A stretch of DNA of 64,000 nucleotides from Myxococcales bacterium (GTDB lineage Bacteria; Myxococcota; UBA727; VGSZ01): contig JAHFED010000006.1 of the NCBI GenBank assembly GCA_023248635.1, positions 1 through 64,000 of the forward strand. Reading direction: 5' to 3'. Positions 1 through 64,000 of this stretch are shown piece after piece. Made by a program: the position numbers and the translations under genes. A model generated the notes under the pieces. That model did not search any database. It was not told the origin of the DNA and was given only the letters and a program-made list of their open reading frames with translations. Within the stretch, counting starts at the first letter, position 1. Each line of letters starts with the position of its first letter.

Positions 1-37
1 CCGCTTCGCGGCCGCCGCCTCCTCGCTGGAGGGCGTT

Positions 38-59
38 CGGAGCCATTGCATTGGCTCCG
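38..59. other. Perfect 8-bp inverted repeat downstream of the moxR gene
   Basis: CGGAGCCA and TGGCTCCG form a perfect 8-bp stem with a 6-nt loop. It lies about 57 nt beyond the stop codon of the leftward MoxR gene. There is no T-run on the downstream side, so it would be at best a non-canonical terminator or an RNA-stabilising stem. The rest of the first 115 bases holds no recognisable gene. Confidence 0.4.
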
Positions 60-115
60 TAGATCACCGCCGGACGACGACGTCGATCCCCCCGTTGCCT
101 ATGCGGATCGGCTCT

Positions 116-1180
116 CTAGGGCACCTGGACGCCCTCGAAGATGCGGCGGACGACGTCGTCGGCTTTGATGTCTTCGGCTTCGGCTTCGAAGGTCAGGGGC
201 AAGCGGTGGCGCAGCACGTCAGGCCCGATGGCTTTGACGTCGTCGGGGATGACGAAGGCGCGGTGGTTCAAGAAGGCGTGGGCCCGCGCCGCCAGGTTGA
301 GGGCGATGGTGGCCCGGGGGGAGGCGCCCGAGCGCAGCAGGGGCTTCAACGACGCCAGCTTGGCGCCCAGGGGTCCCTGCACCTTGTCGGGCTCGCGGGT
401 CGCGAACACGAGGTCGACGATGTATTTTTTTACCTTCTCGTCGACGTAGAGGCGGCGCACGCAGTCGGCGGCGGCAGCGAGGTCATCGGGGGCGACGAGG
501 TCGGCGGCGACGGCGTCTTTGGGATCGGCGGGGCCTTCGGTCATGCGGTCCATGATCAGCCGCTCTTCGGCCCGGGTCGGAAAGCCGACGACGACCTTCA
601 TCAAGAAGCGGTCGACCTGGGCCTCAGGCAAGGGATAGGTGCCCTCTTGCTCGACGGGATTCTGCGTGGCCATGACAAAGAAAGGGCGCGGAAGATCGAA
701 GGTTTGTCGTCCAATGGTGACCCGGCGCTCTTGCATCGATTCGAGCAGAGCCGACTGCACCTTCGCCGGCGCCCGGTTGATTTCGTCGGCGAGCAGCAGG
801 TTGGTGAACACCGGTCCCTTGCGGGGCAAGAACTCGCGCTTCTCGGGATCCCAGATCGAGGTGCCCGTCAAATCACCAGGCAACAAATCGGGGGTGAATT
901 GCACGCGGTGATCTTGTAGGCGCAGCACCTTCGCCAACGTCGTCAACATCAGGGTCTTGGCCAGGCCGGGGACGCCCTCGAGCAGCACGTGGCCGCCGGT
1001 GAGCAGCCCGATCAACACGCGCTCGACCATCCCGCGCTGGCCGACGATGACCTTTTGCACCTCGAAGACGACGCGGTCGGCGAAGGCGGACTTCTCCTTC
1101 ACCTCGATTGCGAGGGTCTCGATGTCGGCGGCGGCGCGGGCTCCGGTCTGGGGCCCGCTGTCGGTGGTTGTCTCGCTCAT
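116..1180 (-). CDS. MoxR-family AAA+ ATPase
   Basis: This 354-residue protein is a MoxR-type AAA+ ATPase, a family that acts as chaperones in maturation of protein complexes, often beside DUF58 or von Willebrand A proteins. The Walker A motif GVPGLAKT is at about residues 69-76, Walker B LLLADE at about 128-133 followed by INRAP, and the sensor region ATQNPVEQEGTYPLPEAQ follows. All of these are typical of MoxR. The ATG overlaps the TGA of the upstream HEAT-repeat gene, which implies translational coupling. A DUF58 partner, common in this context, would have to lie beyond the left edge. The substrate cannot be told from sequence. Confidence 0.93.
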   Translation of the reverse strand: MSETTTDSGPQTGARAAADIETLAIEVKEKSAFADRVVFEVQKVIVGQRGMVERVLIGLLTGGHVLLEGVPGLAKTLMLTTLAKVLRLQDHRVQFTPDLLPGDLTGTSIWDPEKREFLPRKGPVFTNLLLADEINRAPAKVQSALLESMQERRVTIGRQTFDLPRPFFVMATQNPVEQEGTYPLPEAQVDRFLMKVVVGFPTRAEERLIMDRMTEGPADPKDAVAADLVAPDDLAAAADCVRRLYVDEKVKKYIVDLVFATREPDKVQGPLGAKLASLKPLLRSGASPRATIALNLAARAHAFLNHRAFVIPDDVKAIGPDVLRHRLPLTFEAEAEDIKADDVVRRIFEGVQVP

Positions 1181-1995
1181 CGGGACGACGCGAGCACGCC
1201 ATCTTTGACGACGAAGTCTTCGGCGACGGCGGGGGCCAGGGGTTTGAGCGCATCGACCGTGAGCTTGTGGTGGGCCATGACGCCAGCGGCCTGGCGCAAC
1301 ACGCGGGCGGACCTGGCGTCGTCGACGACCATCTCCCGCAGCGCGGCGGAAACAGCGGCTTTGTCGTTGTCGTTGGCGGCGGGGAAGAGCTTATCGAGGC
1401 CGTCGAGGGTGGCCATCTGCACGTCGTCGGCGTGGTCGTTGAGGTAGGGCTTGATGGCGGCGACGGCCTTTGGGGCCGTTTTGACTTTGTCCTCGCCGGG
1501 CGCTGCCCCTGCTCCGCGGGGTCCCCCCAGAGCGCCCGACTGCGGAGCTTCGGCGTCGACGAGGGTGTTGATCAGCTCGGCCTTGCCCTGGGTGGTGCGG
1601 TGATCGCTGGGCGGTCGAGCGTGCAGCGCCGTGATGAGGTCGTCGATCCACACCTCCGCCGAGGGCGACAGTTGGCGCAAGGCCTTGGCGGCGAAGGCGA
1701 CGTGGTCGTCTTTGGCCAGGAAGATCTTGAGCGCGGCGCGCGCGGGATCGCCGTGGCTGGCCAATTCGTCGACGAGCCAGCGCTTTTCTTCCTCGTCCCA
1801 GTGCGGCGATTGCACCACCACCGTGAAGCGGCCGAGCAGCGCGGCGAAGGCCTCGGGCGTGCCCCAGGCGAGCAACTTGTCCATCGCTTCCCGCCGGTAT
1901 TCGGGCTGCGCGTAGCGCTCCTTCACCTTGAGGACGAGCTTTTCGATGTTCTTCTGGTTCGGCTTGTCGCCAAAGATCGAGTCGAGGAGGCCCAT
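1177..1995 (-). CDS. HEAT-repeat domain protein coupled to MoxR
   Basis: The protein has about 272 residues made of helical repeats: ALLGRF, ELASHGDPARAALKIFL, AAKALRQLSPSAE, AIKPYLNDHADDVQMATL and similar blocks. This pattern fits HEAT or armadillo-like repeats, which serve as protein-protein scaffolds. It begins MGLLDSIFGDKP. The ATG at 1995 is preferred because a GGGAGGG ribosome site sits 7 nt upstream; the in-frame ATG at 1999-2001 is too close to it. The stop overlaps the moxR start (ATGA), so the two probably form an operon and this may be an adaptor for the ATPase. No catalytic motif and no signal peptide are visible. Confidence 0.75.
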   Translation of the reverse strand: MGLLDSIFGDKPNQKNIEKLVLKVKERYAQPEYRREAMDKLLAWGTPEAFAALLGRFTVVVQSPHWDEEEKRWLVDELASHGDPARAALKIFLAKDDHVAFAAKALRQLSPSAEVWIDDLITALHARPPSDHRTTQGKAELINTLVDAEAPQSGALGGPRGAGAAPGEDKVKTAPKAVAAIKPYLNDHADDVQMATLDGLDKLFPAANDNDKAAVSAALREMVVDDARSARVLRQAAGVMAHHKLTVDALKPLAPAVAEDFVVKDGVLASSR

Positions 1996-2107
1996 GGCCA
2001 TTCCCTCCCTTCCGAGAGGTGGGCTGCTACTGCGACGCGGGTGGTTCGTACAGGGTCTCCGCCAGCCAGCCGATGGGCGCCGGGATGAACGCTGTTACCG
2101 AACGACG

Positions 2108-2713
2108 ATGAACGCCGCGCTTTTGATCGTCGTTGCAGTGATCGTCGCCGAGGCGCCGTCTCGACCATGGCCCCCGCCGGCCGACGGCTGCGTCGGGACG
2201 GGCGGGGAGTGGCGTCACCTCTAATCCCAAGTCCAGTTGAAGTTCGCTCAGGCGCGGGGAGCGCGCGCAAAGCGGAGTTGGGTGGGGGCCCCACCGTCCG
2301 ACTCCGCCGGCGTGGGGGCGTGGGGGAGGGTCTGCAGCAGACCCTCCAGGAAGAACATCCCCGACCTCGGTGAACGAAGTTCAACGAGATTGGGGATATG
2401 AGCTTGTCGACCCCAAAGACCCCACCGTGAATCTGCGCGTCGACCCCAACGGCGCCATCATCGCCGCGCTGCCAATCCACAGCGAGCTTCTTGCCGCCAA
2501 GAGGAGCTCCCCGACGTCAGGAAGCAGGGCTATCTGGCAAAGAGCTTCTTGCAAGCTGGCGCCGACGGCGTCGTCGTCTCGGGCGCCAAGGTAGGCCTGA
2601 CCAAAGTTCCTCTGATGCAACAGGCAGACGCGAGAGCAACCGTGGTCGTCGAGGTCGACTACGGCCCCGCGACCGTGCTGTCCGAACAGGGGACTGGGCT
2701 CGCGTCGAAGTAG
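2108..2713 (+). pseudogene. Decayed secreted-protein gene interrupted by repeat copy A
   Basis: A 38-codon reading frame (2108-2224) starts with a signal-peptide-like run, MNAALLIVVAVIVAEA, and stops where the dispersed repeat begins. Beyond the repeat, from about 2396, protein-like sequence resumes (GYELVDPKDPTVNLRVDPNG, then IIAALPIHSELLAAK). It continues only after a frameshift near 2503 as EELPDVRKQGYLAKSFLQAG and VVVEVDYGPATVLSEQGTG, ending at a TAG at 2711-2713. The simplest reading is one exported protein split by repeat insertion and then frameshifted. No family was recognised. The two halves could instead be unrelated fragments. The stretch 2714-2817 shows nothing certain. Confidence 0.35.
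2221..2402 (+). repeat. Dispersed structured repeat, copy A (diverged, shortened)
   Basis: This aligns with the better copies at 21221, 49847, 57948 and 61415. The left end CTAATCCCAAGTCCAGTTGA matches CTCATCCCGCGTCCGCTTGA of copy B. The core GCGGAGTTGG, the GGGGCCCC block and the stem GAGGGTCTG..CAGACCCTC are conserved, the last with compensatory changes. An internal block of roughly 45 bp is missing, and so is the GACCGCTCCGCGGTC hairpin. Unlike the others, it does not end in a gene's stop codon. It appears to be an old, decaying copy. Confidence 0.7.
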
Positions 2714-2817
2714 CGCTGCCCTCGCACCGGGTGGAGGGTGTCATCCACCGCAGCCGCCTGAAGAAGATCAAGGTCCTGCCAGCAAGCCCAGCCTGTGCCG
2801 GGAAGATCGAAAATTGA

Positions 2818-3495
2818 TCAAGGGACGACGACGACGACGACGCTTTCGGCTGCCTCGGGGACCGTGCCCGACACGTCGCTGCCGGCGCTGGCGGCCTTGG
2901 TCTTGAGCGCCACCAGGAAGCGCGCAGCGGCGCCGCGGTCGCCGACGAAGGAGCCATCGGCTTGCAAGCGCAGGCCTGCGTGCTCGGCGGCGGCGACGAC
3001 GTCTGCGCGGCCGACGTCCGGGGCGCGCCAGCTCAGCAACACCGACGACGACGACGAAGCACCGGCGGAGAGCATTGGGCCGCCCGGCCCGAGGGCAGAG
3101 ATTTCCCCCGCACCACCGTGTCCGCGCAGGGCGGGAACGCCGACGACGATGACGGCCACCAGGGCGGCGGCGGCGCACAGGCCGGCCATGAGCTCGACGC
3201 TGAAGCGACGAGCGCGGGGAGCCCCGGGGGTCAGGGTCACCTGCTGCGCGCGGCGTTCGGCCGCCAGGCGCGCATGAACGAGGCCCACGAGGTTCGGTGG
3301 GGCATCGTCGTGGGGCAGGGCCCGCAGCAGGTTCACGGTCTGTTCGAAGCGGCGGCGCTCGGCGCAGAGCGCGGGATCGTGGGCCAGGACGTCGTCGACC
3401 TGCTGCTGCAAGGCCGGCTCGAGGGTCCCCTCGAGATGGTCGGAGAAGAGCGCACGGACGTCGTCGGCGGACAGGCCCTTCGTGGTGTCGGTCAT
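2818..3495 (-). CDS. Membrane-anchored anti-sigma factor
   Basis: This 225-residue protein has a cytoplasmic N-terminal helical segment (LSADDVRALFSDHLEGTLEP, then VDDVLAHDPALCAERRRFE). One transmembrane helix at about residues 100-122 of this start (ELMAGLCAAAALVAVIVVGV) leads to a C-terminal outer domain. This is the layout of ECF anti-sigma factors. It sits directly downstream of an ECF sigma gene, same strand, with a 50-bp gap. The usual His-x3-Cys-x2-Cys zinc motif is absent; only one Cys is in that region, so it would be a zinc-free variant. The ATG at 3495 is preferred over an upstream in-frame one because of a nearby GGAGC. The tail ends in a run of valines. Confidence 0.8.
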   Translation of the reverse strand: MTDTTKGLSADDVRALFSDHLEGTLEPALQQQVDDVLAHDPALCAERRRFEQTVNLLRALPHDDAPPNLVGLVHARLAAERRAQQVTLTPGAPRARRFSVELMAGLCAAAALVAVIVVGVPALRGHGGAGEISALGPGGPMLSAGASSSSSVLLSWRAPDVGRADVVAAAEHAGLRLQADGSFVGDRGAAARFLVALKTKAASAGSDVSGTVPEAAESVVVVVVP

Positions 3496-3545
3496 GATCA
3501 GCTCCAGGTGCGATCGCATGCAGGGGTCTTTGGAAAGAGGAAGGG

Positions 3546-4256
3546 TCAGGAGCTCTGCAGCTCCTCGAGATGGGGGGCCAAACGGCTGGCGAGCTCGGCG
3601 CGGGCGCGGTGCAGGCGCGACTTCACGGTGCCAAGGGGCAGCCCGGTGACGTCGGCGATCTCCTCGTAAGAAAGGTCTTCGAGGTCGCGCAAGATGACGA
3701 GGACCCGCTGCTCCTCGGGGAGCTCGAGCAGGTGGCGCTCCAGCACCGACGACAACGCCTTGCCCGCCAGCCGGCGCTCAGGATCGCGTTCCTCACCCGC
3801 ACCCGTGTCCGGATCGCGCACAACGCGCGAGACCACCGGGTCGTCGACGTCGGCGTGGTTGCCATGCTGCCGGCGCTTCAAGAACTTCAGGCGGTTGAGC
3901 GCGCGGTTCTTGGTGATGCGGTAGATCCACGTCGACAAACGGCTCTCGCCGCGAAAGTCGGGCAGGTGGTGGTAGAGAGCGACGAAGACCTCTTGGGTCA
4001 GATCTTCGGCTTCGCCCCGGTCGCGCAACAGGCGCAGGGCCACCGAGAACACGCGACCACCAAAGAGGGTGACCAGGGCGTCAAAGGCGCCGGCGTCTCC
4101 CGCGGCGGCGCGGGCGGCCAGGCCTTCTTCGACGCCGTCGTGAGCGCGGGCTTCCCCGGCTTGGGGCGCAGATGCTGAGCCCTTCACATCGAGGACCTCG
4201 ACCACACGCGGAGCTGAGCGAGGCGACACGCCGCGGATGGTAGCGCCGGTGGGCAT
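3546..4256 (-). CDS. ECF-type RNA polymerase sigma factor
   Basis: This is a 236-residue sigma-70 family extracytoplasmic-function factor. Region 2 is clear at about residues 60-130 (RDRGEAEDLTQEVFVALYHH, FRGESRLSTWIYRITKNRAL). Region 4 is at about 170-225 (LPEEQRVLVILRDLEDLSYE, then GLPLGTVKSRLHRARAEL, the helix-turn-helix). It would direct RNA polymerase to a small stress regulon, held inactive by the membrane anti-sigma encoded next. The N-terminal ~45 residues are not conserved in the family, so the true start may be a later GTG. It is divergent from the Hsp70/J-domain pair, which could be among its targets; this is inference from position only. Confidence 0.92.
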   Translation of the reverse strand: MPTGATIRGVSPRSAPRVVEVLDVKGSASAPQAGEARAHDGVEEGLAARAAAGDAGAFDALVTLFGGRVFSVALRLLRDRGEAEDLTQEVFVALYHHLPDFRGESRLSTWIYRITKNRALNRLKFLKRRQHGNHADVDDPVVSRVVRDPDTGAGEERDPERRLAGKALSSVLERHLLELPEEQRVLVILRDLEDLSYEEIADVTGLPLGTVKSRLHRARAELASRLAPHLEELQSS

Positions 4257-4303
4257 GCCCGGTCAGACACCACGGCGATGGCTGCAGTTCTCGCCCTGCG
4301 ATT

Positions 4304-4339
4304 CTTGAAGAATTTCACGGCACTACCAGGCCAGTGCCG
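4304..4339. promoter_or_regulatory. Inverted repeats in the sigma/Hsp70 divergent region
   Basis: CGGCACT (4318-4324) and AGTGCCG (4333-4339) form a 7-bp inverted repeat with an 8-nt gap. A CTTGAA box at 4304-4309 sits inside TTCTTGAAGAA. The position between an ECF sigma gene and an hsp70 gene suggests an operator or heat-shock promoter part. CTTGAA resembles a sigma-32 -35 box, but no CCCCAT-like -10 follows. The repeat is also not a proper CIRCE element, since its half-sites are spaced differently. Confidence 0.35.
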
Positions 4340-4490
4340 CCGGGGATCTTCGGATCGCTTCCCTGCAGCGCCCGCCCAAGCGCAACAGCGGCTCGGCGCC
4401 TGGCTGTTGGCGTGCTGCGGCGGGTGTGGATCCCGCGAATTGACAGCCAGGGCACGAGCCCCAGAGAGTCCGCCACGACGTGGAGCGAAG

Positions 4491-6071
4491 ATGGCAGCGA
4501 AGCAGATCGCGATGGGGATCGACCTTGGCACCAGCAACAGCTGCGTCGCCATCGTCGAAGACGGTCAGCCCAAAGTCATCGCCAACGAGTGGGGCGAGCG
4601 CACCCACGCCTCCGTCGTCAGCTTCCTCGACGACGGTGGCGTGTTGGTGGGCAACGATGCCAAGAAGCACATCATCACCAATCCACGCAACACCATTTAC
4701 AGCGCAAAGCGTCTGATCGGTCGGTATTTCTTCTCTGAAGAAGTGAAAAAAGCCCAGGCTCTCGCCGGATATGAAATCGTCGAAGGCGCCAACAACGCCG
4801 TCCGCATCAAGATCCGCGAGAAGTCCTATGCCATCCCTGAGGTGTCAGCCATGATCCTCAAGGAAATGAGGGCCATCGCCGAGGCCCACTTGGGGCACCC
4901 CGTCACCCAGGCCGTGATCACGGTGCCGGCCTTCTTCAACGACAACCAGCGGCAAGAGACAAAAAATGCTGGTCGAATCGCGGGCTTGGAGGTGTTGCGC
5001 ATCCTCAACGAGCCGACGGCGGCGGCCCTGGCCTACGGCTTTGGACAAAACATCAACCAAAAGGTCGTCATCTACGACCTCGGCGGCGGCACCTTCGACG
5101 TCTCGATCCTGCAGATCGGCGAAGACGTCTTCGAGGTGTTGGCCACCAACGGCGACACCTATTTGGGCGGCGACGACTTCGACGATCGCATCGTCAACTG
5201 GTTGATCGGGATCTTCCTCGAAGAAAACAAGATTGATTTGCGCAAAGATCGTCACGCACTGGCCAAGATCAAAGAGGCCTCCGAACGCGCGAAGATCGAC
5301 CTCGCCGACAAAGACCGCACCCGCATTCACGTCCCCTTGCTGCACACCGACAAGCAGGGCTTCTCCCACGACCTCGACGTCGAGCTGACCCGGGGCGAGT
5401 TCAACAAGATGGTCATGGACCTCGTGCAGCGCACCTTCAAGGTCTGCGACGAAGCCCTGCAACAGGCCCGCATGACCCCCGCCGAAGTCGACGGCGTCAT
5501 CTTGGTGGGCGGTCCCACGCGCTTGCCCATCGTGCGCAACTCGGTGCGGCACTATTTTCAACGCGAGCCCAACATCGACGTCGACCCCGACCTGGTCGTG
5601 GCCCTGGGTGCTGCCATCCAGGCCGACGCGCTGCTCGATGCGTCGACGTCGACCTACCTGCTGGACGTCACGCCCCAGACCCTGCGCCTGGGCACCGTCG
5701 GCGAGTTCACCGAAGCCGTCATCGACAAAAACACCAGCATCCCCATCGATCGCACCCGCACCTTCGTCACCGCCCGCGATGGTCAGGACAAGGTGAAGAT
5801 CCGCATCTACCAGGGCGAGAGTCGTCGGGCTCCGGAGTGTCAGCTCCTCGGCGAATTCGAGTTCGGCGGGCTGCGCCAGGCCCGACGTGGCGAGGTCAAG
5901 ATCGAGGTCACCTTCGAGATCGACACCGACGGCATCGTCAACGTCTCCGCCAGAGACACAGAGACTGGCGCCAAATCGTCGACGACGATCACCCTCTCGG
6001 GCGGCCTCTCCGAAGACGACATCGCCGCCGCCCAGGCGCGCACCGCCGACGCCGAAGTTCGCTCTCGATGA
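4491..6071 (+). CDS. Short Hsp70-family chaperone (DnaK-like, no C-terminal lid)
   Basis: This 526-residue Hsp70 has the ATPase signatures MGIDLGTSNS (about residues 8-17), NEPTAAALAYG (about 173), DLGGGTFDVS (about 196) and LVGGPTRLPIVR (about 337), plus a substrate-binding beta domain. It ends soon after TLSGGLSEDDIAAAQ, whereas DnaK is normally about 638 residues, so most of the helical lid and the EEVD-like tail are missing. The ATG at 4491 is chosen because GGAGCGAAG precedes it and the catalytic domain starts there. The next gene, 48 bp downstream, encodes a J-domain protein, so the pair probably works together. A second lidless Hsp70 is at 41398. Confidence 0.93.
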   Translation: MAAKQIAMGIDLGTSNSCVAIVEDGQPKVIANEWGERTHASVVSFLDDGGVLVGNDAKKHIITNPRNTIYSAKRLIGRYFFSEEVKKAQALAGYEIVEGANNAVRIKIREKSYAIPEVSAMILKEMRAIAEAHLGHPVTQAVITVPAFFNDNQRQETKNAGRIAGLEVLRILNEPTAAALAYGFGQNINQKVVIYDLGGGTFDVSILQIGEDVFEVLATNGDTYLGGDDFDDRIVNWLIGIFLEENKIDLRKDRHALAKIKEASERAKIDLADKDRTRIHVPLLHTDKQGFSHDLDVELTRGEFNKMVMDLVQRTFKVCDEALQQARMTPAEVDGVILVGGPTRLPIVRNSVRHYFQREPNIDVDPDLVVALGAAIQADALLDASTSTYLLDVTPQTLRLGTVGEFTEAVIDKNTSIPIDRTRTFVTARDGQDKVKIRIYQGESRRAPECQLLGEFEFGGLRQARRGEVKIEVTFEIDTDGIVNVSARDTETGAKSSTTITLSGGLSEDDIAAAQARTADAEVRSR

Positions 6072-6119
6072 TGCTGGTATTTCCGTTGCTTACCATCAAT
6101 TGTCGACGGTGGACTTCTC

Positions 6120-6662
6120 ATGTCTGACTATACAGATCCACAGTTTTGGCCGCAGCTCAAGGGCTTGGCGCAGTCTATTGATGGTCTCGATTACTTCCAG
6201 ATCTTAAACATTGGGCAGGACGCAACCAGCGCCCAGATCCGCGACTCCTACTACGGCTTGGCGCGGGCGCTTCACCCCGACAAGTTCTTCCACATCGGCG
6301 ACGAAGAGCTCAAGGCATCGATCAACAAGGTCTATAAACGGGTCACCGAGTCTTATACAATACTAAAGGATGAAACGAAGCGAATTCAGTACCTGAAAGA
6401 CATCAACGGTCCCGAGCGAACCAAGAAGCTGCGCTACTCTGAGGGCAGCGAGACGGAGCAGAAAGAGCAGCAAAAGCAAGCCGCGAAGCTGGCGAAGACG
6501 CCGAAAGGCGAGCAGCTCTACAACACGGCCCTCGTCGACCTGCAGAACAACCGCCTCGACCAGGCCTTCAAGAACCTGCAGTCGGCCTGCCTCTTCGAGC
6601 CGGCCAACGCCGACCTGAAGAAGCTGCTCCAAGACGTCGACAAGCGCCGCAAAGGCGGTTGA
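6120..6662 (+). CDS. J-domain co-chaperone-like protein
   Basis: This 180-residue protein has an N-terminal J domain at about residues 22-90 (DYFQILNIGQDATSAQIRDS), with the diagnostic HPD tripeptide at 52-54 that stimulates Hsp70 ATPase. A charged, Gln/Lys-rich linker (EQKEQQKQAAKLAKTPKGEQ) follows. The C-terminal part resembles a single TPR-like helical hairpin (LYNTALVDLQNNRLDQAFKN). There is no Gly/Phe region and no zinc finger, so this is not a canonical DnaJ. Its place right after the short Hsp70 gene suggests it is that chaperone's dedicated partner. Confidence 0.88.
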   Translation: MSDYTDPQFWPQLKGLAQSIDGLDYFQILNIGQDATSAQIRDSYYGLARALHPDKFFHIGDEELKASINKVYKRVTESYTILKDETKRIQYLKDINGPERTKKLRYSEGSETEQKEQQKQAAKLAKTPKGEQLYNTALVDLQNNRLDQAFKNLQSACLFEPANADLKKLLQDVDKRRKGG

Positions 6663-6750
6663 CGCGCAACCGTTCCATCTCGAACAAATCTGCGCCCACT
6701 TCTCCGCGCGAAGCGCGTGCTTCCGATGAGGGCGTTCGCACGCAGCGGGA

Positions 6751-7092
6751 TCAGCTTTCTTCTTCTTCGAGCCGGTAGGCGGTGCGGGCCTGCCGGGCCC
6801 AGCGCGTCGGTTTGCCCTCTGCGTCGACGTCGTTGGCCTTCAGCAGCGCGGCGTGGATGTCGTCTGGCCCGCCCAGCCAGCCAAAGAGGTTGTGCCAGCG
6901 GTCTTTGCCGGGCCAGCGCGAGGCCTCAAAGAGGCAGTCTTCGTGGGGGCACTGGGTGCGCACGAAGCCGGCGTCGGCGTCGACGTCGCGGGGCTCGTGA
7001 CTGGTCTCGATCAAACCAAGCCCGTGCACCGGGCAGCTGCCCTGCCGCCACCGCGCCAGCCATGCTTCGGGGTTCTGTCCACGCACCGCCAT
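6751..7092 (-). CDS. Small putative zinc-binding protein of unknown function
   Basis: This 113-residue soluble protein begins MAVRGQNPEAWLARWRQGSC. It contains a CPVH element at about residue 20 and a CPHEDC element at about residue 49, a Cys/His arrangement compatible with one zinc site. A Trp-rich stretch follows (KDRWHNLFGWLGGPDDIHA). The start is supported by GAGGTG upstream. It runs divergently from the biotin carboxylase gene with a 92-bp gap. No family was recognised; the real reading frame is judged from the ribosome site and the balanced composition. Confidence 0.6.
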   Translation of the reverse strand: MAVRGQNPEAWLARWRQGSCPVHGLGLIETSHEPRDVDADAGFVRTQCPHEDCLFEASRWPGKDRWHNLFGWLGGPDDIHAALLKANDVDAEGKPTRWARQARTAYRLEEEES

Positions 7093-7184
7093 CGCCACAC
7101 CTCGGCGCCCGCTTGGCACCTCCACCGGCCCTTGCCGAGGGAGGGGCCTTGCACACCGACGAAGGCCCAGGCTACGACGACGTC

Positions 7185-8759
7185 ATGGCCTACGCACCGA
7201 CGACGTTGACCCTCAGCAAGACCGTAAAGACGGGGCCGATCAAGAAGGTGCTGGTCGCCAACCGGGGCGAGATCGCGGTCCGGGTGATGCGCAGCTGCCG
7301 GGAGATGGGCATCCAATCCGTCGCCGTCTACTCCGACGTCGACCGCGATGCCTTGCACACCCGCTATGCCACCGAGGCCTACCACATCGGCAAAGCGGCG
7401 CCGCGCGAGAGCTACCTGAGCATGGAGAAGCTGCTCGACGTTGCCAAACGCTCCGGCGCCGACGCCATCCACCCGGGCTACGGCTTTTTGAGCGAGAACG
7501 CCGAGTTCGCCCAGCGCGTGATGGACGCGGGCCGCATCTTCATCGGGCCCCCGCCCCACGCCGTCGACGTCATGGGACCAAAGACCACCGCCCGCAAGCT
7601 GATGGAGGCCGCCGGCGTCCCGGTGGTTCCCGGCTTGACCGAGCCCGTCGCCGACGAAGCCAAGGCGCTGGAGTATTCGAAGTCCATCGGCTTTCCCGTG
7701 ATGTTGAAGGCGGCGGCCGGCGGCGGCGGCAAAGGCATGCGCAAGATCGACGGCGCGGCCGACTTCGCGTCGGCCTGGAGATCGGCGCGATCAGAAGCGA
7801 AGAATTCCTTCGGCGACGACGCTGTCTATATTGAGAAATTCCTCGAGAAACCGCGGCACATCGAGATCCAAGTCTTCGCCGACACCCACGGCAACGTCCA
7901 TTCCCTCTTCGAGCGTGAGTGCTCGGTGCAGCGCCGCCACCAGAAGCTGATCGAGGAAGCGCCGTCGCCGTTTGTGACCTCCGAGATGCGCCAGAAGATG
8001 GGAACGGTGGCCTGTGAAGCCGCCCGCGCCGTCGGCTACGTCGGCGCCGGCACCGTCGAAATGCTGGTCGATGCCCACCGCAATTTCTATTTCATGGAAA
8101 TGAACACCCGGCTGCAGGTCGAACATCCTGTGACCGAGATGATCACGGGCTTTGATCTTGTCGAAGCCCAAATCCGCGTGGCCCGCGGCGAGAAGCTTCC
8201 CTGGGGAGAGCAGCCCACCCACCCCCGCGGTTGGGCCATCGAAGCCCGCGTCTGCGCCGAAGACGCCAACGCCAACTTCGTGCCGGTGCCGGGACGCATC
8301 AACCACGTGCGATCGCCCGGTGGTCCCAACGTCCGCACCGACACCGGCGTGTATCCGGGCTTTGCCATCACCACCGACTACGACCCCATGATCGCCAAGG
8401 TCATCGCCTGGGGCCGTGATCGCCAGAGCGCCCGGCTGCGCCTCGACCGCGCCCTCGCCGAGCTCACCATCAAGGGGACGACGACGAACACCATGTTCTT
8501 GCGCCAGATGCTCGCCTACGAGGAGTTCGTGTCGGGCAACTACGACACCGGTGTGATCGAGCGCTTCCAGAAGGCGAACCCGCCCTGGATCACCGAGGAG
8601 CACAAGACCGTCGCCTTGTTGTCGGCAGCCTTCTTCAAATACGAAGAAGAGCTCGAGGCCTACACCCGCGTCGTCACCGGCAAAGGCACGGGCAAGACCG
8701 GCAAGCACGTGGGCGCGTGGAAGCGCGGCACGCCCCCCCGCACCATCAACCGGTGGTGA
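7185..8759 (+). CDS. Biotin carboxylase subunit of an acyl-CoA carboxylase
   Basis: This 524-residue protein catalyses ATP-dependent carboxylation of biotin on a carrier protein, the first half-reaction of acetyl- or propionyl-CoA carboxylase. Visible marks are KKVLVANRGEIAVRVMRSCR at the N-terminus, the Gly-rich ATP loop AAGGGGKGMR at about residue 178, ERECSVQRRHQKLIEEAPS, and EMNTRLQVEHPVTEMITG at about 304. There is no C-terminal biotinyl (AMKM) domain, so a separate carrier is needed, and none is adjacent. The family is usually 450-500 residues; the extra length is a C-terminal tail ending in basic residues. The assignment between AccC and PccA type is open. Confidence 0.93.
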   Translation: MAYAPTTLTLSKTVKTGPIKKVLVANRGEIAVRVMRSCREMGIQSVAVYSDVDRDALHTRYATEAYHIGKAAPRESYLSMEKLLDVAKRSGADAIHPGYGFLSENAEFAQRVMDAGRIFIGPPPHAVDVMGPKTTARKLMEAAGVPVVPGLTEPVADEAKALEYSKSIGFPVMLKAAAGGGGKGMRKIDGAADFASAWRSARSEAKNSFGDDAVYIEKFLEKPRHIEIQVFADTHGNVHSLFERECSVQRRHQKLIEEAPSPFVTSEMRQKMGTVACEAARAVGYVGAGTVEMLVDAHRNFYFMEMNTRLQVEHPVTEMITGFDLVEAQIRVARGEKLPWGEQPTHPRGWAIEARVCAEDANANFVPVPGRINHVRSPGGPNVRTDTGVYPGFAITTDYDPMIAKVIAWGRDRQSARLRLDRALAELTIKGTTTNTMFLRQMLAYEEFVSGNYDTGVIERFQKANPPWITEEHKTVALLSAAFFKYEEELEAYTRVVTGKGTGKTGKHVGAWKRGTPPRTINRW

Positions 8760-9694
8760 GCGTCGTCGTCGTCGTCGCCGCTTTCTTTGGCGTCGGCCTG
8801 CCCCTGAGCTTGGAGGCGACGCCGCCTGCGCCCCCGAGCTTCGAGCTGGTGCTCGCGGGGGGCACGGCGGCGTTTCCTGGCGTCGATCTCGCCCTCCTCG
8901 AACGCTCCGTCGGCGACGCGGCATCGTTGATCCTCCGCACCACCAACGCCGTCGTCGAAGAGTGCATGGCGGCTCCCATCGAGCTGCCCTCCCAGGTCGC
9001 TGTTTCCCAGCGCTTGTTGGCCATCGCCTTGGTCGAGGCGGCCCGCGGGCGCAGTGGGGCGAGCATGGCTTTGTCGACGAGCGCCGACCTTGCCGCCGCC
9101 GTCGCGCGCTGTCCGCCCCAGACCGCCGAGGGTGCCGCCGCCGCCAACACCATCGCCCTGCAGACGGTGGCGATGGCGAGCTACTTGCGCACCCGCGGCG
9201 GCGTCGATGCTGAGGACCTGCGGGGCGTGACCGGCGTGCTGCGTCCCCTCGTCGGCAGCGCCGTCGACGTCTTGTTGCTGCCCGCTGCCCGGCTGGGTCC
9301 CCTCGTCCAAGGCCCCACCGCGGTGCAATGTCGTCACCAAGGCGAGCTCACGGTGCTCTCGGAGCCCGAGGCTCGCGCCGTCGCTGCGCTCTTCCAGTCG
9401 GCAGTGCGCTCCGTCGTCGACCTCCCCGTGCTGCCGAGCTTTGGTCCCGCGGGCCCCCGGCTGCAGCTCGCGTTGCGGCAGCGGCCCACCGACGACTTCC
9501 TGCGCTCCTGCGGCTTCGTCGACGGCGACGCCTTGGTGTCGGTCAATGGGCGGTCGGTGTCGTCGCCAGACCAGCTGCTGCAGATCGACAAGATCATCGC
9601 CGCCGACCGCCGCGCCGTCGTCGTCGTCGTTCGCGGCGGCGCTCCGCAGACCGTGGTCGTCGACGAGGAGCATGATAGGACGGGGCCTCCGTGA
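8756..9694 (+). CDS. Exported protein with C-terminal PDZ-like domain
   Basis: The protein has about 312 residues. A hydrophobic N-terminus (VSVVVVVAAFFGVGLPLSLE) looks like a signal peptide or anchor. The C-terminal ~80 residues (LRSCGFVDGDALVSVNGRSV, then SSPDQLLQIDKII and AVVVVVRGG) match the PDZ fold seen in GspC/HtrA-type proteins. The middle is Ala-rich helical with a few cysteines and no family assignment. The start is probably one of two adjacent GTG codons at 8753/8756 that overlap the biotin carboxylase stop; an ATG at 8717 is also possible. Its own stop overlaps the kinase start (GTGA), so the three genes look co-transcribed. Confidence 0.7.
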   Translation: MSVVVVVAAFFGVGLPLSLEATPPAPPSFELVLAGGTAAFPGVDLALLERSVGDAASLILRTTNAVVEECMAAPIELPSQVAVSQRLLAIALVEAARGRSGASMALSTSADLAAAVARCPPQTAEGAAAANTIALQTVAMASYLRTRGGVDAEDLRGVTGVLRPLVGSAVDVLLLPAARLGPLVQGPTAVQCRHQGELTVLSEPEARAVAALFQSAVRSVVDLPVLPSFGPAGPRLQLALRQRPTDDFLRSCGFVDGDALVSVNGRSVSSPDQLLQIDKIIAADRRAVVVVVRGGAPQTVVVDEEHDRTGPP

Positions 9695-10692
9695 GCGAGT
9701 CTGACGCCGCCAGCGCCCCCAAGAAAGCCGACCAGCGCGTTGGTCCCTTCGTCTTGCTCGACGAGCTCAGTGTTCCCGGCAGTGCGCGCGTGTTTCGGGC
9801 CCGCTACCGGCCTCTCCCTGGCGACGCGCCCCTGGCCCTCGAAGAAGAAGACGTCGTCGTCATCAAGGTGCTGCGCGATCTCGCGGTGCGCGATCCCAAG
9901 CAGGTCAACGCGTTCACGCGCGAGGCCGAGCTGCTCTCCATGGTCGATCACCCTTGTGTGGTGCGAGGTCTCACCCGCGGGGTCACCGCCGGGCGCATCT
10001 GGATGGCCACCGAGTACGTCGAAGGCGAAGACCTCTCGATCCTCCTCGTGGCCGCGCGGGCCGAGCAATTGCGCTTGCGCCCCGAAGTTGCCCTCGTGGT
10101 CATGCTCGATCTGCTCGCGGGGCTCGCTGCCGCCCAGTCCATCGTCGATCCCCGCGGCCGACCCCTGGGCCTCATCCACCGAGACCTCAGCCCCAAGAAT
10201 GTGCTCTTGGATCTCAAGGGGCAGACCCGCCTGGTCGACTTCGGCGCCGCCTTGCTCTCGGTGCGCGAGGAGCCGGCCCAAGGCGAGATCATCGGCACCC
10301 CCGGCTACCTGGCCCCTGAGCAGGCCCGTGGGGAGCAGCTGACCCCCGGCGTCGACGTCTACGCCGCCGGCCTCTTGCTCTTCGAGATGCTGACAGGAGA
10401 ACGGGCCTTCGCCGTCCAGAACCTGCCCGACGCTCGCATTCTCGCGGCCCACGCCAACAATGAACGCGCGGCCTGGCCCGCCGGCGTCGACGTGCCCCTC
10501 GACGTCAAAGAGCTGGTCGATCAGGCCACCGGGGCGACGCCGGAGGATCGTCCCGCCGACGCCACCGCGCTCTACGCCCTCATCGAAGGCCTGCTCTCCG
10601 ATCCCGACGACGCCCGCGCCCGCCTCGCCCTGGTGGTGCGCGATCTGGTGCTGACCAACCCTGATCGAGCGCCGCCGCTCATGGTGCAGTGA
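9691..10692 (+). CDS. Eukaryote-like Ser/Thr protein kinase
   Basis: This is a 333-residue cytoplasmic Hanks-type kinase, started by a GTG that overlaps the previous stop. Catalytic elements are present: Lys59 in VVVIKVL, the catalytic loop HRDLSPKN from about residue 163, the metal-binding DFG at about 183 (VDFGAA), and GTPGYLAPEQA of the activation segment. The Gly-rich loop is degenerate (LSVPGSARVFRA has no GxGxxG). There is no transmembrane helix or sensor domain; the kinase domain is nearly the whole protein. This compact form is common in myxobacterial kinomes. Co-transcription with the PDZ-like protein suggests an envelope-related role, by inference. Confidence 0.9.
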   Translation: MSESDAASAPKKADQRVGPFVLLDELSVPGSARVFRARYRPLPGDAPLALEEEDVVVIKVLRDLAVRDPKQVNAFTREAELLSMVDHPCVVRGLTRGVTAGRIWMATEYVEGEDLSILLVAARAEQLRLRPEVALVVMLDLLAGLAAAQSIVDPRGRPLGLIHRDLSPKNVLLDLKGQTRLVDFGAALLSVREEPAQGEIIGTPGYLAPEQARGEQLTPGVDVYAAGLLLFEMLTGERAFAVQNLPDARILAAHANNERAAWPAGVDVPLDVKELVDQATGATPEDRPADATALYALIEGLLSDPDDARARLALVVRDLVLTNPDRAPPLMVQ

Positions 10693-10696
10693 GCGC

Positions 10697-12214
10697 TCAA
10701 CGCGGCAGGTGCGCGAGCGCCTCCCACAACTTTTTGGAGAACTCTTCCCGCGGGACGACGACGTCGGGTTGCACGCCTTCCATCTCGTTGTCGCCGTTGG
10801 CGCGCAGCTCCAGGAAGTCGGGGATCTCGATCTGCCACCCACTGTGCGGCAGCACCACCGGGACGCCGCCTTCGCTGTAGCCGCCGCCGGCCCCCGCTGT
10901 GTGTTCGCCGACGATAGAGGCGGCTCCAGCATCTTGGAGCAGCGCCGAGAAATGGGCCGCCGCCGAAGCGGTGCCTCCGTCGACGATGACGGCGAGACGG
11001 CCTTCCCAAAGCGCGGGCGGAGACAGCGCGCTCTGCTCTTCAGCGCTCGGCGGCACGACGGCGAACTCCTCGTCACAGCTCGACAAGGCGGTGGCGCCCA
11101 AGAGCGTGCAGCCCGGGTCGCGGCCCCGCCACACCGCCGCGCGATCGCAGCGTTCTGCGGCTTCGGCGATCAGCCGTCCCATGCGGTCGAGCTGCGCCGT
11201 CGACTCCTGGGATTCCGGCAAGGTTCGCGTGAGCCAGCGGCGTTGCCTTTCAAAGCGGTGCTCCCAATGCGGGTGCTTGATGAAGCGCTTCCGTGCACAG
11301 GGCAGCGTCGTCGGCGTCGTCATCTGGGCGACGGTGTCTGCCCAGGTGTGGCCACCGGCGTTGCCACAGACATCGACGACCAGCATGTCGACCTGCTCCT
11401 CGCGGAGCTGTTCGATGCGGACGGTCACGGCCGCCAAGATGGCCCTCTCCACGTCGACATAGCGCAGGTCGTGCTGGCAGCTCTCGTCGCAATCGCCCGT
11501 CGACCCGCTTTGCCAGGACTCCCAGGCCTGCATGCAGGCGGAGACGTATGATTCCCGCATGAAGTCGGGGATGCGAAGCAGGCCCAGTCGCAGCCCGCTC
11601 GACGTCACCACCACGGCGGTCGGGAAGTCCAGGGCAACACCGTCAGCGTCGAGGCGTCGCGCACCAGGAGGCAGAGAAAAGCGAAAGCTGCTGTCGCCAG
11701 CGTGAAACCCGAGCTCCGCACAGGCTTTGGCGGCCTTGCTGTCTTTGCGGATGAGCGATGGCGCATCCACCCGCCACCGTTCCAGGTCGGTGACGGGCTT
11801 GTGGGCGGCATCGACCTCGGCGTCCCGCCCCTCCAGCCAACGTCCCACCCCCTGAAAGAACCTGGGGCGGACAATGCGGAAGTGGTCGTCGCCAAAACTC
11901 TCGACGAAGGCTTTGATCGCGTCTTCGGCATCTCCGTCGATGCGTGCGTCGTTGATGGCTGCGCGGGTCTCGTCGTGCAGTTTCTTCAGATCGAGGTGCC
12001 GGTGTTCCTGAACCCACTCGAGGTTGGGGTACACAGCGCTGGTGTGGCGCACGAGCAAGTCGAAGTCGTCGAGCCAGGCCTGATGATCGACGTCCTCGAC
12101 GCTCAACTTGACGAAGAAAGCGCTGATAGCGAGGACCAAGGCGACGACGTGAGCCACGACGACGACGCCGACGAGGGCGACGAGGGCCGCGACGATACGG
12201 CGCAGCGCTCTCAT
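10697..12214 (-). CDS. S41-family (C-terminal-processing-like) peptidase, membrane-anchored
   Basis: This 505-residue protein starts MRALRRIVAALVALVGVVVV, a basic N-terminus followed by a long hydrophobic anchor. The C-terminal half carries S41 peptidase features. There is a beta-sheet segment VDMLVVDVCGNAGGHTWADT, then VIVDGGTASAAAHFSALLQD with the expected nucleophile Ser at about residue 416, and EHTAGAGGGYSEGG. No PDZ domain is obvious. It probably degrades or processes exported proteins or peptides. The ATG overlaps the stop of coaBC (ATGA), which couples its translation to coenzyme A synthesis for no evident functional reason. The catalytic Lys was not assigned with confidence. Confidence 0.82.
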   Translation of the reverse strand: MRALRRIVAALVALVGVVVVAHVVALVLAISAFFVKLSVEDVDHQAWLDDFDLLVRHTSAVYPNLEWVQEHRHLDLKKLHDETRAAINDARIDGDAEDAIKAFVESFGDDHFRIVRPRFFQGVGRWLEGRDAEVDAAHKPVTDLERWRVDAPSLIRKDSKAAKACAELGFHAGDSSFRFSLPPGARRLDADGVALDFPTAVVVTSSGLRLGLLRIPDFMRESYVSACMQAWESWQSGSTGDCDESCQHDLRYVDVERAILAAVTVRIEQLREEQVDMLVVDVCGNAGGHTWADTVAQMTTPTTLPCARKRFIKHPHWEHRFERQRRWLTRTLPESQESTAQLDRMGRLIAEAAERCDRAAVWRGRDPGCTLLGATALSSCDEEFAVVPPSAEEQSALSPPALWEGRLAVIVDGGTASAAAHFSALLQDAGAASIVGEHTAGAGGGYSEGGVPVVLPHSGWQIEIPDFLELRANGDNEMEGVQPDVVVPREEFSKKLWEALAHLPR

Positions 12215-13416
12215 GGCAGCAGGGTGCGCAGTTCGTCGACGATTGCGACGGCGGCTTCTTCTTTGGACAGCTGGGGCAACCACATCGAGGCACCGCGCAG
12301 GGGATCGCGGGCCAGAAACACCCGATTGGTGTCGACGTCGAAGCCCGATCCGGCGGCGCTGACGTCGTTGCCGATCACCAGCGCGCATCCCTTGCGTTCG
12401 CGCTTGTCGTGCGCGCGCCTCTCGACGTCTTCGGTCTCGGCGGCGAAGCCCACCAGGACGAGTGAGCGCTGAGATTGGCCCAAAGTGAAGAGGATGTCCG
12501 TCGTCGGGACCAGCTCGACCACCGGCGGTCCACTGCTCTTCTTGATCTTCTGAGGAGCGACGGTGCGGGGCGTGAAGTCGGCGACGGCGGCGGCCAGGAT
12601 CGCGATGTCGACGTCGGCGGCGCCGGCGAAGACGGCCTCGGCCATCTCTTGGGCCGAGCGCACCGGGATGCCGCGAAGACCCGGGGTGTTGGGCAGGGGC
12701 ACCTTGAGCGGACCGTGAACGACGTCGACGAGGGCCCCGCGCAGGGCGAGCTCGCGCGCCACCATCACGCCCATCTTTCCCGAGGAGCGGTTGGTGAGGC
12801 TGCGCACCGGATCGAGGTCTTCGACGGTGGGACCCGCGGTGACCAGCACGCGCTTGCCGTTGAAGTCCTTGGGAGAGAGGGCAGCGACCACGGCTTCGAC
12901 GACGTCGTCGACTTCGGCCAGACGTCCTTGGCCGGTGCGGCCTGAGGCCAGGGGCCCAACGACGGGACCGATGAACACCGCCCCCCGCGCGCGCAGGGTG
13001 GCGACGTTGGTTTGGGTGGCTGGGTGTTCCCACATCTGGGTTTCCATCGCCGGCGCGATGATGAGCGGGCCCCGAAAGCTCAGCAGCAGCGAGAGAATGG
13101 CTTCGTCGGCGAAGCCCGCAGCCATCTTGGCGAGGACATCGGCCGAGGCCGGGCAGACGACGACGACGCCGGCCTGGTAGGCCTCTTCCACATGGGGAAT
13201 GCGGCCCTGGTCGACATCGAGCGAGGTGAGCAAACAGGGGCGCCCGCTCAAAGCTTCGAACAAGAGGGGCGTGACGAACGCCTGCGCATTTTTCGTCGGC
13301 GCGACGCGCACCAAGGCTCCCTGGGCGCGCAGGCCCCGCACCACATCGCAGGCCCGGTAGGCAGCGATGGAGCCGGCGACGCCGACGACGACGTGCATTC
13401 CTTGGAGGCGTTGCAT
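12211..13416 (-). CDS. coaBC: Phosphopantothenoylcysteine decarboxylase / phosphopantothenate-cysteine ligase
   Basis: This 401-residue bifunctional flavoprotein carries out two steps of coenzyme A synthesis. It joins cysteine to phosphopantothenate (CoaB) and decarboxylates the product (CoaC). The N-terminal CoaC half shows GVAGSIAAYRACDVVRGL, IPHVEEA with the expected active His, and APAMETQMWEHPATQTN; the usual PAMN is PAME here. The CoaB half shows VLVTAGPTVEDLDPVRSLTN, SSGKMG, AAAVADF and the Lys motif KIKK. The length is typical. The PAMN to PAME change touches a conserved catalytic-loop residue and is worth checking. Confidence 0.94.
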   Translation of the reverse strand: MQRLQGMHVVVGVAGSIAAYRACDVVRGLRAQGALVRVAPTKNAQAFVTPLLFEALSGRPCLLTSLDVDQGRIPHVEEAYQAGVVVVCPASADVLAKMAAGFADEAILSLLLSFRGPLIIAPAMETQMWEHPATQTNVATLRARGAVFIGPVVGPLASGRTGQGRLAEVDDVVEAVVAALSPKDFNGKRVLVTAGPTVEDLDPVRSLTNRSSGKMGVMVARELALRGALVDVVHGPLKVPLPNTPGLRGIPVRSAQEMAEAVFAGAADVDIAILAAAVADFTPRTVAPQKIKKSSGPPVVELVPTTDILFTLGQSQRSLVLVGFAAETEDVERRAHDKRERKGCALVIGNDVSAAGSGFDVDTNRVFLARDPLRGASMWLPQLSKEEAAVAIVDELRTLLP

Positions 13417-13446
13417 CGCCGCACCCTAGCGCCACCATGCCGGCGC

Positions 13447-14229
13447 ATGAACCCCAAAACCGGCCGGCGTTTCGGCACCGAGCTGTCCGTCGACGACGTT
13501 GGAGCCTGCCTGCACCGCCTGTTCATCGGCGATGAGGCCGCAGCCTTGCGCAAGGAAGACCTGCAAAAGGCGGTCGAGCTGCAGTCGCTCTTGGTTCAGA
13601 TCAGCCGCTTGATGATCAAGAAGGCAGGGACCTTCGTCGACGCCTGCGCCGGCAAGAGCGCGCTGGGCCTGGTGGCGGCGGCGATGGTGCTGCCCACGAC
13701 CTGGCGCGTGGTGATCATTGAACGCGATCCCGCTCGAGCGGCCCAAGCCCGACGCGCCGCCGAACAGGTCGGACACGAGGTCGTCGTCGTCGAGGGCGAT
13801 GTGCAGACGACGCCCCTCCCCCAAGACGCGCATCTCGTCGCCGCCCTCCACGCCTGTGGTGCGGCCTCCGACGCCGTCATCGAAGCCGCCGCCCGCGCCT
13901 CGGCCCGCCATCTCTTGCTCGTGCCCTGCTGCTACGGCGCGCACCCAGCGAAGAGCGAAGGGGCAGAGATTGCCGGGCAAAAGGCGAGCGAGCGCTTCGT
14001 CGAGCTGCTCCCGCGCCAAGGCCTGGTCGGACGTCGCTTCGCCCAAGCCTTGATCGATGCCGAACGCACCCTCAGGCTCGAAGAGCTCGGCTACGACGTC
14101 GACGTCGTCGAATTCGTCGGCCCCACGGTCACCCCGCACAACCTCTTGTGGCGCGCGCGCCGCAGCGGCGAACCCAGCCGCAGGGCCGAAGCCGCGCAGC
14201 GACGACAGCGGTTGTTGGGATCCAGCTGA
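13447..14229 (+). CDS. SAM-dependent methyltransferase-like protein (METTL25 / Methyltransf_32 type)
   Basis: This 260-residue protein has a Rossmann methyltransferase core. The SAM motif is FVDACAGKSALGLVAAAM, followed by IIERDPARAAQARRAAEQ (acidic motif 2). Then comes LVAALHACGAASDAVIEAAA, and LLLVPCCYGAHPAKSEG. The HACG and PCCYG elements are those I associate with the Methyltransf_32 family, whose characterised relatives include RNA or protein methyltransferases. The substrate is unknown. It lies between coaBC (divergent, 30-bp gap) and a convergent response regulator (12-bp gap). There is no signal peptide. Confidence 0.75.
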   Translation: MNPKTGRRFGTELSVDDVGACLHRLFIGDEAAALRKEDLQKAVELQSLLVQISRLMIKKAGTFVDACAGKSALGLVAAAMVLPTTWRVVIIERDPARAAQARRAAEQVGHEVVVVEGDVQTTPLPQDAHLVAALHACGAASDAVIEAAARASARHLLLVPCCYGAHPAKSEGAEIAGQKASERFVELLPRQGLVGRRFAQALIDAERTLRLEELGYDVDVVEFVGPTVTPHNLLWRARRSGEPSRRAEAAQRRQRLLGSS

Positions 14230-14241
14230 CGACGACGTCTC

Positions 14242-16074
14242 TCAGCGGTTGAGTCGAGAGCGAGCGGCTTCGATCGCGCGCTCGACATGTTTGCGGTAGT
14301 CGCGGGGCAGGTTGTTGAACAAGAGTTCGGTGGTGTGCGCGGAGGCGTGCTTCTCGACCATCTCGAGGTAGCTCTGCACGCGCTCGACGGTGCGGTCCAT
14401 CAGGGCTTCATCGTTGCGGCCCACCACGAGCCGGGCGGCGCCGTCGACGTCGAAGTCCTGTTTTTCGCTGCCGGTCAGGCTGTGGGCCAAGGCTTTGAAG
14501 CAGAGGCCGCGCAGGTGGTTGGTCAGGGTGCGCGACTTCGACGACAGACCGAGCTCGCGTTCGGCTTCGGCGATGCGGAAGCGGTGTTTGCGCAAGGCCC
14601 GCAGCTCTTGCATCTCGACTTCGTTCCAAAAGCCGTTGCCGTCGTCGTCGGTGCCGGGGGGCAGGGGCTTGGGGGGCGTGGAGGTGCTCGGGGCTTCGGT
14701 GGCCACCGGAACATCGAGGGCGACGCGGCTGGGATCGGCGCCGTGTTCCCAGGCTTCGGGCAGGTGCTCGAGGGCAAGCACGGTGTCGAGCTCGAAGGCC
14801 GCGCGGCGGGCCAGCTCGCGCACGAGGTTGCGCAGCTCGCGGATGTTGCCGGGATAGTCCCGCTCGACGAGATGGCGGGCCAGCGAGGGCGCGAAGGTGG
14901 CGTTTTGCAGATCGAAGTCGGCCTTGCACTCGTCGAGGAAGTGCTCGGCCAGCACCACGATGTCTTCGCGCCTCTCGCCCAGGCCGGGCACCTTGATCTG
15001 GCTCTGGGCCAGGCGCTGGTAGAGGTCGAAAGGAAAGCGGCCCGCGGTGGCTTCGGCTTTGAGGTCGACGTTGGTGGCAAAGATGAATTTCACATCGACG
15101 ATCTTGGGATTGCCCTTGCCCACCGCGGGGTGAAAGGGCCGCCCCTCGATGGGCAGCAAGAGCATCGCTTGGGCGTCCAAGGGCAAGCGGTGAATCTCGT
15201 CGAAAAAGAGGGTGCCGCCGTCGACGTCTTCGAGCAGTCCCGGCTGTCCATCTTTGCTGACGTTTTGCAGCCCCGAGCCCTTGCCGAAACCAAAGAGCTT
15301 GCCGGCGGTGATCGCTTGATCGGCGGAAGCCAGCTCGGCGCAGTTCACCACGCGAAAGGTCTTGTCGGCGCGCGGTCCGAGGCGAAAGAGCGCTTCGGCG
15401 ACGCCGGTCTTGCCGGTGCCGGTCTCGCCGACGATGAGCACCGGATCTTTGCCGGGCGCGCGCACCAACACCTCACGCAACAACGAGAGCGTGCGCTGCG
15501 ATCCGCCCACGATCTGGTCCCGGCGAATCACGGCCAACGAGGGAAAGCGCTGCTCCCACACCGCCACCTTGGCGTAGAGATCGGGCAGCGGCGTCGACGG
15601 CAACGGCGGCTGCGATCCCGGTGCGGGTGCTTCGGGCAAGAGGCGGCGCACTTTGCGCGTCACCAGCGCACGCCGGGCCTGCACCTGCACGCGCGCCAGC
15701 AGCTCCTCGAGGTCAAAAGGCTTGGTCAGGTAGTCGTCGGCGCCGACGCGGAAGCCCTCGAGGCGATCGGCAGGATCGTCCTTCGCCGTCAGAAACAGGA
15801 GCGGTAGCTCGCGCGTCTTTTCATCGCTGCGCAAGGTCCGGGCGAGAGCGATGCCATCGAGCACGGGCATCATGACGTCGGAGACGACGACGTCGATGGG
15901 CTCGCCTTTGGCGTTTTCTTGCCGCAGGCTCGCCAGGGCATCGAGGGCTTCTTTGCCGTTGCCGACGTCGGTGACGGCATAGCCATGGCGCTTGAGGTTG
16001 TAGCGCAGCGTGTTTCTGAGGTCGGGCTCGTCCTCGACGAGCAGCACGTGCACAGGACGCTCGATCTCGCTCAT
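14242..16074 (-). CDS. Response regulator with sigma-54-type AAA+ domain lacking GAFTGA
   Basis: This 610-residue protein has three parts. A receiver domain (about 8-130) contains VLLVEDEPD, the phospho-acceptor in VVVSDVMMP and FLTAKDD. A central AAA+ domain has Walker A GETGTGKT, Walker [10 protein letters not shown] and [13 protein letters not shown]. The C-terminal region includes a Fis-like helix-turn-helix ([20 protein letters not shown]). Where enhancer-binding proteins carry the sigma-54-contacting GAFTGA loop, it reads [16 protein letters not shown], so the contact motif is lost. It may therefore control transcription or another process independently of sigma-54. The ATG at 16074 is the only start that keeps the receiver intact. 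Confidence 0.88.
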
Positions 16075-16158
16075 GGGCGCAGGAAACCACGTCGTCGCCT
16101 CCGACGGAAGGGCACCTGCTGGCCTGGCCTTTCCCCCTGCGCTAGAGCTGCGATCAAG

Positions 16159-17118
16159 ATGACGACGACGACGAAGAAGAAGCTGGCTGCGATCCTTGGG
16201 TCGGGGAACATCGGCACCGATCTGGTGGTGAAGCTTTTGCGCACGTCGGCGGTGCTCGAACCGATGCTCTTGGTGGGCATCGAGGCCCACAGCGAAGGGC
16301 TCGAGCGGGCGCGCTCCCTCGGTGTCGAAACCACCCACCGCGGCATCGAAGGCTTGCTGCAACACCCGCGCTTCGCCGACGTCGACGTCGTCTTCGATGC
16401 CACCTCGGCCAAGGCCCATCTGCACCACGCCAAGCTCTTGGCCGAGCAGGGCAAGCGCGCCGTCGATCTGACGCCGGCCGCCGTGGGTCCCTACTGCGTC
16501 CCCGTCGTCAACCTGGGTCACGAGCTCTTGCAGGCGCCGAACTTGAACATGGTGACGTGCGGCGGCCAGGCCACCATCCCCATCGTGCACGCCGTGGCCC
16601 GCGCGGTGCCGTCGTCGACGCTGCGCTACGCCGAGATCGTGGCCAGCATCGCCAGCAGAAGTGCTGGACCGGGCACCCGCGCCAACATCGATGAGTTCAC
16701 CGACACGACGGCGCAGGCGCTGTGCTCGGTCGGTGGCGCCGGGCGCGGCAAGGCGATCATCGTGCTCAACCCCGCCGAGCCCGCGGTGATCATGCGAGAC
16801 ACGGTGCTCTGCTTCGTCGACGACGTCGCCGACCAGAGCGCGCTCACCAAGAGCATCGAGGCCATGGTCAACGACGTCGCCGCCTACGTGCCGGGCTATC
16901 GGCTGGTGAAGGCTCCGGTGTTCGACGACGCCGTCTTTCACCCGCCCGATCTGCGGGACCTGCCAGCGATCAAGGGCACGCGGATCACGGTGTTCCTCGA
17001 GGTCGAAGGCGCGGGACACTGGCTGCCGAAATGGGCTGGCAACCTCGACATCATGACGTCGGCAGCGCTGCGGGTGGGCGAGCTCGTGGGCCGCGTCGCT
17101 GGTCCCCTTTCTGGCTAG
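16159..17118 (+). CDS. mhpF: Acetaldehyde dehydrogenase (acetylating)
   Basis: This 319-residue enzyme is of the MhpF/DmpF type: acetaldehyde + CoA + NAD+ gives acetyl-CoA + NADH. It has the NAD-binding loop [53 protein letters not shown], and the catalytic cysteine at about residue 134 in [31 protein letters not shown] also matches the family. The length is normal. In aromatic meta-cleavage pathways this enzyme is encoded beside the 4-hydroxy-2-oxovalerate aldolase MhpE and channels acetaldehyde with it; no aldolase gene is near here. It may serve fermentation, ethanolamine-like or fatty-acid side reactions instead. Confidence 0.92.
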
Positions 17119-17261
17119 CACGCCCTTGGCGCACCCCGTCGTCGACGTCGCCAGGAGCGGTGGCCCCGCCTTGCTTCTCGCGGCGTGCAAGTGGCAGCCT
17201 GCGCCCCTTGGCGTCAACTGGCGCTCACCCACGCCTGCGGTGCAGGCTTGCAGGGATCTCC

Positions 17262-18569
17262 ATGAAGGTCACAGCGATCGGCAAGACGGATGTGGGTCGC
17301 AAGCGCGGTCACAACGAGGACTACATCGTCGTCGACCCGGAGCTTTCTCTGTACATGGTCTGCGACGGCATGGGCGGTCATGCCTCGGGCGAGGTTGCCT
17401 CCGAGACGGCGGCGCGAACAGTGAAGCGCTGGCTGATGGAAAACCGCGCCCGCATCACCAGCTTCGACGACACCGGCGCCGCGCGCGACGGACTCATCCG
17501 GCTCATCGAAGAGGCCATTCAGCTTGCCTCCCGCGAGGTCTACGGCGTGGCGACGTCGGAGAAGGGCAAGGCCGGCATGGGCACCACGCTAACGATGGTG
17601 CTGTGCACCAAGACCGTCGGCATCATGGGTCACGTCGGCGACAGCCGCCTCTACCTGCGGCGCGGTGGCCGCACCTACCAGCTCAGCGAAGATCACACCT
17701 ACGTCAACGAGATCATCCGCCGCGGACTCGCGACGCCCGAACAGGCCCGCAAAGGGCCCTACAGCAACGTCATCACGCGCGCGGTGGGCATCCAGGAAAA
17801 CGTCCGCGCCGACACCTTGCTCTTTGACATCCTGCCCGGCGACACCTTGCTGCTGTGCAGCGACGGGCTGAGCAAATACGTCGACTCCCTCGAGGAGCTG
17901 GGCACCTTTCTCGACGCCGATCACCAAGACGGCGTGCCGGGCCAACTCATCGACGTCGCCAACAGCCGGGGTGGCTCCGACAACATCTCGACCATCGTGT
18001 TGCGGGCCGAGGGCGACTCCGATTCCGAGGGGAGCGACCGCGGTCGCACCACCGAGGTGAACCTCAAGATCGACACCCTGCGCCACGTGGTGATTTTCCG
18101 GCACCTCGACATGAGCGAGCTGTGCAAGGTGCTCTCGGTGGTGCGGGCCATTGAGGTCGAAAAGGGCGAAACCTTGATGAAGGAAGGCGAGGCCAGCGAT
18201 GCGCTGTACGCCATCCTCGAAGGCCGCATGCAAATCCAGCGCGGCGGCGCCCCGGTGAAGAGCCTGCTGCCCGGCGAGCATTTCGGCGAGATGGCCCTGT
18301 TCAACAGCCGGCCGCGGTCGGCGACGGTGACGGCGTTGAGCCACGGCAAGCTGCTCTTGATGGAGCGCGGTCGCTTCAACGAGCTCATCCGCAAGGAACC
18401 CCAGCTGGCGGTGAAGCTGCTCTGGAGCTTCGCGCAGGTGCTCTCCCTGCGGCTCGACGACGCCTCGAGCCTGCTCTACGGGACCCAGGTGGGCAGCTTC
18501 GACACCGAGGTCACCTCCCCCTTCAAGGCGCAGGTCGACCCCCAAATGCTGAAGGTCCCGGTGGGCTGA
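17262..18569 (+). CDS. PP2C protein phosphatase fused to a cyclic-nucleotide-binding domain
   Basis: This 435-residue protein has an N-terminal PP2C Ser/Thr phosphatase domain (about 1-245). The metal-binding motifs are GHNEDYIVVD, VCDGMGGHASGE, GHVGDSRLYLRR, LLCSDGLSKYV and GGSDNISTIV. A second domain (about 275-390) has the fold and phosphate-binding cassette of cNMP receptors (GEHFGEMALFNSRPRSATVT). No membrane helix is present. The design implies phosphatase activity set by a cyclic nucleotide, opposing the Hanks-type kinases encoded nearby at 9691 and 19935. The start is supported by AGGGA before the ATG. Confidence 0.92.
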   Translation: MKVTAIGKTDVGRKRGHNEDYIVVDPELSLYMVCDGMGGHASGEVASETAARTVKRWLMENRARITSFDDTGAARDGLIRLIEEAIQLASREVYGVATSEKGKAGMGTTLTMVLCTKTVGIMGHVGDSRLYLRRGGRTYQLSEDHTYVNEIIRRGLATPEQARKGPYSNVITRAVGIQENVRADTLLFDILPGDTLLLCSDGLSKYVDSLEELGTFLDADHQDGVPGQLIDVANSRGGSDNISTIVLRAEGDSDSEGSDRGRTTEVNLKIDTLRHVVIFRHLDMSELCKVLSVVRAIEVEKGETLMKEGEASDALYAILEGRMQIQRGGAPVKSLLPGEHFGEMALFNSRPRSATVTALSHGKLLLMERGRFNELIRKEPQLAVKLLWSFAQVLSLRLDDASSLLYGTQVGSFDTEVTSPFKAQVDPQMLKVPVG

Positions 18570-18611
18570 CTGCCGTCGATCCGCCGGGGCAGACGGTGTA
18601 GGGAGGCGGCC

Positions 18612-19928
18612 ATGATCGATCTGCGCGCTCTCGAGCAAGATCCCGATGCCTTTGCCGCGCGGCTGCGGCGTCGTGGCGACGTCAACAGCCTCGACGACGT
18701 CGTCGTGCTGGTGCACGAGCGCAAGGTCGCCCTGACTTCGGCGCAGACCCAGCAGGCCCGGCGCAACCAGCTCAACGAGCAGATGAAGAAGGCCACGCCT
18801 GAGGAGCGCGAGCAAAAGCGCGGGGAAATGAAAGCGCTGGGCGACTCCATCAAGGAGCTCGAGCAAAAAGCGAAAGACGTCGACGAACGCTTGCACGCGC
18901 TGGCGCTGGTCATTCCAAACCCGCCCCTGCCCGAGGTGCCCGCCGGTGCTGGTGCCGATGACAACGTCGAGGTCCGTCGCTTGGGCGCCCCGCGCGCGTT
19001 TCCCTTCGTGCCCAAAGACCACGTCGACGTCGCCGAAGGCTTGGGCATCCTCGACGCCGCCCGCGCCGCCAAGATCTCTGGCGCCCGCTTTGCGTTTTTG
19101 CAGGGTCAGGGGGCGCGGCTGCAGCGGGCCCTGGCGACCTTCATGCTCGATCACCACCTGGCCCGTGGCGACGTCGAAATGGCCCCTCCCTACTTGGTGA
19201 GCGCCAAGGCGCTCTTGGGCACCGGACAGCTGCCCAAATTCGGCGACGACCTCTTCGGCGTGAGCTTTGGGCCCCCCAAAGAGGCCGGTCCGACGGCGCT
19301 GTACTTGATTCCGACCTCAGAGGTGCCGGTCACCAACTACTACGCCGACGAAATTCTCGACGAAGCCGACCTGCCCCGCCGCTTCTGCGCTTTTTCTCCC
19401 TGCTTTCGCGCTGAGGCAGGATCTGCGGGACGAGACACGCGCGGGCTCATCCGCCAACACCAATTCGACAAGGTCGAGATGGTGCGCTTTTGCACGCCGG
19501 CCCAAGCTCTCGACGAGCTGGAGCTGATGGTGACCCGCGCCAGCGACATCATGAGCGCCCTCGAGCTGCCCCACCGCGTGATGCTGCTGTGCACCGGCGA
19601 CATGGGCTTTGCGGCTGAAAAGACCTACGACCTGGAGGTGTGGTTGCCCGGCCAGAACGAAGGCCAGGGCGCCTACCGCGAGATTTCTTCGTGCTCGACC
19701 TGTGGCAGCTTCCAGGCCCGTCGCGCCGGCATTCGCTATCGGCCGACGTCGACCGATGCGAAGAAGCCCTTGAAACCGCTGCCGCTGGTGACCTTGAACG
19801 GCTCGGGGTTGGCGGTGGGTCGCACCCTGATCGCGCTGCTCGAAAACCACCAACAAGAAGACGGCGCCGTCGTCGTCCCCGCGGCGCTGCGTCCCTACCT
19901 CGGCGGCGCCGACGTGCTGCGCCGCTGA
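18612..19928 (+). CDS. serS: Seryl-tRNA synthetase
   Basis: This 438-residue class II aminoacyl-tRNA synthetase charges tRNA-Ser with serine in the cytoplasm. An N-terminal coiled-coil arm for tRNA recognition spans about 25-100 (RNQLNEQMKKATPEEREQK). The catalytic core has the TSEVPVTNYYADEIL region, motif 2 CFRAEAGSAGRDTRGLIRQH and motif 3 LNGSGLAVGRTLIALLEN. Length and architecture are standard. The ATG is preceded by GGGAGG. It is convergent with the kinase gene downstream, with only 6 bp between stops and no visible terminator hairpin. Confidence 0.97.
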   Translation: MIDLRALEQDPDAFAARLRRRGDVNSLDDVVVLVHERKVALTSAQTQQARRNQLNEQMKKATPEEREQKRGEMKALGDSIKELEQKAKDVDERLHALALVIPNPPLPEVPAGAGADDNVEVRRLGAPRAFPFVPKDHVDVAEGLGILDAARAAKISGARFAFLQGQGARLQRALATFMLDHHLARGDVEMAPPYLVSAKALLGTGQLPKFGDDLFGVSFGPPKEAGPTALYLIPTSEVPVTNYYADEILDEADLPRRFCAFSPCFRAEAGSAGRDTRGLIRQHQFDKVEMVRFCTPAQALDELELMVTRASDIMSALELPHRVMLLCTGDMGFAAEKTYDLEVWLPGQNEGQGAYREISSCSTCGSFQARRAGIRYRPTSTDAKKPLKPLPLVTLNGSGLAVGRTLIALLENHQQEDGAVVVPAALRPYLGGADVLRR

Positions 19929-19934
19929 GTCGAG

Positions 19935-20876
19935 CTACAGGGCGATGACGGCCCCGCGACCGCTCAGCCGGCAGGGCCGCGTGGACTCCACCGGGGCGGC
20001 GACGGCGGCGATGGCGCTGGCCTCTTCGAGGAGGGCGGCGACGGCAGTGTCGCTGGGAGCCAGGCTCGCGCTGAGGGCCTCGGCTGCGCCGGCGCAGGAG
20101 GAGAAGCGGTCTTGGGGGCGCACCGAAAGCATGCGCATCACCACCATCGACATGGGCCCCGGCAGATCGGGGAGGGTCGGCAACGCCGGGATCACGCAGC
20201 GGCCGAGCTTGCGCCACACGCTTTCGAGGCTCTCGCCGCCAAAGAGGTCGGTGCCGGCCAACATCTCCCAGAGGACGACGCCGAGGGCGAACTGGTCGGC
20301 GCGGTCGTCGATGGCTTGGCCACTGGCCTGTTCGGGGGCCATGTAGGCCGGCGTGCCGCTCACTTCAGTGGCCGTCTCTTCGCCGAAGCCGACGTCGGTG
20401 GCGATGCCGAAATCGATGAGATGGGCGCGCCCCGTCGGGGAGACGAGGATGTTGTGGGGGCTGACATCGCGGTGCACCAGGGCGCGGGGCACGCCGTCGT
20501 CGGTGACCAAGCGGTGGGCGTGATCGAGAGCGCGCAGCACATCGACGCCGACGGCGACGACGGCCCGGGGAGCAAAAGGACGGGCGATGCGAGCCATGAC
20601 CTGGCCCAAGGGCAATCCCTCGACGTAGGCGACGGCGACGGCGCGGCGGCCCTGCCATTCTCCATCGGCCAACCAGCGGGGGATGAGGGGGTGGTCGAGG
20701 GCGCGCAGCACTTCGACCTCGTGCTCGAAGCGCGCAGCACCGTGGTCGACGTCGGCCCGGCGCACCTTCAGCACGGCGCGGCCACCGTTGACGACGTCGT
20801 CGACGAGAAAGATCTCGCCCATTCCTCCCTGGGCCAGGGCTTCAACCACGCGGAAGCGGCGGAAGATGAGCGTCAT
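19935..20876 (-). CDS. Eukaryote-like Ser/Thr protein kinase
   Basis: This 313-residue Hanks-type kinase starts MTLIFRRFRVVEALAQGGMG, so the Gly-rich loop is intact (AQGGMGEIF). It has Lys37 in AVLKVRR, the catalytic loop HRDVSPHNILV, IDFGIATDVG, and GTPAYMAPEQASGQ in the activation segment. The HRDVSPHN variant is common in myxobacterial kinases. The C-terminal ~60 residues are Ala-rich with no membrane helix, so it is probably soluble. It is convergent with serS. About 560 bp without a gene separate it from the next coding region upstream. Confidence 0.92.
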   Translation of the reverse strand: MTLIFRRFRVVEALAQGGMGEIFLVDDVVNGGRAVLKVRRADVDHGAARFEHEVEVLRALDHPLIPRWLADGEWQGRRAVAVAYVEGLPLGQVMARIARPFAPRAVVAVGVDVLRALDHAHRLVTDDGVPRALVHRDVSPHNILVSPTGRAHLIDFGIATDVGFGEETATEVSGTPAYMAPEQASGQAIDDRADQFALGVVLWEMLAGTDLFGGESLESVWRKLGRCVIPALPTLPDLPGPMSMVVMRMLSVRPQDRFSSCAGAAEALSASLAPSDTAVAALLEEASAIAAVAAPVESTRPCRLSGRGAVIAL

Positions 20877-21220
20877 GGAGGCGGGAAATGCAGTCAGCGT
20901 GCCCGCCTGATCGCTGCCTCGATGCCCGGCGCGAGGGCTGCCATCGACAGGCCAGGTCGACGTCGTCGCCGCCGCCTCGGACCTCGGCGGTCCCTTCGAC
21001 TGCCCGCCGCGGCTGGGCCTGGTCAGCCCCGCGTCAAGCACGCGGCGATCGTCGTCAAAATATTGACAAGTCCCTGGGTTCGGGCGGTTGATGCGTTCCA
21101 CTTCTCGTCATCGGCACGGTGGGTCCCTCCCTTCAGACGCGTCTAAGCAGGAAGCACTGCCAGCGGCTCAAGGAGAAGCACGTTGAGGTGCGGGCGTACA
21201 CGCCCCTGCGGGCTCTCGGG
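20877..21220. other. Intergenic region with no recognisable gene
   Basis: About 340 bp upstream of the kinase gene and before repeat copy B. Short open frames exist on both strands, but none has a ribosome site, a balanced composition or a motif. It probably contains the kinase promoter, but no convincing -35/-10 pair stood out. Confidence 0.5.
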
Positions 21221-21439
21221 CTCATCCCGCGTCCGCTTGACGTTCGACCGCGTTCCGAGATGGGAAAGACGCGGGATGATGCGCGTGAAGCGCGCCCGCG
21301 GAACGCGGAGTTGGTGGGGGGCCCCGCGTCCGGCTCCGCCGGCGCGGGGGGAGGTCTGCAACAGACCTCCCAGAAGAGCATCCCCGACGGCGATGAACGA
21401 GACCGCTCCGCGGTCGAAGTTCAGCGAGATCGGGGCTCA
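21221..21439 (+). repeat. Dispersed structured repeat, copy B
   Basis: This 219-bp copy is nearly identical to those at 57948 and 61415. It runs from CTCATCCCGCGTCC to GCGAGATCGGGGCTCA, and its last three bases are the reverse complement of the TGA stop of the leftward PpiC-like gene. Inner inverted repeats include GGGAGGTCTG..CAGACCTCCC, GACCGC..GCGGTC, CCGCGTTCCG..CGGAACGCGG and CATCCCGCGTC..GACGCGGGATG. It is probably a non-coding element transcribed as the 3' end of the neighbouring mRNA. Confidence 0.88.
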
Positions 21440-22687
21440 GTGATTGGGGATGGTGCCAGCTGCGCCGCCGCCGCCGCCGTGGGGGCTCATCATGCCGGGC
21501 AAGGCATTTTTGCCGGTGGCTTTCCAGGACGGCACTTTGGAGCCCTTGTCTTGAGGATCAACCAGGGGCGAGGCCAGCGGCTCCACCACGCGTTCGATGA
21601 GCGCAGCCTGGCGCAAGCCGTCGGTGACGTCGTCGATCGTTTTCATGAAGGCCTTCACCTTCTCGCGTTCGGCGATGATGTCCTTCGCCTCTTTGGGCGG
21701 CAGTGCACGGCCTTTGGTCACGCCCCCACCGAGCACCACGTGGAAGCCGCGGTCGGTTTGCACGGGTCCGCCGACTTGTCCGGCCTTGAGCGTGAACGCC
21801 AGCGCCTCGAGCTCGGGAAAAACGTCGCCCCGCTTGAAGGTGCCGAGGTCGCCGCCGTTGGCGCTGGTGGCTGAGTCCTCGCTCTGCTCCCGCGCGATCT
21901 TGGCGAAGGCGGCAGCGTCTTTGCCGGCGACGAGGGCCTTGGCTGCTTCGGCTTGCTTCTTCTTTGTGCCCAAGACCTCGGCGCTCGCGCCGCGATCGAC
22001 CTTGAACAGGATTTGGGCGGCCTCGGCGGTGTCGGGGATGACGAACACCGCCTTGTTGTCGTCGTAGATCCGGTCGATGGCGGCGGGGGTGGGAGCAGGG
22101 ACGGCGGCTTCGATGTTCTTGAGCAGCTTGGCGATGGCGACGTCGACGCGGACGTCGGCTTCGAACCCGGTTCGGTTGGTGCCGAGGTGCTGCAACACGT
22201 CCTCGAGCTTTTTGTCTTTGGGGAGTGCGGCCACCATGTCGTCGGCGGCCTTTTTGGCTTCGTCGTCGCTGGGCCACAGCTTGCGCGCCTTGGCCTCTTT
22301 GACGAGGAGGGCGCGCTCGAGCATCTTCTCGTAGGCGGGCTGCTCGAAGGCCTCTTTCATCTCGGCCTCGAGCATTTCCGGGGGCACCCCCGCCAGCGAA
22401 GCAGCCTGGATCATGGTGCGGTCGAGATCGGTCTTGGTGAAGGTCTGGCCGTCGACCTTGAGGACCACGGCGGTGGGCTCGAGGCCGGCGATGCGGCTGC
22501 GGGTCATGCCCCCGTGGCTGCCATGGGGTGCGCCCATGCCGGGTCCGATGGGCTTGTCGCCAGCGCCCCCGAGGCTCCCGTGCTTGGCCGGGATCTTCTC
22601 GCCGCCCACGAGGAGGGGCTCTTTCGCCTTGTCGTCACCACACGCCACCGCCGCCAGCAACACAGAGATCAGGGCCCATCGCTTCAT
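21437..22687 (-). CDS. Lipoprotein peptidyl-prolyl isomerase (PpiC/SurA-like)
   Basis: This 416-residue predicted lipoprotein has lipobox LLAAVAC with Cys16. A Gly/His-rich linker follows (GMGAPHGSHGGMTRSR). A SurA-N-like helical domain (about 75-200) leads to a parvulin rotamase domain (about 210-325), seen in AQILFKVD, AKIAREQSEDSATSANGGDL, FKRGDVFPELEALAFTLKAG and DRGFHVVLGG. It likely helps fold outer-membrane or periplasmic proteins. A Gly/His-rich tail ends the protein. Its ATG overlaps the stop of the SixA-like gene, and its TGA is the first codon of repeat copy B read on this strand. Confidence 0.88.
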   Translation of the reverse strand: MKRWALISVLLAAVACGDDKAKEPLLVGGEKIPAKHGSLGGAGDKPIGPGMGAPHGSHGGMTRSRIAGLEPTAVVLKVDGQTFTKTDLDRTMIQAASLAGVPPEMLEAEMKEAFEQPAYEKMLERALLVKEAKARKLWPSDDEAKKAADDMVAALPKDKKLEDVLQHLGTNRTGFEADVRVDVAIAKLLKNIEAAVPAPTPAAIDRIYDDNKAVFVIPDTAEAAQILFKVDRGASAEVLGTKKKQAEAAKALVAGKDAAAFAKIAREQSEDSATSANGGDLGTFKRGDVFPELEALAFTLKAGQVGGPVQTDRGFHVVLGGGVTKGRALPPKEAKDIIAEREKVKAFMKTIDDVTDGLRQAALIERVVEPLASPLVDPQDKGSKVPSWKATGKNALPGMMSPHGGGGGAAGTIPNH

Positions 22688-23133
22688 CGAACACGCTCCA
22701 GCACTTCACAAGACCACAACCCGCCGAGCACGCCGGTCCCTCCCAGCACCACAATCTGGGCGACGGCGGCGGTGGGAAAGCTCACCCGCGCCCCGCACAG
22801 CAGATCGATGATGGCCGGCAGGATCGGCATGTGGGCGACGACGAAGGCCCCCTCCCGGTGCTCGATCAGCGCTTCGGCGGCACGCTCGGGCGACGACGAT
22901 GGTGTGAGGCCTTCGTCGACGACCAATTTCGATCCGAAGACGCCAGCGACGATTTCGGCGGTCTGCCGGGCCCGCAGGTAGGGGCTGTGGTGAATGACCG
23001 GCACCCGAACGTTCAAACGCCGCAGGCCCAGAGCGCTGGCGTCTGCCTGCGAGCGTCCGCGGGGGGTGAGGGGGCGGTCGGCGTCGAAGCGGGCTTCGCC
23101 GGCTTCCCCGTGGCGCATGAGGTAGAGATCCAC
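22684..23133 (-). CDS. sixA: SixA-like phosphohistidine phosphatase
   Basis: This histidine-phosphatase-superfamily protein has about 149 residues from the GTG at 23133, which begins VDLYLMRHGEAGEARFDADR. A start at 23175 would add 14 residues. The RHG motif supplies the catalytic histidine. PLTPRGRSQADASALGLRR, HHSPYLRARQTAEIVA and the second catalytic His in VVAHMPILP match SixA. SixA removes phosphate from His-containing phosphotransfer proteins. The stop overlaps the ATG of the lipoprotein isomerase, so the two are translated together. The link between the two activities is not obvious. Confidence 0.85.
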   Translation of the reverse strand: MDLYLMRHGEAGEARFDADRPLTPRGRSQADASALGLRRLNVRVPVIHHSPYLRARQTAEIVAGVFGSKLVVDEGLTPSSSPERAAEALIEHREGAFVVAHMPILPAIIDLLCGARVSFPTAAVAQIVVLGGTGVLGGLWSCEVLERVR

Positions 23134-23238
23134 GCGACCAAGGTGCCAACCCGATCGAGCGATGACAACGCACATCCGTGGGTCGAGGGCAGACCCCAGG
23201 CCTCGCTCAGGTCACCGCCACCGCCACCAGCAGCAGGG

Positions 23239-26200
23239 TCAGCAGGAGTGCACAGCAGAGACCGGGGTCGACGACGTTTTTGAACACACCGGGGCATTGG
23301 CCGCCCGCAGGTTGATCCGTCGACGTCGTCCCGTGATGGCGATCAACCCGAGCAACACCACAGCGGGGGCGACGGGGACCGACCGACTGCTCTTGCAGGC
23401 GCAGCTGGGTGGATCGTCGGACGGTGGTTCGTCGTCGTCGATGACGCGGCTGTCGCTGTCGCTGTCGAGGAAGTCCGGCAGGCCGTCGCCGTCGCTGTCG
23501 CCGAGGCCGTCGTCGTCGCCGTCGAGGGCGCCGTCGTCGTCGCTGTCCAGGTCGCGCCACGCGGGGCTGCCGTCTCCTTCGGGATCGGCGGATCCGCTGG
23601 CGTCGGCGGCGGCTTTCTCGTCGGTGGTGGCCAAGCCATCGTCGTCATCGTCGTCGTCGAGGGCGTCGATGGTGCCGTCATCGTCGGTGTCCCGGGCATC
23701 GCTGACGTCGCGGCCCACCTCTTCGGCATCGTCGACCCCATCGCCGTCGCTGTCGGCATTGTCGGGGTCGGTGCCCAGGGCGTTCTCGTCGTCGTTGCTC
23801 AGGCCGTCATCGTCGTCGTCGTCGTCGGTGGGCACCCGATCATCGGTGGGATCGAGGAAATCGGGGATCTCATCGCCGTCGCTGTCGCCGTCGCCCTCTT
23901 CTTCGTCGCTGTCGCCGTCGTCGTCGCTGTCGAGGTCGAGGAAGTTGGGCGCGGCGTCGCCATCGGTGTCGGCGGCGGTTTCTTGGGCGTCGGTGAGGCC
24001 GTCGCCATCGGTGTCGAGATCGAGGTGGTTGGGGATGTCGTCGCCGTCTTCGTCGTCATCGGTCTCGACGCTGGTGGGGATGCCGTCGCCGTCGTCGTCG
24101 GCGTCGAGGGCGTCGATGAGCTCGTCGTCGTCGCTGTTGAGGGGATCGTCGACGTCATCAATCTCCTCGAGGTCATCGAGGCCGTCGTCGTCGCTGTCGG
24201 CCTTGGCCGGGTCGGTGCCGAGGCGCACTTCGACGACGTCGGCGAGACCATCGTGATCGGTGTCGACGATGCCCGGATCGGTGCCGGCGCGCACTTCGGC
24301 ACCATCGTTTTCGCCGTCGCCGTCGGTGTCTGGATCGAGGGGATTGGTGCCGCGCTCGGTCTCGTCGCCATCGCTGAGATCGTCGTCGTCGGTGTCTCGG
24401 TCGAGCGGATCGGTGCCCAGCAGCACTTCGTCGCCGTCGTCGAGTCCGTCGTTGTCGGTGTCGCGCGACACGGGATTGGTGCCGAGGTCGCGCTCCTCCC
24501 GATCGCTCAACCCGTCGTTGTCAGTATCGGCAGTGCGGGGATTGCTGCCCAGCAGGATTTCGGCGCCGTCGTCGACGCCATCGCCGTCGGTGTCTGCGTC
24601 GAGGGGATCGGAGGGGTTGTTGCCCGCCTCTTGCCCGTCGCTGCGGCCATCGTCGTCGGTGTCGGGGTCGTTGGGGAGGGTGCCATGCAGCACCTCGGCG
24701 GCGTCGCCGACGCCGTCGTCATCGCTGTCGGGGTCGAGGGGATCGGCATCGTTTTGCAGCTCGTCGCCGTCGTTGAGTCCGTCGTCGTCGCTGTCGTCGA
24801 GCAGGGGATCGGTCTCGCCGACATCGACCTCGCCGTCGTTGTCGAGGTCTTCGCCGCCGACGCACACGTCGGTCACGCTGAGGCTGCCATCGCACAGCCC
24901 GTCGTCATCGCTGTCGGCGTCTTCGGCGTCGAGGATGTTCGAGTTGACCTCGACGTCGTCGCGGAGGCCGTCGCCGTCGGTATCGGCGCGGGACGCGTCG
25001 ATACCGAGCACGAGCTCGGTGCCGTCGTCGAGAGTGTCGCCGTCGCTGTCTTCCTCCAGAGGATCGAGGTGCAGCGCGATCTCGATGCCGTCGAGCACGC
25101 CGTCGTTGTCGCTGTCCGGGTTCGCGATGCCGGTGCCCAGGCGCAGCTCGTCGGCATCCCCCAAGTTGTCGCTGTCAGAGTCGGCTTTGAGCGGATTGCC
25201 GCCGGCGGCGACGTCGGCGCCGTCGTTCAGTCCGTCGTCGTCGCTGTCGGGATCCAGGGGGTTGGTCAGGCTGGCGATCTCGACGTTGTCATCGAGATTG
25301 TCGTTGTCGGTGTCCCGGTCCCCCAAGAGGGTCTCGAGCTCGACTTCGAGGGCGTCGCCCAGGGTGTCGCCGTCGGTGTCTGCCTTCAGCGGGTCGCCAC
25401 CAGCGGCGATGTCGGCGCCATCGAGGAGGTTGTCGTTGTCGGTGTCGGGGTTCGCTGGATTGGTGCCGAGGAGGGTCTCGATGCTGTCGGCGAGGCCGTC
25501 GCCGTCGCCGTCGTTGGCGCCGGGCACGGGGTCGACACCATCGAGCAGGCCGTCGCCGTCGGTGTCAGGGTCGAGGGGTTCGGTGCCGATCCGCAGGGCT
25601 TCGTCGCCGTCGCTGAGGCCGTCGTTGTCGCTGTCAGGGTCGAGAGGCAAGGTGCCGATCAAGGTCTCGATGCGGTCCTCGAGTCCGTCGTCGTCGGAGT
25701 CGCGGTCGTTCAGGCCGGTGCCGAGCCCGACCTCGACGAGATCCTCGAGCCCGTCGTTGTCGGTGTCTGCGTCGACAGGGCTGCCGCCGGCGTCGATGTC
25801 GGCTTTGTCGTTGAGGCCGTCGTCGTCGGAGTCGCTGTCGCTGGGCTCAGAGCCGAGGCCGAGCTCGATGTTGTCATCGAGACCGTCGCCATCGCTGTCG
25901 CGCAGCAGTGGGTTGAGGGGCGGATTGCGGGCGACCTCGAAGCCGTCGTTCAAGGTGTCGCCATCGGTGTCTTTCACGAACGGGTTGGTGCCGCGCGCGC
26001 GTTCGGCGCCGTCGTTGAGCAGGTCGTTGTCGGTGTCGGTGTCGGTGCCGTCGGTTTCACCGGCGTCGATGCGCCCGTTGGCATTGAGGTCTTCGCCGGC
26101 GACGCACACGTCGACGACGCTGCTGGGCCCATCGCAGAGACCGTCGCCATCGGAGTCCGCGGCGTTGGGGGAGAGCAGGGCGGTGCCATCCACTTCGACC

Positions 26201-28745
26201 TCGACGAAGTCGCTGATGCCGTCGCCGTCGGAGTCGGCGGCGAGGGGGTTGGTGTTGACCGCTGCCTGGCGCTCGCGTCCGTCGTTCAATCCGTCGTCGT
26301 CGGTGTCGGGATCTCGGGGGTTGGTCGCGAGTCCGAGCTCGACGGGATCGAGCAGGCCGTCGTTGTCGATGTCGCCATTGTTCAGCGGCGTGCCGGCCTC
26401 GAGCTCGTCGTCGTCTCGCAGTCCGTCGCCATCGGTGTCCTGCACCTTGGGGTTGCCACCGCTGGCGAGGTCGAGGCCGTCGTTGAGGCCGTCGTCGTCG
26501 GTGTCTGGGTTGTTGGGGTTGGTGCCCTGCACGGCTTCGGCGCCGTCGTCGAGGTCGTCGTTGTCGGAGTCGGCGTCGTTGGGATCGGTCTGGTTGTTGA
26601 TCTCGGTGCCGTCGAGGCTGCCGTCGTTGTCGGAGTCGTTGTCGAGGGGATCGGTCTCTTGCAGCACCTCTTGCCCGTCATCGAGCCCATCGTTGTCGGA
26701 GTCGTCGTCGAGGGGGTTGGTGCCGTTTTGCCGCTCAACGCCGTCGATGACGTCGTCGTCGTCGGAGTCGTTGTCGGCAGGACTGGTTTCGCCGATGTTG
26801 GTGACGCCGTTGTTGTTGAGGTCTTCGCCGCGCGCGCACACGTTGGTGACGCTGTTGCCGCCGTCGCAGAGGCCATCGCCGTCGGTGTCGGGGTTGATGG
26901 CGCTGGTGACGGGGTTGAGAGAACCCACTTCGACGTCGTCGCGGAGGCCGTCTCTGTCCGTGTCGGCGAGGACGGGGCTGATGCCCAGGTCCACCTCTTG
27001 CCCATCTTTAAGGGTGTCGCCGTCGCTGTCTTGCACCTTCGGGTTGCTGCCGGCGTTCTTCTCGGCGAGGTCGTTGAGGTCGTCGTTGTCGGTGTCTCCG
27101 TCGTTGAGCAAGGTGCCATCGTTGCGCTCGATCGCATCCAGCACGCCGTCGCCGTCGGTGTCGTTGCTGACGGGGCTGCCGTTCAACGAGACATCGAGCC
27201 CGTCCTCCAGGCCGTCGTCGTCGGAGTCCCGGTCGCGCGGATCGGCCTGCAGGGTCACCTCGTCGTCGTCGTCGAGGCCGTCGCCGTCGGTGTCCCGCAG
27301 CAAGGGGCTGCTGTTCCTGATCAGCACCTCCTCACCGTCGGTGAGGCTGTCGCCGTCGGTGTCGGGATTGTTGGGATTGGTGAGGTCCGTGGTACGCTCT
27401 CGCCCATCGCTGAGCCCGTCGCCGTCGGTGTCGGCGTTGGCCCCGTTGGTCTCGATGGTCTCGGCGGGAACGGGGGCCTCGTCGAAGACCCCATTCAGGT
27501 TGAGATCCTCGCCGGAGACGCACGGGCCGACTGGGACGTTGCCGTCACAAAGGCCGTCGCCGTCGGAGTCCGCCAGGAGGGGGGAGGTGACGCCGGATGC
27601 GTCGTTGACCTCAATGTCGTCGCGCAGGCCGTCGTTGTCCGTGTCGGTGTCGCGCGGATCGGTGTTGATGTTGAGCTCTTGTCCGTCGCTGAGGGTGTCA
27701 TTGTCGGAGTCGGCGTCGTTGGGGTTGGTCTCGATGCCGTCGACCACCCCGTTGCTGTTGAGATCCTCGCCGGCGACGCAGCCTTGCCCCGGCAGGGAGA
27801 TGGCGCCGTCGCAAAGTTGGTCCTCGTCAGTGTCAGGGCTGAGGGGGTTGGTGCCACCGAGCTGCTCGATGCGATCGTTGAGTCCGTCGCCGTCGGTGTC
27901 GGCGAGGGTGGGGTTGGACTCGAAGGGGGGCAGGGAGCCGGGGCTGGGGCGGTTGAGGGTGCCGGAGTTGTTGCGGTCTTCGCCGGCGATGCACACGCCT
28001 CCGACCGTGGCATTGCCGTCGCAGAGGCCGTCGCCGTCGGTGTCGGGATTGTTGGGGTTGGCGCGCGCCGGGGCACCTTCTGCTCCCTCGTAGTTCGAGG
28101 CGACCTCGTCGTCATCCTGCAAGCCGTCGGCGTCGGTGTCGGCGACCTTGGGGTTGGTCGAGCGGCCTTGTCCGTTGCAGAGTTCCTGGCGATCGCTGAG
28201 CTTGAGCGGGTCACCCGCGACGCCGTCGGCATTGCCGCTGTCGCTGGGGGTCACGATGACGTCATCGAGCAGGGGCGTGCCCAAGACGCGGACCACGTCG
28301 ACGACCACGGTGGTGGACGGCGCCGTGAATTGCAGAACCCTGCTGCCGGGATCGGCCCCTTCGCCGGCGTTGGGGAGGCCCTGGACGAGGCTCGCCAGCT
28401 CGGTGGTGCCGTCGGCGTCGAAGATCCGCATGTTGATCGTCGCGGGCTCGTCGAGATTTCGCCGCACCCCCACCAGCCGCAGCTCATAGCGAACGCCCGT
28501 GATGAGACCAGGGACGGCCTGGCGGATCTTGTTGTTATCGCCGACGAGCTCGGCTTTTTGAGTGTCGTTGCAGAAGAAGAAGGCGCCGTCGGCGCGCCAT
28601 TGCTCGGCCCCAAGGCTGGTAAAGCCGGGGCAGCTCATGCCGCTGTTGACGGTGGCGCTCACGCAGGCGGGGTCATCGTCGCCGGGCGCTGCCCAGACCG
28701 TCGCCGACGCCAGCAGCACAGGAACAGCGATCCAACTCAGGCGGT

Positions 28746-28749
<4 letters not shown>
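23239..28749 (-). CDS. Giant surface protein with thrombospondin type-3 repeats, unit 3
   Basis: This 1836-residue secreted protein opens with a signal peptide ([20 protein letters not shown]). Next is a Cys-containing beta domain of about 170 residues ([15 protein letters not shown] ... [17 protein letters not shown]). Dozens of Asp-rich TSP3-type repeats of the form NPxxxDTDGDGLxDGxE follow and should bind calcium. The tail [11 protein letters not shown], a hydrophobic helix, then GRRRR resembles a MYXO-CTERM sorting signal. It is followed by a further 24 residues ending in Cys. The ATG at 28749 has GGAGG just upstream and overlaps the stop of the preceding paralogue, so the genes form an operon. 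It is probably anchored at the cell surface. Confidence 0.9.
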
Positions 28750-34373
<5,624 letters not shown>

Positions 34374-34483
34374 GCGTCGAGGTTAGCCCATCGCCCCCTG
34401 CCGCCGCCCGCGCTGCTCCTTGTGTCCCGCCTCCCACCCGCGCCCACAGCGCACGGGCGTCGGCGGGCCACGCCATTTACAAG

Positions 34484-34514
34484 ATAAAGAAAGCCCGGGT
34501 TCGCCGGGCTTTCC
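34484..34514 (-). terminator. Intrinsic terminator downstream of lon
   Basis: AAAGCCCGG (34490-34498) and CCGGGCTTT (34504-34512) form a 9-bp stem with a 5-nt loop. On the minus strand the stem is followed by a T-rich run (TTTCTTTATCTT), the classic form of a Rho-independent terminator. It serves the leftward lon gene, whose stop is about 60 nt upstream. Confidence 0.85.
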
Positions 34515-34570
34515 TCTCTGCAAAACACACGCGATCTTCGCGGCGCATCAGCACCGCGAAGATCCTTGGT

Positions 34571-36991
<2,421 letters not shown>

Positions 36992-37028
36992 AAGAGCTCC
37001 TCGCAGGGGGGCGAACGGTCAAGGCACG

Positions 37029-37056
37029 AATATAGGCAGCAGCGGGTTTCGAACAA
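37029..37056 (-). promoter_or_regulatory. Candidate sigma-70 promoter for lon
   Basis: On the minus strand, TTGTTC (37051-37056) and TATATT (37029-37034) are separated by 16 bp. They lie upstream of the lon GTG with a leader of about 30 nt. The -35 match is weak and the -10 is good. No CTTGAA/CCCCAT heat-shock pair was seen here. Confidence 0.4.
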
Positions 37057-37232
37057 GCGCACCATCTCGTTTGGGCCGTGTCGGCGGCCAAGCCTCTGTA
37101 GCGATTGTCGCTCAAGGTCGCTGCCTTGTCGTGAATATTGCCTCGGCCATTCGCGCGAAGCGACCCGGCGGGCCGAAAGCGCGCCGCCGTCGGCACCTCG
37201 ACAGCGGGGTCCACGCGGGCTACGCGCAGAGC

Positions 37233-37631
37233 ATGCGCATCTCTCACGCCTTGGCCAGCGTGGCCCTCGCGACGACCCTGGCGGGTTGCTCGGCCACCCG
37301 CGGATACTGCGAAGCCGCCGCCGACTGCGACGACGCCTTCGCCGAAATTTTCGGACAGGCCATCGACGACGCCGGCGACTCCGACGACGACGTCGCGGTT
37401 TGCACGGCCTCCCAAGATGGCCAGACCGCCGCCCTGCGCGCCAACGAAGAAGAGGAGTGCCAGGCCGCCGCCAGCGCCCGCGACGCCTACTTCTCCTGCG
37501 TGGCCAGCGAATTCGCCGGGGGCGAGGACGGCTGCGACGCCGTCCGCGAGGCCTGCGACAACGAATTCGACGACCTGCAAGAGGCCCTGCAAGACATCAA
37601 CGGCGACGAATGCACCTCGAGCGAAGAATGA
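37233..37631 (+). CDS. Small Cys-rich acidic lipoprotein, first of a tandem pair
   Basis: This 132-residue predicted lipoprotein has signal MRISHALASVALATTLAGC with lipobox Cys19. The mature part is acidic and helical with regularly placed cysteines (YCEAAADCDDAF, VAVCTASQDGQ, ECQAAASARDAYFSC, GCDAVREACDNEF), suggesting several disulfides in the periplasm or at the surface. The next gene encodes a paralogue with the same Cys pattern and overlaps it by ATGA. No function was recognised. It is divergent from lon with a 240-bp gap. Confidence 0.75.
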   Translation: MRISHALASVALATTLAGCSATRGYCEAAADCDDAFAEIFGQAIDDAGDSDDDVAVCTASQDGQTAALRANEEEECQAAASARDAYFSCVASEFAGGEDGCDAVREACDNEFDDLQEALQDINGDECTSSEE

Positions 37632-38002
37632 GCACCAACCATCCCGCCGTCCTCGCCGCCTTGGTCGTCTTCGTCGTCGGCGGGGCCTGCTCCACGGCCG
37701 AGCAGTTCTGCGGCAAGCGCACCCAGTGTCTGAGCGAAGAGCAAGACATCGAGCTCGAGGCCGACAGCACCCGCGTCTGCGTCGCCGAATACGAAGGCAA
37801 CCTGGCGGCCCTCAACGCCAACGAAGAAGACGATTGCCACACCCTGGCCGCAGCCGAGCTGGCCCTCGACAACTGCCGCTCCTGGCTCGATTGCGACGAC
37901 TTCCTCGAGGCCGACCTCGGCGGCAAATGCGACGACCAGCTCGACGACCTGCAAGACGCCTTCGATGACATCAGCGGCCTGGAGTGCTCGGCCCAGGACT
38001 GA
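37628..38002 (+). CDS. Small Cys-rich acidic lipoprotein, second of a tandem pair
   Basis: This 124-residue protein has a signal peptide ending FVVGGAC (Cys21) and the same layout as its upstream neighbour. It shares QFCGKRTQCLSEEQD, RVCVAEYEGNLAALNANEED, AAELALDNCRSWLDC and the C-terminal CDDQLDDLQDAFDDISGLEC. The conserved LxANEE(D/E)xC and DDLQ(E/D)A blocks show local duplication followed by divergence. The start overlaps the previous stop, so the pair is co-translated. The function is unknown; a disulfide-stabilised surface protein is the most that can be said. Confidence 0.75.
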   Translation: MSTNHPAVLAALVVFVVGGACSTAEQFCGKRTQCLSEEQDIELEADSTRVCVAEYEGNLAALNANEEDDCHTLAAAELALDNCRSWLDCDDFLEADLGGKCDDQLDDLQDAFDDISGLECSAQD

Positions 38003-38030
38003 TCTGAGCCGACGTCACGATGTCAGCGCA

Positions 38031-38255
38031 TCAGTGAGACAGGCCGACGTCGGCGCGCTCGGCCAGCACGGTGCCAGGGGAAGCGAAGGTCGGCGCGACC
38101 TCGGGCAGGGGCGCATCCTTGTCTTCACGGATGGCGGCGGCCCGGCCGCCGGTCGCCAACAGGCCGCAGACCTCGCAGCCCAAGAAGCAGAGCTGGCAGC
38201 CGGCCAGCGAACACAGGGCAACGGCGACGACGGCGAGCTGCACGAGCTTGTTCAT
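38031..38255 (-). CDS. Tiny Cys-rich lipoprotein, paralogue of the next
   Basis: This 74-residue lipoprotein has signal MNKLVQLAVVAVALCSLAGC with lipobox Cys20. It is followed by QLCFLGCEVCGLLATGGRAA and an Ala/Pro tail. Several cysteines directly follow the lipidated one. The gene upstream on the same strand (38294) is a paralogue. Their leaders are near-identical (CGTGATAGGAACCCGCC here and CGTGTTAGGAATTCGCC there), so the duplication included the ribosome site. The function is unknown. Confidence 0.65.
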   Translation of the reverse strand: MNKLVQLAVVAVALCSLAGCQLCFLGCEVCGLLATGGRAAAIREDKDAPLPEVAPTFASPGTVLAERADVGLSH

Positions 38256-38293
38256 GGCGGGTTCCTATCACGGCTCTGCGCCGCAGCCGAAGC

Positions 38294-38491
38294 TCAGTGT
38301 TTGGTGGCGAGCTCGACGGTGGAGGCAAGCTGGGGCTCGATCTCCGGGCCCTGCGCAAAGGCGTGCTCCCGCGCGACGACGGCGCCGGGCAGGTTCCCCA
38401 GGCCACCGAGCAGCAGGTCGCACGGGCAACAGCAGCCGGCCAGCGAGGCTGCAACGACGACGGCGCCGACGTACACGAGGGACTTTTTCAT
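38294..38491 (-). CDS. Tiny Cys-rich lipoprotein
   Basis: This 65-residue protein has signal MKKSLVYVGAVVVAASLAGC (lipobox Cys20), then CCPCDLLLGGLGNLPGAVVA and a short Glu/Ala tail. The AGCCCPCD cluster gives four cysteines in six positions, which is unusual for a lipoprotein and could hold a metal or disulfides. AGGAA precedes the ATG. It is the first of two tandem paralogues. The function is unknown. Confidence 0.65.
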   Translation of the reverse strand: MKKSLVYVGAVVVAASLAGCCCPCDLLLGGLGNLPGAVVAREHAFAQGPEIEPQLASTVELATKH

Positions 38492-38792
38492 GGCGAATTC
38501 CTAACACGCTTCGAGACGGGACGAAGAAGCCGGCAGACAACTGGATCAATCTCCGAATGCGCAACTCAGCATCAGCAGTACGCGGCAGAGCCCCGGCCGG
38601 TTCTGCTCGTCGAGCACCGTCACGAGCGACCCCAGCCTGCCGCTCTTCGACCCGCCGAACCACGACCGGCGCCCGAGCACGCCCAGACCCTGAACGACGC
38701 AACGAAGAATGTGATCCTTTCGCCCACCAGCGCAGGCACCCCCTGTGGCTGTTTTCGTGATCTCACAACCACTTGCCCGCTAGACTTCGCGT
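38492..38792. other. Divergent intergenic region without recognisable gene
   Basis: About 300 bp between the tiny lipoprotein gene and the MinD-like gene. Frames crossing it have no ribosome site or family features. It should contain both promoters, but no strong consensus or long inverted repeat was found. Confidence 0.5.
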
Positions 38793-39731
38793 ATGTCCGA
38801 GGCTCGGGCGGGTGGTCGAATCGTCGCGGTGGGCGGCGGCAAAGGCGGGGTCGGCAAGACGCTGGTCTCGACCCATCTCGCGCTCGCCATGGCCGAGCGA
38901 GGACAGCGTGTGCTCCTCGTCGACGCGGACCTGGGGGGGGCCAACGCGCACACGGTCTTGGGCATCGCTCCCCCTTTGGTGACCTTGAGCGACGTCGTCG
39001 ACCGCAGGCTCTCCCTGGCCGACGTCGCCGTCGCCACGCCCTTTGCCAACCTGCGCTTCGTGTCGGGCGCACTCGACGACATCGCCGCCGCCAACCCCCA
39101 ACATGCCTCCAAGCTGAGACTCTTGCGCCAGCTCAGCATCGTCGAAGCCGACGTCGTCGTCTTGGATCTGGGCGCCGGCACCAGCTTCAACACGCTCGAC
39201 TTCTTCCTGATCGCGCACACCGGCATCCTCGTGGTGCTGCCCGAGCCGACCTCTGTCGAAAACGCCTACCGCTTCTTGAAGGCCGCGTTCTTTCGCCGCC
39301 TCGCCATCGTCGAGAAGGCCTTCGGCATCAAGGACCTCGTCGACGAAGCCCGCGCCCAGCGCAACAAGCTCAACATCCACACGCCCGCTGACCTGCTCAA
39401 GGCCATCGAGAAGCGCAACCCCGACGCCGGCCGCCACCTGCGGCTGCAGATGGGCCGCTTCGTTCCGAGGTTGGTGCTCAACCAGGCGCGCACCGATCTC
39501 AACGGCGACGACGCCCACGTCGCCCACGACATGGCGAGCGCCTGCCGACGTTTTCTGGGCATTCAGCTCGAGGTGTTGGCCATCCTCCCCGACGACGAAG
39601 CGGTGCGCCGGGCGGTGCGGGCGCGCCAACCCCTGCGCAACGTGGCTCCGGACTCGGCGATCAAAAAGGCCCTCGACCAACTGGCCGAGGCGGTGTTGGT
39701 CGGACCCGTCGAAAACGAGGCCGCGGCATGA
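38793..39731 (+). CDS. MinD/FlhG-like P-loop ATPase
   Basis: This 312-residue ParA/MinD-superfamily ATPase has the deviant Walker A GGGKGGVGKT at residues 14-23, the Walker A' region VLLVDADLGGANAHTVLG, and Walker B-like ADVVVLDLGAGTSFNTLDFF. The family places protein complexes in the cell (flagella, pili, division site). No C-terminal membrane-targeting amphipathic helix is obvious. Its stop overlaps the start of a J-domain/HTH protein gene, and a small gene follows. No flagellar or division gene is near, so the cargo cannot be named. Confidence 0.88.
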   Translation: MSEARAGGRIVAVGGGKGGVGKTLVSTHLALAMAERGQRVLLVDADLGGANAHTVLGIAPPLVTLSDVVDRRLSLADVAVATPFANLRFVSGALDDIAAANPQHASKLRLLRQLSIVEADVVVLDLGAGTSFNTLDFFLIAHTGILVVLPEPTSVENAYRFLKAAFFRRLAIVEKAFGIKDLVDEARAQRNKLNIHTPADLLKAIEKRNPDAGRHLRLQMGRFVPRLVLNQARTDLNGDDAHVAHDMASACRRFLGIQLEVLAILPDDEAVRRAVRARQPLRNVAPDSAIKKALDQLAEAVLVGPVENEAAA

Positions 39732-40738
39732 CGACGAGCGCGGCGCCACCGCCAGGTACGACGGCGGACCCGAGCGAGATCCCCGATCAGCCGCGCGGTG
39801 GTGGGGCCACCTGGTACGAGGTGCTCGATCTCACGCCCCAGGCCAGCCAGGCCGAGGTGCAGCGGGGCTACGAGCGCGCGTTGGATCTCGTCGAAGGTCG
39901 CACCATCGGCGGCTACTTCCTCCTTGACCCCGTCGCCGTCGAAAGCGCGCGCAGCGACATCGAATCCGCCTGGGCTGTGCTCAGCGATCCGGGCAAGCGC
40001 AGCGCCTACGACGCCCGCCTTGGTGCTGCTCCCACGCTCTTGCCCCAAGAGAGCAGCCCCCCGCGCCACCCCCGCATCGACCACGACGAACCCGAGCAGC
40101 CGTCTGCGCCCGAGCGGGTGCCGCCGCCTTCTGCCGAGACGCCGCCCTCGCACAGCCCCGACGTCACGGCGTCGTTGAAGCCTCGGCCCAGCCTGCGTTT
40201 TCTCAAGCCCATCGACGATAAACGGCCCGTCATTACCTTTGCGCCGCCCAAAACCGATCCTGCGATGCGCATTGGTGCCGTGCCAACGGCGCAAACTTCG
40301 GCACTGGGTGCTGTGCCAACGGCACAAACATCAGCACAGCCCGAGCCGCCGGTGCCTGCGCTGGTGGCCACCGCCACGGTGCTCCCCCAGGCCGTGATGC
40401 CCCCACCGGTGACCGCGCTGCCGTCGTCGTCGACGTCGAACCTGCCCTCGCTGCCGACGCCGCCCTCTTCGTCGGGACTCTTTGCACTCGAGGGCGAGGT
40501 GAACGGCCAGCTCCTCAAGAGGCTGCGCGAAGCCCGGGGGCTGTCGCTGGAGGCCATGGTCGACGCCACCAAGATCCGAAAGCCCTATCTCGCCGCCATC
40601 GAGGAGCAGGACTTCGAGAATCTGCCGGCGCGCGTCTACCTGCGCGGTTTCCTGATGACGATCGGGCGGGTGCTCAAGGTCGACAAGACCAAGCTCGCCG
40701 AGGGATATCTGGCCTTCGTGGCCCGGTATGGGAAATAG
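39728..40738 (+). CDS. J-like domain plus RodZ-type helix-turn-helix protein
   Basis: This 336-residue protein has a J-like domain at about residues 30-98 (TWYEVLDLTPQASQAEVQRG, then IESAWAVLSDPGKRSAYDAR), but the HPD tripeptide is absent, so Hsp70 stimulation is doubtful. A long Pro/Ala/Ser linker contains a duplicated GAVPTAQTSA unit. The C-terminus (about 255-335) is an HTH_25-type domain as in RodZ (LLKRLREARGLSLEAMVDAT, KIRKPYLAAIEEQDFENLPA, VYLRGFLMTIGRVLKV). There is no transmembrane helix. Coupling to the MinD-like ATPase by ATGA suggests an adaptor role in a positioning system. Confidence 0.85.
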   Translation: MTTSAAPPPGTTADPSEIPDQPRGGGATWYEVLDLTPQASQAEVQRGYERALDLVEGRTIGGYFLLDPVAVESARSDIESAWAVLSDPGKRSAYDARLGAAPTLLPQESSPPRHPRIDHDEPEQPSAPERVPPPSAETPPSHSPDVTASLKPRPSLRFLKPIDDKRPVITFAPPKTDPAMRIGAVPTAQTSALGAVPTAQTSAQPEPPVPALVATATVLPQAVMPPPVTALPSSSTSNLPSLPTPPSSSGLFALEGEVNGQLLKRLREARGLSLEAMVDATKIRKPYLAAIEEQDFENLPARVYLRGFLMTIGRVLKVDKTKLAEGYLAFVARYGK

Positions 40739-40744
40739 TGCGCC

Positions 40745-41014
40745 ATGGCCCAGCCGATCGACACTCCTGAGCGCGCCATCCGCCTCGCGCGGACCATCGC
40801 GAGCGACATCTCTCTCTACAACGAAGAGAAGATCCTGCGCGGCCTCGCCGACGACAAGCTCTTCACCGCCCTCGCCGACGAAATCGAAGAAGGGCGCGAG
40901 CTCTACCGCGCGCGCGTGGCCTCGGAGCTCTACGAGCGCACCAACTTCTTCGACCGCGCCGTCGTCGACATCATCCTGAAGTCCAAAGGGCACGTGAAGT
41001 CCAAGATCTGGTAG
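40745..41014 (+). CDS. Small helical protein downstream of the MinD-like operon
   Basis: This 89-residue soluble protein is mostly helical and charged (MAQPIDTPERAIRLARTIAS, GLADDKLFTALADEIEEG, RARVASELYERTNFFDRAVV), ending in a basic KSKGHVKSKIW. It starts 6 bp after the J/HTH gene, so it is probably co-transcribed. The balanced composition and position support a real gene. No family was recognised by name. Confidence 0.75.
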   Translation: MAQPIDTPERAIRLARTIASDISLYNEEKILRGLADDKLFTALADEIEEGRELYRARVASELYERTNFFDRAVVDIILKSKGHVKSKIW

Positions 41015-41080
41015 CTGGGGCGTTTTGTCGGCTGCGCCGACTGCACGCCCCAGCTTCCAGATGTCCTTTGCCCTGCCGGC

Positions 41081-41372
41081 GGCCGGTTTCCGCTGCGCTT
41101 CGCTCGCGAGGAAGCCATGTGGCGCTTCGCTCGCGGGCGGCCGGTTTCCGCTGCGCTTCGCTCGCGAGGGAGCCAGGTTGTGTGGCGCTGCGCTTCGCTC
41201 GCGGGCGGCCGGTTTCCGCTGCGCTTCGCTCGCGAGGGAGCCAGGTTGTGTGGCGCTGCGCTTCGCTCGCGGGCGGCCGGTTTCCGCTGCGCTTCGCTCG
41301 CGAGGGAGCCAGGTTGTGTGGCGCTGCGCTTCGCTCGCGGGCGGCCAGTTTCCGCTGCGCTGCGGTGGCGAG
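41081..41372. repeat. 68-bp tandem repeat between convergent genes
   Basis: Units begin GGCCGGTTTCCGCTGCGCTT at 41081 (a shorter, 58-bp version), 41139, 41207 and 41275 (the three 68-bp units look identical), and a degraded partial at 41343. Each unit holds two CGCTTCGCTCGCG blocks. Since 68 is not a multiple of 3, the reading frames through it are incidental. It fills most of the gap between two stop codons. Confidence 0.92.
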
Positions 41373-41397
41373 GAAGCAAGCTTGCTGGGTCGAGCGA

Positions 41398-42975
<1,578 letters not shown>

Positions 42976-43030
42976 CAGGGCAGTCGACAGTCTCTCCGCC
43001 GTCGCGTCAAGAGTTCGGCCCGGGGATCTC

Positions 43031-43048
43031 CCCCCGCTCCTTCGGGGG
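43031..43048 (-). terminator. Hairpin after ppc, possible weak terminator
   Basis: CCCCCG (43031-43036) and CGGGGG (43043-43048) form a 6-bp GC stem about 30 nt past the leftward ppc stop. No T-run follows, so termination is uncertain, and the downstream Hsp70 gene could be read through. Confidence 0.35.
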
Positions 43049-43077
43049 CTGCCAAGCACGTGATGAGGGAGAGCAGC

Positions 43078-45627
43078 TCAACCCGCGTTTCGGACGCCGG
43101 CGGCGATGCCGAGGATGGTCGACAAGAGGGCACGATCCTCGACGACCGTGCGTTGGCCCTGGCGGCTGCGCTGCAAGAGCTCAACCTGGGCGCGGTGGAT
43201 GGGCTCGATGTAGGGATTTCTCAACGCGATGGAGCGCAGCAGGTGCGGCTCCTGGGCCAGCAGCGGCCCCTCCGTGATCGCCTCCACCTGTTGGATCGTG
43301 CGCGCGCGGGCCTCGAGCAGGCGCAAAGCCAGCGGCGAGCCTTCTTGGTCGAGGGAGAGATAGGCGCGGAAGATTCCCTCATCGCTCTTGGCCAGGCTCA
43401 TCTGCAGGTTGTCGAGCAGCGAGCGAAAGGCCGGCCAACCTGCGAGCATGCGCCGACACAGCGGCACACCGAGCGAATCAAAGGCTGCGTCGGCGCCGTA
43501 CCAGCCCGGCAGGTTGAGACGGTTCTGCGTCCACGACATCACCCAGGGGATGGCCCGCAGGTTCTCGAGCGTCGGAGCCTGGCCATGCCGCCGCACGGGC
43601 CGCGAGGCGACTTTCAGACGCGCGATCTCCTCGATGGGTGTGACCGCCGTGAAGAAACGCATGAAGTCGGGGTCGGCCACCAGCTCCCGGTAGGCAGCCC
43701 GGCTGGTCGCTGCCGCCTGGGCCATGGCGTTGAGAAAACCCTGCTCGTGGGCGTTATCGGTGGGGACCGGCGCGCTGGCCGCCAGCAACAGTCCATAGAG
43801 CCCCTGCTCCAGGTTGCGCCGGGCGAGGGCGGGGTCGCCGTATTTGTCAGCGAGGGCTTCGCCTTGCTCGGTGAGACGTAGGCCGGCCCCGATGGTGCCC
43901 GGCGGTTGGCCGAGAATGGCGCGGGCCAGTGGTCCTCCCCCGCGACCCAAGGACGTTCCGCGACCATGAAAAAAGCGCCAGGGGACGCCGGCGTCGGCGC
44001 AGACCGCTGCGATCTCCTGCTGGGCCCGATAGAGGCCGAAGAAGGCGGCGATGGGGCCCGCGTCTTTGTTGCTGTCGGAGTAGCCGAGCATGATCTCCTG
44101 CACGTCGGCAGCACCCAGGGCCGCGCGGTAGGCTGGGCTCTGCAGCAGGGACCCCATGATGAAAGGTCCCCGCTCGAGATCTTTCAAGGTCTCGAACAAA
44201 GGCACCGGCAGCACCCGGGCCCCCGCTTCCCGGGCGACGATCAGGACCTCCAGCAGGTCGCTGACGTCGTCGGTCATGGACACGATGTAGCGGGTGTCGG
44301 CGAGACCCCGCTCGCGCAGCACCCGCAACGGACCCACCACCAGCTCGATGGCCGTCGAGCCCAGCTCTCCCACGCCGAGAAAGGGCCGGCGGCTGCGCAG
44401 CTCGCCCTCCAACAAGGCTCGACGTCCGGCCTCGTCGCAGTCGGCGTAGTCGCTGACACCGGCGTGGTGAAAGAGCTCGGCCACGGCGCGGCCGAGATGA
44501 AGGGAATGCTCGCGCACATCGAGCTGCGCCAGTCGCCGCCCGAGCACGCGCGCCAAACAGCGGGCCCGCGCCAACAACGTCGTCGCCGTTCTGACCTGGC
44601 CCGCCGCCATCAGCTCCTGCGCGACCTGCTCGAGGGCCGGACCGGGATCGAAGCTGGGGTCTGCATCCAGGGCCCGCACCGCCGCCTCGATGCGCTGGCG
44701 AAAGGGTTCCGTCGACGTCGACGTCGGGGGCGGCGACGTCGGCAGGCGCAGCTGGTGTTGGCTGACAACGGCGAAGAGGCCGATGAGCTCGGTGCTCAAG
44801 ATGCGATCGGCTTCGCGCTGGTGGGCCAGCAGCGTCTCGCGCGTGACCTCCGCGGTGACGTTGGGATTGCCGTCGCGATCACCGCCCATCCAGGAGTGCA
44901 GCCCCAGAGGGAGACCGGCCTGCAGCGGCCGCCCGAAGTGCGTCGCGAAAGCCCGGCGCAAGGACTGTTCGACGTCGACCAGAGCCGCTGCCAGCACCGA
45001 TACGTAGGCGAGCCCCCCCTTCACCTCGTCTTGCACCGTCGGCGAGCGGTCGCGGAGCTCCGCCGTGCCAAAGAGGGCCTCGACCCGCGCAGCGATGCGC
45101 TCACGTACGCCGTCGCCGCCGTCGGTGGCGATGTCGAGCTCATCGAGGTTGCTGGCGATGGCTGCCAGATGCTCGCGCACCGTGCGCCGACGCATCTCGG
45201 TGGGGTGGGCCGTGAAGGTCAACAGCAGCGGCGTCGACGCAATCAACTCCTCGATGTCGTCGGCGCTGTGGCCGCGCTCCTTCAGCTCGCCGAGAGCTGC
45301 GTGCAGGCTTTGCTTACCCCCGCCGGTGCTCTTCTTGCGACGTCGCACACGCTCGTGCTCTTCGGCGAGGTTGACCAGGTTGAAGTAGAGGCCGAAGGCC
45401 CGCACCACGGTCTCCAGCTCCAGCGACGACAAGGCCGCGAGGCGCGCTTTGACGTCGGCGCCGTCGTCGGAAGGCGCTAACTTATTTCCGTCGAGTCGTC
45501 GGCGCTCCACCAACATCGTCCGCAGGGACTCCACCAGTGAAAAGGCTGCCGAGCCGGCTTGTTCGCGGAGCACGTCGCCCAAGATGGCGCCCAGGTCATG
45601 GACGTCGTCGGACAGGGTGCGTGTCAC
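43078..45627 (-). CDS. ppc: Phosphoenolpyruvate carboxylase
   Basis: This 849-residue anaplerotic enzyme forms oxaloacetate from PEP and bicarbonate. The catalytic His lies in LTFTAHPTEMRRRTV (about residue 139). Other signatures are GLHSWMGGDRDGNPNVTAEV, EIMLGYSDSNKDAGPIAAFF and FFHGRGTSLGRGGGP, and the C-terminal GIAAGVRNAG stands for the usual GMRNTG end. The start is a GTG, as no nearer ATG keeps the N-terminal helices. It lies 22 bp downstream of the TSP3-type gene at 45650 on the same strand. Confidence 0.96.
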   Translation of the reverse strand: MTRTLSDDVHDLGAILGDVLREQAGSAAFSLVESLRTMLVERRRLDGNKLAPSDDGADVKARLAALSSLELETVVRAFGLYFNLVNLAEEHERVRRRKKSTGGGKQSLHAALGELKERGHSADDIEELIASTPLLLTFTAHPTEMRRRTVREHLAAIASNLDELDIATDGGDGVRERIAARVEALFGTAELRDRSPTVQDEVKGGLAYVSVLAAALVDVEQSLRRAFATHFGRPLQAGLPLGLHSWMGGDRDGNPNVTAEVTRETLLAHQREADRILSTELIGLFAVVSQHQLRLPTSPPPTSTSTEPFRQRIEAAVRALDADPSFDPGPALEQVAQELMAAGQVRTATTLLARARCLARVLGRRLAQLDVREHSLHLGRAVAELFHHAGVSDYADCDEAGRRALLEGELRSRRPFLGVGELGSTAIELVVGPLRVLRERGLADTRYIVSMTDDVSDLLEVLIVAREAGARVLPVPLFETLKDLERGPFIMGSLLQSPAYRAALGAADVQEIMLGYSDSNKDAGPIAAFFGLYRAQQEIAAVCADAGVPWRFFHGRGTSLGRGGGPLARAILGQPPGTIGAGLRLTEQGEALADKYGDPALARRNLEQGLYGLLLAASAPVPTDNAHEQGFLNAMAQAAATSRAAYRELVADPDFMRFFTAVTPIEEIARLKVASRPVRRHGQAPTLENLRAIPWVMSWTQNRLNLPGWYGADAAFDSLGVPLCRRMLAGWPAFRSLLDNLQMSLAKSDEGIFRAYLSLDQEGSPLALRLLEARARTIQQVEAITEGPLLAQEPHLLRSIALRNPYIEPIHRAQVELLQRSRQGQRTVVEDRALLSTILGIAAGVRNAG

Positions 45628-45649
45628 GGCTCGCTCCGATCAGGCGGGC

Positions 45650-47581
45650 TCAACGATGCCCATCGCGGCGACGCCCGGCGCCCAACAGCGCTGCGGCGAG
45701 CACCCCGATCAGCGCCAGCGAGGGCCCGTGCGGCAGGGCGGTGCTGGTGCACTCGCACGTCGCTGTGGGTTCGCGCGCGCCACCGCCTTCGCCCTCGCCA
45801 CCGTCGCCCTCCCCTTCTCCCTCCCCTTCTCCCTCCCCTTCTCCCTCCGTTTCTCCCTCCCCTTCTCCTTCGCCTTCCCCTTCGCCTTCCCCTTCGCCTT
45901 CCCCCTCCCCTTCGCCTTCGCCTTCGCCTTCCCCTTCGCCTTCCCCTTCCCCTTCGCCTTCCCCTTCCCCTTCGCCTTCCCCTTCCCCTTCCCCTTCCCC
46001 TTCGCCAGCGACGACGTCTTCGTCGGTGAGGCCATCGCAATCGTCGTCGGCGCCGTCGGCAGTCACGTCGTCGGCGGCCAGAGGAGAGCCCGGCGTGCCC
46101 TCGCACTCCACGGTTTGGTTGTCGTCGCCGCACGCCAGGGCGCCGGCCGCTGCGCACACACCGCTGCCCACGGTGCAAGCCGCGCCGAGGTTGGCCCCGG
46201 CGCAATCCCCCAGGGGCTGGGGATCGAGGCCATCGCGCAGGCCGTCGTCGTCGGTGTCTGGATCGCGGGGGTTGGTGCCGAGAGCCGCCTCCTGCGCCTG
46301 GGTGAGGGCGTCGTCGTCGACGTCGTCGTCGCAGATGTCGCCGAAGAGATCGCCGTCGAGGTTTGCCTGGTTGGTGTTCACCGCGTCGTTGCAGTTGTCG
46401 CAGGCGTCGCCGACGTCGTCGTTTTCGCCGTCGTCTTGGTCGACGTTGTCGATCTGTCGGCAGTTGTCGCAAGCGTCGCCGATGCCGTCACCGTCTTCAT
46501 CGAGCTGATCGACGTCGGTGTCGCTGGGGCAGATGTCGCAGACATCGCCGAAGACATCGTCGTCGTTGTTGGCCTGGTCACTGTTGGGCGCGGCGGCGCA
46601 GTTGTCGCAGCCGTCGCCGGCGCCGTCGACGTCGCTGTCGGCTTGGGCCGGGTTGTCCAAGAGATCGCAATTGTCGCAGGCATCGCCGAAGACGTCGCCG
46701 TCGCGGTTTTGCTGGTCGACGTTCGCCACCCCGGTGCAGTTGTCGCAGGCGTCGCCGATGTCATCGCTGTCGGCGTCGTCTTGGTTGGCGTTGGTGGTGT
46801 CGGCGCAGTTGTCACAAGGGTTGCCGACGTCATCGCTGTCTGCGTCGGCCTGGTTGGTGTTGGCATCGGCCGGGCAATTGTCGCAATTGTCGCCGACGCC
46901 GTCGTTGTCTCCGTCGGCTTGGTCGAAGTTGTCGACGCCCAGGCAGTTGTCGCAAGCGTCATCGACGCCGTCGCTGTCGCTGTCATCACCGCTGTTGGCA
47001 TCGTTGGGGCACGCGTCTTCGGTGTCGACCACGCCGTCGCCGTCGAGGTCACCGATCACCGCGAAGGCAAAGGTCGTCTTCGCGTTCTTGTCGTTGCTCG
47101 AGCTGTTGTTGCCATCGACGTCGTTGACCCCCACGGCCAAGGTGAAGGAGCCCGGCCGCAACCCCCCCAGCGTGAACACCCAGGTGAAGCTGCCATTGCT
47201 GAAGGGCTGCTTCGACACATCGCGCACTGCCGTGGTGGTCGCGTTGGGACAGCCGCCGACACCGCCGGTGCCGCAGAATTGGTAGCCGTTGCCGCCGACG
47301 AAGACGCCGGCGTTGGTGGTGACGCTGGCGGCGAAGGCGGCCTTGCGGTTGGCGCCAGCGTCGATGTTCGACGTCATCACCAGCCGGAACACCGCGGACC
47401 CTCCTTCGAGCAGGGGGCCGACATTGTCGAGCGAAACGTCGATGGTGGGCGGTGTGTTCGGAGCCGAGCTCTTGCTGTGGCAGCTCGTGCACGACGTCGC
47501 CAGCCCGTAGACGCTGGCCGAGGTGCGCGCTTGGGCGGCGGAGGCAGCAAAGACGACAAGGACCAAAGCGAGGAAACGCAT
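45650..47581 (-). CDS. Surface protein with CxxCH motif, TSP3 repeats, Glu-Gly linker and MYXO-CTERM-like tail
   Basis: This 643-residue secreted protein has a signal peptide (MRFLALVLVVFAASAAQA). A heme-c-type motif CTSCH sits at residues 31-35. Next is an Ig-like beta domain (about 50-175, SFTWVFTLGGLRPGSFTLAV). About a dozen Cys-containing TSP3 repeats of the type DACDNCxxxxNxDQxDxDxD follow. A Glu-Gly linker of about 75 residues leads to TCECTSTALP, a hydrophobic helix and GRRRDGHR. The last part matches MYXO-CTERM sorting tails. The linker would span the envelope or a capsule layer. A single CxxCH may bind heme only if exported heme lyase acts on it. Confidence 0.9.
   Translation of the reverse strand: MRFLALVLVVFAASAAQARTSASVYGLATSCTSCHSKSSAPNTPPTIDVSLDNVGPLLEGGSAVFRLVMTSNIDAGANRKAAFAASVTTNAGVFVGGNGYQFCGTGGVGGCPNATTTAVRDVSKQPFSNGSFTWVFTLGGLRPGSFTLAVGVNDVDGNNSSSNDKNAKTTFAFAVIGDLDGDGVVDTEDACPNDANSGDDSDSDGVDDACDNCLGVDNFDQADGDNDGVGDNCDNCPADANTNQADADSDDVGNPCDNCADTTNANQDDADSDDIGDACDNCTGVANVDQQNRDGDVFGDACDNCDLLDNPAQADSDVDGAGDGCDNCAAAPNSDQANNDDDVFGDVCDICPSDTDVDQLDEDGDGIGDACDNCRQIDNVDQDDGENDDVGDACDNCNDAVNTNQANLDGDLFGDICDDDVDDDALTQAQEAALGTNPRDPDTDDDGLRDGLDPQPLGDCAGANLGAACTVGSGVCAAAGALACGDDNQTVECEGTPGSPLAADDVTADGADDDCDGLTDEDVVAGEGEGEGEGEGEGEGEGEGEGEGEGEGEGEGEGEGEGEGEGEGEGEGEGEGETEGEGEGEGEGEGEGDGGEGEGGGAREPTATCECTSTALPHGPSLALIGVLAAALLGAGRRRDGHR
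45785..46006 (-). repeat. GGCGAA/GGGGAG hexanucleotide repeat encoding the Glu-Gly linker
   Basis: About 222 bp of near-perfect 6-bp units encode alternating Gly and Glu on the minus strand, interrupted by one Thr and one Asp. Strand slippage would change the linker length in steps of two residues without breaking the frame. A shorter Glu-Gly run occurs in the lipoprotein gene at about 47798. Confidence 0.9.
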
Positions 47582-47692
47582 GGGCCGAGGATGCCCGTGC
47601 GTCGAGCTCCACTCAAGCCAAGGCGCCCGAGTGCCCGCCCCGGCAGCAGACCAAGCAGGCGGGCCTGGCGCATCAGGGGCGCTGCGGGCAGC

Positions 47693-49849
47693 ATGGAGGC
47701 GATGCCCAAGGAATGCGCCGTCGTCCTCTCTGCCGCTCTCGTCGCCGTCGCTGGGTCGCTGGGCTGTGTCGACTGGTCACTCCTGCCCGCCGCGGCCGAG
47801 GGTGAAGGCGAGGGGGAGGGCGAGGGTGAAGGTGAAGGCGGAGGGGAGCTCGATTGGCAGCCCATCGAATCGCCCGGCCTCAACACCGTCTTTTCCCTGT
47901 CGACGACGCGGGGTCGCATGTTTGCGGTCACCAATCAGGAGATCTTCGAGCGTTCGGGCACGACGTGGCAGAGCGTGCTGGCGGCCTCGTGCGGCAATGG
48001 CTTCCTCGGACCGGTGCATGTGTCCGACGGCGGCGACATCATCGTCGGTCTGGCCAACGGTGTCGGACGCGTTCGACGGGGCGCGAATCTCGGATCTTGT
48101 GAAGCCCTGATCATCGACGGTCAGGGTGCAGACACCAGTCCTCGCCGCAGCGTCGGCGTCGGCTGGGAGGGGTCTGCGGCCGGGCCCGGCGCCACGCTGG
48201 TGTGGGACGGCACCGACCTCGTGGTCTTCGACGTCAGCGGCGAAGCAGCGGACCGCCGCGTGGTCAGCACCACCTTGGTCAACGACAGCCCCCTGCGCGG
48301 CGGCACCTTCTTCTCCATCGCCGACGATGGGGCGACGCTGACCTTGAGCGATCGACGGGTCATCGGGCCGATCGACCCCGCCGACGGGCTCTCGGCTCTC
48401 CTCCTGGATGAAGATCCCGTGGCCGACGTCGTCGTCGGCGCCGGCGAAACGGCCTTGTTCAACCTCAGCTTCAGCAACAACGCCCGCGTGCTCGAGGTGG
48501 TCTGGACCAACGAAGCGAACCGTACCTTGCCCCTCTACGGCAATGACCTGGGGCAGTTCGACGCCGGCGATTTCTTCACCGCCTTCGCCGCCGACGTCGG
48601 GATCGCTCCGCGCGTGGCGGGCGTGGGTCCCTCGGGCTTGGTCGTGCGGGTCGGTCGCACGGGGGACATCGAGCTGCCCTCGGGGCCGCGCAACGGCTTT
48701 GCGACCCGCGTGATCCCTGGTGTGGACGGCGAGAGCTGGATGCTCGGTGACGAGGTCGTTTCCTTCTGGTCAGCGGCGTCGCTGGGGGCAGGGCTTGCGC
48801 CCGACAGCCGCGCCTCGCTCTCAATCGGCGGCCAGAGCGGCGGCGTCGCCGTGGGTGCGGGCGAGCTGGTGGTGCGCGATGACGCCGGCCAGCTGCGCCT
48901 GGTCGTTGATCTCGGCGCTGGCGAGCTTGCCATCCGCTCAGAGCCAACGGTTTCGAGTGCCGGCACCGGACCCCTGGGCGTGGGCGCGACGGTGGGGGGC
49001 GTGGTCACGGTGTATGACGTCGATCTCCTCACGGGCGGGCCCGTCGTCACCCGGCGCGTCCTCAATGCCGAACACTCGGCTTTCGGCGGCGGGGAATTCG
49101 TCGTCGTCGACGCGCTGTGCGCCAGCCCCACCTGCACCGTCGCCCACGACATCGATGGCCTTGAGCTGGTGTTTCTGGAGATCCTTTCCCAAGATCCAGT
49201 CACGACTCTCGGCTTGCGACGCTGCACCATCGCCGAGGAGCCCTTTGCGGTCACCTGTGACTCCCGCAGCACAGCCAGCGTCGCCGGCATCCCCCTCGTG
49301 AGTGCCGTCGATGCGTTCCGTGCCCAGGTCTCTTTGGTCGACACCAATCTCGCGTTGGCTTCCTTGCCCGGCGTCGTCGTGGTCGACGTCCGCGACGCGC
49401 CAACCAGAGCGATCGCGGTGGTCGGCGCCGACGGCGTCGCCGTGCCCACCGCGCTCAATGGCTGCCTCATCGTCCCCAGTCGTCTCGGCCGAAATCTCAC
49501 CCTGCTCGACATCGACGACATCAACGATCTGAACGCCCGACACTTCGGCAATTTCCCCATCAGCGACGTCATCGTCGCCGGCCCCCAGCTTTTGCTGGTC
49601 GGCGGCGGCAATCGTTTTGGCAACTTCGGCGCCGAGCAACTGGCGACCTTGCCCGCTCCCGATGATCCCTCGGCCCCCTGTCAGGTGGCTGGGGCCTTTG
49701 CGCCGCCCACGGAATTCCGGCCGCTCGGCCGCCTCCGGGCCCAGGGCGACATCGAAAGCGCCGCCTTCTTCGACGCCGACCCCGACGACGACGCCCCTTC
49801 CGAGCTCTACGTCGTCGACTTGGACGGTCAGATCTGGATCGTGCCCTGA
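47693..49849 (+). CDS. Large lipoprotein with Glu-Gly linker, unknown function
   Basis: This 718-residue predicted lipoprotein has signal MEAMPKECAVVLSAALVAVA and lipobox SLGC (Cys25). An acidic Glu-Gly linker follows at about 36-50. The rest is rich in beta strand, with repeated short hydrophobic stretches such as TLVWDGTDLVVFDV and VGVGATVGGVVTVYDVDLL, suggestive of a beta-propeller-like or repeat domain. A few Cys pairs are present (CASPTC, RRCTIAEEPFAVTC). No family was recognised. An ATG at 47702 is an alternative start. The TGA stop is the first codon of repeat copy C. It is divergent from the TSP3/CxxCH gene with a gap of about 110 bp. Confidence 0.8.
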   Translation: MEAMPKECAVVLSAALVAVAGSLGCVDWSLLPAAAEGEGEGEGEGEGEGGGELDWQPIESPGLNTVFSLSTTRGRMFAVTNQEIFERSGTTWQSVLAASCGNGFLGPVHVSDGGDIIVGLANGVGRVRRGANLGSCEALIIDGQGADTSPRRSVGVGWEGSAAGPGATLVWDGTDLVVFDVSGEAADRRVVSTTLVNDSPLRGGTFFSIADDGATLTLSDRRVIGPIDPADGLSALLLDEDPVADVVVGAGETALFNLSFSNNARVLEVVWTNEANRTLPLYGNDLGQFDAGDFFTAFAADVGIAPRVAGVGPSGLVVRVGRTGDIELPSGPRNGFATRVIPGVDGESWMLGDEVVSFWSAASLGAGLAPDSRASLSIGGQSGGVAVGAGELVVRDDAGQLRLVVDLGAGELAIRSEPTVSSAGTGPLGVGATVGGVVTVYDVDLLTGGPVVTRRVLNAEHSAFGGGEFVVVDALCASPTCTVAHDIDGLELVFLEILSQDPVTTLGLRRCTIAEEPFAVTCDSRSTASVAGIPLVSAVDAFRAQVSLVDTNLALASLPGVVVVDVRDAPTRAIAVVGADGVAVPTALNGCLIVPSRLGRNLTLLDIDDINDLNARHFGNFPISDVIVAGPQLLLVGGGNRFGNFGAEQLATLPAPDDPSAPCQVAGAFAPPTEFRPLGRLRAQGDIESAAFFDADPDDDAPSELYVVDLDGQIWIVP

Positions 49850-50065
49850 TCCGCGATCTCGCTGAACTTCGACCGCGGAGCGGTCTCGTTCATCTCCCTC
49901 GGGGATGCTCTTCTGGGAGGTCTGGTGCAGACCTCCCCCCGCGCCGGCAGAGCCGGACGCGGGGCCCCCCACCAACTCCGCGTTCCGCGGGCGCGCTTCA
50001 CGCGCACCATCCCGCATCTTTCCCATCTCGGAACGCGGTCGAACATCAAGCGGACGCGGGATGAG
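49847..50065 (-). repeat. Dispersed structured repeat, copy C (inverted relative to B, D and E)
   Basis: This 219-bp copy begins with the TGA of the rightward lipoprotein gene (TGATCCGCGATCTCGCTGAA) and runs to CGGACGCGGGATGAG. All main inverted repeats are kept: GACCGC..GCGGTC, GGGAGGTCTG..CAGACCTCCC and the CCCCGCG..CGCGGGG block. It separates two convergent genes, and the stop of the small gene at 50069 lies 4 bp beyond its far end. Confidence 0.88.
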
Positions 50066-50068
50066 ACC

Positions 50069-50308
50069 TCATTCGCCCAACGAAGAGGTCCCGGTGCCCG
50101 TCGGTGGCCGGCGTTTGACGCGTGACGGGTTCGTGCGCGCCCAGGCGATGCCGAAGACGATGACCACCACGGCCAGCAGCACCCAGGGCAAGGCGGTCGG
50201 CACATCGATTGCCGCCGCCTGCGGCGCCATCTCGAGCTCAAAATCGAAGACCGGAGCGCCGGCGTCGGGCGGAGCGCCCAGCGTCAGTGCGAAGGTGGAG
50301 AGGAGCAT
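50069..50308 (-). CDS. Small exported single-helix membrane protein
   Basis: This 79-residue protein has a signal-like start (MLLSTFALTLGAPPDAG), a short acidic linker, one transmembrane helix at about 40-60 (ALPWVLLAVVVIVFGIAWAR) and a basic C-terminal tail (NPSRVKRRPPTGTG). It sits downstream of the sulfate-type ABC operon on the same strand with a 120-bp gap, and ends at the edge of repeat copy C. No family was recognised. It is kept as a probable gene because of the clear membrane topology. Confidence 0.55.
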   Translation of the reverse strand: MLLSTFALTLGAPPDAGAPVFDFELEMAPQAAAIDVPTALPWVLLAVVVIVFGIAWARTNPSRVKRRPPTGTGTSSLGE

Positions 50309-50428
50309 GACGAGACGCCTTCACGCCCTGTGCCTCGTCGTACAGGTCCCATCTTCCGGTGCAGCACACTCGTGATCAGAGACGATCTTGTCCGCCGCCG
50401 CAGAATTGGCGCGCAGATGCGGGACAGA

Positions 50429-51433
50429 TCAGATCGCATAGTCCCCGAGAAAGACGCGGGCGTTGCGCACATCCAGGACGACGACGTCGCCCGCGCGCGC
50501 ACCGAGGGCCTCGAATTCGTCGCGACCGACGTCGACATCGACGCGCTCGCCGCCCTGCACCAGGCGCAACACCAGCTTCACCCGGGCTCCGACGATTTTG
50601 CTGCGCTCGACGGTCCCAAAGCGTCCAGCGCTGACGTCGTCGAGCGGCGCGCGGGTCAAGCGCACATCGGCCGGGCGCACGAAGGCGACGGCGTCGCGGC
50701 CGCCGACGCTGGGGGCCTTGAGCGGGCTGGCGCCGAGAAAGGATGCCGTCGCCGGCGTCGCGGGCTCGTCGTAGACCTCTTGAGGCGCGCCCATCTGGGC
50801 CACTTCGCCGTCCAACAACACGACGACGTGCTGGCTGACTTCGAGGGCTTCGTCCTGATCGTGCGTGACCAGCAGCGTCGTGGTGCGGGTCTCCTCGTGC
50901 AGGTGCGTGAGCCACTCTCGCAGCTCGGCCCGCACCCTGGCGTCGAGCGCTCCGAAAGGCTCGTCGAGCAGCAGCACCGCCGGCTCGGTGGCCAACGCGC
51001 GGGCAAAGGCGATGCGCTGGCGCTGGCCACCCGAGAGATCCGCCGGACGTCGTCGTCGAAGGTGCTCGAGCTGCACCAGCCGCAGCATCTCAGTGACGCG
51101 CGCCTCGATCTGCTCCCGCGGCTGTTTGCGCACCCGCAGGCCGAAGGCGATGTTGTCCTCGACGCTCAGGTGGGGAAAGAGCGCGTAACCCTGAAAAACC
51201 AGACCAATGCCCCGACACTGCACCGTCGTCGTCGTCACATCTCGACCGGCGATCAAGATGCGGCCCTTGTCGGCGATCTCGAGACCGGCGATCAAACGCA
51301 GCAGCGTCGTCTTGCCCGATCCCGAGGGACCGATCAGCGCGGTGATGGCCGCCGTCGGCGCCGAAAACGACACCCTGCGCACGATGGGAGCCGTGTCATA
51401 GCTCTTCTCCAGATCGACGACGTCGACGCTCAT
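50429..51433 (-). CDS. cysA: Sulfate/thiosulfate-type ABC importer, ATPase subunit
   Basis: This 334-residue ABC ATPase has Walker A GPSGSGKTTLLRLIAG, Q-loop FQGYALFPHLSVEDN, signature LSGGQRQRIAFARALA, Walker B LLLDEPFGALD and switch His LLVTHDQDEALEVS. The C-terminal ~100 residues form a regulatory OB/TOBE-like domain. Gene order with two permeases and a sulfate-type binding protein supports CysA rather than a molybdate system. The ATG overlaps the stop of cysW. Confidence 0.92.
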   Translation of the reverse strand: MSVDVVDLEKSYDTAPIVRRVSFSAPTAAITALIGPSGSGKTTLLRLIAGLEIADKGRILIAGRDVTTTTVQCRGIGLVFQGYALFPHLSVEDNIAFGLRVRKQPREQIEARVTEMLRLVQLEHLRRRRPADLSGGQRQRIAFARALATEPAVLLLDEPFGALDARVRAELREWLTHLHEETRTTTLLVTHDQDEALEVSQHVVVLLDGEVAQMGAPQEVYDEPATPATASFLGASPLKAPSVGGRDAVAFVRPADVRLTRAPLDDVSAGRFGTVERSKIVGARVKLVLRLVQGGERVDVDVGRDEFEALGARAGDVVVLDVRNARVFLGDYAI

Positions 51434-52305
51434 GGGTGCTGCCTCTCGGAGCGCCGCAGTCGAGGCCTCTCGCAGTGGTGCTCGGCGACCTTTTTGATGA
51501 CCAGCGTGATCAAGGCGAAGAGCGTCAATGCAGACGCCACGGACCAGCAGCCGACGAAGTCGTATTGGTTGTAGAGAATCTCGGCCTGCAACGGCATGGT
51601 GCTCGTCACCCCGCGGATGTGCCCGCTGACGACGGAGACGGCGCCGAATTCCCCCAGCGCGCGCGCGTTGGACAACACGACGCCGTAGCACAGAGCCCAG
51701 CGCACCTTGGGCAAGGTCACCACGAAGAAGGTCCGCCAGGCGCCGGCCCCCAGGGTGTAGGCGGCCTCTTCTTCGGCACAGCCTTGGGCCTGCAGCACGG
51801 GGAGCAACTCGCGCGCGACGAAGGGCAAAGTGACGAACCACGTCGTCAGCACGATCCCCGGGACCGCATAGATGAGGCGCAGCCCATGGGCCTCGAGCAG
51901 CGCACCAAAGACGCCACCGCGACCAAACAAGAGCACGAACAAGAGCCCAGCGACGATGGGCGACACGCTGAAAGGCAGGTCGACGACGCTGAGCAACAGG
52001 CCTTTGCCGGGAAAAGAAAAGCGCGCCAGCAGCCAGGCCGCAGCCACGCCAAAGACGACGTTGACGGGGATGACGACGACGGCAACGAAGAGGGTGAGCT
52101 GGATCGCATGCACGGTGTCGGGCTGAAGCAGGGCCGCAAACCAGGCACCGACGCCGGCGCGGAAGGCGAAAACGAAGACAGCGCCCAAGGGCACGAGCAG
52201 AAAGATCCCCAGGAAAGCCAGGGCGATGCCGATCAGCATCCGTCGCAGCCACCGGGGCTCCGTCGTCGCCGCTGCTGGCCCGTCCTCCGCCGTGCGCCTG
52301 CTCAT
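51430..52305 (-). CDS. cysW: Sulfate/thiosulfate-type ABC importer, permease CysW
   Basis: This 291-residue inner-membrane permease has about six helices. One is MLIGIALAFLGIFLLVPLGA. The EAA-type cytoplasmic loop is EEEAAYTLGAGAWRTFFVVT, preceding LPKVRWALCYGVVLSNARAL. GEFGAVSVVSGHIRGVTSTM is characteristic of CysW. It pairs with CysT to form the channel. Both ends overlap neighbours by ATGA (cysT upstream, cysA downstream). Confidence 0.9.
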   Translation of the reverse strand: MSRRTAEDGPAAATTEPRWLRRMLIGIALAFLGIFLLVPLGAVFVFAFRAGVGAWFAALLQPDTVHAIQLTLFVAVVVIPVNVVFGVAAAWLLARFSFPGKGLLLSVVDLPFSVSPIVAGLLFVLLFGRGGVFGALLEAHGLRLIYAVPGIVLTTWFVTLPFVARELLPVLQAQGCAEEEAAYTLGAGAWRTFFVVTLPKVRWALCYGVVLSNARALGEFGAVSVVSGHIRGVTSTMPLQAEILYNQYDFVGCWSVASALTLFALITLVIKKVAEHHCERPRLRRSERQHP

Positions 52306-53123
52306 GCGATGCCCAAGCGACGCGCGCCCCAGCGCTGCAAGAGGTTGCCGGCGAGCAACAAGGCAAAGGACGCCGCCAACATCACCAGGGCCAGGGCGGT
52401 CGCGCCGGCGACGTCGTACTGTTCGAGACGCGTGACGATGAGCAGCGGCGTAACCTCCGTCGACAAGGGCATGTTGCCGGCGATGAACACGACGGAACCG
52501 TATTCGCCGATGCCCCGCGCCAGCGCCAAGGTGAAGCCCGTGAGCCAGGCCGGCAAGAGCGCCGGCAGCACCACCCGCGCGAAGATCTGCCGGCGTGAAG
52601 CCCCCAGCAGGGCCGCCGCTTCTTCGACGCCGACGTCGAGCTGCTCCAGCACGGGCTGCAAGGTGCGCACGACGAAGGGCAAGCCGATGAAGGTCAACGC
52701 GACGACGACGCCGATGGGAGTGAAGGCGACATCGAGGCCCGCCCGCGCCAGCGGCGCGCCGAGGGGACCGGTCTTTGCGTACAGCGCACACAGCGCCAGG
52801 CCGGCCACCGCCGTGGGCAAGGCAAAGGGCAGGTCGACCAGGGCATCGACGAGGGCGCGACCCGGAAAGCGGTAGCGCACCAACACCCAAGCGGTCACCA
52901 GACCAAAGAGCGCATTGACGACGGCGGCGACGGCGGCAGCACCAAAGCTCAGCCGGTACGAGGCCAACGCCCGCGGCGACATCGTCAAGTTGATGAAGTC
53001 GTCGAAGGAGATGGCGCTGGCGCTCCTGATCAAGGCGAGCAAGGGCACCACGATCATCGCGCCAGTCACGGCCAGGGTGATGCCCAGCGAGAGAGCAAAG
53101 CCGGGCGCGCGTCGACTGGCCAT
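52302..53123 (-). CDS. cysT: Sulfate/thiosulfate-type ABC importer, permease CysT
   Basis: This 273-residue permease begins MASRRAPGFALSLGITLAVT. It has about six membrane helices and the EAA loop VEEAAALLGASRRQIFARVV, followed by LPALLPAWLTGFTLALARGI. GEYGSVVFIAGNMPLSTEV is the CysT signature region. The ATG shares one base with the TGA of the binding-protein gene. A longer frame exists upstream but would overlap the binding-protein gene, so the later start is chosen. Confidence 0.9.
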   Translation of the reverse strand: MASRRAPGFALSLGITLAVTGAMIVVPLLALIRSASAISFDDFINLTMSPRALASYRLSFGAAAVAAVVNALFGLVTAWVLVRYRFPGRALVDALVDLPFALPTAVAGLALCALYAKTGPLGAPLARAGLDVAFTPIGVVVALTFIGLPFVVRTLQPVLEQLDVGVEEAAALLGASRRQIFARVVLPALLPAWLTGFTLALARGIGEYGSVVFIAGNMPLSTEVTPLLIVTRLEQYDVAGATALALVMLAASFALLLAGNLLQRWGARRLGIA

Positions 53124-54151
53124 CAACGTGAGGCCCTCGCCACATCGAGAAAGATCTGATCGAAGACGCCGCCGTCGTCGAAGAAACGCTGTTGCGCCTC
53201 GCGCCAACTGCCGGCGATCTCGTCCACCGAGCGCTGGGCGACGTCGGGAAAAACACTGCCCGCGAGGATCTCGGGGTTGGTTGGTCGGTAGTGATGACGG
53301 GCGGCGATCGCTTGGGCCTCCGGCGAGTAGAGGAAAGCGACGTAGGCTTCAGCGATGGCGCGGGTGCCGTGCAGGTCGACGTTCTTGTCGATGACGGCGA
53401 CGGGAAGATCGGCGCGGATGCTCGACGAGGGCATCACCAACTCGAGGTCCTTGCCGATGTCGGGGCGCGCCAAGAGCAGGCGCGCATCGCTCTCCCAAGA
53501 GACCAGCACGTCGCCGATGCCGCGCTCGGCGAAGGTCGTGGCCGCCGCCCGGGCGCCGGTGTCGAGCACGGGCACGTTGCGGTAGAGACGGGTGAGGAAG
53601 GCCGCAGCCCGGGCATCGCGTTCGGCGTCGTCGACGGCGGGTCCGCTGCGCCGGGCGTGATCCCAGGCCGCCAGCGTGACCAGGCGCGCGCCACCGGAGG
53701 TCTTGGGATTGGGAGCGATGACGGCGATGCCGGCTCTGGACAGATCCCCCCAGTCGTGGATGGCCTTCGGATTTCCGGCGCGCACCAAAAAGACGATGGT
53801 CGACGAGAAAGGCGCGCTGTGGTCGGGCAGGCGCCCCTGCCAATCGACGGGCAACAGCTGGGCCTGGGTCGCGAGCACGTCGATGTCGAGAGAGAGAGCC
53901 AGCGTGACGACGTCGGCTTCGAGGCCGTCGAGCACCGCCCGCGCCTGTTTCCCGGACCCGCCATGACTCTGTCTCAGGGTGACGGCGGACCCGTGCTCCC
54001 TCTGCCACTTCTGGGAGAAGGCGGCGTTGACGTCGTCGTAGAGCTCGCGCGTCGGATCGAACGACACGTTGAGCAGCGTGGGCGTGCTGGTGCCGCTGCT
54101 GCAGCTGAGCCAGCTCAAACAGCCCGCCAGCGAAAAGAGCACAGCGCGCAT
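53123..54151 (-). CDS. Sulfate-type ABC transporter substrate-binding protein
   Basis: This protein of about 342 residues has a signal peptide with a possible lipobox (FSLAGCLSWLSC). It has the family marks NVSFDPTRELYDDVNAAFSQ, RQSHGGSGKQARAVLDGL, PKTSGGARLVTLAAWDHA and VYRPTNPEI-like RHHYRPTNPEILAG. SHGGSGKQ is the oxyanion-contact region in Sbp/CysP proteins. It captures sulfate or thiosulfate in the periplasm for the permeases encoded next. A GTG at 54157 is an alternative start. Confidence 0.9.
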   Translation of the reverse strand: MRAVLFSLAGCLSWLSCSSGTSTPTLLNVSFDPTRELYDDVNAAFSQKWQREHGSAVTLRQSHGGSGKQARAVLDGLEADVVTLALSLDIDVLATQAQLLPVDWQGRLPDHSAPFSSTIVFLVRAGNPKAIHDWGDLSRAGIAVIAPNPKTSGGARLVTLAAWDHARRSGPAVDDAERDARAAAFLTRLYRNVPVLDTGARAAATTFAERGIGDVLVSWESDARLLLARPDIGKDLELVMPSSSIRADLPVAVIDKNVDLHGTRAIAEAYVAFLYSPEAQAIAARHHYRPTNPEILAGSVFPDVAQRSVDEIAGSWREAQQRFFDDGGVFDQIFLDVARASR

Positions 54152-54163
54152 GAGCACCCCAAC

Positions 54164-54481
54164 TCAGAAAGAAGCGTCGAGTTGCAGGCGTGCGATCTGC
54201 TTGTCGACGCCGTCGTCGCCGAAGAGAGCAGAGGTCTCGAGCTGCAGCTTCAACGCGTGGCCGTTCAGGCAGAGGTTGGTGCCGGCGCCGAGTTGGCGCC
54301 CTCGGGTTTGAGCAAAGGCCACCAGCTCAGGGTCGGTTGCCGGGGAGGCGATCAGATCCTCATCGCCCGCCACGATCTCGACGATCGTCGGGACCGTCAG
54401 CCCGGCCTGGACCGCGGCAGCCGCTGTCTGGGAAGAAAAGGGGAGCACCAAGAGCAAGGAGATCGCCCAAACACTGCGCAT
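54164..54481 (-). CDS. Small secreted protein heading the sulfate-transport operon
   Basis: This 105-residue protein has signal MRSVWAISLLLVLPFSSQTA. The mature part (VPTIVEIVAGDEDLIASPAT, ARLQLDASF at the end) has one Cys and one conserved-looking CLNGHALKLQLETSALFGDD segment. It is not a recognised family. Only 12 bp separate its stop from the binding-protein start, so it is probably the first gene of the cys operon. The final FGDDGVDKQIARLQLDASF might suggest a short beta-barrel-like end, but that is weak. Confidence 0.6.
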   Translation of the reverse strand: MRSVWAISLLLVLPFSSQTAAAAVQAGLTVPTIVEIVAGDEDLIASPATDPELVAFAQTRGRQLGAGTNLCLNGHALKLQLETSALFGDDGVDKQIARLQLDASF

Positions 54482-54487
54482 CCGTCC

Positions 54488-54515
54488 ACTATAACGGACA
54501 ACCGAGCACAGGCAA
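54488..54515 (-). promoter_or_regulatory. Candidate sigma-70 promoter giving a leaderless transcript
   Basis: On the minus strand TTGCCT (54510-54515) and TATAGT (54488-54493) are 16 bp apart. The -10 ends 6 nt before the ATG at 54481, so transcription would begin at or next to the start codon. This would drive the small secreted gene and the sulfate-transport operon. Confidence 0.45.
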
Positions 54516-54544
54516 CGCCGCATGCAGGCGCCGTCTCTCCGGTA

Positions 54545-56227
54545 TCACGGATGAATCGGTGCCGCGCCTACGAAGCGCTGCACCGCGCGGGCGACCTTCA
54601 TCCCATCCAGGGCCGCCGAGACGATGCCCCCAGCGAAACCACCGCCTTCGCCAGCGGGAAAGAGGCCGAGCACATCTGGGTTCAGCAGCGTGGTGTCGTC
54701 GCGGGGAATGCGCACCGGTGCGCTGGTCCGGCTTTCGACGCCGACCAGCACTGCCTCCTCCGAGAGGTAGCCCTTGAGTTGGTGATCGAAGAGCAACAAC
54801 GCTGAGCGCAGGCGCGCGGCCAGAGGCAGGCCCACGGCATCGAGCACCGCTCCCACATCGGTGGGGAACAAGCCCGGCTGGTACGACGTCGTCGGCGTCG
54901 TCGACGATGGGCGCTGCCGAACGAAGTCCGTGGCTCGAGTCGCCGGCGCGCGCAAGGTGCCGCCGCCGGCGACTTTGCACGCGGCCTCGATCTTCTCCTG
55001 CAATCGCAGCAGCCCCAGCGGGCCCGTGAAACCCGCCCGAGCGCCGTCGTCGACGGAGATGGAGCACACCAGCCCCGAGTTTGCGAAGGGGCTGTCGCGC
55101 CGCTTGAGGCTCATGCCGTTGACGACGAGGCCGTGCTGATCGGTGGACGCCGGCACGATGAAGCCACCGGGGCACATGCAGAAAGAGAAGACGCCGCCGT
55201 CGTCGTTGGTGGTGGCCACGCGATAGGGCGACGAGGGCAGCTTCACGTGCTCGGCGAAGGCGCCGTACTGGATGCGGTTGATGAGCGGCTGGGGATGCTC
55301 GATGCGCACCCCGAGGGCAAAGGGCTTGGCCTGCAGCTGCACGCCGGCATCGAGCAAGAAGCCATAGACATCGCGCGCCGAGTGGCCGGTGGCCAAGACG
55401 ACGGCGTCGCCTTCGATCTCGCCACCGCTGCGCAGCTTCACGCCGCGCACCTGAGGCCCCCGCGCCGTCGTCGTCGTCGTCAGCAGGCCGGTCACGCGCT
55501 CGCCAAAGACGAAGCGCACCCCGCAGGCCTCGAGCCGTTGGCGCAAGGCTGTGATCACCTTGGGCAAGAGGTTGCTGCCGATGTGGGGCCGCGCGTCGGT
55601 GAGGATGTCGAGAGGAGCGTCGTGTCGCGCGAGCGTCTCGAGCACGTCGCGCACGTCGCCGCGTTTGGTTGCCCGGGTGTAGAGCTTGCCGTCGGAGTAG
55701 GTGCCCGCGCCGCCTTCGCCGAAGCAGTAGTTGCTGTCGTCGTCGACGGCGCCGAGGTGTGGCCGGTTGAGGCTGCGCAGATCGAGACGGCGCGGGTCGA
55801 CGGTCTTGCCGCGATCGACCACGACCGAAGCGATGCCAAGGCGGGCGAGCTCGTAGGCGCAGAACAAGCCACAGGGACCCTCGCCGACGACGACGACGCG
55901 GGCGGGCAGCTTCACCTCGCGGGGCAGCGGCAGCCCGAGCTCCTCCTTGCGCGGTGGTGGCGTGGTGGCGACGACGACGTTGAAGCGCACCTTCCCTTTG
56001 CGGGCATCGATGACCCGGCGGGCGATGCGGGCTTGGGGGACGGCGTCTTTGGGCACGCGCAAGAGCTGGGCGATGCGGGCCCTGAGGGCGTCGTCGTCGT
56101 CGGCGTCGTCGAGCCCGAGGGTGAGCTCGAGGGTTTCGGGAATGCCGGCGAAGGGCCGTGCGCCCGGCAACAAAGTTCGACGCGCCACGCAGCCGAAGTA
56201 GTGCAGCCAGGCAGCGGTGGCGAGCAC
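54545..56227 (-). CDS. FAD-dependent dehydrogenase (COG2509-like)
   Basis: The protein has about 560 residues from a GTG at 56227; a later start near the first conserved segment is possible. An N-terminal module (about 25-95, ETLELTLGLDDADDDDALRA, RIARRVIDARKGKVRFNVVV) precedes the FAD-binding Rossmann fold (VVVVGEGPCGLFCAYELARL). Next come NYCFGEGGAGTYSDGKLYTR and VVLATGHSARDVYGFLLDAG. The C-terminal LFPAGEGGGFAGGIVSAALD binds the flavin tail. This combination matches the uncharacterised FAD-dependent dehydrogenases of COG2509. The substrate is unknown. Several Cys residues (VFSFCMCPGGFIVP) are conserved-looking. It is divergent from the secreted gene at 56432. Confidence 0.85.
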   Translation of the reverse strand: MLATAAWLHYFGCVARRTLLPGARPFAGIPETLELTLGLDDADDDDALRARIAQLLRVPKDAVPQARIARRVIDARKGKVRFNVVVATTPPPRKEELGLPLPREVKLPARVVVVGEGPCGLFCAYELARLGIASVVVDRGKTVDPRRLDLRSLNRPHLGAVDDDSNYCFGEGGAGTYSDGKLYTRATKRGDVRDVLETLARHDAPLDILTDARPHIGSNLLPKVITALRQRLEACGVRFVFGERVTGLLTTTTTARGPQVRGVKLRSGGEIEGDAVVLATGHSARDVYGFLLDAGVQLQAKPFALGVRIEHPQPLINRIQYGAFAEHVKLPSSPYRVATTNDDGGVFSFCMCPGGFIVPASTDQHGLVVNGMSLKRRDSPFANSGLVCSISVDDGARAGFTGPLGLLRLQEKIEAACKVAGGGTLRAPATRATDFVRQRPSSTTPTTSYQPGLFPTDVGAVLDAVGLPLAARLRSALLLFDHQLKGYLSEEAVLVGVESRTSAPVRIPRDDTTLLNPDVLGLFPAGEGGGFAGGIVSAALDGMKVARAVQRFVGAAPIHP

Positions 56228-56431
56228 CTTGGGCTCGGCCGGCGAGGTGGGGCGCGTCTCCCCACCAAGACGTGTCTTGGGCCGGGAACCTCGACCCGTG
56301 GCGGCACAGGCCGTCGACGTCGCTGCCGCTGCGGGTCGTGGCTTGGGCTTTGCTGCGCTGAGCGCTGGGGGCCGTTCCAGACGCCGGTGCGTCTGCGGTC
56401 CCGACCCTTCGAGACGCTGCCGGAGGCTGCT

Positions 56432-57115
56432 GTGCTCGCGCTCGTTTTGGTTCTGGCAGCGTCGCCTCCCGGCTTGGCGAACGCGATCCCGTCGACGACG
56501 GCGGTGGGGGTCCCGGCTGGCACCTATCGTCTCGAAGTGCAGGTCGTGGCGCTCACCGATGTGCCCCTGCTGGGGCCGCAGCGCTCCACCACCACCACCC
56601 TGAGCCATGCTGTCGTCGACGACGACGGGCTGGTGGTCGCCACCGCTTGCGCCATGAGCACCGAGGGGCCGGGCTTCTCGACGCGGATGCCGGCGTCGTC
56701 GATTCATGCGATGGCACCAGCGCGCTTCACCTTCGTGCCCGCGGGTGGTCATTGGCAGGGGGACATGGGCGTCGGTCAGCTCGGCTACCGCGGCCAGGGC
56801 GCGCTCCCCGAAGACGCCAACGATCCGCGCGTCCGCGACGACGACGGCGACGGCGAACCGGGTCTGCGGGTCGAGCTGCAATCGCCCCTCGGCTTGCAAG
56901 TCATCCAGGTCGTCGCCTCCGGACACACGGTATTGGTCGGCACCCTCGACGACGACGGCGCCACCGGCGGCCTGCAGATTCGCACGGAAGAGCGCGTGCT
57001 CTCGGGGTTGCCCTTTGCTCCGCGGCAGCCCAGCCACGTCGACGCCCAGCTCAGCCGCTTTCTCTTGCGTCGGGTTGACGCCACCAGTTGTGCGGAGCTG
57101 GGCGAGAAGCACTGA
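56432..57115 (+). CDS. Secreted protein of unknown function
   Basis: This 227-residue protein starts at a GTG with a strong GGAGG six bases upstream (VLALVLVLAASPPGLANA, a signal peptide). The mature part is beta-rich: GVPAGTYRLEVQVVALTDVP, STTTTLSHAVVDDDGLVVAT, GHWQGDMGVGQLGYRGQGAL. It includes a short Asp-rich loop (DDDGDGEPG) that may bind calcium. There is no lipobox and no anchor. An in-frame GTG at 56387 would add 15 residues but lacks a ribosome site. No family was recognised. Confidence 0.7.
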   Translation: MLALVLVLAASPPGLANAIPSTTAVGVPAGTYRLEVQVVALTDVPLLGPQRSTTTTLSHAVVDDDGLVVATACAMSTEGPGFSTRMPASSIHAMAPARFTFVPAGGHWQGDMGVGQLGYRGQGALPEDANDPRVRDDDGDGEPGLRVELQSPLGLQVIQVVASGHTVLVGTLDDDGATGGLQIRTEERVLSGLPFAPRQPSHVDAQLSRFLLRRVDATSCAELGEKH

Positions 57116-57170
57116 GGCCGATCTGAGCATGGGTCGCTGCGGGGTCGCACCGAGAAGCGATCCCGGTGGA

Positions 57171-57782
57171 TCACCCGCTCAGCAATGAGGAGGACCCACA
57201 GCGCAACGGACGCGCGGCATCCGCCGAGCACTCGTCGACGACGTGGCAGATGCTGGCAGGCGAGACGCCGACGATGCGCCAGTCGTAGACCGGCAGATCG
57301 ACCACCAGCAGATCGGCATGCCCGGCATCGACACGGCGCAATCGGACGTCGACGGAGACTGCTTTTCCCCGACAGGACCCGCGCAGCTCGAGCAAGCCCG
57401 CGGTGCGAGCGGTCTGCAGCGAACCCACCGCGCGCTCGTCAGGGAACGCCCGCCAAGGACCGATCTGCAGCGAGTACCCGTGAGCGATGCCGTCGCTGAC
57501 CGAGGGGAAGAGGTCGGCGCGCCCGTCCCCTCCCACCACAGCAGCGGCGTCGTCAATCCATCCAACCGCTTCGACGTCGTCGTCAGCGACCAGGGCCTCG
57601 GGTGTGAGGTAGCGCGCGGCGCTTTGAGCATCGTGGTCCTGCAGGGCGACGCCGAGGCGCAACAAGCTGAATTCAGCGCTGTTGCGCAGGACGTAGGCGC
57701 CAGCGACGACGGCCTCCAAGCAGACGAGAGAGAGAATGACTCCGCACCACGGTGAACGTGGTGGTGAGCGGCGCAAGCTCAT
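57171..57782 (-). CDS. Membrane-anchored protein, DUF2939-like in layout
   Basis: This 203-residue protein has one N-terminal membrane helix (WCGVILSLVCLEAVVAGAYV). An outer domain follows whose start (SAEFSLLRLGVALQDHDAQS, then AARYLTPEALV) resembles DUF2939-type proteins. The rest is mixed alpha/beta with a Cys pair near the end (SICHVVDECSADAARPLRCG). The family link is by pattern only. It is convergent with the secreted gene at 56432 (55-bp gap). Confidence 0.6.
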   Translation of the reverse strand: MSLRRSPPRSPWCGVILSLVCLEAVVAGAYVLRNSAEFSLLRLGVALQDHDAQSAARYLTPEALVADDDVEAVGWIDDAAAVVGGDGRADLFPSVSDGIAHGYSLQIGPWRAFPDERAVGSLQTARTAGLLELRGSCRGKAVSVDVRLRRVDAGHADLLVVDLPVYDWRIVGVSPASICHVVDECSADAARPLRCGSSSLLSG

Positions 57783-57947
57783 GGTGTTTCCTTGTGATCG
57801 GCGGGGCTCACCGGGTCGAGAAAAACGAAGAGGGCGTCGACGACGTCAACGGGGACCAGCGCCGGCAGGCCGAACCTTGGCCAGAGCATCGGCATTCCCG
57901 ACCAGGAGCAGGCTGCAAGCCGCCCGTGATCGCAGCCAGTGCAAACT

Positions 57948-58163
57948 CTCATCCCGCATCCCCTTGATGTTCGACCGCGTTCCGAGCTGGGAAAGACGCG
58001 GGATGATGAGCGTGCAGCGCGCCCGCGGAACGCGGAGTTGGTGGGGGGCCCCGCGTCCGGCTCCGCCGGCGCGGGGGGAGGTCTGCATCAGACCTCCCAG
58101 AAGAGCATCCCCGACGGAGCTGAACGAGACCGCTCCGCGGTCGAAGTTCAGCGAGATCGGGGA

Positions 58164-58166
<3 letters not shown>
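57948..58166 (+). repeat. Dispersed structured repeat, copy D
   Basis: This 219-bp copy has the same orientation as B and E. It starts CTCATCCCGCATCCCCTTGA and ends GCGAGATCGGGGATCA, the last three bases being the stop codon of the leftward NtrC-family gene. All major inverted repeats are intact. The 57783-57947 stretch before it holds no recognisable gene. Confidence 0.9.
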
Positions 58167-59645
<1,479 letters not shown>

Positions 59646-59661
59646 CGAGCTGCCTCTGTGC

Positions 59662-59683
59662 GGAACCCGTCAGCGTGGGTTCC
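59662..59683. promoter_or_regulatory. Inverted repeat upstream of the NtrC-family gene
   Basis: GGAACCC (59662-59668) and GGGTTCC (59677-59683) are perfect arms around an 8-nt spacer, ending 17 nt before the regulator's start codon. It is suitable as an autoregulatory operator or an enhancer site for the divergent sigma-54 promoter about 330 bp away. The remaining ~400 bp of this gap contains no gene I can support. Confidence 0.4.
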
Positions 59684-60009
59684 CTCTTCTGGGTGGTTGC
59701 GCCCGCGCCGCGCCGCGGATGGAACGAGGATCCCGACATCGGTGGACGTCGCGGCAGTCGTTGGAGGGCCGTGCTGCTGCGCCATCGAGGTGCGCCCGGC
59801 ACTGCAACCGCGGTGCCTCAAAAAGAGCGCGTTGTGCCGTGGACGTCCGTGGGCGCACGTGGGGCAGATTTGTGCGCGACGGCAAGACTGACACAGGTCC
59901 GGGAGAGAGGGACGCCGTCGGCAACGGGTCCAGCCGCCGTCCTGCCTTCACTGCCCAGGGCCGCCAGCGTCGACGTCGTCGTCCGCCATCTCCTCCGGTG
60001 CAGGTGCTC

Positions 60010-60024
60010 TGGCACCCCCACTGC
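60010..60024 (+). promoter_or_regulatory. Sigma-54 (-24/-12) promoter candidate
   Basis: TGGCACCCCCACTGC matches the consensus TGGCAC-N5-TTGC with one change (C for the first T), correct GG-GC spacing, and A following. Transcription would start near 60036, giving a leader of about 58 nt before the ATG at 60094. A divergent NtrC-type activator gene is 365 bp away. Confidence 0.65.
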
Positions 60025-60059
60025 ACGCTGGGCCTGGGTGCCTGCTTGAAGTTTGGATG

Positions 60060-60083
60060 TTCAAGACGCTGGCGCGTCTTGAA
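60060..60083 (+). promoter_or_regulatory. Perfect 10-bp hairpin directly before the ribosome site
   Basis: TTCAAGACGC (60060-60069) and GCGTCTTGAA (60074-60083) pair perfectly around a 4-nt loop. The next bases are GGGAG (60084-60088), the ribosome site for the gene at 60094. In the leader RNA this stem abuts, but does not bury, the ribosome site. It could control translation, stabilise the mRNA or be a DNA operator. Confidence 0.6.
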
Positions 60084-60093
60084 GGGAGCGCAG

Positions 60094-60447
60094 ATGGTCG
60101 CCGCCACCCATGCCGAAGTCTTCGCGTTGCCCGACGCCATCGAACGTCTGGCCTTCGCCGCCGAACGCGCGGCTGCTGCGCGCATCGATCTGGCGGTCGC
60201 CACCGCCGCCGCCACAGCCAAGACGCTCGCCACCTCGGCAGTCGTCGTCAGCTTTGCCCTTCTCATCGGAGGTTTGGCCTGGCTGTGTCTGATGGCCGGT
60301 GCGCTCGTGGTCCTGGCGGAACGCACCAGCACCGGCGGAGCCTTGCTGCTCATCGGAGGCGTGCAAGCCGTGGTGGCGACGACGATGGTCCTCGCCACGC
60401 GGGGCACCTTGGCCGCGCCTCTTCCGGTGGTGGGGGCCCGTCGATGA
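60094..60447 (+). CDS. YqjE-like (phage-holin-superfamily) membrane protein
   Basis: This 117-residue protein has a helical cytoplasmic N-terminus (AIERLAFAAERAAAARIDLA) and two close membrane helices at about 45-70 and 80-105 (FALLIGGLAWLCLMAGALVV, ALLLIGGVQAVVATTMVLAT). The layout fits the YqjE / putative actinobacteriophage holin III superfamily, small inner-membrane proteins of unclear role. A good GGGAG ribosome site follows the leader hairpin. It is the first of three small membrane genes and lies under the sigma-54 promoter candidate. Confidence 0.65.
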   Translation: MVAATHAEVFALPDAIERLAFAAERAAAARIDLAVATAAATAKTLATSAVVVSFALLIGGLAWLCLMAGALVVLAERTSTGGALLLIGGVQAVVATTMVLATRGTLAAPLPVVGARR

Positions 60448-60541
60448 CGTCGTCGCGGGAGCGGGCTGCGGCCTTGAGCGCACCCGCAGGTCACCGGTCT
60501 CGTTCGAACATCGGTCCACTCACTTGGTTCGCGGAGTCCTC

Positions 60542-60787
60542 ATGCAACCCAGCGCCGGTGTTTCCTCGTCGACCGCCGATCCCGCCCTCGCGCTGCCAAC
60601 TCAGCCCCCAGCTGCTGGCGACCTGCCCCCCAGCGCGGCAGAACAGGCTGAGGATCCCTTGAGGGCTGCCGGCCTGCGCGCCGTCGACGATCGTGTGCGC
60701 AGTTTTGTCGCCGAGCGCCCTGCGGTGGCCCTGCTCGGAGCCGTCGCCGTGGGCTTCGTCGTCGGCCGCCTGCTGTCTCGCGTGTGA
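60542..60787 (+). CDS. YqjD/DUF883-like small membrane protein
   Basis: This 81-residue protein has a flexible Pro/Ala-rich N-terminus, a helix (AAGLRAVDDRVRSFVAERPA) and one C-terminal membrane helix with glycines ending LLGAVAVGFVVGRLLSRV. The RSFVAERP...GFVVGRLLSR ending resembles the C-terminal helix of YqjD/ElaB/DUF883 proteins, which bind ribosomes to the inner membrane in E. coli stationary phase. GGAG precedes the ATG. A 94-bp gap separates it from the previous gene. Confidence 0.6.
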   Translation: MQPSAGVSSSTADPALALPTQPPAAGDLPPSAAEQAEDPLRAAGLRAVDDRVRSFVAERPAVALLGAVAVGFVVGRLLSRV

Positions 60788-60816
60788 TCCGCCCTCCACC
60801 AAGCCTGGGAGCCTCG

Positions 60817-61227
60817 ATGTCCGAAACCCCCGCCCCCATCGTCGGCGCCGCACCTGTCGACGCTGCCGCCGACCCCAGCGACGAGTCGCTCCAAGCGTCC
60901 GCCCTCGCCGTCAAAGACGCCGTTGTAGTGCTGGGGTCGCAGCTGAACAACGCCGTTGCACTGGCGGAACGAAAGCTGCGCAAGGTCGCCGTCGAGCATC
61001 CCTATCTTCTGATGGGCGGCGGCATCGGCAGCGGCTTCGTCGTCGGCGGCGGACTGAGCGCCCCACTCACCCGGGCCCTGGTTCGCGGCGGGCTGCGCAC
61101 GGCGGGGCTCTTGTTGCTCGATGTCGCTCGCAAAGCGCTGATGCCCCCCGTCGAAGGTGCAGGCCCCCCGTCGACGTCGGCCGAACCTATGTCGGCGCAT
61201 CCCCCGCCCGCTGAGCCTGCGCTCTGA
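60817..61227 (+). CDS. Small membrane protein, third gene of the cluster
   Basis: This 136-residue protein has a helical amphipathic segment (AVKDAVVVLGSQLNNAVALA, ERKLRKVAVEHP) and Gly-rich membrane stretches (YLLMGGGIGSGFVVGGGLSA, then RTAGLLLLDVARKAL). A Pro/Ala-rich tail ends it. The VEHPYLLMGGGIGSGFVVGG region echoes the VAERPAVALLGAVAVGFVVG helix of the preceding gene, so the two are probably distant paralogues. The ATG at 60817 has GGGAG upstream; a GTG at 60784 overlaps the previous stop. Confidence 0.6.
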   Translation: MSETPAPIVGAAPVDAAADPSDESLQASALAVKDAVVVLGSQLNNAVALAERKLRKVAVEHPYLLMGGGIGSGFVVGGGLSAPLTRALVRGGLRTAGLLLLDVARKALMPPVEGAGPPSTSAEPMSAHPPPAEPAL

Positions 61228-61331
61228 TGGCACGCGAGGGGCACTCCAGGGGCATGCGAGGGGAGGCTGTGCATGCCTTCGGTAAAGGCTGACCCCGATC
61301 TGTCGATGAGAAAGAGCGGGCGGGTGATCCT

Positions 61332-61356
61332 CCCCTCTCCCGTTTCGGGAGAGGGG
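61332..61356. terminator. Perfect 11-bp GC-rich hairpin after the membrane cluster
   Basis: CCCCTCTCCCG (61332-61342) and CGGGAGAGGGG (61346-61356) pair perfectly around TTT. It lies about 105 bp past the third gene, with no T-run after it. The sequence, with the following GCTGGGGTGAGGGG, resembles an extragenic palindrome common in many proteobacterial genomes. It may act as a terminator or mRNA stabiliser. Confidence 0.55.
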
Positions 61357-61414
61357 CTGGGGTGAGGGGACCCTTCGAGGAGCACCAGCAAGATCAAGGA
61401 TTTCTGGTGAAAGC

Positions 61415-61629
61415 CTCGTCCCGCGTTCGCTCGATGTTCGACCGCGTTCCGAGACGGGAAAGACGCGGGATGATGCGCGTGAAGCGCGCCCGCGGAACGC
61501 GGAGTTGGTGGGGGGCCCCGCGTCCGGCTCCGCCGGCGCCGAGGTCTGCACCAGACCTCCCAGAAGAGCATCCCCGACGGCGATGAACGAGACCGCTCCG
61601 CGGTCGAAGTTCAGCGAGATCGGGGATCA
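61415..61629 (+). repeat. Dispersed structured repeat, copy E
   Basis: This 215-bp copy is a few bases shorter than B and D because the Gly-box GCGCGGGGGGAGG is cut to GCGCCGAGG, which removes part of one stem. It ends GCGAGATCGGGGATCA, whose last three bases are the stop codon of the leftward acyl-CoA dehydrogenase gene. Confidence 0.88.
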
Positions 61630-63477
61630 GAACGCTGCTTCAGAAACGTGCATGAGAGACAGGTCTCCGCCTTCGATAATTTTCTTGTGAAGCGCGATCT
61701 CTGGCAGCACTTCTTTGCAATAGAAGCGTACGGCTGCGATCTTGCCTTCGTAGAAGTCGCGGTCGGCGCCGGTGGCCTCGGGCAGTTTCTTGAGCGCCAC
61801 GGTGGCCTGCCGCACCAAGAGCCAGCCAATGACGACTTCGGCGAGGGAGAAGAGCACCCGGTTGGCGTGCAAACCCACGTGGTAGAGGGACTCGGTCATG
61901 CGCGGCATCATGACGCCGAAGATGCCCTGCACCTGCGCCGCCGCCTTGCCCAGGGCCTCGCGCTCGGCCTTCAAGGCGTCGCCGCCTTCGTTGCCGTCGG
62001 CGAGCTGCTGGACCTCGCCGAACAGGCTCATCATGGTCTCGCCGTTGTCGCGGGCGATCTTGCGGAAGATCAGATCGAGGGCCTGAATGTGGGTCGTACC
62101 CTCGTAGAGCGTGTCGATCTTCTGGTCACGAATGTACTGCTCGATCGGGAAGTCTTGCGTATAGCCGGCGCCGCCGAAGACCTGCAGTGCAGAGTTGAGT
62201 AATTGGTAGCCCTTCTCTGAATTGTATCCCTTGATGAGGGGCAGCAGGAAGTCGTTGCGGCGCTCGAGGGCCTTTTTGACGTCGTCGTCGTTGCCGTGGC
62301 CGTGGCCTCCCTTGAGCTCGACACTGTCTTGGATGGAGGCGCCGTAGAGCACGAGGGCGCGCATCCCCTCGGCCAGGGCCTTCTGCAACATCAGCATGCG
62401 GCGCACATCGGGGTGCTGGATGATGCGAACCCGCGGCGACGTCTTGTCCATGATGCGCAGCATGTCGCCGCCCTGGACCCGATCTTTGGCGTAGGCCAGC
62501 GCATTCAAATAAGCCGTCGACACCGTGGCCATCGACTTCACGCCGATGAACATGCGGGCCTGCTCGATGACGCGGAACATCTGGGCGATGCCGTCGTGCA
62601 CGTTGCCGACGAGAAAGCCCCGCGCGGGCGTCTCGCCGCCGAAGTCCATCACGCAGGTCGCCGACGCCTTGATGCCCATCTTGTGCTCGATGGAGGTCGT
62701 GTAGACGCCGTTGCGCTCGCCGAGGCTGCCATCTTCGTTGACCCAGAACTTGGGCACGATGAAGAGGGACAAGCCCTTGGTGCCGGGCCGCGCCGGAGCG
62801 CCGTCTACGCCTTCGGGGCGGGCCAGCACGAGGTGGATGATGTTGGCGGCGGAGTCGAAGTCGCCGTTGGTGATCCAGCACTTGGTGCCGGTGAGCTCCC
62901 AAATGTCGTCTTTGACGTGCTTGGCCTTGCAGCGGGCTTCGCCGACGTCGGAGCCGGCTTGGGGCTCGCTGAGCTGCATGGTGCCGCCCCACTGCTTGTC
63001 GAGCGTGTTCTGCGCGAAGCGCTTCTTCTGCTCGGGCGTGGCGATGGCGTTGATGACGCGGGCGATGAAGGTGCCGAAGCCGTAAAAGGCCACCGAGGGG
63101 TTGGCGCCCGAGGTCATTTCGTTGATGGCCCAACACACCGTTGGGGGAGCGCCGACGCCGCCCAGGTGCTCGGGGCACTCGAGCATGTGCCAGCCGCCGT
63201 CGAACCAGGCCTTGAGGGACTTCTTCACGCCCTCGGGCAAGGTCACCTTGCCGGTTTTTTCATCGAACTTCAGCGGGACGCGGTCGCCTTCGACGAAGCT
63301 GGCGGCGAGCTCGTTGCTGGCCAGCTTCTCGAGCTGCACGATGCTGTCGCGCACGGTCTCTTCGTCGAGATGGGCAAAGGGCCCCTGCCCCAGCACGTTG
63401 CGGCCGATGTCGAGCACCTCAAAGAGGTTGAAGAAGGTGTCTCTGAGGTTGCTCTTGTAGTGGAAGTTGCTCGCCAT
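61627..63477 (-). CDS. Acyl-CoA dehydrogenase, large (extended) type
   Basis: This 616-residue flavoprotein oxidises acyl-CoA at the alpha-beta bond. The substrate/FAD core shows MQLSEPQAGSDVGEARCKA, KCWITNGDFDSAANIIHLVL, GYTQDFPIEQYIRDQKIDTL and YEGTTHIQALDLIFRKIARD, with the catalytic base Glu in YEGT near residue 458. It is about 200 residues longer than standard family members. The extra C-terminal helical domain (FSLAEVVIGWLLVRQATVAL) fits the extended AcdA/DmdC-like group. Its stop lies in repeat copy E. It is divergent from the Kazal-like lipoprotein gene. Confidence 0.95.
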   Translation of the reverse strand: MASNFHYKSNLRDTFFNLFEVLDIGRNVLGQGPFAHLDEETVRDSIVQLEKLASNELAASFVEGDRVPLKFDEKTGKVTLPEGVKKSLKAWFDGGWHMLECPEHLGGVGAPPTVCWAINEMTSGANPSVAFYGFGTFIARVINAIATPEQKKRFAQNTLDKQWGGTMQLSEPQAGSDVGEARCKAKHVKDDIWELTGTKCWITNGDFDSAANIIHLVLARPEGVDGAPARPGTKGLSLFIVPKFWVNEDGSLGERNGVYTTSIEHKMGIKASATCVMDFGGETPARGFLVGNVHDGIAQMFRVIEQARMFIGVKSMATVSTAYLNALAYAKDRVQGGDMLRIMDKTSPRVRIIQHPDVRRMLMLQKALAEGMRALVLYGASIQDSVELKGGHGHGNDDDVKKALERRNDFLLPLIKGYNSEKGYQLLNSALQVFGGAGYTQDFPIEQYIRDQKIDTLYEGTTHIQALDLIFRKIARDNGETMMSLFGEVQQLADGNEGGDALKAEREALGKAAAQVQGIFGVMMPRMTESLYHVGLHANRVLFSLAEVVIGWLLVRQATVALKKLPEATGADRDFYEGKIAAVRFYCKEVLPEIALHKKIIEGGDLSLMHVSEAAF

Positions 63478-63566
63478 GGCGTCGTCGTCTCCGTCGTCGT
63501 TTCATCCCCGCCGGGTCGGCGTGGGCATTGGGGGAGGGCCGGGGCCTGGAGCTTCCGGGCCGGCCC

Positions 63567-63593
63567 AACGCATGCGTTGACTGCAATGTCAAC
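63567..63593. promoter_or_regulatory. Overlapping palindromes between acyl-CoA dehydrogenase and lipoprotein genes
   Basis: A perfect 12-bp palindrome AACGCATGCGTT (63567-63578) overlaps GTTGAC-TGCAAT-GTCAAC (63576-63593). The block lies 90-117 bp before the dehydrogenase start. A TetR- or GntR-type regulator of fatty-acid genes could bind here. TTGAC elements inside could serve as -35 boxes on either strand, but no good -10 follows. Confidence 0.45.
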
Positions 63594-63705
63594 CTACCAT
63601 GACGCAATGCATCGAGCAACAGCAACGGCGGGAGATCTGCCCGCCCGCGGACGGTCTCCCAGGTCTCAGCAGCGAGCAGCTCTTGTGCTGTGACAACGTC
63701 CCTCC

Positions 63706-64000
63706 ATGCAGCGCTCCTGGACCGTCGTCGTCTTCGTCGTCTTCGCCTTCGTCGGCTGCGGCAGCAGTGCCCTGCGCTTGGATCCCTCCGAGTCTGCTGC
63801 CTGCACCTGTGCCGCCGGTCAGAAGTTCGACGGCAGCACCTGCATGGCGCCGGCGGACTTCCAGGCCCCCACCTGCACCAGCGACGGCGTCGCTGTGTGT
63901 GGCTGCGACAGCCAGGACTACGCCTCCAGCTGCGACGCCTTCGGCCAGGGCGTGCAGATCGCGTTTTCGGGTGCGTGTCGTCCGCCGGCGTCGGCACCTG
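63706..64000 (+). CDS. Kazal-like Cys-rich lipoprotein (truncated by window end)
   Basis: The first 98 residues are visible. The signal ends FAFVGC (lipobox Cys18), then ACTCAAGQKFDGSTC and a segment VCGCDSQDYASSCDAFGQGV, followed by IAFSGAC. The C-G-x-D-x-x-x-Y-x-x-x-C-x-A spacing is that of Kazal-type protease-inhibitor domains. It may be a surface inhibitor or a recycled fold. No stop is reached before the window ends. Confidence 0.7.
   Translation, partial: MQRSWTVVVFVVFAFVGCGSSALRLDPSESAACTCAAGQKFDGSTCMAPADFQAPTCTSDGVAVCGCDSQDYASSCDAFGQGVQIAFSGACRPPASAP

Follow-up and report, generated by a model that had tools for sequence, protein, structure and literature searches.

A divergent locus with predicted sigma-54 control pairs an NtrC-class regulator with YqjE- and DUF883-like small membrane-protein genes in a Myxococcales bacterium

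In E. coli, small YqjE- and DUF883-like membrane proteins are encoded together in the yqjCDEK operon, in which yqjC and yqjD have sigma-S promoters and are subject to CsrA control, YqjD binds ribosomes and overexpression of YqjE leads to growth arrest (PMC10746276). In P. aeruginosa, PA3040-3042 encode a YqjD-like, a YqjE-like and a third small protein, and they are induced by envelope stress under the control of the ECF sigma factor AlgU (PMC11302039). In both organisms YqjD/YqjE couple growth arrest to stationary phase and envelope stress via general stress sigma factors (PMC10746276, PMC11302039). A related cluster is found across the phylum Myxococcota, with the order YqjE-like, DUF883-like, DUF883-like, glycine-rich and YtxH-like; the loci that we read had no upstream -24/-12 site and no neighbouring NtrC-class gene.

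We analysed a stretch of 64,000 nucleotides (hereafter, the window) that forms part of contig C98 of a Myxococcales assembly (6.5 Mb, 135 contigs); genomes of 9-13 Mb occur in this phylum, with dozens of NtrC-class regulators. A regulator gene on the minus strand lies divergent from three ORFs for small membrane proteins on the plus strand, across a 448-bp intergenic region (Table 1). The three ORFs had been listed by a first-pass annotation of this DNA and are indeed present. Their grouping resembles the E. coli operon, but the window has a sigma-54-type promoter and its third gene is unrelated to that operon by any match. The predicted wiring differs from that of E. coli, as the annotation had proposed, with a sigma-54-type promoter and an NtrC-class regulator here against sigma-S there. 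Similarly, the three-gene composition resembles PA3040-3042, whereas the latter is under AlgU. The order of the Myxococcota cluster is the same as in the window, and its second and third proteins are homologous to those found here, but the YtxH-like gene and one of the DUF883-like genes are missing from the window. Both are kept on contig C40, where the assembly carries the locus a second time. All the parts are of known kinds, and the novelty lies in their combination. Our literature search found no paper on sigma-54 control of YqjE/YqjD-type genes, which does not prove that there is none.

Table 1. Position, strand and supporting evidence of the features of the divergent locus and its flanks (window coordinates).
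Feature	Position	Strand	Evidence
220-nt dispersed repeat, 5-nt overlap with 3' end of regulator gene	57943-58168	+	
NtrC-class response regulator, 493 aa	58164-59645	-	Pfam domains, invariant residues
Putative -24/-12 promoter AGGCACCGCGGTTGCA, regulator-facing	59803-59818	-	Best score in window; counterpart in C40
Tentative enhancer TGGGGCA-N22-TGACACA, right half degenerate	59860-59895		Counterparts in C40 and C31
-24/-12 promoter TGGCACCCCCACTGCA of membrane-gene cluster, predicted start ~60035	60010-60025	+	Motif, weighted score, conservation
Perfect 10-bp-stem hairpin in cluster leader	60060-60083		Folding; 226 genomic copies
YqjE-like (Phage_holin_3_6-like) membrane protein, two hydrophobic segments	60094-60447	+	Sub-cut-off Pfam match; 85% identical in C40
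DUF883_C-like protein, C-tail-anchored, 81 aa	60542-60787	+	Profile match to myxobacterial family, prob 98.6%
Glycine-rich (glycine-zipper-like) membrane-associated protein, family across Myxococcota	60817-61227	+	Profile match prob 97.6%
220-nt dispersed repeat, second copy, far side of cluster	61410-61631	+	

The first protein of the cluster matched Phage_holin_3_6 (YqjE) below the cut-off (E=4.5e-4; 20.7 bits against a gathering score of 28.4) and showed a weak match to myxobacterial YqjE in profile comparison (E 0.004, prob 8.5%), while among 195 genomes of the phylum its gene had no match outside its own assembly. The name YqjE-like is weakly held, from the weak match, the two membrane segments and the gene order. 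The second protein was also below the cut-off for DUF883_C (E=0.016; 15.3 bits against a gathering score of 27) and matched the myxobacterial DUF883-like tail-anchored family in profile comparison (E 8e-16). The third had no Pfam match and was assigned to a glycine-rich membrane family of myxobacteria (E 4e-12). No match was found for the small proteins in PHROGs. The YqjE/YqjD-like labels of the first-pass annotation therefore apply, weakly, to the first two genes as YqjE/DUF883-like and do not extend to the third.

The same annotation had placed a correctly spaced -24/-12 element, TGGCACCCCCACTGC, on the plus strand at 60010-60024, and this was borne out. One base further, TGGCACCCCCACTGCA (60010-60025) has a single mismatch to TGGCAC-N5-TTGCW, outside the GG and GC pairs (the -12 box begins with C instead of T), and GG at 60011-60012 and GC at 60022-60023 satisfy the required spacing. 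The element lies 84 nt before the ATG at 60094. Loose motif matches (two mismatches or fewer) numbered 20 in the window against 24.5 expected and so showed no enrichment, which means that a bare consensus match would prove little; for this reason we adopted weighted scoring, with an approximate matrix written from the general sigma-54 consensus and applied to all positions on both strands of the 64 kb. The two top scores, 14.9 at 59803-59818 (minus strand) and 14.5 at 60010-60025 (plus strand), both fell in the one intergenic region, facing outward. Just 1% of shuffled versions of this region gave a score above 13.8, and the chance that both best sites fall within the 448 bp is about 5e-5, orientation not counted. 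An RpoN gene is present in the genome. The element at 60010-60025 is well formed, beyond chance, and sigma-54 very probably drives the membrane-gene cluster from it.

The minus-strand site, AGGCACCGCGGTTGCA at 59818-59803, is directed toward the regulator gene, from which it is separated by a leader of about 147 nt, and was absent from the first-pass annotation. Its counterpart on C40 reads AGGCATTGCGGTTGCA. We lean towards autoregulation of the regulator through this site.

The second copy of the locus, on C40, is 83-87% identical at the nucleotide level. Amino acid identities with the window are 95% for the regulator, 85% for the YqjE-like protein, 68% for the tail-anchored protein and 74% for the third protein, and the extra DUF883-like gene of C40 (L039 9850-10194) has a weak DUF883_C match. 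The divergent arrangement of regulator and cluster is kept on C40 while the remaining surroundings have changed, and both -24/-12 sites are retained. In the intergenic DNA, about 195 bp beside the regulator are well conserved and the next 170 bp are 51% identical. After these comes a conserved island at 60002-60029, AGGTGCnCTGGCACCyCCACTGCACGnT, identical at 25 of 28 positions (binomial P 1.8e-5). Beside the C40 locus, ORFs resembling an integrase and an excisionase/primase (L039 712-5998) probably mark an integrated element.

Could C40 be a second copy in the same cell, whose conservation reflects a recent duplication within the genome? The two copies do lie in one assembly and their regulators share 95% of their amino acids, but C40 also carries nusG-rplK-rplA, usually single-copy, which is found again on C36 (~91% nucleotide identity; rplA 98% at the amino acid level), rplA being single in the relatives G001-G003, and the assembly has a stated contamination of 2.9%. 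From the duplicated genes and this contamination, C40 is most likely derived from a close relative, probably a contig binned in from another strain or species closely related to this one, and we consider duplication improbable. On both views the promoter has been preserved next to intergenic DNA that is now 51% identical, and C40 serves as a diverged copy for the promoter test, contaminant or not.

The first-pass annotation had made its reading depend on conservation of the promoter upstream of orthologues. This stood in C40, the sole close homologue available, and failed in distant myxobacterial clusters, where no upstream -24/-12 site scored above shuffles. The conservation evidence comes from that one homologue, probably a related strain. 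Searches of GTDB contigs with the YqjE-like and regulator alignments returned no close orthologues, and two congeneric genomes had no close regulator (best identity 46-47%). Since the distant clusters lack the promoter and the congeneric genomes a close regulator, sigma-54 control does not look ancestral; the wiring looks lineage-specific, as a local rewiring would.

Exact matches to TGGCACN5YTGCW numbered 19 in the 6.5-Mb assembly, against 60 for a reversed-pattern control. One of these, TGGCACTCCCACTGCA (C31:7904-7919), is 63 nt upstream of a BON-domain gene with a GTG start codon (L103 7967-8632; PF04972, E 7e-16). A protein search with this gene returned a single further relative from the assembly (C55, E 2e-21), which also has an exact site, TGGCACATGCACTGCT (C55:64590-64605, L122), about 85 nt before its ATG. 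The chance of an exact site within 100 nt upstream of one given gene is about 1.5e-4. In other bacteria, both BON-domain and YqjE/DUF883 proteins are associated with the envelope or with stress, and the sites before the two BON genes, which the first-pass annotation had not reported, suggest an envelope-stress regulon. A separate site, TGGCACCCACATTGCT (C59:47322-47337, L123), is located about 60 nt before the gene of a 407-aa secreted or outer-membrane-like protein and is likely another sigma-54 promoter.

A candidate enhancer was found by comparing these regions. C40 has a perfect TGGGGCA-N22-TGTCCCA at the position equivalent to 59860-59895 of the window, and C31 has an N11 version, so that the inverted repeat has half-sites TGGG(G/A)CA...TG(T/C)CCCA with spacings of 11 bp (C31) and 22 bp (C40, one helical turn more). 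The dyad is 85 nt upstream of the -24 box on C31 and 159 nt upstream on C40. The window has an intact left half (59860-59866) and a degenerate right half. A shared dyad appeared in 2% of shuffle trials (P 0.02) for a motif that was derived post hoc. The dyad was not found at C55. Scanning the whole genome for exact and one-mismatch dyads brought up no other convincing target, as the remaining hits lay in coding DNA or had no well-placed promoter. We treat 59860-59895 as a tentative enhancer.

The regulator combines, over Pfam cut-offs, Response_reg (1e-21), Sigma54_activat (7e-71; the sigma-54 AAA+ middle domain) and HTH_8 (3e-11; a Fis-type HTH). The receiver Asp86, the acidic pair at 44-45 and Lys136 are invariant across three regulator copies, and the Walker motif reads GETGTGKE. 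Receiver, sigma-54 AAA+ domain, HTH_8, phosphoacceptor Asp and Walker motifs, which define the NtrC class, are all present. It shares the three-domain architecture of the NtrC/ZraR/AtoC class and aligns with it over its full length, but it differs in having no adjacent full sensor kinase, a 36-residue N-terminal extension and a GSFTDA loop. This loop, reported by the first-pass annotation, occupies residues 250-255 and is a variant of GAFTGA: among 22 loops in related loci we counted GAFTGA in 13, GAFTDA in 4, GSFTGA in 2, GSFTDA in 2 and GSFTNA in 1. GAFTDA and GSFTGA are listed among variants that retain activity in Desulfovibrio (PMC4641369); the A/S and G/D changes thus occur in homologues, and singly in functional variants. 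None of the named NCBIfam equivalogs listed matched the protein above its cut-off, so we assign it to the NtrC class and not to a named member.

With good confidence we take this neighbouring regulator to be the activator of the cluster. The assembly holds at least 54 regulator-like matches and the enhancer assignment is weak, so one could suppose that the promoter is sigma-54 dependent yet served by another of some 50 NtrC-class proteins, with the neighbour controlling mainly itself or other genes; we judge this unlikely, because C40 retains the divergent neighbourhood amid otherwise altered surroundings, and two outward-facing sites share one region. Less likely still is a chance resemblance in a cluster that uses a housekeeping or ECF promoter, as in distant myxobacteria, E. 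coli and Pseudomonas: the unenriched loose matches, the distant clusters without the motif and the sigma-S or AlgU control of relatives elsewhere would fit it, but not the location of the top two sites of 64 kb in one region, the conserved promoter island in diverged DNA or the exact sites before both BON genes.

The first-pass annotation was correct that no kinase adjoins the regulator; a likely partner is encoded on a different contig, though as a kinase it looks degenerate. C40 has a second regulator copy (84% at the amino acid level), whose end is overlapped by a gene encoding a kinase-like protein of 213 aa. On C36, which belongs to the main genome, the kinase-like gene survives with just about the last 25 codons of the second regulator copy, and a 220-nt repeat lies at the breakpoint where that copy was lost (L102 ~10771-11019). 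Regulators of about 50% identity elsewhere adjoin membrane-type sensor-kinase-like genes (L041, L042 and L043; read from ORFs, no domain search). The window regulator may look orphan because the regulator-kinase unit was broken up.

The C36 protein is the likeliest partner. It matched HisKA below the cut-off (E 2e-4), with ZraS as its best solved-structure match, and had no HATPase match; in the alignment to ZraS, the N-box Asn and DxGxG were absent. From these absences, it may be a phosphotransferase or phosphatase like PhyT, Spo0B and ChpT rather than a kinase. The latter are degenerate-kinase phosphotransferases (PMC5898713), and the C36 and C40 proteins likewise appear to combine a phosphoacceptor His region with an ATPase part that has decayed. 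They differ in being related to the HisKA/ZraS type and in their putative pairing with a sigma-54 activator, whereas PhyT, Spo0B and ChpT pair with PhyR, Spo0A or CtrA. That the C36 protein is the partner and that the BON genes belong to a shared regulon are two proposals, each of which we hold as evenly balanced.

The motif, its position and conservation, the protein domains and the synteny can be read directly from the sequence, and from them we infer binding, phosphotransfer, regulation and a stress signal as follows. The regulator would be phosphorylated on Asp86, with the phosphate probably arriving via the unlinked degenerate histidine kinase or phosphotransferase of C36. It would then bind the enhancer between the two transcription units, and its AAA+ domain would open RNA polymerase-sigma-54 at 60010-60025, switching on the YqjE-like/DUF883-like/glycine-rich cluster; it would probably also raise its own expression via 59818-59803. 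On balance we find it likely that the locus is such a divergent control unit, in which the phosphorylated regulator and RpoN turn on the cluster and probably the regulator too. Given the same promoter type before two BON-domain genes, the output would most likely be an envelope or stationary-phase stress response, which is also our best guess for the physiological signal. A role in development, suggested by the first-pass annotation, found nothing in its support, and envelope or stationary-phase stress fits better. The locus probably represents a rewiring of genes that E. coli and Pseudomonas place under other stress sigma factors. A broader version, in which the whole stress set (the cluster and both BON genes) is under sigma-54 and one regulator fed by an unlinked pseudokinase phosphotransferase in replacement of sigma-S/ECF control, appears doubtful. 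If the sigma-54 and response-regulator version is true, it would show that a dedicated signal switch can control the same output. Comparing C98, C36 and C40 would also offer a worked case of a kinase-like partner parted from its regulator beside dispersed repeats, explaining the orphan regulator.

The dispersed repeat of about 220 nt is highly structured (RNA fold z -5) and conserved at ~95% identity, with 40 full-length copies scored and 287 candidates; further copies in the window lie at 21221-21440 and 49846-50066. An Rfam search of 57500-61800 gave no match. Finally, the palindrome TTCAAGACGC-N4-GCGTCTTGAA occurs in 226 exact copies in the assembly, against 0 for the control, often in tandem at 33-34 nt. 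The copy at 60060-60083 of the window sits immediately upstream of the Shine-Dalgarno of the YqjE-like gene, in a 33-nt insertion that C40 lacks. Another copy is located at L102 6819-6842.
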